Assembly: GCA_018057825.1 (NCBI GenBank) | Contig: JAGPCY010000056.1 | Span: 1-42,604, forward strand | Origin: Kofleriaceae bacterium | Lineage (GTDB): Bacteria; Myxococcota_A; Polyangia; Haliangiales; Haliangiaceae | Reading direction: 5' to 3' | DNA length: 42,604 nucleotides | Shown: one piece after another, positions 1-42,604 of the stretch | How the letters are laid out: each line of letters opens with the position of its first letter | Position numbering within the stretch: position 1 is the first letter of the stretch | The notes under the pieces: generated by a model | The model's input: only the letters and a program-made list of their open reading frames with translations | What the model was told of the DNA's origin: nothing | Databases searched by the model: none | Translations under genes and position numbers: made by a program

Positions 1-208
1 GGTCGGTGATCCCCTCCACGGTGGGGAGGGGTTGGGCGAGGGCGGCGTGGGCGAGGATCGCGAGGAGAAGCCCTGCGGCCCACGGCCAACGAGGTCGGAT
101 GATCTCGGGAGGGCGGGCGGAGCGCGGGGGCGGAGGCGCGGCGGGGTCGGGTGGGGGTGCCCACGGGGCATTGCCAGTCGCGTGCCCGCCGTAACCGCTC
201 GGGATCAC
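1..208 (-). CDS. Possible partial gene, N-terminus of a secreted protein (cut by window edge)
   Basis: Read leftward, one frame encodes a convincing export signal around positions 30-90: Arg-Pro-Arg-Trp, then a hydrophobic run (AAGLLLAILAHAALA) ending in an Ala-x-Ala site before Gln-Pro-Leu-Pro. The rest lies beyond base 1. The start is unclear. The only start-like codon I find in this frame is GTG at 206-208, which leaves an unusually long Pro/Ala-rich leader before the hydrophobic core; no ATG is in frame. If real, it is divergent from the gene at 284. The frame stays open to the window edge. Function unknown. Confidence 0.35.
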   Translation of the reverse strand, partial: MIPSGYGGHATGNAPWAPPPDPAAPPPPRSARPPEIIRPRWPWAAGLLLAILAHAALAQPLPTVEGITD

Positions 209-271
209 GGTTCGTGGTCCAGGCCCCCGCTGCTACCCACGGTCGGCGATCGCGGGCCCCGGCCCCGGTGC

Positions 272-277
272 TACCCT
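272..277 (+). promoter_or_regulatory. Candidate -10 box (TACCCT), leaderless type
   Basis: TACCCT ends 6 nt before the ATG at 284, so transcription would start at about the start codon. No clear -35 hexamer is seen. The call rests on the same spacing recurring at many other starts in this window. Confidence 0.4.
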
Positions 278-283
278 CGACCC

Positions 284-580
284 ATGCCGGGCGACGAGCT
301 CGACGAGATCGCCACGTTCGTGGTCGGCGAGCGACGCCGCGCCGGGCTGCGCATGATCGTCGTCGGCGCGATCGCGTCGATGCCGATGCTCGCGCGCACG
401 CTCTCGAGCGGCGACGTCACCTTCGCTGGACCGCACGCCCGGTACAAGTTCTTCGCCGCCCTCCTGGCCATCGTCGGCGTGCTCCTGTTCGCCGTCGGGC
501 TCGTGACGGTATGGCGAGCGCGCGCCAACATCGATCCCATCCTCCCGCGCGCCCGCGTCCCCTCTCGCCGCCGCCCCTGA
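284..580 (+). CDS. Small membrane protein with two predicted helices
   Basis: This 98-residue protein has no family I recognise. It starts with an acidic/basic soluble stretch, followed by a hydrophobic segment around residues 25-40 (IVVGAIASMPMLA). A second and stronger segment lies around residues 55-78 (FFAALLAIVGVLLFAVGLVTVW), and the tail is basic and Pro/Arg-rich. It is probably a two-pass inner-membrane protein with a cytoplasmic basic tail. The ATG at 284 was chosen over longer in-frame starts because a TACCCT box ends 6 nt upstream and the upstream frame reads as low-complexity sequence. A CTC hexamer array begins 6 nt after the stop. The role is unknown. Confidence 0.55.
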   Translation: MPGDELDEIATFVVGERRRAGLRMIVVGAIASMPMLARTLSSGDVTFAGPHARYKFFAALLAIVGVLLFAVGLVTVWRARANIDPILPRARVPSRRRP

Positions 581-586
581 CCGGCC

Positions 587-682
587 CACCTCCACCTCCA
601 CCTCCACCTCCACCTCCGCCTCCACCTCCACCTCCGCCTCGGTCTCGGCCTCGGCCTCGGCCTCGGCCTCGGTCTCCCTCTC
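587..682 (+). repeat. CTC hexamer array 1 (16 units)
   Basis: Sixteen tandem 6-nt units, all ending in CTC. The first nine are CACCTC or CGCCTC; the rest are mainly GGCCTC or GGTCTC, with a final CCTCTC. The array begins 6 nt after the stop of the gene at 284-580, on its sense strand. The sense strand is nearly free of A apart from the CACCTC units, and there are no stop codons in any frame, so spurious long ORFs run through it. Confidence 0.95.
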
Positions 683-977
683 CCTCGGCGTGGATCCGGT
701 GATGACTCCGGAGTTGCGGTTACACGGGACCGCCGACGTGGGCCTGCCCGCGTCGGTCACCCGCCGCGGCGGCCGCCTCTCCGTTCGCTCGCGATGACTT
801 CGCGACGTCGCCGCTCCCTCGGGGACCAGGGATCGATCCACCACCGACGTCCTAGCGAGGGAGCTCACGAGTTCGGCGCCACCCGTCGGCTCTCTGCGCG
901 CACCACCCCGTCCCAACGATCGCTCCCCCGTCGCGGTCATCCCTGCGCCACCTACCGCGGGTGGTCTCCCCGACGCT
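683..977. other. Intergenic stretch with no recognised gene
   Basis: Between hexamer array 1 and the structured element I see no supportable gene, RNA or repeat. Short ORFs on both strands here are rich in Arg, Pro and Ser and lack domain features. The stretch has more A and T than the flanking coding DNA. Confidence 0.5.
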
Positions 978-1075
978 GCGCTGAATCACCCAGCCGACCG
1001 GAGGGAGGCGTCTTGGGTGGGGGACCCGCCGGGGGCGTGACCCCGGCGGGGGAGGGTTTGGTGACAAACCCTCCC
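978..1075. repeat. Dispersed structured element, left copy (35-nt block plus two hairpins)
   Basis: A 35-nt block at 978-1012, beginning GCGCTGAATCACCC, recurs with one mismatch at 42332-42366. It is followed by hairpin 1 (arms 1025-1034 and 1041-1050, 10 bp, 6-nt loop) and hairpin 2 (arms 1050-1060 and 1065-1075, up to 11 bp). Hairpin 2 is capped by GTGA, which read as RNA on the plus strand is a GNRA tetraloop. The right copy has different stem sequences that still pair. The element ends 7 nt before the typA stop, so it could also act as the 3' end of typA on the minus strand. The working strand is unknown. Confidence 0.75.
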
Positions 1076-1082
1076 AAAGAAC

Positions 1083-2927
<1,845 letters not shown>

Positions 2928-2929
2928 GG

Positions 2930-3496
2930 CTAGCTCGCGGGCGAAGGAGAGGTGGCGACCAGGCGTGGACACGCCACGACGGCGCGACCGAGCGGAGGGA
3001 CAGCGGAGGGCGCGATCAGCGCGGCGGCCAGGGCCGGATCGCGGGTGCCGGTCACGGTGCCGGCGGCGCCGTCGGCGGCGCGGTAGGTGAACGCGGCGGC
3101 GCCCAGATCGACGACCGAGAGGGTCGCGATCGGCGAGCGATCCGCGCCCACCACGGCGGCGGAGTCATCGGACGTGCTGATCCGGGCCAGGGGCACGCCG
3201 ATGGGATCGAGGTAGATCCGCACCGGTGGCGGCCCGGGCTCGTCGACGATCCGGGCGACCAGGGCCTCGGCGTTGGTCAAGGCCAGGCCGGTCGGGCCAG
3301 GCGCCAGGCGCCAGGTCCCGCCGCGGGCCTCGGCGCCGGCGACGGTGATCGTGGTCCCCGCCGCGGCGCAGCCGCCGGCGGTGCGGGTCAGGATCAGCTC
3401 GCCGTCGGGGACCTGGGCGGTCACCGCGATCGCCTGCGGCGCCGGCGCGGTCTGACAACCGGCGGCGAGGGCGAAGGCGAGGTGGCGGCGGGCCAT
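2930..3496 (-). CDS. Putative lipoprotein of unknown function
   Basis: This 188-residue protein has a short basic start (MARRH), a hydrophobic run and Ala-Ala-Gly-Cys with Cys14 as the probable lipidation site. The lipobox is weaker than usual because the Leu sits one place further away. The mature part reads like a beta-rich extracytoplasmic domain: alternating hydrophobic strands, Gly/Thr turns and a conserved-looking [13 protein letters not shown] segment. No family is recognised. It starts at ATG 3496, with a TACATG box ending 8 nt upstream, and stops 2 nt before typA. It faces a second lipoprotein gene at 3576 across an 80-nt divergent region. A link to TypA function is not implied by anything in the sequence. 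Confidence 0.75.
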
Positions 3497-3575
3497 GGCG
3501 CGCGCATGTAGCACGTTTGCTCGGGCCGCGGGGATCTCGCGCCGGTGGCCGCGCCGTGGTACTTCCGCTCGACCT

Positions 3576-5114
3576 ATGCGCGGGTTCGCTCGCTCGGCTG
3601 TCGGCGCGGTGGCGCTGGCGTGGGCGCTGGCCGGCTGTGGCTCGTCGGAGCGCGCCCGTCCGCCGGCGGCCGCACCCGCCGATGCTGGGCCGGCGCCGGC
3701 GGTGCGGGTCGAGGTGCCGGCCCTGGGCACCGACCGCCTCGATGGCTGGGGCTGGCGGCGCGGTCCGGGGGCGGCGGCCTTCGGTCGCGCCCTGGCGGCG
3801 GAGCGCGCCGGGGACCTGCCGACCCTCGAGCGCGAGGCCACCGCCGCCTTGGCCGCGGATCCTGGCCACCTCGAGGCGGCCTGGCTGGCCGCGGTGGCGC
3901 GGGCCCGGCTCGGGCGGCTCGACGAGGTGCTGGCGCCGCTGCAGGTCGCGGCGGCCGGCGACTGGGGCAAGTGGGGCGAGCGCTCCCTCGAGCTGGCGGC
4001 CCTCGAGGCCTTTCGCGCCAGCGCGGCGGGGCGCGGCTGGGTCGAGGCCGCCGGGCGCCATCGCGACGCCTACCAAGAGGCCCTGCGCCGCGCCGTGGTC
4101 GTGCTCGGCGCTCGGGTCGGCGAGCGCGGCGCGGTCGGCCGCGAGCTGTACGCGGTCGACGTCGAGGCCGGCCGCTGGCTGCGCCTGACCCGCACCGGCG
4201 GTGCGGTGGCGGGCGCGATCGCGGCTGCCGGCGCGCCGTGGATCGCCTACGCCACGGTGCGCAAGGGCGCGCGCGGCGGCCGGGTCGACGTGCGGATCGC
4301 GGTCGTCGATCGGACGACCGGCCGGGCCGGCCGCGAGGTCGCCTTCGACGACGTCGCCGCGGTCACGCTGGCGTGGCGTCCTCACGATGGCGAGGTCGCG
4401 CTGCACGCGGCGGTGGTCCATCGCGCCGGCAAGGGGCGGGGCGCGGTGGTCGACTGGCGCCGCGGCGCGATCGCACCGGTGGCCGCGCCGCGTCCGTTGC
4501 GCGGCGAGCGGCTCGAGATCGCCGCCGATGGGGTGGCCCTGCGGCGCCTGCCGATCGCGCGGGTCAGCGCCGACTGGGACGACGCCACCGCCAGCGCGGT
4601 GCGCTTCGATCGCAGCGGCAAGGTGGTCGCGGCGCCCGCCGGGGGGCTGATCGACGGCGACAGCCTGGCGCTCGATCCGGGCGGCGCTCGCGCCGCCTTC
4701 GTCACCGCTCCCGAGCCGCCGTGTGAGCCGACCACGCCGCGGGCCGCCTACGCCGTCGAGGTGACCAGCGGTCGGCTGCGGCCGCTGGCCCGCGGCGCGG
4801 TCGCCGGGCCGGTCTGGCTCGACGACGAGCGGGTCGCGGTCACGGTCGGCGATCAGGTCGAGGTGATCTCCGCCGCGAGCGGCGCGTCGCTGGCGACCCT
4901 AGCCGGTGGCGCCGGGGTCGCGACCTTGACGGCTGGGCCGCGCCGATCGTGCGCCGCGCCGCCGCCGCCCTTCGTGGAGCCCGACGAGATCGAGCCCGAC
5001 GAGATCGATGCCGACCGCGTCGAGCCGGCGCCGACGTCGGTGACCGGCGACGCCGCGGTCGACGCCAGCGCGTCGCCCGGCGGAGACCCGGACGCAGGCG
5101 TCGGCGCGCCGTGA
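3576..5114 (+). CDS. Lipoprotein with TPR-like and beta-propeller-like regions
   Basis: The 512-residue protein has a clear lipoprotein signal ending Ala-Leu-Ala-Gly-Cys, with Cys21. Residues from about 60 to 160 are Ala/Leu-rich helices resembling TPR hairpins (for example AALAADPGHLEAAWLAAVAR). From about residue 185 on, repeated short strands (AVDVEAGRWLRLTR, GDQVEVISAASG and similar) suggest a WD40/TolB-like propeller reading out variable-value pairs. The tail is acidic and Pro-rich, with a repeated Glu-Pro-Asp-Glu-Ile. ATG 3576 was chosen because the signal peptide begins there; upstream in-frame codons belong to the divergent promoter region. It precedes rnpB by about 40 nt. The cargo or partner is unknown. 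Confidence 0.8.
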   Translation: MRGFARSAVGAVALAWALAGCGSSERARPPAAAPADAGPAPAVRVEVPALGTDRLDGWGWRRGPGAAAFGRALAAERAGDLPTLEREATAALAADPGHLEAAWLAAVARARLGRLDEVLAPLQVAAAGDWGKWGERSLELAALEAFRASAAGRGWVEAAGRHRDAYQEALRRAVVVLGARVGERGAVGRELYAVDVEAGRWLRLTRTGGAVAGAIAAAGAPWIAYATVRKGARGGRVDVRIAVVDRTTGRAGREVAFDDVAAVTLAWRPHDGEVALHAAVVHRAGKGRGAVVDWRRGAIAPVAAPRPLRGERLEIAADGVALRRLPIARVSADWDDATASAVRFDRSGKVVAAPAGGLIDGDSLALDPGGARAAFVTAPEPPCEPTTPRAAYAVEVTSGRLRPLARGAVAGPVWLDDERVAVTVGDQVEVISAASGASLATLAGGAGVATLTAGPRRSCAAPPPPFVEPDEIEPDEIDADRVEPAPTSVTGDAAVDASASPGGDPDAGVGAP

Positions 5115-5155
5115 CCTGGCGCGCGGGGCGCCGCGCGTGCTACAGCTCCATCGCT

Positions 5156-5535
<380 letters not shown>

Positions 5536-5668
5536 GGCGCTTTGTTTCCGAGCCGGTCGACCGCAAAAGGTCGGCGGGCGCGCGCGCGTGAGGCTCAGGT
5601 TTCCGAGGCTGGGTCGACACATTCCGCGGACCTGCCGGTGGCATGGCCCATGCTATCGATCGAGGTCG

Positions 5669-6223
5669 ATGCGCGCCCTCTCTGCCCTCGTCCTCGCCCT
5701 CGCCCTCGTCGCGCCTGCCACGGCTCGGGCCGAACGGTTCGCCGTCGGCGTCGCCCTCGGCACCACCCACGCGGAGACCGACGCCGACGCCGGGTTGAAC
5801 GCCAGCTCGACCAGCGGGCTGTGGCTGCGCTATCGACTGGTTCCGCGCTTGGCCGCCGAGATCAGCTATGGCCGGATCGCCACCGATGGCGACGCCACGA
5901 TCATCCGCTCGCTCACGGTGGCGGCGCGCTTCGCCCCCACCGCCTGGCGCGGCGGAACGCTGCGCCCCATCGTGCTGGTCGGCCTCGGCCCCGACACCAC
6001 CGACGACGCGCGCTCGTTCTTCCGCGCCGAGGTCGGCGCGGGCCTCGAGCTCGACCTCGGCGGCCAGTTCGTGATCGGCGCGGACCTGCGCCTGGGCGAG
6101 CGCGAACTCGCGGCGACCGAGGCCCAGCCCGGCATCGACGATCGTCCCAACGCTCGCATCGCCGCCGATCTGACCGAGGGTGGCTACCGCAGCACCCAGG
6201 CCTACCTGGGCGTCCGGTTCTAG
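5669..6223 (+). CDS. Outer-membrane beta-barrel protein (OmpA/OmpW-like porin fold)
   Basis: The 184-residue precursor has a classic Sec signal (MRALSALVLALALVAPATARA) with cleavage before Glu22. The mature chain alternates hydrophobic and polar residues in about eight amphipathic strands, such as LWLRYRLVPRLAAEISYGRI and LTVAARFAPTAW. It ends in Phe (YLGVRF), the usual BAM-recognition C-terminus. The size fits an eight-stranded barrel. ATG 5669 was chosen because the signal starts there and GAGG lies at 5662-5665 just upstream. It stands alone downstream of rnpB and is followed 3 nt later by a CTC hexamer array. Substrate unknown. Confidence 0.82.
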   Translation: MRALSALVLALALVAPATARAERFAVGVALGTTHAETDADAGLNASSTSGLWLRYRLVPRLAAEISYGRIATDGDATIIRSLTVAARFAPTAWRGGTLRPIVLVGLGPDTTDDARSFFRAEVGAGLELDLGGQFVIGADLRLGERELAATEAQPGIDDRPNARIAADLTEGGYRSTQAYLGVRF

Positions 6224-6226
6224 ATC

Positions 6227-6358
6227 GAACTCGGCCTCGGCCTCGGCCTCGGCCTCGGTCTCGGCCTCGGCCTCGGCCTCCGCCTCGGTCTCGGCCTCCG
6301 CCTCGAACTCGGTCTCGGTCTCCGCCTCGGTCTCGGCCTCGGTCTCCGCCTCGGCCTC
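6227..6358 (+). repeat. CTC hexamer array 2 (22 units)
   Basis: Twenty-two units, mostly GGCCTC, GGTCTC and CGCCTC, with GAACTC as the first unit and again internally at 6305-6310. It starts 3 nt after the stop of the barrel gene on its sense strand. It fills most of the convergent gap before the opposing stop at 6372. Confidence 0.95.
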
Positions 6359-6371
6359 GCCTCGCCGCCCG

Positions 6372-7862
6372 TCAGTAGCTGCGATCGCCGTCGGTGACCC
6401 AGTACCCCGTCGTCATCCCGGGCGGGTGGAGCGGCGCGAGGGTGCAGCCGGTCGTCATCCCACCGGTGACCGTCGGCGTGACATCGACGACGCGCCACAT
6501 GTCGCCGCCGCCGAAGCCGCCGGAGTGATCGAAGCCGGGCACGAGATCCGGCGCCGCGCCGTAGGTGCCGAGCAGGCGGCCACCGCAATAGACGTTGACC
6601 ATCGGGCGCGCGACCTGGGTGCCGACCGAGGCGCTGCCGCTGTAGTAGTGGGCCATGACGCGGTAGGTCCCACCGCCGACCGGCGCGTCGACGTTGATGT
6701 TCTCGGGCACGCCGTTGTCGTTGATGCTGTCGATGTCGAGGCGCGGGTTGCGGCAGTGGCCGACGGTCTGCCACGAGGTCCCCTCGGGGCCGCCGACGCA
6801 CTCGGCCAGGGGGCTATTGGCCAGGCCCCAGTTGGCGAACGGCACGTCGGAGGCCGAGCAGTTGCGGTAGTAGCAGTCGTCGTTGTTGACGGTCGAGCCG
6901 GTCGCGGTGGTGGTGAACCAGAAGCGCGAGCCGCTGGTGCCCGAGCGATAGACGTGGAGATCGATGTCCGTGGTCGCGGTGCGATCCGAGCACATCTCGA
7001 CGCGCAGGCCGGGGCCGGCGATGTGGACGATGAACGTGCACTCCTGGGTCGTGCCGTCGGGCAAGGTCATCACGACCCGCACGGTGTAGTCGCCCGACAG
7101 GGTCGGCCGCAGGGTCATCATCGGCGTGTTGGCGCCGGTCACGGTGAAGGTCTGGACCACCGGGCTGGTGGTGGTCAGAAACAGCCGGTCGCACGGGCCG
7201 CCGGTCACGGTCCACTGCCACGACGCGACCGTGCCGCTGTAGAAGCTGGTGCCGTCGATGACGTAGTTCTGGAACGGCTGGCCGTCGGGCAGCGAGCCCG
7301 AGGCCGGGCAGGCCAGCTCGACGATGCAGCACGCGGCGTTGTCGTCGACGCAGCCGTTGCAGTTGTTGTCGAGGCTGTCGCACGGCTCGGCGTTGGCTGG
7401 GGCCAGGCCGCCGACGCACGGCCCCCACTCGCGGAACTCGCCGCTGCCGACGCAGGTCTGCATGCCGTCGACGCAGGCGCCGACGTTGCGGCGTCCCGGC
7501 GGGCCGTTGAAGCAGGCATGGACCGCGCCGGCGGTGCAGCCGCAGCCCTCGTCGACCTGGCCGTTGCAGTTGTCGTCGGCGCCGTTGTCGCATTGCTCGA
7601 CCGCGCCGCAGCCGTCGTTGACCGGCGTGGTGCAGGTGCGATCGCCGCAGATCGCGCCGTCGAGCTCCTGGGCGTCTGGCATCGACACTGGCGCGTCGAT
7701 CGGCAGCGGCGCGTCGATGGAGGTGACCGGGGCGTCGACCTCGACCGCCGGCGCGTCGATGGCGCCCGGCGGGGCGTCGGGATCCCCGGTGCCGGTGTTG
7801 GTCGGCCCGCAGCCGACGAACGCGAACGCAGCGAGACCAAGCGCGAGCTGGCGCATCCTCAT
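6372..7862 (-). CDS. Lipoprotein with MopE-type metal-binding motifs
   Basis: The 496-residue precursor has a lipobox Phe-Val-Gly-Cys with Cys18. Next is a low-complexity linker of repeated Asp-Ala-Pro (residues about 28-65), a spacer style common in myxobacterial surface proteins. Two Cys-rich units then match the MopE 'putative metal-binding' motif: CDNGADDNCNGQVDEGC and CDSLDNNCNGCVDD, in which Asp/Asn side chains are likely cation ligands. The C-terminal half has an Ig/PKD-like segment (PTLSGDYTVRVVMTLPDGT) and a beta-rich domain around DIDLHVYRSG. The ATG at 7862 is preceded by TAGGAT ending 7 nt away; a second ATG at 7856 is also possible. It is probably surface-exposed and structural or adhesive. 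Confidence 0.82.
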   Translation of the reverse strand: MRMRQLALGLAAFAFVGCGPTNTGTGDPDAPPGAIDAPAVEVDAPVTSIDAPLPIDAPVSMPDAQELDGAICGDRTCTTPVNDGCGAVEQCDNGADDNCNGQVDEGCGCTAGAVHACFNGPPGRRNVGACVDGMQTCVGSGEFREWGPCVGGLAPANAEPCDSLDNNCNGCVDDNAACCIVELACPASGSLPDGQPFQNYVIDGTSFYSGTVASWQWTVTGGPCDRLFLTTTSPVVQTFTVTGANTPMMTLRPTLSGDYTVRVVMTLPDGTTQECTFIVHIAGPGLRVEMCSDRTATTDIDLHVYRSGTSGSRFWFTTTATGSTVNNDDCYYRNCSASDVPFANWGLANSPLAECVGGPEGTSWQTVGHCRNPRLDIDSINDNGVPENINVDAPVGGGTYRVMAHYYSGSASVGTQVARPMVNVYCGGRLLGTYGAAPDLVPGFDHSGGFGGGDMWRVVDVTPTVTGGMTTGCTLAPLHPPGMTTGYWVTDGDRSY

Positions 7863-7869
7863 GGCCGGG

Positions 7870-7875
7870 ATCCTA
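7870..7875 (-). promoter_or_regulatory. Candidate -10 box (TAGGAT), leaderless type
   Basis: On the minus strand TAGGAT ends 7 nt before the ATG of the MopE-type lipoprotein. It lies in the 81-nt divergent region shared with the GNAT gene, which has its own box at 7932. Confidence 0.45.
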
Positions 7876-7931
7876 ACGCCACCGCCACGCGTCTGCGCGC
7901 ACGTCGCGTGTGAGCTTTGGCCTACAGCTGC

Positions 7932-7937
7932 TACCGT
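7932..7937 (+). promoter_or_regulatory. Candidate -10 box (TACCGT), leaderless type
   Basis: TACCGT ends 6 nt before the ATG at 7944. No good -35 hexamer sits 16-18 nt further upstream. Confidence 0.4.
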
Positions 7938-7943
7938 CGCCCG

Positions 7944-8738
7944 ATGGAGCCGCGCAGCCTCGTCACGATCACCGAGCTCGCGGTCGCCGAAGCGAGCGGC
8001 GTCGTCGACGATCGTGGCGATCACCGGGTGGTCACCACCGCCGCGCAGCCGCACTTCTACTGGGGCAACTTCCTGGTCGTCCCGGCGCCGATCGCGCCCG
8101 ACGACGTCGACGGCTGGATCGCGCGGGCGCGGGCGGTCGCGGCGCCCGGGGTGGCCCACGTCGCGCTGTGCCTCGACGCCGTCGACGGGGTCATCGGGCC
8201 ACCAGCGACCGTCGACGCGCTCACCGCCGCCGGCTTCACCCTCGAGACCTTGATCGCGATGACCGCGCGCGACCCGGTGGTCGCGATCGCGCCGCCGCCC
8301 GGCGTCGCGATCCGGCGGTTCGCCCGCGATGACGACTGGCAGGCGATGCGGGCCCTGGCCCTGGCGGTCGAGACCGACACGCCAGGCTACGCCGACTACC
8401 TCGACGGCTGGATCCCGTCGCGACGGGCGGCGGCCGCCGTCGATCGGGTCCGCTGGTGGGGCGCCTTCGAGGGCGACGCGCTGGTCGCCAGCGCCGGCGT
8501 GGTGCCGCTCGGCGCGATCGCGCGCTACCAGGACGTCATGACCCACCCGGCGCACCGACGGCGTGGGCTGGCGTCGGCGGTGCTGGCGGCCATCGACGCC
8601 GACGAGCGCGCGCGCGGGGCCAAGACGCTGGTCCTGGTGGTCGGCGCCGACAACGCGCCCGCCCGCGCGGCCTACCGCAAGCTCGGGTTCGTCGATGGCG
8701 ATCGCGCGGTCCAGGCGCTGCGGCCGCCGGCCCGGTGA
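7944..8738 (+). CDS. GNAT-family N-acetyltransferase
   Basis: The 264-residue protein has a GNAT fold in its second half. The acetyl-CoA pyrophosphate loop lies in [15 protein letters not shown], with the R-x-x-G-x-A signature near residues 204-209. The usual C-terminal signature follows ([21 protein letters not shown]), with the Asn and the Tyr-x-x-x-Gly-Phe motif. The N-terminal 110 residues carry [10 protein letters not shown], a feature of a two-domain GNAT subgroup where an N-terminal domain packs on the catalytic one. ATG 7944 was preferred to the GTG at 7917 because a TACCGT box ends 6 nt before it. It is followed by cysK after 55 nt, but cysK has its own palindromic control region. 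Substrate unknown. Confidence 0.88.
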
Positions 8739-8755
8739 CCGGCGGCGAACGGCGC

Positions 8756-8786
8756 TTGCCAAGGCGTCCGTTATAACGGATACTGC
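8756..8786 (+). promoter_or_regulatory. cysK promoter with perfect 14-bp palindromic operator
   Basis: TCCGTTATAACGGA at 8767-8780 is a perfect 14-bp palindrome ending 13 nt before the cysK ATG. It lies between a -35-like TTGCCA (8756-8761) and a -10-like TACTGC (8781-8786), a 19-nt spacer. Palindromes centred in long 19-20 nt spacers are typical of MerR-type activators. Alternatively TATAAC inside the palindrome is the -10 and the site is a repressor operator, for example for an Rrf2-type (CymR/IscR-like) regulator. No regulator gene is nearby. Confidence 0.6.
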
Positions 8787-8793
8787 GGTCACG

Positions 8794-9774
8794 ATGCCGA
8801 TCTTCGAGGACAACTCACGAGCCATCGGGCGCACGCCGCTCGTCCGCATCAACCGCATCACCGCCGGGGCTGGGGCTACGGTCCTGGCCAAGATCGAGGG
8901 GCGCAACCCGGCTTACTCGGTCAAGTGCCGCATCGGCGCGGCCATGGTGTGGGACGCCGAGGAGCGCGGGCTGCTCGGCCCGGGCAAGACCATCGTCGAG
9001 GCGACCAGCGGCAACACCGGCATCGCGTTGGCCTTCGCGGCGGCGTCGCGCGGCGTGCCGTGTCTCCTCACCATGCCCGAGACCATGAGCCTCGAGCGCC
9101 GCAAGGTGCTGGTGGCGCTCGGCGCCGAGCTGGTGCTGACGCCGGGGGCCCAGGGCATGAAGGGCGCGATCGCCAAGGCCGAGGAGCTGGCGGCCGCCGA
9201 CCCCGAGCGCTACGTGCTCATGCGGCAGTTCGACAACCCGGCCAACCCGGCGATCCACGAGCGCACGACCGGCCCCGAGATCTGGGACGACACCGGCGGC
9301 AAGGTCGACGTGCTGGTGGCTGGCGTCGGCACCGGCGGGACGCTGACCGGGGTGTCGCGCTACTTCGAGCGCGTGCGCGGTCAGGCCCTGCACTCGGTGG
9401 CGGTCGAGCCCAGCCACTCGCCGGTGATAAGCCAAACCTTGCGCGGCGAGGAGGTCAAGCCGTCGCCGCACAAGATCCAGGGCATCGGCGCTGGCTTCGT
9501 GCCGAAGAACCTCGAGCTGGCGCTGGTCGATGAGGTCGCCCACGTGACCAACGACGAGGCCGTGGCGATGGCCCGGCGCCTGGCCCGCGAGGAGGGGATC
9601 CTGGTCGGCATCTCGTGCGGCGCCGCCATGACCGTCGCCGATCGGCTGGCGCGCGAGCCGCGCTTCGCCGGCCAGACCATCGTGGTGGTCTTGCCCGACA
9701 CCGCCGAGCGCTACTTCACCGGGATCCTGTTCGACGGGCTCTTCGATCAGGTGGTGGCCCAGACCGCGTCGTGA
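8794..9774 (+). CDS. cysK: Cysteine synthase A (O-acetylserine sulfhydrylase)
   Basis: PLP enzyme making L-cysteine from O-acetylserine and sulfide. The 326-residue protein has the full family length. The PLP lysine is Lys44 within [11 protein letters not shown]. The substrate/phosphate loop TSGNTG is at residues 71-76. A second phosphate-binding Gly-rich loop is [10 protein letters not shown]. The active-site GISCGAA segment and the C-terminal [10 protein letters not shown] are also present. The start is the first in-frame ATG, 13 nt after the palindrome. It is convergent with a membrane protein gene 8 nt away. The palindromic promoter suggests control by cysteine, sulfide or redox status, which is an inference. 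Confidence 0.95.
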
Positions 9775-9782
9775 GCGCGCGG

Positions 9783-10511
9783 TCAGCGCACGACCGCGGC
9801 GTCGGGCAGGGGGGCCGGCCGCGGACGACGGCGCCCGACCGCGGCGCCCAGGGCCGCCAGGCCGGTCGGGATCGGGGCCAGCACCGTCGCCACGATGGCC
9901 GTGATCATGAGCCGCGCCGCCGACGTCGAAATCGCCGCGGTCGCGAAGGCGGTGAGCCAGAACAGCACCCACCCGATCGCGACCTCGCCGGTCGTGGTCT
10001 CGGGCGACAGGCGCACCGCGATCAGCCCACCCAGGAGAGGCCCGCTGAGGATCACCACCATGGACAGCGCGCCCCGGTCGAGGATGACCGCGACGGCCGA
10101 GGTCAAGATCAGGATCGCGAACTGGACGAAGGCCGCGGCGCCGATGCGACCGAGTCGGACCGGCAGCCCACGCGCGAGCAGCACGCCCAGGCCGGCGGCC
10201 GCCAGCGCGCCGGCGATGAGCAGGGCGTCGCTCGGCTGGACGGTCAGCGGCTTGCTCGCCAGCAGGTCACCGCAGGCGCGGACGACCGCCACCACCAGGG
10301 GCGCGGCGAGGATCACCGCCGGGCGGCTGACCTCCGGCGACGCGGCGACCGCGCCGGCGGCGCCGAGCAGCGCGCCGACCGACAGGATCGCGACCGAGAG
10401 CAGGGGCGTCGGCACCAGGTCGGCCGCGCCGATCGGCAGGCTCACCCAGATGGCCCCGCCGAGCATCGAGAGCACGGCCAGGAGAACCACGCGGGCGTCG
10501 TCCGAGCGCAT
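9783..10511 (-). CDS. Polytopic membrane protein of unknown family
   Basis: The 242-residue protein is almost entirely hydrophobic, with about seven likely membrane helices separated by short loops (for example VVLLAVLSMLGGAIWVSL near the N-terminus and LMITAIVATVLAPIPTGLAAL near the end). The tail is basic and Pro-rich. I see no transporter signature, enzyme motif or Cys pair that would name it. ATG 10511 has a TACCCT box ending 6 nt upstream on the minus strand. It is divergent from the acyl-CoA ligase gene at 10571, with 59 nt between, and convergent with cysK. Confidence 0.72.
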   Translation of the reverse strand: MRSDDARVVLLAVLSMLGGAIWVSLPIGAADLVPTPLLSVAILSVGALLGAAGAVAASPEVSRPAVILAAPLVVAVVRACGDLLASKPLTVQPSDALLIAGALAAAGLGVLLARGLPVRLGRIGAAAFVQFAILILTSAVAVILDRGALSMVVILSGPLLGGLIAVRLSPETTTGEVAIGWVLFWLTAFATAAISTSAARLMITAIVATVLAPIPTGLAALGAAVGRRRPRPAPLPDAAVVR

Positions 10512-10517
10512 GCGATG

Positions 10518-10523
10518 AGGGTA
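10518..10523 (-). promoter_or_regulatory. Candidate -10 box (TACCCT), leaderless type
   Basis: On the minus strand TACCCT ends 6 nt before the ATG of the membrane protein. The same hexamer and spacing occur at 272-277. Confidence 0.4.
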
Positions 10524-10570
10524 GCACCGCGATTGCCACCTGCACCGGTGGCGGGCAAGATGCCGAGGCC

Positions 10571-12421
<1,851 letters not shown>

Positions 12422-12485
12422 TACACGTCCGCGCGAAATGAACGACCGCCGAGCCGCGTTGGTCCGCGGCACCCCGAGGTCCTCC

Positions 12486-13865
12486 ATGCGGTTCCCGATG
12501 CGACTGTCCTGGGCGGCCGTGGCCGCGCTCGCGCTGGCCTGCGGTTCGAAGAGCGGCAACGCGCCGGCGCCGACGGTGAGCCCGGGCCCGAGCCCGAGCC
12601 CGAGCCCAACGGTTGGAACCGCCGCGGCGCTGGCTCCCGCTGCGCCCGCGGTGCCGCCGCCGCCCGCCGCGCCGGTGCCGCCGCCGCCCGCCGCGCCGGT
12701 GCCGCCGCCGCAACCGACGGCGCCCGACGGCGCCGACTTCACCGCCGAGGCCCGCGCCCTCTACCGCATCGTCGCCTGCGGCTCCGACGAGCCCCTCGCC
12801 GATCCGGCGATCGCCCGGGTGGTCGAGCGCCACTGCCGGTGGGTCGGCGACCGCCTGGCCAAGTACCGGGCGACCTACCTCGTCGGGGGCCGGGCCTTCT
12901 TCGACGGCCTGAAGCCGGCCGGCCTGCCGACCACCGTGGTCTATCCCTTTGGCGGCGGCGATCTGATCTCGGCGCTGGCCGCGTTCCCCGAGGCCACCGA
13001 GGTGACGACGGTGTCCCTCGAGCTGGCCGGCGATCCCCGGCGCATCACCGGGCTGACCGCCAAGCAGCTCGACGCGAGCCTGGCCCGGCTGCGCGGCGAG
13101 CTCGGCGGCACGCTGTCGGTCGGCTCCAACACCAGCGTCAACCTGTCGGCCTCGCAGCGCAACGAGCTGCCGGCCCAGGTCTCGTCGTTCTTGCTCGGCC
13201 TGGCGGCCGCCGGCTTCGAGCCGGTCGGCATGCGCTACGTGCGCCCGCTGGCCGATGGCCAGCTCCACGGCGTCACCGCCGACGAGATCGCCGCCGAGGA
13301 CGCCGCCGCCGCCGCCCGCCGGGGCGGCGAGCGCGGCCAGCGCACCCGCAGCCGCAAGCACGACTGGCTCGACCCCAACTTCTCCGAGTCCTTCGCCCAC
13401 GTCGAGATCCGCTATCGCGCGATCGGCGAGCCGACGGCGCCGATCCGCGTCCACCGCCACTTCGGCTGGAACCTGCACGACAGCGAGCTCGCCAAGCACC
13501 CTGAGCTCATCCGTCACCTCGAGACCAAGGGCAAGGTGATCGCCCTGGTCAAAGGCGCGAGCTACCTCCTGTGGCGCGGCGACTTCGCGACCATCCGCGA
13601 CTACCTGCTCGGCCACCTGGCGTGGATGTTGTCGGACTCGACCGGCGTGCCGCCGTTCTACGCCCGCGCCGCCGGCATGGTCCAGGAGACCTACGGGCGG
13701 TTCTCGTCGGCCTTCCTCGAGGGGGCCGAGGCCCGCGGCGGCCGTCACGCCGCCGACTTCCGCGCGCTGTGGAAGGCCCAGCCGCGTCGGCCGCTGCCGT
13801 TCCGCTTCGGCTACGTCGACGGCGCGGGTCAGGCTCACGTGGTCGTGACCCGGCCCGGCCCGTGA
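12486..13865 (+). CDS. Lipoprotein of unknown function with Pro/Ala linker
   Basis: The 459-residue precursor from ATG 12486 has a hydrophobic signal ending Leu-Ala-Leu-Ala-Cys (Cys19). A Pro/Ala/Gly linker repeating VPPPPAAP-like units runs to about residue 80. The globular part has conserved-looking segments: TTVVYPFGGGDLISALAAFP, TTVSLELAGDPRRI and FHxxDxE-like HFGWNLHDSELAKHPELIRHL. Such a 'YPFGGGDL' protein looks like a myxobacterial-type uncharacterised family; I cannot name an activity. Alternative starts are ATG 12438 (adds 16 residues before the signal) and ATG 12498. It follows fadD closely and precedes the MgtC/DUF4010 gene by 28 nt, so cotranscription is possible. Confidence 0.78.
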   Translation: MRFPMRLSWAAVAALALACGSKSGNAPAPTVSPGPSPSPSPTVGTAAALAPAAPAVPPPPAAPVPPPPAAPVPPPQPTAPDGADFTAEARALYRIVACGSDEPLADPAIARVVERHCRWVGDRLAKYRATYLVGGRAFFDGLKPAGLPTTVVYPFGGGDLISALAAFPEATEVTTVSLELAGDPRRITGLTAKQLDASLARLRGELGGTLSVGSNTSVNLSASQRNELPAQVSSFLLGLAAAGFEPVGMRYVRPLADGQLHGVTADEIAAEDAAAAARRGGERGQRTRSRKHDWLDPNFSESFAHVEIRYRAIGEPTAPIRVHRHFGWNLHDSELAKHPELIRHLETKGKVIALVKGASYLLWRGDFATIRDYLLGHLAWMLSDSTGVPPFYARAAGMVQETYGRFSSAFLEGAEARGGRHAADFRALWKAQPRRPLPFRFGYVDGAGQAHVVVTRPGP

Positions 13866-13879
13866 CCGCGTCGACGCGG

Positions 13880-13885
13880 TACCAT
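13880..13885 (+). promoter_or_regulatory. Candidate -10 box (TACCAT)
   Basis: TACCAT ends 8 nt before ATG 13894 and 5 nt before the overlapping in-frame GTG 13891. Either start would place translation at or near the predicted transcript start. Confidence 0.35.
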
Positions 13886-13893
13886 CGCGGGTG

Positions 13894-15186
13894 ATGGACG
13901 CCGCGCTCTTGACCGAGGCCGGGTACGCGATCGGCCTGGGGTTGATCGTCGGCCTCGAGCGCGAGCACAGCGAGGTCGCGTCGGGGCTGGCCGACGGCGC
14001 CATCCCCGAGCAGACGGGGCGGGCGCCGCTCCAGCCCGCGGCCGGCGTCCGCACCCTGGGCCTGTTCGGCCTGGTCGGTTGGCTCCTGGCGTACCTCGGC
14101 GGCTCCTGGCCGTGGCTCTTGCCGGTCGGCCTGCTCGCGGTGGCGGCCATGGTGTCGGTGCAGATCGCGGTGTCGCGGGACACCGGCATCACCACCGAGG
14201 TCGCGGCGCTCGTGGTCTTGCTCCTGGGCGCGGTCGTGCGCTTCGATCGCGGCCTGGCGGTGGCGCTGGCCTTGGCGACCACGGCGCTCCTGGTGTCCAA
14301 GGGCTGGGTCCGCGGCTTCGTCGTCAAGCTGCGTCGGGTCGAGCTGACCGCGACCCTCCAGCTCCTGATCCTCGTCGCGATCGTCTTGCCGCTGTTGCCG
14401 GTCGAGGCCCGCGATCCGTGGGGGGCGCTGCCGCCGCGCAAGGTCGGCACCTTCGTGGTGCTGATCGCCGCGGTGCAGTACGTCGGCTACGTCCTCACCC
14501 GCTGGCTGGGTGCGGCCCGCGGCGTCGGCCTGGCCGGGCTGGTCGGTGGCCTCACCAGCTCGACCGCCGTCACGGTGTCCATGGCCAAGGCGGCGAAGGA
14601 TGATCCAGGCATGGTCGGCCCGGGGCTCCTCGCGACCTTCCTCGCCAACCTGGTGATGCCGATCCGCGTCGTCGCGATCGCGTGGGCGATCGCGCCGGCG
14701 GTCGGGATGCGGGGGGCGCTGGCGCTGGGGCCGATGGTGGTGATCCTCCTGGTCGCCGCCGGGCTGGCCTTCGCCCGGGTCCGTCGCGAGCCGCCGGTGA
14801 CCGCGACCGCGATCGAGCTGAAGAACCCGTTCGCCTTGTGGGGGGCCCTGGCTTGGGGCGCGGTCTTGTGTGGCGTGCTCCTCGCGGCTCACCTGGCGAC
14901 CGCGTGGCTCGGCCAGCGCGGCCTCTACCTCGCGGCCGCGCTGTCGGGCATCACCGACGTCGACGCGATCACCCTGGCCGCCGCCGACCAGGCCCGGGGC
15001 GGGGTGGTGGATCCGGCGTGGGCCGCGCTGGCGATCGCGATCGCCGCCATCGCCAACACCATCGCCAAGGGCCTGATGGCGTACCTCGGCGGCGGCCGGG
15101 CCTTCGGCCGGCGGGTGGCCGGGGTGTTCGCGATCGCCGCCGCCGTGACCGCCGCCGCCGCCGGCGTCGGCGTCGCGATCGGCTAG
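13894..15186 (+). CDS. MgtC/SapB-like DUF4010 membrane protein
   Basis: The 430-residue protein begins with an MgtC/SapB-type segment ([13 protein letters not shown], then [19 protein letters not shown]) and continues into a DUF4010-type domain ([19 protein letters not shown] and [13 protein letters not shown]). It is almost wholly hydrophobic with roughly 11-13 helices. MgtC proteins modulate magnesium/phosphate homeostasis in other bacteria; for the DUF4010 form the transported or sensed species is not established. ATG 13894 is used; GTG 13891 is in frame immediately before it. CTC hexamer array 3 starts 4 nt after the stop, with the next gene in the same direction. Confidence 0.88.
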
Positions 15187-15190
15187 GCGC

Positions 15191-15358
15191 GGCCTCGGCC
15201 TCGGTCTCGGTCTCGGTCTCGGCCTCGGTCTCGGCCTCGGTCTCGGTCTCGGCCTCGGTCTCGGTCTCGGTCTCGGCCTCGGCCTCGGTCTCGGTCTCGG
15301 CCTCGGTCTCCGCCTCGGTCTCCGCCTCGGTCTCGGTCTCGGTCTCGGCCTCGGTCTC
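15191..15358 (+). repeat. CTC hexamer array 3 (28 units)
   Basis: Twenty-eight units, mostly GGTCTC and GGCCTC with two CGCCTC, beginning 4 nt after the stop of the DUF4010 gene. It is the longest array and the only one between two genes in the same direction. A promoter for the next gene lies just after it, which fits a role in ending the first transcript. Confidence 0.95.
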
Positions 15359-15372
15359 GAACCGTCGAGAAA

Positions 15373-15401
15373 TTGCCCTCGCCGATCGCGCGTGGTACCC
15401 G
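15373..15401 (+). promoter_or_regulatory. Promoter of the flippase gene (TTGCCC, 17 nt, TACCCG)
   Basis: TTGCCC at 15373-15378 and TACCCG at 15396-15401 are separated by 17 nt. TACCCG ends 6 nt before the ATG at 15408, so the transcript should be leaderless or nearly so, although GAGG also lies at 15401-15404. Confidence 0.5.
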
Positions 15402-15407
15402 AGGTCG

Positions 15408-17018
15408 ATGGCCGAGACCGAAGCGCCGCCGAAGGCGACCAGCGCCGGGCGCGGCGTCCTCTACATCGCCTTCGCCAAGCTGTACTTCATGGTCGCCGGC
15501 GCGGTCATCGAGTTCCGGCTGCCGGTGATCCTGTCGCGCGCGATGTACGGCGCTTACGGCGTGGTCAGCTCGCTGGTGTCGCCCATCAACAACGTGATGG
15601 TGACCGGCTCGATCCAGGCGGTGTCGCGGTTCACCGCCCAGAAGCCCGAGACCGCGCGCATCGTCGAGGCGGCCGGCCTGCGCATGCACCTGTGGGTCGG
15701 GTTGCCGACCGCCCTCGTGTTCATCGCCGGCGCGCCGGTCTTCGGCTGGGCGATCGGCGACACCGCCAAGATCGGCCCGCTCATGCTGGCCGGGGTGATC
15801 GTCGCGACCTACGCGTTCTATGCGGTCCTGGTCGGCACCGCCAACGGCCTGCGCCAGTTCAACCGCCAGGCCGGCCTCGACATCACCTCGGCGACGCTCC
15901 GGGCCTTCGGCATCCTCGGGTTGACCATGGCCGGCCTGGGCGTCTATGGCGCCTATGGCGGCTGGGTCGCGGCGGCCGGGCTCGTCTTGCTCATCGCCAC
16001 CGTGGTGATCGGCCTGCCGCCGCGGGCGGCCCGCGGCCCCGAGGCGCAGGCCCTGGTCAAGCCGATGGCCCGCTACTTCGCCCGGGTCGCGGTCTACCTG
16101 ATCCTGCTCAACCTGATCATGTTCGTCGATCAGATCTTGCTCAAGGTCCTGACCGCCGGCTGGTATCGCGATCACGCCGCGGCGCTCACCGCCGGCCTCG
16201 ATCAGGCCTTGCCCGGGGCGCGCCGGATCGCCGGCTTCGCCGTCGACGCCAACGCCCTGTCCGACGTCCAGGTCGCCTACTACCGCGCGGTCCAGAACCT
16301 GGCGCGGCTGTCGTACCAGGCGATCCTGGCCGCGACCTTCGTCATCTTCCCGCTGGTGTCGAAGTCGACCTTCGACGACGACCACCAGACCACCCGGCGC
16401 TACATCCACATCACGATGCGGTACTCGCTGATCTTCGCGACCGCGATCGCGGTGGTGATGGCCGCCAACCCGCGCCCGCTCCTCGACATCCCGTACCCCG
16501 ACGACTACGCGACCCTGGGCGCGCCGGCCCTGGCCGCGCTGGCCCTGGGCAACGTCGCCTTCTCGCTGTTCGCGATCGCCGGCACGATCTTGAACGGCGC
16601 CGGCCACACCCGCGACGCGATCATCGCCGCCGCGGTCACCCTGGCGGTGGCGGTGGTCGGCAACTTGATCGCCATCCCGCTGTGTGAGCCGGGCGCCGAC
16701 CTGCTCCTGGTGGCGGCTTCGGTCACGGGCCTGGCGATGGTGATCGGCGCGGCGGTGGCGGGCGGCTTCTTGCACCGGCGCCTGGGCGCGTTCTTGCCCC
16801 TGGCGACCGTGGCGCGGGTCGCGGTCGCGGTCGCGGTCGCGATCGCGGTCGGGCGCGTGGTCCCGTTTTCGACGCCGCTCACCACCCTGATCGAGGCCGC
16901 GCTGATCGGCGGGGTGTTCCTGGTGGTCCTGATCGCCACCCGCGAGCTCGGCAAGGCCGACCTGCGGACGATCGCGGCGGTCCGGGCCAAGCGCGGCCAG
17001 GGAGGAGATCCGGCATGA
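15408..17018 (+). CDS. Polysaccharide/lipid flippase of the MOP superfamily (Wzx/MurJ-like)
   Basis: The 536-residue polytopic protein has about 14 hydrophobic helices and the N-terminal pattern of oligosaccharide flippases: an amphipathic start, then [20 protein letters not shown]. Internal [28 protein letters not shown] resembles the central helices of polysaccharide exporters. A soluble insertion near residues 255-285 carries charged and aromatic residues. It would move lipid-linked saccharides across the inner membrane. No glycosyltransferase, polymerase or chain-length gene is adjacent, so the substrate cannot be guessed. ATG 15408 is used; a longer frame reading back through the hexamer array is an artefact. 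The next gene overlaps its stop by 4 nt. Confidence 0.82.
17001..17007 (+). promoter_or_regulatory. Strong Shine-Dalgarno site (GGAGGAG)
   Basis: GGAGGAG lies 7 nt before the ATG at 17015, inside the end of the flippase gene. It contrasts with the absence of such sites at many unit-leading genes in this window. Confidence 0.65.
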
Positions 17019-17467
17019 AGACCAGGACGATCGCGCTGGTCCTCGGCGTGGCCACCCTCGGGTGCCGACCGCCGCCGGGCGGCGGCGCGGCCCTGCCGGA
17101 CGCGGTCCGCACCTACACCGAGGGCGTGCGCTGGGAGCGGTTCGAGGTCGCGGCGGTGGTCATCCCGCCCGCCGAGCGCGCTCAGTTCCTCGAGGAGCGC
17201 GACACCCTGGCCGAGGATCTGCGCATCACCGACGCCGAGATCGTCCACCTGCGCGAGCGCGGGCGGACCGGCGACGTCGCGGTCAAGCTGGCCTGGTACA
17301 GCGAGCGCGAGGGCACCGTCCACACCACGGTCGCCCACCAGCGCTGGGAGCGTCAGGGGCGGGCCTGGCGGCTGGTGGACGAGGTCCGGGGCCGGGGCGA
17401 GCCCATGCCCGGGCTGCGCGAGCCGACCGACGGGCGCGAGCCCCTGGCGCGCGCCGGGCAGGATTGA
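17015..17467 (+). CDS. Small lipoprotein of unknown function
   Basis: The 150-residue precursor has a signal ending Ala-Thr-Leu-Gly-Cys (Cys17). The mature domain is a compact alpha+beta sequence: [27 protein letters not shown], then alternating charged strands ([29 protein letters not shown]). This gives an NTF2/SnoaL-like impression, but I would not assign it. ATG 17015 overlaps the flippase stop as ATGA and has a strong ribosome-binding site, so the two genes are almost certainly translationally coupled. This suggests an outer-membrane or periplasmic partner for the flippase-linked process. Confidence 0.8.
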
Positions 17468-17485
17468 CGTAGAATTACCGCCAGC

Positions 17486-20400
17486 GTGGCGCCGTCCGAC
17501 TTCGTCAGCCGCGGACAAGAGCTGGTTACTGCCGGGCAGTACCAGGAGGCGGTCAAGGTGTGCCGCCTGGGGCTCCTGGCGCGGCCGGGCGAGGTCAATG
17601 GTCGGCTGGTCCTGGCGTCGGCGCTCTTGGCCCTGCGCCGCTACGACGAGGTGCTGGCGGAGATGCGGGTCGCGATCGAGCTCGAGCCGGGCAACGCCGG
17701 CGGTCACCAGCTCCGCGGCACCGCGCTCCTGCGCAAGGGCGATCCCCACGCCGCCGTCGAGTGCCTCGAGCGCGCGCGCAAGCTGGCCGGTGGCGACCCG
17801 ACGATCGCCGCGCTCCTCGAGGAGGCGCGGGTCGCCCAGGCGGCGGCCGGGCCCGGGCTGTGGAACGACGGCGACAGCATGACCAAGCACTACCCGACCC
17901 ACCGCGGCGAAGGCGCCGCCGGCAGCGGCGCGTCGGGCAGCCACACCCGCCCGATCGATCGCCGCCGGCCGCCGGCCGACGCCACGCCGCCGCCCGAGAC
18001 CCTGCGGGTCGGCGACAAGTCGGGCACGGTCGAGCTCGATCCCGAGCTCGAGGGCGTCGAGCTCGAGGACGACGACGTCGCCGAGCCCCCCGAGTCGACC
18101 TCGAGCGTCGAGGTCCTCGACGACGATCTCGAGGAGGTCGACGACGACGCCCGCCCGCCCGAGGCCCAGACCCGCGCCGGTCGACCGCGCTCGGGCCGGC
18201 CCGAGGCGCGCCCCGAGCCGGTGCAGCGCTGGGACGCCGACGAGCTGTCGGAGAACATGACCCGCAAGAAGGCGCTGCCGGTCAAGCCGCCGCCCGAGGA
18301 CGCCGAGACCGCGCCCCGCGACTTCGTCGACAGCGCCCTGCCGCGGCGCGGCGGGCCGGGCCTGCGGCCCCAGCTCGGCGACCCCGGCTTCGAGGAGGAG
18401 TCGAGCCTGTCGGGCCGGGCCTCGAACCCGCGGCTGGCGGATCTGGCGGCTGGGCCCCTCGGCGGGCTGACCCCCGCGCCGGTGATGACGCCGTCGGGGC
18501 GCTTCCTGTCGAACCCCTCCGGGCCCGGAGCGCCGGTCGATCGGCCCGAGGGCGCCGGGACCTTCGGGCCACCGTCGGGACCGGTGATCGCCACCGCCCA
18601 CGCGCCGACGGTCGCCGGCCTGGTGCCGGCCGGGACGCCGCCGGGGATGGCGCCGATGGCGGGCGGGCGGGGCGGGGCGGTCCTCGGGCCCGCGCCGGGG
18701 CCAGGGGGACCGGGGCCCGCGGTGCCGGCCGCCGCGCCCCAGGCCAAGACCATGGTGCCGTTCACGGCGGCCGCGGTCCGCCCGACGGTGGCGATGAGCG
18801 CCGCCGAGGTCGCGCCGGCGCCTGCGCCGGCCTATGGAGCCAAGGATCCTGGGCTCGACGCGGTCCTGGGCGGCGCGGCGCCGCCGGCCTCGCCCTTCGA
18901 GTACCCCAGCATGTCGGCGACCCCGCCGCCGCCGGCCCTGACCGGGACCGGCCGTGGCCCGGGCTCGCCGCGGACCAGCCGCCTGGGCCTGCGCTCGCGA
19001 TGGATGCTCTTGGTGTGGATCGGGATTACCGGGGCGATCATCGGAGGCGGTGTCTTCGCGGGATTCAAGATCCGCGACCTGCGGCTGGCCAAGCAAATCG
19101 CCAGCGCCAAGCGCAACGCCGACGCGGTGGCGCGCACCGACACCTGGGTCGGCTGGCGCAGCGCCCGCGATCGCCTGGCCGCGATCTACCGAGCCCGCGG
19201 GTCGGCCGCCAACCGCGCCGCCCTGGCCAAGGCCCGGGCCATCCTCGCCGGCTGGTTCCAGGACGACCTCGACGGCGCCCGGACCGCGGTCGCGGCGCTC
19301 GGCGACGATCCGTCCCGCGACGCCGCGCTGGCCCGGGCCTACCTGGCGATCGCGCTCGGCGACGGCGCCAGGGCCAGCGCGGTGGTCAAGGACGCCGGCG
19401 GCGCTGACGCCGATCCCGAGCTGGCCCTGGCCGCCGCTCAGGCGGCGCTGGTCGACGGCCGCTGGGACGCCGCGGCCAGCGGCGCGCGGCGCGCGATCGA
19501 GGCCGCGCCGCGGCCCGCCGCCTACGTCGCGGCGTGCAACGCCGAGGCCGCGCGTCAGCGCTTCACCGACGCCGATCGCGCGTGCGCCGAGGCCGAGCGC
19601 CTGGTGCCCGGCCACCCGGCGGCGGTGATCGCGCGGGCGCGCCTGCGGGCCGCCAGCGGCGCGGCCCGCGCCGAGGCCGATCGGCTGCGCGGCGAGCTCG
19701 AGGCCATCGTCGCTGAGGCCGCGCGGCCGGTGGCGGACCAGCGCCTGGGCGCGTCGGTGAGCGAAGGCCTCGAGGCCCAGCTCGCGCTGGCCGCGGTCGC
19801 CATCGCGGTCGGCGACGCCCCGCGCGCCCGGGCCGCGATCGATCGGGTCAAGGCCAGCGAGCTGACGAGCCGCGGCCTCCTCGAGAGCCGGGCCGCGCTG
19901 GCGCTGGCGCTGGGCGACGTCGCCGAGGCCGGCCGGCTGGCCGAGCAGGGCCTGGACCGGTGGCCGGGCAGCGCCGCCCTCATCCACGCCCGCGCCCGCA
20001 GCAAGTTCGCGGCCGGCGATCTGGCCGGCGCGGCGGCGGCCCTCGACAAGGCCGGCGCGGTCGCCGACGACCCGGCGATCGTCGTGCTGAGCGCCGAGCT
20101 GGCGATGGCCAACGGCGATCTCGACGGCGCCGCCGAGCGCCTCGACAAGATCCTGGGCAAGCGCCCGGAGGATCTCGACGCCCTGGTCGCGCGCGCCGAG
20201 GTCGACCTGGCCAACGGCGATCCGCGGGCCGCGCAGTCGCGCCTCGAGCCCCGCTACTCCAAGGCCGCGCCGCCGCGCCTGACGATCACCTACGCCGCCG
20301 CGCTGCGCATGCAGAAGCGGTGGGGCGAGGCGCGCTCGGCCTTGAGCCGGCTCTTGACCGCCGCCGGCTCGGGCCCGATCACCGGGGCCGCCTGGCTCGA

Positions 20401-21364
20401 GCAGGCCCGCATCGATCGCGAGGACGGCAACCCCAAGGAGGCGCGCGCGGCCTACGCCCGGGCCCAGGAGATGTTGCCGGCGTCGCGCGACGCCAAGCTC
20501 GAGGCGGCGACGCTCATGATCGACGACGGCGACGCCCGGGGCGGGCGCGACTCGCTGCGCGGCCTGGTCGACGGCAGCCCCGGGGACGCCGGCGCGGCGG
20601 TCGAGCTGGCGCGGGCCCAGATCCTCACCGGCGATCTGGTCGCCGCCGAGGCCACCCTGGCCGCGATCGGAGAGGTGGCGCCGGCGGTCAAGGGCCGCCT
20701 GGCCCGCGAGCGTGGCCGCCTGGCGCTGCGGCGACGCGACCCCCGCGCCGCGGTCTCGGCCTTGCGCGACGCGGTGGCGGCCAGTCCCACCGACGTCGAG
20801 GCCGCGATCATGCTCCTCGACGCCCACATCCTGGCCGGCGACGTCCCCGAGGCCAAGCGCGCCGTCGACGACTTCAACCTGCGCTTCGGCAAGCGCGACG
20901 AGACCGGCCTGGTCACCGGACGGCTCGCCCTGGTCAGCGAGCGCTTCGCCGAGGCCCTCACCGAGTTCATCACCGCCCGCAACCTGCTCGCCAAGGCGCC
21001 CCAGCGCCTGCTGTCGGACGCCATCTACTGGGTCGGCTACGCCCACTACGCCAACGGCGATCTGTCGAAGGCCCGCGGCGAACTGAAGGACGCGATCGCG
21101 CGGGATCCGACCAACGCCGACGCCCATGGCCTCCTGGGCGCCGTGCTGATCGACAACCAGGAGTGGGTGGCGGCGGCCGACGCGTTGACCGTCGCGGTCG
21201 CCCTCGACCCCGACAACGCCGACGCCTGGTACCGGCTCGGCGGCTCGCGCTTGAACGCCCGACGGACCAAGGACGGCAAGGCCGCCCTCGAGACTTACCT
21301 CAAGCGCTGGCCGACCGGCGAGCACGCCGCCGAGGTCCGCCAGCTCCTGGCCGCCGCGCGCTGA
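17486..21364 (+). CDS. Giant TPR protein with a single central membrane helix
   Basis: The 1292-residue protein has three parts. Residues 1-125 are TPR hairpins (FVSRGQELVTAGQYQEAVKV, ALLALRRYDEVLAEMRVAIELEPGN). Residues about 130-500 are a disordered acidic then Pro/Gly/Ala-rich linker. One membrane helix lies around 505-530 (WMLLVWIGITGAIIGGGVFAG), and residues 540-1292 are many more TPR units. It probably spans the inner membrane, with a cytoplasmic N-terminal TPR module and a large periplasmic TPR superhelix as a scaffold. The GTG at 17486 is the natural start; TAGAAT lies 10 nt upstream. It is convergent with the Ser/Thr kinase, 73 nt apart. Partners are unknown. Confidence 0.85.
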   Translation: MAPSDFVSRGQELVTAGQYQEAVKVCRLGLLARPGEVNGRLVLASALLALRRYDEVLAEMRVAIELEPGNAGGHQLRGTALLRKGDPHAAVECLERARKLAGGDPTIAALLEEARVAQAAAGPGLWNDGDSMTKHYPTHRGEGAAGSGASGSHTRPIDRRRPPADATPPPETLRVGDKSGTVELDPELEGVELEDDDVAEPPESTSSVEVLDDDLEEVDDDARPPEAQTRAGRPRSGRPEARPEPVQRWDADELSENMTRKKALPVKPPPEDAETAPRDFVDSALPRRGGPGLRPQLGDPGFEEESSLSGRASNPRLADLAAGPLGGLTPAPVMTPSGRFLSNPSGPGAPVDRPEGAGTFGPPSGPVIATAHAPTVAGLVPAGTPPGMAPMAGGRGGAVLGPAPGPGGPGPAVPAAAPQAKTMVPFTAAAVRPTVAMSAAEVAPAPAPAYGAKDPGLDAVLGGAAPPASPFEYPSMSATPPPPALTGTGRGPGSPRTSRLGLRSRWMLLVWIGITGAIIGGGVFAGFKIRDLRLAKQIASAKRNADAVARTDTWVGWRSARDRLAAIYRARGSAANRAALAKARAILAGWFQDDLDGARTAVAALGDDPSRDAALARAYLAIALGDGARASAVVKDAGGADADPELALAAAQAALVDGRWDAAASGARRAIEAAPRPAAYVAACNAEAARQRFTDADRACAEAERLVPGHPAAVIARARLRAASGAARAEADRLRGELEAIVAEAARPVADQRLGASVSEGLEAQLALAAVAIAVGDAPRARAAIDRVKASELTSRGLLESRAALALALGDVAEAGRLAEQGLDRWPGSAALIHARARSKFAAGDLAGAAAALDKAGAVADDPAIVVLSAELAMANGDLDGAAERLDKILGKRPEDLDALVARAEVDLANGDPRAAQSRLEPRYSKAAPPRLTITYAAALRMQKRWGEARSALSRLLTAAGSGPITGAAWLEQARIDREDGNPKEARAAYARAQEMLPASRDAKLEAATLMIDDGDARGGRDSLRGLVDGSPGDAGAAVELARAQILTGDLVAAEATLAAIGEVAPAVKGRLARERGRLALRRRDPRAAVSALRDAVAASPTDVEAAIMLLDAHILAGDVPEAKRAVDDFNLRFGKRDETGLVTGRLALVSERFAEALTEFITARNLLAKAPQRLLSDAIYWVGYAHYANGDLSKARGELKDAIARDPTNADAHGLLGAVLIDNQEWVAAADALTVAVALDPDNADAWYRLGGSRLNARRTKDGKAALETYLKRWPTGEHAAEVRQLLAAAR

Positions 21365-21437
21365 GGTCGCCGAGCTCGCGCCCAGCATTCGCCGAGCGCG
21401 CCCGTCTCGTGCTGAACTCGCGCCCGCCTCGCGCCGC

Positions 21438-22766
<1,329 letters not shown>

Positions 22767-22782
22767 CCGAAAGCGAGGATGA

Positions 22783-22811
22783 GCTTAACAGAGGATTCGA
22801 TGACTTAGCAA
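22783..22811 (-). promoter_or_regulatory. Weak candidate promoter of the kinase gene
   Basis: On the minus strand TTGCTA (22806-22811) and TTAAGC (22783-22788) are 17 nt apart, about 16 nt upstream of the ATG. The -10 is poor, so confidence is low. The rest of the 197-nt gap to 22963 shows nothing else I can support. Confidence 0.25.
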
Positions 22812-22963
22812 ACCGGCCGGGCGTCCGTCGCCGATCGCCCTCGGCTGGCGCCCAGGTAACCGCCCGGGGCTCGGGGGCCACCATGAGGAGGATGACCCCC
22901 GATCGCTCGCCCGGGCCTGCGCGCTCGCCATGGAATCCGCCGCCAGCCCCGCGGCGGGGGCGG

Positions 22964-23338
22964 TCACTCGCCGGTGTCTTCGGCCTCGACCTGCTCGCGC
23001 GCGGTCTTGCAGTCGACGCACAGCGTGGTCATCGGCCGAGCCATGAGGCGGCGGAAGCCGATCGGCTCGCTGCACTCCTCGCAGTCGTCGATCTCGCCGG
23101 CGTCGAGGCGCTTGAGGGCGTCCTGGATCTTCACGATGAGGAAGGTCTCCCGATCGTGGAGCCGGAGCTGGGTGGAGTACAGCTCCTCCTCGACCGACTC
23201 GTCGATCGAGTCGCGGCCGATGCGGTCGCGGTCGCGATCCATCGTGAAGCCGATCGCGTGCTGGGCGTTGGCGACCAGCCGGCCGAGCTCGCTCTCGAGC
23301 TGACGCCGCAGCTCGTCGCTCTGGGAAGGAGTCAGCAT
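22964..23338 (-). CDS. DksA/TraR-family zinc-finger transcription factor
   Basis: The 124-residue protein has a long N-terminal coiled-coil pair (about 5-80, Glu/Leu/Arg-rich), as in DksA-type secondary-channel regulators of RNA polymerase. A C4 zinc finger follows (Cys86, Cys89, Cys107 and Cys110) in the family pattern CEECSEPIGFRRL then RPMTTLCVDCK. DksA proteins act with ppGpp on rRNA and amino-acid promoters. This one is shorter than E. coli DksA. ATG 23338 is preceded by TAGACT ending 6 nt away and a TTGACG -35 box. It stands alone and is divergent from the HEAT-repeat gene. Confidence 0.92.
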   Translation of the reverse strand: MLTPSQSDELRRQLESELGRLVANAQHAIGFTMDRDRDRIGRDSIDESVEEELYSTQLRLHDRETFLIVKIQDALKRLDAGEIDDCEECSEPIGFRRLMARPMTTLCVDCKTAREQVEAEDTGE

Positions 23339-23344
23339 GAGCGT

Positions 23345-23374
23345 AGTCTAGGAACGGCGCGCGCGCGCCGTCAA
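23345..23374 (-). promoter_or_regulatory. Promoter of the dksA-like gene with an 18-bp CG palindrome as spacer
   Basis: On the minus strand TTGACG (23369-23374) and TAGACT (23345-23350) are 18 nt apart, and TAGACT ends 6 nt before the ATG. The spacer overlaps a perfect 18-bp palindrome at 23354-23371 made of alternating G and C flanked by A/T (ACGGCGCG and its mirror). Such alternating sequence favours Z-DNA or cruciform extrusion under supercoiling. Confidence 0.6.
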
Positions 23375-23449
23375 TCACCCCCGGCGTCGACGATCGCGGT
23401 GCCCGGCCTTGACCGGGGAAATGAACCGCACGGGCCGGTCGTTCGTCCA

Positions 23450-23497
23450 TATGATCCATGCCCACCGCACGCCCACCGCAGGCCTACCCCTCGGGAG
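23450..23497 (+). promoter_or_regulatory. Candidate -10 box and Shine-Dalgarno site of the HEAT-repeat gene
   Basis: TATGAT at 23450-23455 could be a -10 box and would start the transcript near 23462, past the in-frame ATG at 23458. GGGAG at 23493-23497 lies 5 nt before ATG 23503. Together they favour 23503 as the start, with a leader of about 40 nt. Confidence 0.4.
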
Positions 23498-23502
23498 TGC
23501 CG

Positions 23503-25842
23503 ATGACCACCGTCCGCCGCTACCAGCTCACCTGCGCCGTCCTGGCCGCCGCCGCGATCGCCGCCGGCGCGGTCGCCTGGCGCCGCGGTGAACCGTCGAC
23601 GACCCCCGGCGTGCGGTCGGCGCGCGCCGCGGGGGCACCGGCCAGCGTGCGTCGCCCGCTCCGGGTCAGCGCCGCCGCCCTCGGCCTGTCGGAGGCCGAG
23701 CTGATCGCGCGGCTGGCGTCGGCCCGGAGCGTCGCCGAGGTCGCGCTCTACGTCGACAAGCTGGGGCTGGTCGGCACCGACCGCGCGATCGGGCCGCTCC
23801 TGACCGTCGCCGGCGATCTGCGCGGTAACCTGCCCGAGCAGGCGCTCACCGCGATCGGCAAGATCGGCAGCGCCGACGCGGTGGCCGCGCTCATCGAGCT
23901 GACCGAGGACGAGCGACCGCGTCAGCGCGGCGCCGCGGTGTCGGCCCTGGCGGTGGCCGGCGGCGACGATGCCCGCGCCGTGCTCACCGCGCTCGCCCAG
24001 GACCGCGGCGACCCGCAGCGCTCGAACGCGATCTACGCCCTGGGCACGCTGGGCGACGACGCCGCGGTCGAGACCCTGACCGCGCTGGCCGGCGGCGGCG
24101 ACTACGATGCGGCGTCGAGCGCCGTCTATGCCCTGGCCCAGGTGCCGACCGCGGCCGGCGAGGACGCCCTCGCGGCGCTGTGCGACGCCGGCGACCTGCG
24201 CATCCGCCAGCTCGCCGTCCAGTCGGTGACGCCCCGCGACCCGGCGATGGTCGCCAAGCTGACCGGCCTGCTGGCGAGCGGCGACGCCAACCTGGCGTCG
24301 GCCGCGGTCGCGGCCCTGGCGCGCAGCCGCGAGGCGTCGGTGGTGCCGGCGCTCCTCGCGGCGGCCCGGACCGGCGCGCCCCAGGTGCGCTGGGCCGCGG
24401 TCAGCGCCCTCGGCGAGGTCGGCGGCGACGCCGCGGTGGCCGCCTTGGGGACCCTGGTCACCGACGGGGACCGCGGCCTGGCGGGGGCCGCGGCCCAGGC
24501 CCTGGTCGGGCTCGGCGGCGACACCGCCCGCGAGCTGCTGATCGAGATCGCGACCGCCGGCGGGAGCCAGGCGTCGGTGGTCTTGCCGATCCTGCTCCAG
24601 CTCCGCCACGACGACGTCGACGCGGCCCTGCGCACGATCGCGATGACCGGCAGCCCGGCCGACCGGCGGACCGTGCTGCCGACCTTGATCGCCCGCGGCG
24701 ACGAGCGCGCGCTGGCCATCGCTCTGACCATGGCCGAGTCGGGCAACCGCGTCGATCAGACCGAGGCCATCCGCATGCTCGGCACCACCGCCGCGCCGGC
24801 CGCGCGCGACGCGCTCGTGCGCCTGGCCACCAGCGGCAAGGGGCCGGCGCGCTCCCAGGCCCTCGACGCCCTGGCCACCGCCGCGCCCGGCGACCCGGTG
24901 GTCGGTCAGCTCCTGGCCGACGCGCTGTTCTCGGGCAAGCCCGGCGACGTCCAGACCGCGGCCTGGGCGCTGTCGCGGATCGGCGACGGCGACGCCCGCG
25001 AGGCGCTGATCGCCGCGCTCGGCGATCGCGACGCGGCGACCGCCGGGGCGGCCCTGAACGCGCTGCAGAACCTGGGGGGCGCCGCCGACGTCCGCGCCGC
25101 CGTGGCCGAGGTCGCGCGCACCGGCCCGCCCGCGCTGCGGACCGCGGCGCTCCAGCAGCTCCTCGGCAGCGGCGCCCCCGAGGCGGTGGCGGTCGCCGAG
25201 GCGGCGATCCGCGGTGGCGACGCCGAGGTGATCCGATCGATCAGCTACAACCTGGGCAACCTGCCGCGGGCCGACACCGCCCGCCTGCTCGGCCTGGTCG
25301 CCGCCAGCGACGATCCCGCGGTGCGGGGGTCGGCGGTCTCGGCGCTCAGCCAGGCCGGCGACGCGGCCTCGGGCGACCTCCTGGTCAAGCTGGCCGGCGA
25401 TCGCGATCCCGGCGTGGCGGCCCAGGCCGTCGGCTCCCTGGCCCAGGTCGGCACCCCGCGCGCGATCGACGCGCTCCTGGCCGCCACCGAGCACGCCGAT
25501 CCGTCGGTCAAGATGAACGCGATGCAGAGCCTGGGCTCGGTCGACGATCCGCGGGCGGCGGCGCGGGTGGCGCGGGCGATCGAGGACCAAGACGAGCAGG
25601 TCGCGGCCGCGGCGATCTGGTCGGCCAACGGCGGTGGCGCCGAGATCGACGCCGCGCTCCTGCGCGCCTTGGCCGACGCCCGGACGAGCTCGACGGTGAA
25701 GTTCGCGGCCGCCCAGCAGCTCCGGCAGCGCCAGGTCGACGTCGACCCGGCGACCGCGTCCAAGCTCGATGAGCTCCTCGGCCCGGCCTACGGCGGCGGC
25801 GGCTACGGCGGCTACGGCTATCCGGGCGGCTACTACCACTGA
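23503..25842 (+). CDS. HEAT-repeat (PBS-lyase type) protein with N-terminal membrane anchor
   Basis: The 779-residue protein starts with a basic patch and one hydrophobic segment (LTCAVLAAAAIAAGAVAW), either an anchor or an uncleaved signal. From about residue 90 to 750 it is a continuous array of HEAT-like repeats of about 31 residues, each ending in patterns such as AAVSALAVAGGDDA, AVYALAQVPT and AVSALGEVGGDAAVAALG. These form a right-handed solenoid for protein binding. The last 17 residues are almost only Gly, Tyr and Pro (YGGGGYGGYGYPGGYYH), an unusual tail for a solenoid. Start 23503 is preferred because of the GGGAG site. It probably acts as a periplasmic scaffold; partner unknown. The next gene is convergent, 27 nt away. 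Confidence 0.88.
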   Translation: MTTVRRYQLTCAVLAAAAIAAGAVAWRRGEPSTTPGVRSARAAGAPASVRRPLRVSAAALGLSEAELIARLASARSVAEVALYVDKLGLVGTDRAIGPLLTVAGDLRGNLPEQALTAIGKIGSADAVAALIELTEDERPRQRGAAVSALAVAGGDDARAVLTALAQDRGDPQRSNAIYALGTLGDDAAVETLTALAGGGDYDAASSAVYALAQVPTAAGEDALAALCDAGDLRIRQLAVQSVTPRDPAMVAKLTGLLASGDANLASAAVAALARSREASVVPALLAAARTGAPQVRWAAVSALGEVGGDAAVAALGTLVTDGDRGLAGAAAQALVGLGGDTARELLIEIATAGGSQASVVLPILLQLRHDDVDAALRTIAMTGSPADRRTVLPTLIARGDERALAIALTMAESGNRVDQTEAIRMLGTTAAPAARDALVRLATSGKGPARSQALDALATAAPGDPVVGQLLADALFSGKPGDVQTAAWALSRIGDGDAREALIAALGDRDAATAGAALNALQNLGGAADVRAAVAEVARTGPPALRTAALQQLLGSGAPEAVAVAEAAIRGGDAEVIRSISYNLGNLPRADTARLLGLVAASDDPAVRGSAVSALSQAGDAASGDLLVKLAGDRDPGVAAQAVGSLAQVGTPRAIDALLAATEHADPSVKMNAMQSLGSVDDPRAAARVARAIEDQDEQVAAAAIWSANGGGAEIDAALLRALADARTSSTVKFAAAQQLRQRQVDVDPATASKLDELLGPAYGGGGYGGYGYPGGYYH

Positions 25843-25869
25843 CGCCGTGGTCGGGCGTCGCGGGCGCGG

Positions 25870-27000
25870 TCAGTGCTTGTGGCCGGCGTGAGGATCCGCG
25901 GCCGGAGGCAGCGCAGCGTTCGAGCCCTCGACGGGATAGCCCTGGCGGTGCCAGAACAGGATGCCCTCGTCGAGGACCGCGGTGTTCTTGTAGCCGCGCT
26001 TGCGCAGCTCGTCGACGATCACGCCCGAGGCGTGGTGCGGGCAGGCGCAGTACGCGACCACCCAGGTGCCGTCGTTGGGGATGCGATCGAGGGTCGAGAC
26101 ATCGTAGTGCGGGATCGAGATCGCCCCCGGGATGCGCAAGGTCAGCCAGTCCGACGGCGGCCGGGCGTCGACGATCACCATCTTGCGCTTGCCGACGTAC
26201 GCGGCCTTGACGTCGGCGGCGGCCACGAACCGACCGTCCTTCAACTTCCACTGCGGCGCCTTGCCCCGCGGGTTGATCACCACCGGTCCATCGGCCGGCG
26301 GCGCGACTGGCGGCGGCGGCGCGGTGGTCGGCTTCTCGGCCCAGCTCCGCAGGTGGGCGACCAGATCGTCGATCTGGGTCGCGGTCAGCTTGCCGCCGTA
26401 GGCCTCCATCGGCGTGCCCGGCCGACCGCGGACGATCGCGTCGCGGATGAAGGCGTCGGAGGCCAGGGCCAGGAAGACCGGGTGCCCGAGCTGGACCGCG
26501 GTCAAGCGCGTCGCGCGATCGCCGTGGCAGCTCTGGCAGGTCGTGGCGTAGAGGGCCGCGCCGGCGGCCGCGTCACCCTTGCCGGTGGACGGCGGCGGTG
26601 GACGATGGGTGGGGCCGCCGTGGCGGATCCACGCGATCATGTCGGCGATGTCGGCGTCGGACAGCGGCCCGCCCAGCTCCTTGGCGTAGGCCGCCATGGG
26701 CGTCGACGGGCGCCCGAGGGCGATCGAGCGGGCCAGGAAGGTGTCGTCGGCGCTCTCGAGGAAGGTCGGCGAGCGCAGCGACGGCGCGTGGTCGGCGACG
26801 TAGCCCTGGGCGGCCTCGCCGTGGCACAGCGCGCAGTACTTCACGAAGGCCGCGCCGCCGCGGGCGATCCGCGGGTCGGTGACGACGGCGGCGCCGGCGT
26901 CTTGCACCGCCACCGGCGGGGGCGGCGGCGGATTCGGCGCGCTCGACGACGAGCCGCAGGCGACGACGAGGGACACGAGCGAGGCGAGGACGGCGCGCAC
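25870..27000 (-). CDS. Dihaem cytochrome c fused to a rhodanese domain, lipoprotein
   Basis: The 376-residue precursor has a short signal ending Leu-Val-Val-Ala-Cys (Cys15). Cytochrome domain 1 has CALCH at 56-60 and axial Met102 (PSTPMAAY). Domain 2 has CQSCH at 155-159 and axial Met198 (PGTPMEAY). The two domains look like an internal duplication. After a Pro-rich linker comes a rhodanese fold (VIVDARPPSDWLTLRIPGAISIPHYD) with Cys318 in VAYCACPHHAS as the candidate active-site thiol and a second Cys at 320. The tail is His-rich (HAGHKH). It is a periplasmic electron carrier, probably coupled to sulfur transfer or thiosulfate/sulfite chemistry, which is an inference. The start is GTG 27000; the nearby ATG at 27008 is out of frame. 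Confidence 0.88.
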   Translation of the reverse strand: MRAVLASLVSLVVACGSSSSAPNPPPPPPVAVQDAGAAVVTDPRIARGGAAFVKYCALCHGEAAQGYVADHAPSLRSPTFLESADDTFLARSIALGRPSTPMAAYAKELGGPLSDADIADMIAWIRHGGPTHRPPPPSTGKGDAAAGAALYATTCQSCHGDRATRLTAVQLGHPVFLALASDAFIRDAIVRGRPGTPMEAYGGKLTATQIDDLVAHLRSWAEKPTTAPPPPVAPPADGPVVINPRGKAPQWKLKDGRFVAAADVKAAYVGKRKMVIVDARPPSDWLTLRIPGAISIPHYDVSTLDRIPNDGTWVVAYCACPHHASGVIVDELRKRGYKNTAVLDEGILFWHRQGYPVEGSNAALPPAADPHAGHKH

Positions 27001-27035
27001 CGCGGCATCTTGACATACGTCGGCGGCGCTGGCTC

Positions 27036-27920
27036 TCAGGCCCGGACCCGGTCCTGGCTGTCGGCCAGGACGTCGCGCGCGGTCTTGCTCTTGCCGTCGT
27101 GGCGCCAGCCCGGCGGCCGCAACAGGTAGCCGACCGCGGCGCCCAGGCCCGGAGCCCGGGCGACGTCGCGGAACATCGCGATCCACTCGTGGAAGGCGAT
27201 CACGTGGGGCCGGTGATCGCGCAGGTTCTCGGTCAGGCCGTAGACCACGCGCTCGCGCTCGGGCTCGAAGCTGCCGAACAGCCGATCCCAGATGATGAGG
27301 ATGCCGCCGTGGTTGCGGTCGAGGTACTGCGGGTTGGCGCCGTGGTGGACCCGGTGGTGCGACGGCGTGTTGAACAGGAACTCGATCGGCCGGGGCAGGC
27401 GGTCGATGGCCTCGGTGTGGATCCAGTACTGGTAGAGCAGGCTCACCGCCTGCTGGGTCAGCACCATCCACGGCGCGAAGCCCAGGAGCGGCAGCGGCAA
27501 CCAGAACAGCGGCGCGGTGAGCGGCGTGGTCCACGACTGCCTGAGCGCGGTCGACAGGTTGTAGTGCTCGCTCGAGTGGTGGTTGACGTGGGCGGCCCAG
27601 AAGAAGCGGATCTCGTGGCTGGCGCGGTGGAACGCGTAGTAGCAGAGGTCCTCGGCGAAGAAGAGCAGGACCCAGGTCCACCACACGTTGGGCAGGGTCA
27701 CCAGGCGGTGCTCGTAGATCCACACCATCACCGCCAGCGCGCCGAGCTTGGTCACCGCCGAGATCGCGACGTTGCCCAGGCCCATGGTCAGGCTGGCCGC
27801 GGTGTCCTTGCCGGCGTAGCCGCGGATGCGCGCGTCGTGGCGACGGCGCCGGGCCCAGCCGAACTCGAGGAGGATCGTGAGCAGGAAGACCGGGATGGCC
27901 GCGTAGATGATGAGCGACAT
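27036..27920 (-). CDS. Sterol desaturase / fatty acid hydroxylase family membrane protein
   Basis: Di-iron membrane oxygenase of the fatty acid hydroxylase superfamily. The 294-residue protein has the three His clusters that bind iron: HRASH at 98-102, HVNHHSSEH at 111-119 and HHRVHH at 188-193, plus hydrophobic helices before and between them. The conserved NPQYLDRNHGGILIIWDRLFG segment follows. It would hydroxylate or desaturate a lipid or sterol; the substrate is unknown. ATG 27920 is 2 nt from the stop of the TetR gene, so the two form an operon, and the regulator probably controls this enzyme. Confidence 0.93.
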   Translation of the reverse strand: MSLIIYAAIPVFLLTILLEFGWARRRRHDARIRGYAGKDTAASLTMGLGNVAISAVTKLGALAVMVWIYEHRLVTLPNVWWTWVLLFFAEDLCYYAFHRASHEIRFFWAAHVNHHSSEHYNLSTALRQSWTTPLTAPLFWLPLPLLGFAPWMVLTQQAVSLLYQYWIHTEAIDRLPRPIEFLFNTPSHHRVHHGANPQYLDRNHGGILIIWDRLFGSFEPERERVVYGLTENLRDHRPHVIAFHEWIAMFRDVARAPGLGAAVGYLLRPPGWRHDGKSKTARDVLADSQDRVRA

Positions 27921-27922
27921 GA

Positions 27923-28555
27923 TCAGTCCCTCCGGGTGCGCGCGAGCTCGCGCCGAGCCAGGCGCTCGAGGAACGCCAGGTGGGCGACCTCGGTGTCGGG
28001 GTCGGGCGAGAACAGGCCGATGGCGGCGCCTTGCATGGCGTAGACGATCGCGAGGACGGCGTCGTCGAACTCCGGGTTGGCGGCGGCGGCGATCGGGAAC
28101 AGCCGCCGGGCCTCGGCCAGGAGCAGGGCCTGGTGGCGGGCCAGGACCGGGCCCAGGCCGCGGGTCAGGGCGGCGTCGGTCCGGGCCGCGACGTAGATCT
28201 CGAGGACGACCCGCATGTCGGGGCGGCGGAACACCCGCCACAGCGCGGCGCACGCGGCGGCCAGGGCGTCGGCCGGGCGGCGCGGCAGCTCGGCGGCGAA
28301 GGCCAGGCGCAGGTCCGCGAGGATGGCCTCGGTCACCGCGATCAAGAGGTCGGGCTTGTGCGGGAAGTGGCGGAACAGCGCGCCGTGGGACACCTGGGCC
28401 CGGCGCGCGACCGCGGCGGTCGGGGCCCCGGCCAGGCCGTGCTCGCCGAGGAGGGCGCGGGCCGCGGCCACCAGCTCGGCCCGGGTGCGGACCGCCCGGG
28501 CCTGACGGGCCGGGGCGACCGGGCGCAGGGTGCGGCGGCTGCGGGCGGCGGGCAC
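27923..28555 (-). CDS. TetR-family transcriptional regulator
   Basis: The 210-residue protein has a TetR DNA-binding domain: TRAELVAAARALLGEHGLAGAPTAAVARRAQVSHGALFRHFPHKPDLL, with the HTH and the typical F-x-x-K-x-x-L end. The ligand-binding half is Ala/Leu-rich helices. I use GTG at 28555 because TAGGCT ends 7 nt before it with a GTGACT -35 box 17 nt further up. The longer GTG start at 28591 would place coding sequence over that promoter. Its stop is 2 nt from the hydroxylase start, so it probably represses its own operon in response to a lipid. Confidence 0.9.
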   Translation of the reverse strand: MPAARSRRTLRPVAPARQARAVRTRAELVAAARALLGEHGLAGAPTAAVARRAQVSHGALFRHFPHKPDLLIAVTEAILADLRLAFAAELPRRPADALAAACAALWRVFRRPDMRVVLEIYVAARTDAALTRGLGPVLARHQALLLAEARRLFPIAAAANPEFDDAVLAIVYAMQGAAIGLFSPDPDTEVAHLAFLERLARRELARTRRD

Positions 28556-28562
28556 GTCCCAG

Positions 28563-28596
28563 AGCCTATCGGAAAGAAAGCGAGCAGTCACTCACT
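28563..28596 (-). promoter_or_regulatory. TetR promoter and candidate operator
   Basis: On the minus strand, GTGACT (28586-28591) and TAGGCT (28563-28568) are 17 nt apart. The -35 lies inside AGTGAGTGACT (28586-28596), an imperfect palindrome with four of five base pairs matching about its centre. That arrangement suits autorepression. It is in the region shared with the divergent DsbA-like gene. Confidence 0.4.
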
Positions 28597-28630
28597 TTTT
28601 CTGCGAGGTGCGCCGCGGCCCCGGCCGCGA

Positions 28631-28636
28631 TAGCTT
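28631..28636 (+). promoter_or_regulatory. Candidate -10 box (TAGCTT), leaderless type
   Basis: TAGCTT ends 7 nt before the GTG start at 28644 of the double DsbA-like gene. No good -35 box is seen. Confidence 0.4.
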
Positions 28637-28643
28637 GTCGACC

Positions 28644-30155
28644 GTGCGCGCCTCACCGCTCGTCTCGCTGATCGTCGCCGCCGTCGCGCTCGCCGCGCCG
28701 GTCGCGGTCGCCGGTCCCGGCTTCGACCCCGACGCGATCTACGCGGTGCCGCTGGGCGACGCCCCGACCCGCGGGCCGGCCGACGCGCCGATCACGATCG
28801 TCGAGTTCTCCGACTTCGCGTGCGGCTACTGCAACCGGATGCAGCCGGTGTTGCGGCAGGTCGAGCGCCTGCACCCGGGGCTCATCCGGTGGGTCTACCG
28901 GCCGCTGCCCCTCGACGAGGATGACGGCACCCTGGCGTCGGAGGCGGCGATCGCGGCGGGCCTGCAGGGTCGCTTCTGGCCGATGCACGATCGGCTGTTC
29001 GCGGTCCGCGGCCGCGTCGATCGCGCCGCGGTCGAGCTTCTGGCGGTCGAGCTCGGCCTCGACCTCGTCCGGTTTCGCGACGACCTCGATCGCGGCGCGG
29101 CCCGGGCCGCGGTCGACGCCAACCTGGCCGCCGCCCGCGCCCTCGGCGTCGGTGGGACGCCGGCCTTCTTCGTCAACGGCCGCGCGCTGCCGGGCGCGGT
29201 GCCGCTGACCGCCCTGGTCGACGTGATCGCCGCTGAGCTGGCGCGGGCGCGCGAGGTGCCCGCGGGCCCCGACCGCTACGCCGCCCTGATCGGCGATGGT
29301 CGGCCGCGCGCCGATGTCGACGAGCCGCGCTATCCGCAACGCGAGCTGACCAGCGAGGAGCGCTACCGGGTCGGGCTCGGGCTGCCCGGCCATCGCCGCG
29401 GCCCCGACGATGCGGCGGTGACGATCGTGGTGTGGAGCGACTTCTTGTGCCCGTACTGCGTGCGCCAGGCCCCGGTGCTCGAGGCGCTGCGCGCGGCCCA
29501 CCCGACCCGGGTCCGGGTGGTCTACCGCCACTATCCGCTGGCGATCCATCCCGGCGCCGACGTCGCGGCCGAGGCCGCGGTCGAGGCCGGACGCCAGGGC
29601 AAGTTCTGGGCGTTCCACGACGAGCTGATGGCCGCGGCGGCGGGCGGGTTGCCGCGGTCGGTGCTCCTCGAGCGCGCCGCGCGGGTCGGTCTCGACGTCG
29701 GCGCGCTGACCGCGGCGCTCGCCGATCATCGCCACCGCGACGTGGTCCTGGCCGACGCCGCGGCCGCCGCCGCGCTGGGCGCCGGCGGGACGCCGACCGT
29801 GATCGTCAACGGCCTCGCGCTGCCCGGCATGGTCGAGGCCGACGAGCTCGAGGCGGTGGTCGCCGCCGAGCTGGCCCGCGCCGACGAGCTGGTCGCGCGC
29901 GGGGTGGCGCCGGCCGACGTCTACGCGATCATCGGCCTGGGCGCGGATCGCACGGAGCAGGGCGATCCGCGGGGGCTGGCGCGCGGCGCCGGGCTGCGGA
30001 TCGAGCCGGGCGCGATCGAGCGGACGAAGATGATCGAGGGCGCGTGTCGAGCCGGCGATCGCGCCGACGCCGCGGCGCTGGTCGGGCGCCTGCGCGGCGC
30101 CGAGGCCGCGGCGGCCCGCGCGTACTGCGCCGATCGCGGGATCGACCTGCCATGA
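28644..30155 (+). CDS. Secreted protein with two DsbA-like thioredoxin domains
   Basis: The 503-residue precursor has a signal peptide (VSLIVAAVALAAPVAVAG) and two complete DsbA_4/thioredoxin_4-type domains. Domain 1 has the redox pair CGYC at 60-63 and cis-Pro in GGTPAFFVNG. Domain 2 has CPYC at 269-272 and GGTPTVIVNG. Each contains the helical insert with conserved HD-x-L after FW (FWPMHDRLF, FWAFHDELM). Such proteins oxidise or isomerise disulfides in the periplasm; two active sites in one chain suggest internal disulfide relay. The C-terminal 70 residues are a helical extension with one Cys. The start is GTG 28644. The stop overlaps the next gene's ATG as ATGA, so it is coupled to a flavoprotein disulfide reductase. 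Confidence 0.9.
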   Translation: MRASPLVSLIVAAVALAAPVAVAGPGFDPDAIYAVPLGDAPTRGPADAPITIVEFSDFACGYCNRMQPVLRQVERLHPGLIRWVYRPLPLDEDDGTLASEAAIAAGLQGRFWPMHDRLFAVRGRVDRAAVELLAVELGLDLVRFRDDLDRGAARAAVDANLAAARALGVGGTPAFFVNGRALPGAVPLTALVDVIAAELARAREVPAGPDRYAALIGDGRPRADVDEPRYPQRELTSEERYRVGLGLPGHRRGPDDAAVTIVVWSDFLCPYCVRQAPVLEALRAAHPTRVRVVYRHYPLAIHPGADVAAEAAVEAGRQGKFWAFHDELMAAAAGGLPRSVLLERAARVGLDVGALTAALADHRHRDVVLADAAAAAALGAGGTPTVIVNGLALPGMVEADELEAVVAAELARADELVARGVAPADVYAIIGLGADRTEQGDPRGLARGAGLRIEPGAIERTKMIEGACRAGDRADAAALVGRLRGAEAAAARAYCADRGIDLP

Positions 30156-31513
30156 CCGCCCGCGAGTTCGACCTCGATCTCCTGGTCCTCGGCGGTGGCT
30201 CGGGCGGCGTGCGCGCCGCGCGGATCGCCGCCGGCCACGGCGCGCGGGTCGCGATCGTCGAGGAGTACCGCTGGGGCGGCACCTGCGTGATCCGCGGCTG
30301 CGTGCCCAAGAAGCTCATGGTCTACGCCGGCGAGCTGGGCCACGCCCTGGCCGACGCCGCCGGCTACGGCTGGCACGTCGGTCCGGTGCGCCACGACTGG
30401 GCGGCCCTGATCGCGGCCAAGGATCGCGAGATCGCCCGGCTGTCCGGGCTGTACCGCGCCAACCTCGAGCGCGCCGGGGTCGAGCTGATCGACGGCCGCG
30501 CCACCGTGCTCGATCCCCACACGGTCGCGATCGACGGCGCGCCGCGGCGCGCGCGCTACCTCCTGATCGCCACCGGCGGGCGGCCCAAGCGGCCGGCGAT
30601 CCCGGGCGGCGAGCTGATGATCACCTCCGACGAGGCCTTCCACCTGCCGACCCTGCCGGCGCGGATCGCGATCGTCGGCGGCGGCTACATCGGCGTCGAG
30701 TTCGCGCACATCTTCCGCGCGCTCGGGGCCGAGGTCACGCTGATCCATCGCGGCGCCCAGGTCCTGCCCGGGTTCGACGACGACCTGCGAGGCGCGGTCG
30801 AGGCCGGCCTGGCCGGGGCCGGGATCGCGCTGGCGCCCGGTCGCGAGCCGCGGGCGGTGGTGCGGACCGCGGACGGCGCGCTGACCGTGACCCTCGACGA
30901 CGGCCAGGCGATCGAGGTCGACCTGGCGATGGCCGCGGTCGGCCGGATCCCGGCGACCGCGGGGCTCGGCCTCGAGGACGTCGGGGTCGCCCTCGATCGC
31001 CGCGGCGCGATCGTCGTCGACCGATACAGCCAGAGTTCGGTGCCGTCGATCTACGCCGTCGGCGACGTCACCGGGCGCCAGGCCCTGACGCCGGTGGCGA
31101 TCCGCGAGGGTCACGCCTTCGCCGACACGGTCTTCGGCGGCACGCCGATCGCCGTCGATCACGCGCTGATCGCGACCGCGGTGTTCGCGCAGCCACCGGC
31201 CGCGGCGATCGGCCTGACCGAGGCGGCGGCCCGCGCCGCCGGGCACGCGGTCACGATCTTCCAGACCCGGTTTCGGCCGATGAAGCACACCCTGACCGGC
31301 CGCGACGAGCACGTGCTGCTCAAGCTGGTGGTCGACGCCGCCAGCGATCGGGTGCTCGGCGTGCACCTGGTGGGCGACGACGCCCCCGAGATCATCCAGG
31401 CCGCCGCGATCGCGGTGACCATGGGCGCGACCAAGGCCGACTTCGATCGCACCTTCGCGATCCACCCGACGGTCGCCGAGGAGCTGGTGCTCTTGCGAAC
31501 CCCGGTGCGCTGA
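30152..31513 (+). CDS. gor: Glutathione-disulfide reductase-like flavoprotein
   Basis: Class I pyridine nucleotide-disulfide oxidoreductase. The 453-residue protein has the FAD-binding GGGSGGVRAARIAA at 14-27 and the redox pair Cys45/Cys50 in GGTCVIRGCVPKK, the spacing of glutathione reductases. The NAD(P)-binding loop is GGGYIGVEFA near 174, followed by HRGAQVLPGFD, which keeps an Arg expected for NADPH use. YAVGDVTG is the second FAD motif, and the C-terminal catalytic HPTVAEEL includes the His-Glu pair. The substrate could be glutathione, trypanothione-like or a protein disulfide. It is translationally coupled to the secreted double-DsbA protein. It has no signal, so it acts in the cytoplasm. 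CTC array 4 follows. Confidence 0.88.
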   Translation: MTAREFDLDLLVLGGGSGGVRAARIAAGHGARVAIVEEYRWGGTCVIRGCVPKKLMVYAGELGHALADAAGYGWHVGPVRHDWAALIAAKDREIARLSGLYRANLERAGVELIDGRATVLDPHTVAIDGAPRRARYLLIATGGRPKRPAIPGGELMITSDEAFHLPTLPARIAIVGGGYIGVEFAHIFRALGAEVTLIHRGAQVLPGFDDDLRGAVEAGLAGAGIALAPGREPRAVVRTADGALTVTLDDGQAIEVDLAMAAVGRIPATAGLGLEDVGVALDRRGAIVVDRYSQSSVPSIYAVGDVTGRQALTPVAIREGHAFADTVFGGTPIAVDHALIATAVFAQPPAAAIGLTEAAARAAGHAVTIFQTRFRPMKHTLTGRDEHVLLKLVVDAASDRVLGVHLVGDDAPEIIQAAAIAVTMGATKADFDRTFAIHPTVAEELVLLRTPVR

Positions 31514-31528
31514 GCCTCGCGACCGATT

Positions 31529-31624
31529 CGACTCGGCCTCGGTCTCGGTCTCGGCCTCGGCCTCGGTCTCGGTCTCGGCCCCGGTCTCGGTCTCGGACTC
31601 GGTCTCGGTCTCGGTCTCGGCCTC
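31529..31624 (+). repeat. CTC hexamer array 4 (16 units)
   Basis: Sixteen units starting CGACTC, mainly GGTCTC and GGCCTC, with variants GGACTC and one GGCCCC at 31577-31582 that breaks the final CTC. It lies 15 nt after the gor stop on the sense strand and 8 nt before the opposing stop at 31633. Confidence 0.95.
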
Positions 31625-31632
31625 CGTCCCAC

Positions 31633-32871
31633 CTAGCGCGTGAACTGCTCGACCGCGCGGTACTCGGCGGCGCGCTCGCCCATGTGCTGCGCGAACCACG
31701 CGGCGCGCCGGCGGCGCGCGACGCGATCGGCGACGGCGTCGAGGGGCGGCAACCAGCGCCGCAGGGTCTCGGCGGCGAACACCGCCGGTGCCGGGGCCAG
31801 GACCGCCAGCGGCCATAGCCCAGCCGGTGGCAGACGGTTGGCGCGATACGCGGCCGGGGGCAGGAACACCCGGGTGAAGCCGCGGTGGCGGCCGTCACTC
31901 CACCACGCCGCCAACCGCGCGCGCCACGGCAGGTCCGGGGGCGGCGTGAAGGCGGCGACGTAGGAGGCGCACAGCTGCCGCCCGTCGTCGCCGCTGGCCC
32001 GCGCGCCCTTGACCCAGGTGACGAAGGCGAGCTGCCAGCAGTCGCGCACCGTGGTCGGGAACCATCGCGGCCGCACGCCCATCAGGTGGCCGACGTAGCG
32101 CCAGAAGTGCAGCATGGCCTCGATGTCGTCGGTGGTCGGGCGATACCCGAGCACGCGCATCGCGTAGCCGGGCGCGAAGCTGCCGCCGAGGATCGTGAGC
32201 AGCGCGTCGGCCTGGCTGATCGGCACGCCCCACGCGCCCGCGTCCCACTCGGGGTGAGCGGCCAGCCGGCGGCGCACGAACACGTGCATCATGCGGACGC
32301 GCAGCGCCGAGGCCCGGCCGGCGGCGCCCGGCGCCAGGCCGTCGGGCTCAGACACCGCGATCCAGAACGCGCAGGTCTCGAGGAAGCGGCGGCGGGTGTG
32401 GGCGCCGGCGTAGGCGCCGGTCAGGGCCAGCGGCTTGGCCACGGAGTTCTCGGCGTAGCCGGCCAGGGTGATCGCGCCGGCGAACCGGAACACGTCGGCG
32501 CCGTAGCGGCGGAACACCCGCGCGCCGTGGGCCACGCGCGCGCGATCGAGCCACGGCGGATCGCGATCGAGGTCGGCGAACAGCGCTCGCAAGGATGCCG
32601 GCGCGTCGGGCACGGCGTCGACCCCGCCCGCCAGCGCGGCCTCGAGGAAGCGGCGGCCGGTGCCGGGATCGCGCCCCAGGTACAGCTCGTCGACCACCGC
32701 CTCGGCCAGCGGGTCGGCGTCGTAGTACGCGGCGGCGAAGGCCCGGACGACGTCCTCGGCGGGCGCGGGATCGAAGCCGAGCAGACGGCGGCCGACGGCG
32801 CGCGCGGTGCGCACTGCCGGGCGATCTAGGTGGGCCCAGTAGCGGAACTCGGACGGCACGGCCGCGGTCAC
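31633..32871 (-). CDS. MpaB-family oxygenase (DUF2236)
   Basis: The 412-residue protein matches the MpaB/latex-clearing-protein-like family of haem-dependent oxygenases. [30 protein letters not shown] near residues 118-147 corresponds to the conserved core. [13 protein letters not shown] near 185-197 contains the conserved His that is the probable haem ligand. [25 protein letters not shown] fits the later conserved block. No signal peptide is seen. Family members oxidise lipophilic or aromatic substrates; the substrate here is unknown. The start is GTG 32871, the only good start in frame before homology begins; an ATG-ATG pair nearby is out of frame. It is convergent with gor across array 4. 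Confidence 0.82.
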
Positions 32872-32918
32872 CGCGCCATCATCGCTCGGTCGTGGCCGGA
32901 GGCAAGCCGCGGCGCCGG

Positions 32919-33845
32919 CTACGGCGCCGGCGGGCCGACGCGCTCGGCGCGGATCGTGGCCTTGGGGCAGGGCGGTGGCGCGACCGGCCCGGGCGTGCGC
33001 ACCGGCTTGCTGCCGACCGCGGGGCTGGTCCGCGGCGGCGCTGGCATCGGCTTGCCGATCGGCTTGGGGTTGGCGACCTCGACGTAGACGTAGAGGATGT
33101 CGTCGGCGGGGACGTCGACGGTCTTGGCGAAGCGGCAGCCGTCGTGGATCACCTCGACCACCCGCTCGCCGGCGGTGGCGGTGATCATGGTCGCCATGCG
33201 GAAGTCGTCGTCGCCGTCGATCGCGACCTTGGCGCGGCCGAGCCAGCCGCTGCCACTGACCACCAGGTTGCCGTCGACCCGGGGCGGGAAGGTCAGCGTG
33301 ACGCGCTGCTCGCGGGCGAAGTCGATGTCGTCCGACAGCGAGCGGAACGACAGCGCGGTGAAGCCGTCGAAGCGGTGTGGACCGGGCGGCAGCTCGAGGA
33401 AGATCGGCGGCTGGCGGGCCTGGCGCACGCCGTCGATGAACACGATCGCGGTGTCGTCGTTGCTGGTGACGTCGACCTCGCCCGGCGTCGCCTCGAGGGT
33501 CCGGATCTGCTTCTCGACCTTGGCGCGATCGCGGGCGGTCGGCGCGTGCTTGAGGTAGTCGCGATAGGCGGCGGCGGCCCCGCGCACGTCGTGATCGCGG
33601 CGCAGGACGTCGGCCAGGTTGTAGGCGACGTTGGGGTGCGGCGCGATCTTCATGACGTAGCGGTAGCGCTCGGCGGCGCGCTTGCGATCGCCGGCGGCGT
33701 CGGCGGCGCGGGCCTCGTCGAAGGCGGCCTTGGCGGCGGCCTGGACCCGGGGCGGCAGGGCGTCGGCCGCCGGCGGCGAGTCGGTCGGCTGGGCGATCGC
33801 CGTCGCCGTCAGAGCGCAGGTGGCGAGGGCGGCGAGGCGGGGCAC
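32919..33845 (-). CDS. Secreted TPR/PEGA-domain protein
   Basis: The 308-residue precursor has a signal ending Thr-Ala-Ile-Ala before Gln19. One TPR-like region follows (KAAFDEARAADAAGDRKRAAERYRYVMKIAPHPNVAYNLADVLRR), then a PEGA-type beta domain (GEVDVTSNDDTAIVFIDGVRQARQPPIFLELPPGPHRFD). The rest is beta-rich sequence and a Pro-rich tail with two lone Cys. PEGA domains usually bind the cell wall or surface polymers. The start is GTG 33845, with TACCAT ending 6 nt upstream. It is divergent from the DUF4395-thioredoxin gene. Confidence 0.85.
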   Translation of the reverse strand: MPRLAALATCALTATAIAQPTDSPPAADALPPRVQAAAKAAFDEARAADAAGDRKRAAERYRYVMKIAPHPNVAYNLADVLRRDHDVRGAAAAYRDYLKHAPTARDRAKVEKQIRTLEATPGEVDVTSNDDTAIVFIDGVRQARQPPIFLELPPGPHRFDGFTALSFRSLSDDIDFAREQRVTLTFPPRVDGNLVVSGSGWLGRAKVAIDGDDDFRMATMITATAGERVVEVIHDGCRFAKTVDVPADDILYVYVEVANPKPIGKPMPAPPRTSPAVGSKPVRTPGPVAPPPCPKATIRAERVGPPAP

Positions 33846-33851
33846 GTCGCG

Positions 33852-33857
33852 ATGGTA
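33852..33857 (-). promoter_or_regulatory. Candidate -10 box (TACCAT), leaderless type
   Basis: On the minus strand TACCAT ends 6 nt before GTG 33845 of the PEGA protein, and supports that start. Confidence 0.4.
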
Positions 33858-33881
33858 GGCGGCGGCGACCGCGCGCGCCAC

Positions 33882-33955
33882 TGGAGAGCCCCACGCGCCT
33901 GGCCGTGATTCTGGAGACCTGTCCGTTTTTGTGGAGATTGTCCGCCCAAGCGGAC
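33882..33955. promoter_or_regulatory. Divergent intergenic region with TGGAGA direct repeats and a hairpin
   Basis: TGGAGA occurs at 33882, 33912 and 33932; the last two are followed by CTGTCCG or TGTCCG, giving near-direct repeats 20 nt apart. Next comes a 6-bp hairpin (arms 33940-33945 and 33950-33955, loop CCAA). The stretch is AT-rich by local standards. It could hold a regulator site for the DUF4395-thioredoxin gene. Confidence 0.35.
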
Positions 33956-33965
33956 GTCTGTCTGC

Positions 33966-33971
33966 TACAGA
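33966..33971 (+). promoter_or_regulatory. Candidate -10 box (TACAGA), leaderless type
   Basis: TACAGA, followed by T, ends 6 nt before ATG 33978. Confidence 0.35.
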
Positions 33972-33977
33972 TCGGGG

Positions 33978-34670
33978 ATGCCCGTCGCCGATCCGTACCG
34001 CGACCTCGCCGTGATCGATCGCAACGCGCCGCGCACCAACCAGATCGTGGTGGCGGTGCTGGCGACCGTGGCCCTGGCCACCGGCGTGTGGCCGCTCCTG
34101 GCCGTGCTCGCGGCGCAGCTCGCGATCGCGGTGCGGTTCGGCCGGCGCTACTGCCTGCCGTGTCGGCTGTACTTCGACGTGATCCAGCCGCGCGTGGGCG
34201 AGGGGCCCCTCGAGGACGCCCGGGCGCCGCGGTTCGCCAACCAGATCGGCGCGGCGGTCTTGGCCGCCGCCAGCGCGGCCTTCGCCCTCGGGGCGCCAGC
34301 GATCGGCGCGATCCTCGGCTGGCTGGTGGTGGTTCTGGCGACGGTGGCCGCGACCACCGGGCTGTGCGTCGGCTGCGAGCTGTACAAGATCGCGGCGCGG
34401 CTGCGCGGTGTCCGCGGCGGCGCGATCGAGCGCGTCGATCTGGCCGGGCTGGGCGCGGCGCCGTCCGCCGGTGAGGTGGTGGTGATGTTCACCCACCCGC
34501 TGTGCGGCGCGTGTCAGGAGGTCGGCGCGGCCCTGGCGGCCGACGGGCGGCCGGTGGTGGCGATCGACGTGTCGCGGCGGCGCGATCTGGCCAAGAAGTA
34601 CGGCGTCGCGCTGGTGCCGCTCGCGGTGGCGGTGGACCCGCGCGGCGTCGTGACGGCGCGCTTGCACTGA
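33978..34670 (+). CDS. DUF4395-like membrane protein fused to a thioredoxin-like domain
   Basis: The 230-residue protein has four likely helices in the first 140 residues and the DUF4395 pattern: DRNAPRTNQ, ARAPRFANQIG and TGLCVGCELYK. Residues from about 160 on form a small thioredoxin/glutaredoxin-like domain with LCGAC. Three CxxC pairs are visible: Cys59/Cys62 (CLPC), Cys130/Cys133 (CVGC) and Cys176/Cys179 (CGAC). This suggests electron transfer across the membrane to a terminal thiol site, analogous in idea to DsbD or VKOR but a different family. ATG 33978 follows TACAGA by 6 nt. The stop TGA overlaps the first unit of array 5. Confidence 0.82.
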   Translation: MPVADPYRDLAVIDRNAPRTNQIVVAVLATVALATGVWPLLAVLAAQLAIAVRFGRRYCLPCRLYFDVIQPRVGEGPLEDARAPRFANQIGAAVLAAASAAFALGAPAIGAILGWLVVVLATVAATTGLCVGCELYKIAARLRGVRGGAIERVDLAGLGAAPSAGEVVVMFTHPLCGACQEVGAALAADGRPVVAIDVSRRRDLAKKYGVALVPLAVAVDPRGVVTARLH

Positions 34671-34812
34671 GGCGGAGGCGGAGGCCGAGACCGAGGCGGA
34701 GACCGAGACCGAGACCGAGACCGAGGCCGAGGCGGAGGCCGAGACCGAGGCGGAGGCGGAGGCGGAGACCGAGACCGAGGCCGAGACCGAGGCGGAGACC
34801 GAGGCGGAGGCG
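34669..34812 (-). repeat. CTC hexamer array 5 (24 units, minus-strand sense)
   Basis: Twenty-four units read as GAGGCG, GAGACC or GAGGCC on the plus strand, that is CGCCTC, GGTCTC or GGCCTC on the minus strand. It belongs to yggS, whose stop at 34821 is 8 nt away (2 nt if a final imperfect unit is counted). It is the only inverted array and matches the orientation of that gene. Its far end overlaps the stop codon of the opposing DUF4395 gene. Confidence 0.95.
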
Positions 34813-34820
34813 GAGGGCCG

Positions 34821-35501
34821 TTAGCCCGACGGGCGCGCGCCGAAGATCGCGGTGCCGATCCGGACCAGGGTGGCGCCGCAGGCGATCGCGACGGCGAAGT
34901 CGTGGCTCATGCCCATCGACAGGTGCGGCAGCGGGCGAGTGGTGGTCGCCAGGCGATCGCGCAGCTCGCGGAGCGCGGCGAAGTGCGGCCGCGCGTCCTC
35001 GGGATCGTCGGTCGGGGGCGGCATGGTCATGAGGCCCTCGACCGCCAGGCCCGGCTGCTCGGCGAGGGCTGCGATGAGCGCCGGCGCGTCGGCCGGCGCG
35101 ACGCCGCTCTTGGTCGCCTCGCCGGCGACGTTGACCGCGACCAGCACCGCCTGGGTCGCGCCGGCTGGCAACCGGCGCGACAGCTCGACGCCCAGCGCCA
35201 GGGAGTCGACGGCGTGGATGAGCGCCACCTGACCGGCGAGCTGGCGGGCCTTGTTGCGCTGGAGGTGGCCGATGAAGTGCCAGCGCGCGGCGCCTTGCAC
35301 GTCGGCCTTCTTGCTCACGAGCTCCTGCACGTAGTTCTCGCCGAGATCGGTGGCGCCGGCGGCGATCGCCTCTTCGATCGCGGCCGCCGGGTGCAGCTTC
35401 GACACCGCGACCAGGGTGACCTCCTCGGCGCGTCGGCCGGCGTCGGCGCACGCGGCCTCGACCGCGGCCCGGGTGGCGCGGAACCGTTCGGCGATGGTCA
35501 C
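34821..35501 (-). CDS. yggS: PLP homeostasis protein YggS/PROSC family
   Basis: Cytoplasmic PLP-binding protein controlling free pyridoxal phosphate and amino-acid pools. The 226-residue protein has the PLP lysine Lys35 in VAVSKLHP. It also has the family segments GENYVQEL, WHFIGHLQRNK, VLVAVNVAGEATKSG, GLMTMPPP, LSMGMSHDFAVAI and VRIGTAIFG. It is complete. GTG 35501 overlaps the maf stop by 4 nt (GTGA), so the genes are coupled. A CTC array follows the stop on the sense strand. Confidence 0.95.
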   Translation of the reverse strand: MTIAERFRATRAAVEAACADAGRRAEEVTLVAVSKLHPAAAIEEAIAAGATDLGENYVQELVSKKADVQGAARWHFIGHLQRNKARQLAGQVALIHAVDSLALGVELSRRLPAGATQAVLVAVNVAGEATKSGVAPADAPALIAALAEQPGLAVEGLMTMPPPTDDPEDARPHFAALRELRDRLATTTRPLPHLSMGMSHDFAVAIACGATLVRIGTAIFGARPSG

Positions 35502-36079
35502 GCGGCCCGCCCGCGCGCGAGGTGGATCGGCGCGGCGCCGGTGGCGCGCAAGAGCGCGACCACCTCGGCCAGCGGCAGGCCGATCACGTTGGTGATCGAG
35601 CCGCGCACCGCGTGGACCAGGGCGGCGCCGATGCCTTGCACTGCGTAGGCGCCGGCCTTGCCTTGCCACTCCTGGCTGGCGACGTAGTCGGCCAGGACCT
35701 CGGGCTCGAGGGGCCCCAGGTCGACCTCGGTGGACACCTCGAGGGCGTGGACCTCGGCGCCGCGCCGCAGGACCACCGCGGTGGTGACCTGGTGGGTGTG
35801 CCCGGCCAGCGCGGTCAACATCGCCGTGGCCTCGGCGGCGTCGGCGGCCTTGCCGTAGATCGTGCCGGCCCGCGCCACGGTGGTGTCGGCGGCCAGGATC
35901 CAGTCGTCGTCGCTGGCGACCGCCGCGGCCTTGGCGGCGGCGACCCGACGGACGTAGGTCAGCGGCGACTCGCCGGGCGCGACCGACTCGTCGACGTCGG
36001 TCGGATGGGTCGCGAAGGTCACGCCGACCCGCTCGAGCAGTTCGCGGCGTCGCGGCGACGCCGACGCGAGGATGAGCAT
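35498..36079 (-). CDS. maf: Maf-family nucleoside triphosphate pyrophosphatase
   Basis: House-cleaning NTP pyrophosphatase linked to cell division. The 193-residue protein begins LILASASPRRRELL with the conserved Ser-x-Ser-Pro-Arg-Arg core. It includes the catalytic ILAADTTVA, GKA, ALAGHTHQV, GKAGAYAVQG and ITNVIGLPL motifs. ATG 36079 has TATACA ending 6 nt upstream. The end overlaps the yggS start. The usual subfamily split (dTTP/UTP versus 7-methyl-GTP) is not settled by what I can see. Confidence 0.94.
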   Translation of the reverse strand: MLILASASPRRRELLERVGVTFATHPTDVDESVAPGESPLTYVRRVAAAKAAAVASDDDWILAADTTVARAGTIYGKAADAAEATAMLTALAGHTHQVTTAVVLRRGAEVHALEVSTEVDLGPLEPEVLADYVASQEWQGKAGAYAVQGIGAALVHAVRGSITNVIGLPLAEVVALLRATGAAPIHLARGRAA

Positions 36080-36085
36080 GGCCCG

Positions 36086-36091
36086 TGTATA
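36086..36091 (-). promoter_or_regulatory. Candidate -10 box (TATACA), leaderless type
   Basis: On the minus strand TATACA ends 6 nt before the maf ATG. It is the most AT-rich spot between the hairpins and the gene. Confidence 0.45.
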
Positions 36092-36116
36092 CCCGAGGCG
36101 GCCCGGGCCGAAAGCC

Positions 36117-36176
36117 CGACGAGCGCCACGGGGGCGCTCGTCGTCAACCTCCCGGCGAGCGCCACGGGGGCGCTCG
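36117..36176 (-). terminator. Two tandem hairpins after the Pro/Gly-repeat gene
   Basis: A 24-nt sequence is repeated at 36120-36143 and 36156-36179, period 36. Each copy folds into a GC hairpin with loop ACGGG: 11-bp arms 36117-36127 and 36133-36143, and 8-bp arms 36156-36163 and 36169-36176. They lie 8 nt past the stop of the gene ending at 36185, on the minus strand. No T-tract follows, so they may be RNA ends or Rho-assisted stops rather than classic terminators. Confidence 0.55.
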
Positions 36177-36184
36177 TCGCAAAC

Positions 36185-38017
36185 TTACTGCGGTGGGTTC
36201 CAGCCGGGCGGTGGGCCTCCGGGCGGGGGGCCTCCGGGCGGCGGGCCGCCGTAGCCGGGCGGGGGACCACCGTAGCCGGGCGGGGGACCGCCGTAGCCGG
36301 GCGGAGGACCGCCGTAGCCGGGCGGAGGACCGCCGTAACCGGGCGGGGGACCGCCGTTCTTCTTGAACATCGCCATGAGCGCGTCGTAGGCCGCCGGCGC
36401 GGTCAACATCAGCACGCCGAAGAACGCCAGGAGCGTCAGGAGTCCACGCAGCAGCATGAGGAGCGCCACCACGAAGCCGAGCTTCAGGTGGACGAAGAAG
36501 ACCAGGAACATCAAGAGGAGCTGGAGCGGCAGCCACAACAGGAGCGCCGCGGTGACGTGGGGCGCGAAGGCGTCGACGGCCTGCAGCGCCGGCGGCAGCT
36601 TGCGCGGCGGCACCACGTAGAGGACGCAGGCCAGGCCGAGGAACAGCACCACGATGAACAGGATGTTGTGGATCTTGGCGAAGGCCGGGCCGCCGAACTC
36701 GAACGCGTCGGCGAGCGGCACGAGCAGGCACACCGCGCCCGCTGCGATGATGATGCGCGCGACCTGATCATCGGGGCGCTGCAGGCGGGCGAGCAGGCCG
36801 AAGACCAAGGTGGTCATGCCGACTGCGTAGAGGCCGCTGAAGGCCGATTCGCCGCCGAAGGTGAGGCCTAGCCCGACGATCAGCACGCCCGCGTAGGACA
36901 CGCTGAAGGGCAGCCACTCGAGCACGATCGGCGGCACCTTGTCGCGGATGTCCTTGGGCGCGATCGCGACCAAGAGATAGCTGGCGCCGGCGATGAGCGG
37001 CCAGACCAGCCCCTTGAACGCGTTGCCCTTGAACGCGAACAGAAACGGGCTGAACGAGGCCGGGATGAAGATCGCGATCAGGAGCGCCGCGCCGAGGAAG
37101 GTGAGGGCCTTGCGCTGGAACGACACGTCGCGGAGCGTCGCGAGCGGGACGCCAAAGAGCGTGCCGGGCTGGGACTGCGGCAGCTTGCGCGCCCAGTCGT
37201 CCATCGGGCCAGGCAGGTTCTGCTGCGGCGGCGCGAAGGGCATCGGGCCACCGGGCGGAGGACCGCCAAAGCCGGGCGGAGGGCCACCGGGCGGAGGACC
37301 GCCAAAGCCGGGCGGAGGGCCACCGGGCGGAGGACCGCCAAAACCGGGGGGAGGACCGCCAGGGGGCGGACCGCCAAAACCGGGGGGAGGACCGCCAGGG
37401 GGCGGACCGCCAAAACCGGGGGGAGGACCACCGGGCGGAGGACCACCGAAGCCGGGCGGCGGACCACCGGGCGGAGGACCACCGAAGCCGGGCGGCGGAC
37501 CACCGGGCGGAGGACCACCGAAGCCGGGCGGCGGACCACCGGGCGGAGGACCACCGAAGCCGGGCGGCGGACCACCGGGCGGAGGACCACCGAAGCCGGG
37601 CGGCGGGCCACCGGGCGGAGGACCACCGAAGCCGGGTGGAGGGCCGCCGGGCGGAGGACCACCGAAGCCGGGCGGTGGACCACCGGGAGGAGGCCCACCG
37701 AAGCCGGGCGGCGGACCACCGAGCGGAGGACCACCCGCAGGAGGACCACCGAAACCCGGTGGAGGCCCGCCGGGCGGCGGACCCGCCATCGGCGGAGCGG
37801 GCGGGGCCGGTGGAGCCGGAGGCGCCTGCGCTGGCTCCGGAGCCTTGGGGGCGGCCGGGGCCAGCTTGGGCGCTGCGTAGCCGAACATGGTCTTGGCAGG
37901 GCCGCCGCTGGGTCCGGCCGGGGCCGCGGGCATCGGACGTCCACACGTCCCGCACGCCGGCGCGGTCATGAGCACGGCCGCGCCACAGAACGGGCACGGC
38001 CTGGTTGGGGTCGCCAT
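36185..38017 (-). CDS. Zinc-ribbon membrane protein with long Pro/Gly repeats at both ends
   Basis: The 610-residue protein starts with a zinc ribbon (Cys8, Cys11, Cys22, Cys25) in CPFCG then CGTCG. Residues about 60-260 are a Pro/Gly array based on PPPGFGGPPPGG, a 12-residue unit. Next is a domain of about eight hydrophobic helices (LTFLGAALLIAIFIPASF onward). The tail has a second Pro/Gly array with Tyr replacing Phe (PPPGYGG repeated five times). The two arrays bracket the membrane domain, so they may be on the cytoplasmic side with the ribbon. No enzyme motif is visible. ATG 38017 is used, because the zinc ribbon begins there. Function unknown. Confidence 0.8.
   Translation of the reverse strand: MATPTRPCPFCGAAVLMTAPACGTCGRPMPAAPAGPSGGPAKTMFGYAAPKLAPAAPKAPEPAQAPPAPPAPPAPPMAGPPPGGPPPGFGGPPAGGPPLGGPPPGFGGPPPGGPPPGFGGPPPGGPPPGFGGPPPGGPPPGFGGPPPGGPPPGFGGPPPGGPPPGFGGPPPGGPPPGFGGPPPGGPPPGFGGPPPGGPPPGFGGPPPGGPPPGFGGPPPGGPPPGFGGPPPGGPPPGFGGPPPGGPPPGFGGPPPGGPMPFAPPQQNLPGPMDDWARKLPQSQPGTLFGVPLATLRDVSFQRKALTFLGAALLIAIFIPASFSPFLFAFKGNAFKGLVWPLIAGASYLLVAIAPKDIRDKVPPIVLEWLPFSVSYAGVLIVGLGLTFGGESAFSGLYAVGMTTLVFGLLARLQRPDDQVARIIIAAGAVCLLVPLADAFEFGGPAFAKIHNILFIVVLFLGLACVLYVVPPRKLPPALQAVDAFAPHVTAALLLWLPLQLLLMFLVFFVHLKLGFVVALLMLLRGLLTLLAFFGVLMLTAPAAYDALMAMFKKNGGPPPGYGGPPPGYGGPPPGYGGPPPGYGGPPPGYGGPPPGGPPPGGPPPGWNPPQ
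37266..37733 (-). repeat. 36-bp minisatellite inside the Pro/Gly gene
   Basis: Thirteen units in exact 36-nt register encode PPPGFGGPPPGG-type repeats. On the plus strand each unit begins CCAAAG, CCAAAA or CCGAAG. The three types occur in contiguous blocks (two, three and eight units), so the array has grown by local duplication. A further degenerate unit lies near 37747. Confidence 0.9.
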
Positions 38018-38103
38018 TTCGTTGGTCTCTCCCGTTAGGCTTCGCACGGTACCGCCGAAGCCGATCGACGGTCAACGCGAGGGACCGCGGATCGCTTTCG
38101 TGG

Positions 38104-38109
38104 TACGCC
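38104..38109 (+). promoter_or_regulatory. Candidate -10 box (TACGCC), leaderless type
   Basis: TACGCC ends 6 nt before the GTG start of proC at 38116. The last base is not T, so this is a weaker match than others. Confidence 0.3.
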
Positions 38110-38115
38110 GCGAAC

Positions 38116-38939
<824 letters not shown>

Positions 38940-38943
<4 letters not shown>

Positions 38944-39230
38944 GCTTCGCTCGGGCGATCGCCGGCGGCGTCGCGCTCGAGGTCCTGGTCCAGCCGCGGG
39001 CGTCGCGGGTCCGCCTCGGTCCGATCCACGGCGATCGGGTCAAGCTGGCGGTGACCGCGCCGCCGGTCGACGGCGCCGCCAACGCCGCGGTCATCGAGGC
39101 CGTGGCCGAGGCCTTCGCGGTGGCCCGGGGCGCGGTGGCGATCACCGCCGGCCACAGCTCGCGGCGCAAGACCGTGACCGTGCGCGGGATCGACCTGGCC
39201 CGGGTCGCCGCGGTCGTGGAGGCGCCGTGA
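38940..39230 (+). CDS. yggU: DUF167/YggU family protein
   Basis: The 96-residue protein is the DUF167 (YggU) fold: VALEVLVQPRASR, then VKLAVTAPPVDGAANAAVIEAVAEAF and AITAGHSSRRKTVTV. The function is unknown, although the family is widespread and often sits near yggS or proC, as here. GTG 38940 overlaps the proC stop and its own stop overlaps the next gene's GTG, giving three coupled genes. Confidence 0.93.
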
Positions 39231-40582
39231 CCGCGCGCTGGGGGCTGGCGCTGGTCGCGGCCGCCGCGGGCTGCGGCGGCGTCACCGGCACGGTGTCGCT
39301 GGAGCTGGTGACCGCACCGGGGTCCGGCGTCCTCGACGATGTCGTAGTGGCGCGCCTCACCCTGTCGTCGCCGCCGACGGTGATCGAGGCCCAGCGCGGC
39401 ACCGACGGCCGGTTCCGCCTCGAGCTCGACGTGCCGGCCGACGGCCCGGCCGGACGGCTGACCTTCGAGGGCTTCGCGGCCGGCGGTGAGCGCATCGCGA
39501 TCGGTCGCTCGGCGGCCTTGCCGATCGCGGCCTACGACGCCGAGATCGCGATCTACGTCGCCCGCCCCGACACCCTGGCCGCCGCGCCGGTGGCCCTCGA
39601 GCCGGCGCGCGATCAGCTCGGCGTCGCCACCTACGGGTTCGGCGTGCTGGTGGTCGGTGGGCGCGCGGCCGATGGCGCCGCCGTCGACGACGTCCAGATC
39701 TACAACGTCTACACCCACGCCTGGCAGGTCGGCGTGCCGCTGCCGGCGCCGCGGGCCCGACCGATCGTCGGCGGCAGCGCCAGCGGCTACGCCTACGTGC
39801 TGGGCGGCGATGGCCCCGACGGCGCGGCCACCGGCACCTTGTGGCGCTACGACACCACCGCGGCGCCGGCCGGCGCGGTCCTGCCCCTGGTCGAGCAGCC
39901 GGCGCTGGCGCGCGCGGGCGAGCCGATCGCGATCGTGCGCAGCGAGGCCTTCGTGGTCGGCGGCACCCCGCCGGTGGTGATCGACGGCTTCACCCGGAGC
40001 CTGACCGCGGCCGGCGAGCTGCCGAGCCTGGCCGGCGGCGCCGCCACCGCGGTGGTGCGGACCGCTGAGACCGAGGAGGTCTTCGCGGTCTTCGTCGGCG
40101 CCGGCACCGGGGCCAGCGGCCTGGTCCGCCTGGCCTCCGACGGGGTCCTCGACGAGGCCGCGGCGCCGGCCAGCGCCCGGCGCACCGGTCACGCGGTGGT
40201 CGCCCTGGGCGACGAGCGGATCCTGGCGATCGGGGGCGCGGTCGACGGCGCGCTGGTCGCCGACGCCGTGATCGCCAGCCCGGGGCCGCGCCTCTACCTG
40301 ACGCAGCCCGACGTCCTCGCGACCCCGCGGGTCGGCGCCGCGGTCGCGGTCGCCGGGGGCCTGGTGGTGGTGGCCGGGGGCACCGACGGTGCCGGCGCGG
40401 TGGTCGGCACCGCCGAGGTCTTCGACGCCGCCACCTTGGCGCCGCGGGCGGTGGTGCCGATGGTGGTGCCGCGGACCGGTGCGGTGGCCCGGCCGCTCGA
40501 CAGCGGTCAGGTCTTGATCGTCGGCGGCCGCGACGCCCTCGGTGCGCCGGTCGCGACCGTCGAGCTGTTCACCCCGGGATGA
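39227..40582 (+). CDS. Lipoprotein with kelch-like propeller
   Basis: The 451-residue precursor has a signal ending Ala-Ala-Gly-Cys (Cys16). It carries a short beta domain (about 20-115), then repeated kelch-style units with double Gly and aromatic pairs: FGVLVVGGRAADGAAVDDVQIYN, YAYVLGGDGPDGAATGTLWRYD, RILAIGGAVDGALVADAV, VVVAGGTDGAGAVVGTAEVFD and VLIVGGRDALGAPVATVELF. The units suggest a six-bladed propeller. GTG 39227 overlaps the yggU stop. It probably works outside the inner membrane; the ligand is unknown. The coupling to proC-yggU looks like shared expression rather than shared function. Confidence 0.82.
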   Translation: MTARWGLALVAAAAGCGGVTGTVSLELVTAPGSGVLDDVVVARLTLSSPPTVIEAQRGTDGRFRLELDVPADGPAGRLTFEGFAAGGERIAIGRSAALPIAAYDAEIAIYVARPDTLAAAPVALEPARDQLGVATYGFGVLVVGGRAADGAAVDDVQIYNVYTHAWQVGVPLPAPRARPIVGGSASGYAYVLGGDGPDGAATGTLWRYDTTAAPAGAVLPLVEQPALARAGEPIAIVRSEAFVVGGTPPVVIDGFTRSLTAAGELPSLAGGAATAVVRTAETEEVFAVFVGAGTGASGLVRLASDGVLDEAAAPASARRTGHAVVALGDERILAIGGAVDGALVADAVIASPGPRLYLTQPDVLATPRVGAAVAVAGGLVVVAGGTDGAGAVVGTAEVFDAATLAPRAVVPMVVPRTGAVARPLDSGQVLIVGGRDALGAPVATVELFTPG

Positions 40583-40602
40583 CGAGCGACCGTCGGTCGC
40601 GG

Positions 40603-40608
40603 TAGGCT
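40603..40608 (+). promoter_or_regulatory. Candidate -10 box (TAGGCT), leaderless type
   Basis: TAGGCT ends 6 nt before GTG 40615. ATGACG at 40579-40584 is a fair -35 match 18 nt upstream, overlapping the previous stop codon. Confidence 0.45.
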
Positions 40609-40614
40609 CGCCAC

Positions 40615-42156
40615 GTGGGCGACGCAATCGACGAGCGTGCGATCTTCGTGCAGGGGCCGGTGGTGATCTTTCGTTGGCGCAACGCGCCGGGCTGGCCGGT
40701 GGAGTTTGCGTCGGCCAACGTGAGCGAGGTCCTCGGCTGGACGCCCGACGAGTTTCGCTCGGGCGCGATCGGGTACGGCGCGATCCTTCACCCCGACGAC
40801 GCCGAGCGCGTCGGGCGCGAGGTCGCCGAGCGTACCGCCAGCGGGGCCACGACCTGGGCCCACGAGCGCTACCGGGTCCGCCATCGCGACGGCAGCTACC
40901 GCTGGCTCTACGACTTCACGCGGGTCGAGCGCGATCGCACCGGCGCGGCGACCCACTTCCTCGGCTACGTCATCGACATCACCGAGCGCGTCGCGGTCGA
41001 AGACGCGGCCCGCGATCTCGAGCGCCGCCTGCTGCACGCCCAGAAGCTCGAGAGCCTGGGGCTCCTCGCCGGCGGCGTCGCGCACGACTTCAACAACATC
41101 CTGACCGGCATCCTCGGCCAGGCCAGCCTGGCGCGCCGCCTGGCGACCACCCCCGAGCTCAGCCGCGCGCTCGACAACATCGAGCATCAGGCCCGGCGGG
41201 CCGCCGACCTCACCCGCCAGCTCCTCGCGTACTCGGGCAAGGGCAGCTTCTCGATCGCGCCGGTCGATCTCGGCGAGGTGGTGCGCGACGTTGGCTCCAT
41301 GCTGGCGGTGGTGGTGCCCAAGCAGGCCGAGCTGCGCTTCGAGATGGCCGCGACGCTGCCGGCGATCCTCGCCGATCGCGCCCAGCTCCAGCAGGTCGTG
41401 ATGAACCTCATCACCAACGCCGCCGAGTCCCTGGTCGACGGGGTCGGTACGGTCACGGTGAGGACCCGGACCGAGCCCGGCCCGAGCGGAGCCGTGGTGG
41501 TCCTCGAGGTCGCTGACGACGGCGTCGGCATGTCGGCCGAGCTGCAGGCCAAGATGTTCGATCCGTTCTTCACCACCAAGGGCACCGGCCGCGGCCTGGG
41601 CATGTCGGTCGTGCAGGGCATCGCGCGCGCCCACCGCGGCGAGATCCGCGTCGAGTCGGCGCCCGGGCTCGGCACCACGTTCGCCGTGCTCCTGCCGGCC
41701 ACCGACGTCGCGGTCCAGCCGACCGCGGCGCGCGCGACCCCGGCCGCGGTCGACCGGCGCGGCACGATCCTGGTGGTCGACGACGAGGCGGTCATCCGCG
41801 CGACCGTGGCCGCGTCCCTCGAGCTGCTCGGCTACCGGGTCATCGTCGCCAACGACGGCGCCCAGGCCCTGGCGGTCTACGACCGGCACGCCGAGCAGAT
41901 CGTGCTGGCGCTGATCGACATGACCATGCCGGTGCTGTCGGGACCGGCCACCGTGCGCGCCTTGTCCGAGCGGGCTCCGCGGCTCCCGATCATCGTCACC
42001 AGCGGGCTGCCGCGCAACGACGACGTCCTCGCCGTCGATGGACCCGTCGTGGCCTTCCTGCAGAAGCCCTTCGGCATCGACGACCTCGACGCCGCCGTCC
42101 GCGCCGCCCTCGCCAGGTCGCCCGCGTCCTCCGCCCCCGAGCTCCATCGCCGCTAG
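40615..42156 (+). CDS. Hybrid sensor histidine kinase (PAS-HisKA-HATPase-REC)
   Basis: The 513-residue soluble protein has a PAS domain (about 12-125) with the PAC end YRVRHRDGSYRWLYDFTRV. A HisKA helix pair follows, with phospho-acceptor His157 in LAGGVAHDFNNIL. The ATPase domain has the N box around Asn264/Asn268, G1 DDGVGM near 301 and G2 GTGRGLGMSVV. The chain ends in a receiver with the acidic pair Asp389/Asp390, phospho-Asp435 and Lys484. All catalytic residues are present. No membrane helix or signal exists, so it senses a cytoplasmic cue through PAS. No output partner is next to it. GTG 40615 is used. A CTC array starts 5 nt after the stop. Confidence 0.93.
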   Translation: MGDAIDERAIFVQGPVVIFRWRNAPGWPVEFASANVSEVLGWTPDEFRSGAIGYGAILHPDDAERVGREVAERTASGATTWAHERYRVRHRDGSYRWLYDFTRVERDRTGAATHFLGYVIDITERVAVEDAARDLERRLLHAQKLESLGLLAGGVAHDFNNILTGILGQASLARRLATTPELSRALDNIEHQARRAADLTRQLLAYSGKGSFSIAPVDLGEVVRDVGSMLAVVVPKQAELRFEMAATLPAILADRAQLQQVVMNLITNAAESLVDGVGTVTVRTRTEPGPSGAVVVLEVADDGVGMSAELQAKMFDPFFTTKGTGRGLGMSVVQGIARAHRGEIRVESAPGLGTTFAVLLPATDVAVQPTAARATPAAVDRRGTILVVDDEAVIRATVAASLELLGYRVIVANDGAQALAVYDRHAEQIVLALIDMTMPVLSGPATVRALSERAPRLPIIVTSGLPRNDDVLAVDGPVVAFLQKPFGIDDLDAAVRAALARSPASSAPELHRR

Positions 42157-42161
42157 CCCTC

Positions 42162-42299
<138 letters not shown>

Positions 42300-42331
42300 G
42301 GTCGATCCCCGTCGGAGTCCACCACCAACCC

Positions 42332-42425
42332 GCGCTGAATCACCCGGCCGACCGGAGGGAGGCGTCCCGGGGGGAGGCTCGGCGGGGACCTGGCCCCGCC
42401 GAGGGGGGCTCGGTGACGAGCCCCC
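42332..42425. repeat. Dispersed structured element, right copy
   Basis: The 35-nt block at 42332-42366 differs from the left copy at one base. Hairpin 1 has arms 42378-42387 and 42394-42403 (10 bp, 6-nt loop), the same geometry as on the left with a different stem sequence. Hairpin 2 has arms 42404-42412 and 42417-42425 around GTGA. The inner triplet next to the closing G-C is CTC/GAG here and TTT/AAA on the left, so base pairing is kept while the sequence changes. Confidence 0.75.
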
Positions 42426-42480
42426 TGAAACACAGCGAGGCTCGGCGGGGACCTGGCCCCGCCGAGGGGGGCTCGGTGAC
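42374..42480. repeat. 44-nt tandem duplication of the hairpin part
   Basis: Bases 42374-42417 recur identically at 42437-42480, 63 nt apart. The second copy has all of hairpin 1 but only the 5' arm and loop of hairpin 2. It ends 4 nt before the opposing stop at 42485. Confidence 0.85.
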
Positions 42481-42484
42481 CTGA

Positions 42485-42604
42485 TCATTGGCCGGAAGTC
42501 CGGCGTTCGCGTTGAGACCGTAGGGCGAGTGCGACGGCCTCCACCTTGATCAGGGCGCGACTGATGATGCGCACGCCCGGCGGTCCACCAGAGGACTTGC
42601 CGGT
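42485..42604 (-). CDS. Partial C-terminus of an unidentified gene (cut by window edge)
   Basis: The minus-strand frame is open from the window edge to a TGA at 42485 and gives 39 residues, including VRIISRALIKVEAVALALRS and a basic tail. Third codon positions are less GC-biased than in the other genes here, so it may be recently acquired or not coding. No family is recognised. Its stop faces the duplicated hairpin repeat. Confidence 0.35.
   Translation of the reverse strand, partial: TGKSSGGPPGVRIISRALIKVEAVALALRSQRERRTSGQ

Follow-up and report, generated by a model that had tools for sequence, protein, structure and literature searches.

The structured element that occurs twice in the window analysed here (the whole stretch of 42,604 nucleotides, which is one entire contig of the genome referred to as G000) is probably a REP-like dispersed DNA repeat, the template-side strand of which would fold as two stacked hairpins accompanied by a third strand. 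At the level of sequence, comparison establishes a family of such elements, their organisation in arrays, a strict position and orientation at the ends of genes, covariation in both stems and covariation of a purine linker in a mirror register. In the proposed structure the folding strand, which is here the plus strand of the window and the template for the adjacent gene, would carry in succession the third strand, hairpin 1 acting as a long folded loop, a purine arm and a pyrimidine arm, with the purine linker lying antiparallel in the major groove of the end-to-end hairpins, where it would supply the third strand of an intrastrand purine-motif triplex. Exposure of the strand during replication, transcription or transposition may allow such a triplex to form in cells, the folded single strand may be recognised by an enzyme as copies spread, and copies may then persist at gene 3' ends as harmless passengers or as a useful barrier to a polymerase or an exonuclease.

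The features of the window are listed in Table 1. As the initial annotation had observed, the 5' blocks of the two copies are identical except at one A/G position and are followed by hairpins of the same geometry, hairpin 1 retaining a 10-bp stem and a 6-nt loop with differing sequences and hairpin 2 retaining a G-GTGA-C cap, beside which TTT/AAA is found in one copy and CTC/GAG in the other. When treated as single-stranded DNA, the 72-nt hairpin regions fold with z-scores of about -4.5 to -5.2 relative to shuffled sequences. The evidence for compensation that these two copies provide by themselves is weak, whereas that provided by the family is not.

Table 1. Positions of the element copies and of the host gene in the window.
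Feature	Position (nt)	Strand	Description
Copy 1, 5' block	978-1012	+	Core GCCGACCGGAGGGAGGCGTC, about 36 exact occurrences in the genome
Copy 1, proposed third strand GGGTGGGGG	1015-1023	+	Mirrors purine strand GGGGGAGGG; T opposite the sole A
Copy 1, hairpin 1	1025-1050	+	10 bp; stem CCCGCCGGGG; 6-nt loop GCGTGA; from folding and covariation
Copy 1, continuous purine strand	1048-1056	+	Last 3 nt of hairpin 1 and first 6 nt of hairpin 2; proposed target of the third strand
Copy 1, hairpin 2	1051-1074	+	10 bp; loop GTGA; directly stacked on hairpin 1; from folding and covariation
typA, host gene	1083-2927	-	TypA/BipA-type GTPase, named from sequence; stop codon 1083-1085
Copy 2, 5' block	42332-42366	+	From sequence comparison with copy 1
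Copy 2, proposed third strand GGGGGGAG	42369-42376	+	Mirrors GAGGGGGG (42401-42408)
Copy 2, hairpin 1	42378-42403	+	10 bp; stem CTCGGCGGGG; 6-nt loop ACCTGG
Copy 2, hairpin 2	42404-42425	+	9 bp; loop GTGA
Further copy, truncated, after copy 2	42437-42480	+	Hairpin 1 and hairpin 2 as far as its loop

The element had been described as present in two copies, but it belongs to a family of more than 100 that are organised in arrays. A covariance model (R1) recovered at least 137 matches in G000 and at least 116 in a congener, G003, these counts being lower bounds, and none or one in each of five other congeners; copies within one genome are related to each other. Exact occurrences of the 20-nt core of the 5' block in G000 often form tandem arrays with a spacing of roughly 80-100 nt. 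In an exact-pattern scan with the G000 block, no match was obtained in genome_contigs; a pattern scan of viral_contigs returned two matches. The absence of a recognisable RNA family, which had also been noted, is consistent with an Rfam covariance-model search of the window in which the element stayed below the gathering cut-off of every family and only RNase P was detected. The latter, at positions 5163-5532, scores 286.8 bits with RF00010 (RNase P RNA, bacterial class A).

The proposal of a selected fold with compensatory changes is supported by this larger sample, and further copies with unpaired stems did not turn up. Stem cells are paired in 99.7% of cases in a 21-copy alignment, compared with approximately 46-61% after the partner strand has been shifted along, and 38 diverse copies from G000 and G003 retain pairing in 98.5% of stem cells, with two-sided change at 12 of the 20 pairs. 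Compensation in the stems of the family is therefore real, and the same 38-copy alignment contains 117 cells with two-sided change against about nine G-T cells among 749, so that G-T intermediates are unusually scarce for an RNA. On the other hand, two details of the initial annotation do not extend to the family: the GTGA cap is not fixed (82 GTGA and 22 GCGA in G000, mainly GCGA but also TCGA in G003), and the suggested TCACC/GGTGA pseudoknot lacks generality, as an upstream 5-nt complement of the cap exists in just 27 of 143 copies.

A covariation scan of 88 non-redundant copies, evaluated against a tree-based null of 300 simulations, recovered the stem pairs and, in addition, unexpected pairs between the linker and the purine strand. 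The purine linker that precedes hairpin 1 mirrors, in one fixed register, the purine strand spanning the junction of hairpins 1 and 2, and summed covariation reaches 249 in this mirror register (i+j=87), compared with no more than 38 in other mirror registers, at most 79 in direct registers and 89 in a Watson-Crick register with the 3' arm of hairpin 2; the column pairs 25-62 and 30-57 (E of 0.04 and 0.01, respectively) are the only third-strand pairs that fall singly below 0.05. We know of no copying process that yields repeats in reverse order without complementing them, and a mirror register is of no use to Watson-Crick pairing. Linker and purine strand exist as several distinct types (GGAGGGGAG/GGAGGGGAG, GGAGAGGAG/GGAGAGGAG, GGAGAGGGG/GGAGAGGGG, GGGTGGGGG/GGGAGGGGG and GGAAGGGGG/GGAAGGGGG), and their lengths covary, shorter linkers being found with shorter arms. 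In the mirror code a G of the purine strand is faced by G and an A by A or T, occasionally by C (opposite A, over distinct types, A 29, T 6, C 4 and G 1), and 105 of 121 parsed copies fit a code of G:G and A/T:A perfectly; the linker has been lost through truncation in at least seven G000 copies.

As read from these alignments, the linker code is that of the antiparallel purine-motif triplex, A(T)*AT and G*GC (PMC4666352). A T opposite A is permitted by the purine motif on the folding strand only and not by the pyrimidine version on its complement. A single nucleotide separates the third strand from hairpin 1, which is tight if three pairs of hairpin 1 are covered. Two other explanations of the linker were considered and rejected: as an alternative Watson-Crick partner of the 3' arm of hairpin 2 it shows lower covariation, a shifting register and T opposite T, and a direct repeat on either side of hairpin 1 accounts for no more than some of the types.

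Elements built in this way but differing in sequence were detected in further genera and families of the class by a general model (R2); as the model scores linker positions independently, it does not favour mirrored pairs. The linker/purine-strand pairs found there include TGGGGGGAG/AGGGGGGAG (G031, G034 and G035), AAGGGGAG/AAGGGGAG (G011), AAAGGGAG/AAAGGGAG (G025), TGGGGTGA/AGGGGAGA (G002) and GGGTGGGAG/GGGAGGGAG (G005), together with linkers GGTTGGGGG and GGATGGGGG facing the purine strand GGAAGGGGG (G039) and linker GGGAGGGGG or GGGTGGGGG facing GGGAGGGGG (G193 and G169). Among 15 types from several genera, all in the same register, the match with the own partner is perfect in 11, compared with 11 of 210 cross pairs, and two further families are consistent with the mirror code. 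When genome_contigs was scanned with a pattern that allowed any base opposite A, 35 loci were obtained in six MAGs titled Myxococcales or Deltaproteobacteria, and in the 34 that could be parsed this base is T in 22, A in three, G in eight and C in one, all eight copies with G coming from a single MAG, JAHFDU. The bias towards gene ends is weaker in these other families, with 38 neighbouring genes on the opposite strand and 15 on the same strand, and distances are wide.

The initial annotation had put an RNA fold first and named single-stranded DNA as its alternative; RNA as the favoured molecule is not supported, and DNA appears to be the better half of that guess, given that G-U intermediates, which would be expected of an RNA, are nearly absent. 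Purine-motif triplexes have been reported in DNA and not in RNA (PMC4666352), and because of this, together with the scarcity of G-T pairs, exposed DNA of the adjacent gene's template strand is the most likely molecule to adopt the fold. The sequence comparisons point to selection on a fold of which the third strand is a part.

The position of the element relative to genes is strict. In 82 of 88 arrays (p 4e-18; 49 of 53 in G000 and 33 of 35 in G003) the gene next to the element's 3' end lies on the opposite strand, whereas the 5' neighbour shows no orientation preference, about half lying each way. The distance from that gene's stop codon or tRNA end to hairpin 2 is no more than 15 nt in 64 of 86 arrays, and random positions within the same gaps would give about eight such cases. 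Hairpin 2 mostly starts 1-10 nt past the stop codon, the commonest distance being about 5-7 nt; several arrays stand farther away, with the gap filled by partial copies. Gene calls were made with a codon-usage gene finder written for the analysis, and those in the window were checked by eye. In the window, hairpin 2 of copy 1 lies 8 nt behind the typA stop codon, and the typA orthologue of the sister species G003 also has an element directly behind it, with quite different hairpin sequences and with the flanking block that is G003's own; three other congeners have no such element behind typA. Three G003 copies follow tRNA genes (tRNA-Asn, tRNA-Gly and tRNA-Gln; L172 and L175), so that placement at gene ends is not confined to stop codons. 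No functional theme was apparent among the host genes, which encode, among others, a macro domain protein, a FadB-like protein, Lon, sigma-70, ProRS, P-II, DHO dehydrogenase, Usp and tRNAs, besides typA.

Other repeats were encountered in these intergenic regions. A second family (GATCTGGTGATGACTCCGGAGGTGG...), unrelated in sequence to the hairpin element, forms a tandem array a short distance past a stop codon in G000 (L242) and occurs once in the window at 690-760, and a third tandem repeat (CGTTTATTTCGGAACCCGGTGCGTGG...) begins directly after a stop codon in another G000 locus (L246), the G003 orthologue of which has the hairpin element at that place. Furthermore, many of the gaps between G000 genes are occupied by long tracts of hexamer type (GGTCTC/GGCCTC, CACCTC), and in the window such tracts are seen at 590-690 and 42160-42305 as well as downstream of the genes at 5669-6223, 13894-15186, 30152-31513 and 33978-34670.

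Placement behind genes is also what would be expected of a 3'-UTR RNA element, whose transcript would carry hairpin 2 and then hairpin 1 just past the stop codon and which could protect 3' ends, halt ribosomes as E. coli REPs do or mark the end left after Rho termination, the mirror relation being secondary. The start of hairpin 2 mostly 1-10 nt past the stop codon, the strict orientation relative to the gene, the three copies behind tRNA genes and the precedent of REPs, for which ribosome halting within 15 nt of stop codons has been described in E. coli (PMC12306157), all speak for such a role. Nevertheless, G-U intermediates are almost absent, the mirror-register covariation and T opposite A are not explained by RNA hairpins and point to the other strand, and the arrays L120 and L137 lie between apparently co-transcribed genes. 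A plain 3'-UTR hairpin role is thus the main rival of the DNA triplex and could coexist with it, although we regard it as unlikely to be the correct explanation.

A repeated transcription terminator used throughout the genome is more doubtful still. The position behind protein and tRNA genes and the strong GC hairpins agree with this view, and a C-rich stretch after hairpin 1 on the gene-sense strand could serve Rho; however, neither strand has a T run after the stem, the T-rich stretch instead preceding hairpin 2, elements are present inside apparent operons, and PIT elements tested in E. coli were devoid of terminator activity (PMC4666352).

With respect to the history of the family, empty orthologous sites together with near-identical copies indicate, on sequence grounds, that the element has spread. 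Clean empty orthologous sites were identified for four loci (L120/L245, L137/L244, L163/L247 and L192/L243), and comparison of occupied sites with their empty orthologues places the element straight after the native stop codon with the coding end unchanged; in L120 and L137 it parts genes that are spaced 17 and about 40 nt in G003. The insertion is visible in these empty-site comparisons, without a clear target duplication, and no mobilising enzyme was found. Y1 transposase genes (PF01797) number zero in G000, a draft assembly of 84 contigs, and are present in all six congeners searched, with 17 in G003. Mobilisation of the RAYT/IS200 type was rejected as a candidate, as G000 is without Y1_Tnp and no element was seen in the Y1 loci examined, three of them from G003. 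In one G000 locus (L158) two opposite-facing arrays flank a single gene (approximately 3402-4487 of the locus), which is a possible site of a mobilising enzyme.

Dispersal, arrays, empty orthologous sites and near-identical copies would also suit a miniature insertion sequence (MITE), in which the hairpins are merely recognition sites of a transposase and there is no third strand. This explanation is very unlikely, as no terminal inverted repeats or clear target duplications common to the copies were seen, G000 is without a Y1 transposase, and a mirror code common to unrelated sequence families is left unexplained. Finally, purine-rich low complexity might by itself produce the mirror relation, as the G-rich linkers and arms match trivially at many positions. 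This view is strongly disfavoured, since linkers agree far better with their own partners than in cross pairs or in direct or Watson-Crick registers, and the lengths of linker and purine strand covary.

Among known systems, the DNA triplex reading brings the element nearest in structure to the PIT/BoxC/TM_ECO repeats and nearest in genomic behaviour to REP. With BoxC, PIT and TM_ECO it would share reverse-Hoogsteen, purine and pyrimidine blocks on one strand, the code G*GC, A*AT and T*AT and dispersal as intergenic repeats, and TM_ECO (GGGTGAGGG) likewise has a conserved T opposite A (PMC4666352). The order of blocks in the element is that of class I (third strand, purine, pyrimidine), whereas TM_ECO belongs to class II, measures about 37 nt, has small loops and shows no bias in orientation or distance to genes (PMC4666352); unlike TM_ECO, the stems and third strand of the element vary with compensation, and its copies stand behind genes in one orientation. 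Moreover, loop 1 of the element comprises 24 nt folded as hairpin 1, in contrast to the 1-6 nt of the ITxF definition (PMC4666352).

Similarly, REP and BIME sequences are many-copy extragenic palindromes with compensatory changes and arrays, often within 15 nt of stop codons (PMC12306157), but the element has two stacked hairpins and a third strand, its genome G000 is without a Y1/RAYT gene, and its placement at stop codons and its orientation are far stricter. The REP-type tetranucleotide GTAG is absent 5' of either hairpin, and some G003 copies have it on the 3' side of hairpin 2. The polypurine mirror recalls H-DNA mirror repeats, and duplex DNA could give rise to the same triplets; the T-for-A exchanges, however, break the strict mirror symmetry of the element, and a pyrimidine arm on the same strand is a further pairing partner of its purine arm. 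Intrinsic terminators resemble the element in having GC-rich hairpins right after genes and differ from it in the U-tract, which the element lacks, and in its two stacked hairpins and family-specific block. The best reading is a hairpin-looped variant of the intrastrand triplex (PIT/BoxC) repeats that is a member of neither TM_ECO nor REP, and no description of hairpin-looped intrastrand triplex repeats was found in the open-access literature searched.

Taken together, these comparisons make it somewhat more probable than its opposite that an intrastrand purine-motif DNA triplex is under selective maintenance in living bacteria, in the form of dispersed, sequence-unrelated elements of this class (Myxococcota-type) that all have the order third strand-hairpin-hairpin and a code with A or T opposite A, and that in some species would be positioned, almost to the codon, on the template strand behind genes. 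No sign of selection on bacterial intrastrand triplex folds was seen in the open-access literature searched. Tests of the E. coli elements revealed no terminator or promoter effect and a triplex that is minor or transient in cells (PMC4666352), and such tests of PIT/BoxC triplexes leave the importance of the triplex itself open. If the present reading is true, the covariation of third strand and duplex in unrelated families, in which A gives way to T only at positions facing A:T, would constitute evolutionary evidence that the triplex matters, and the placement at gene ends would offer a defined place for testing its function.
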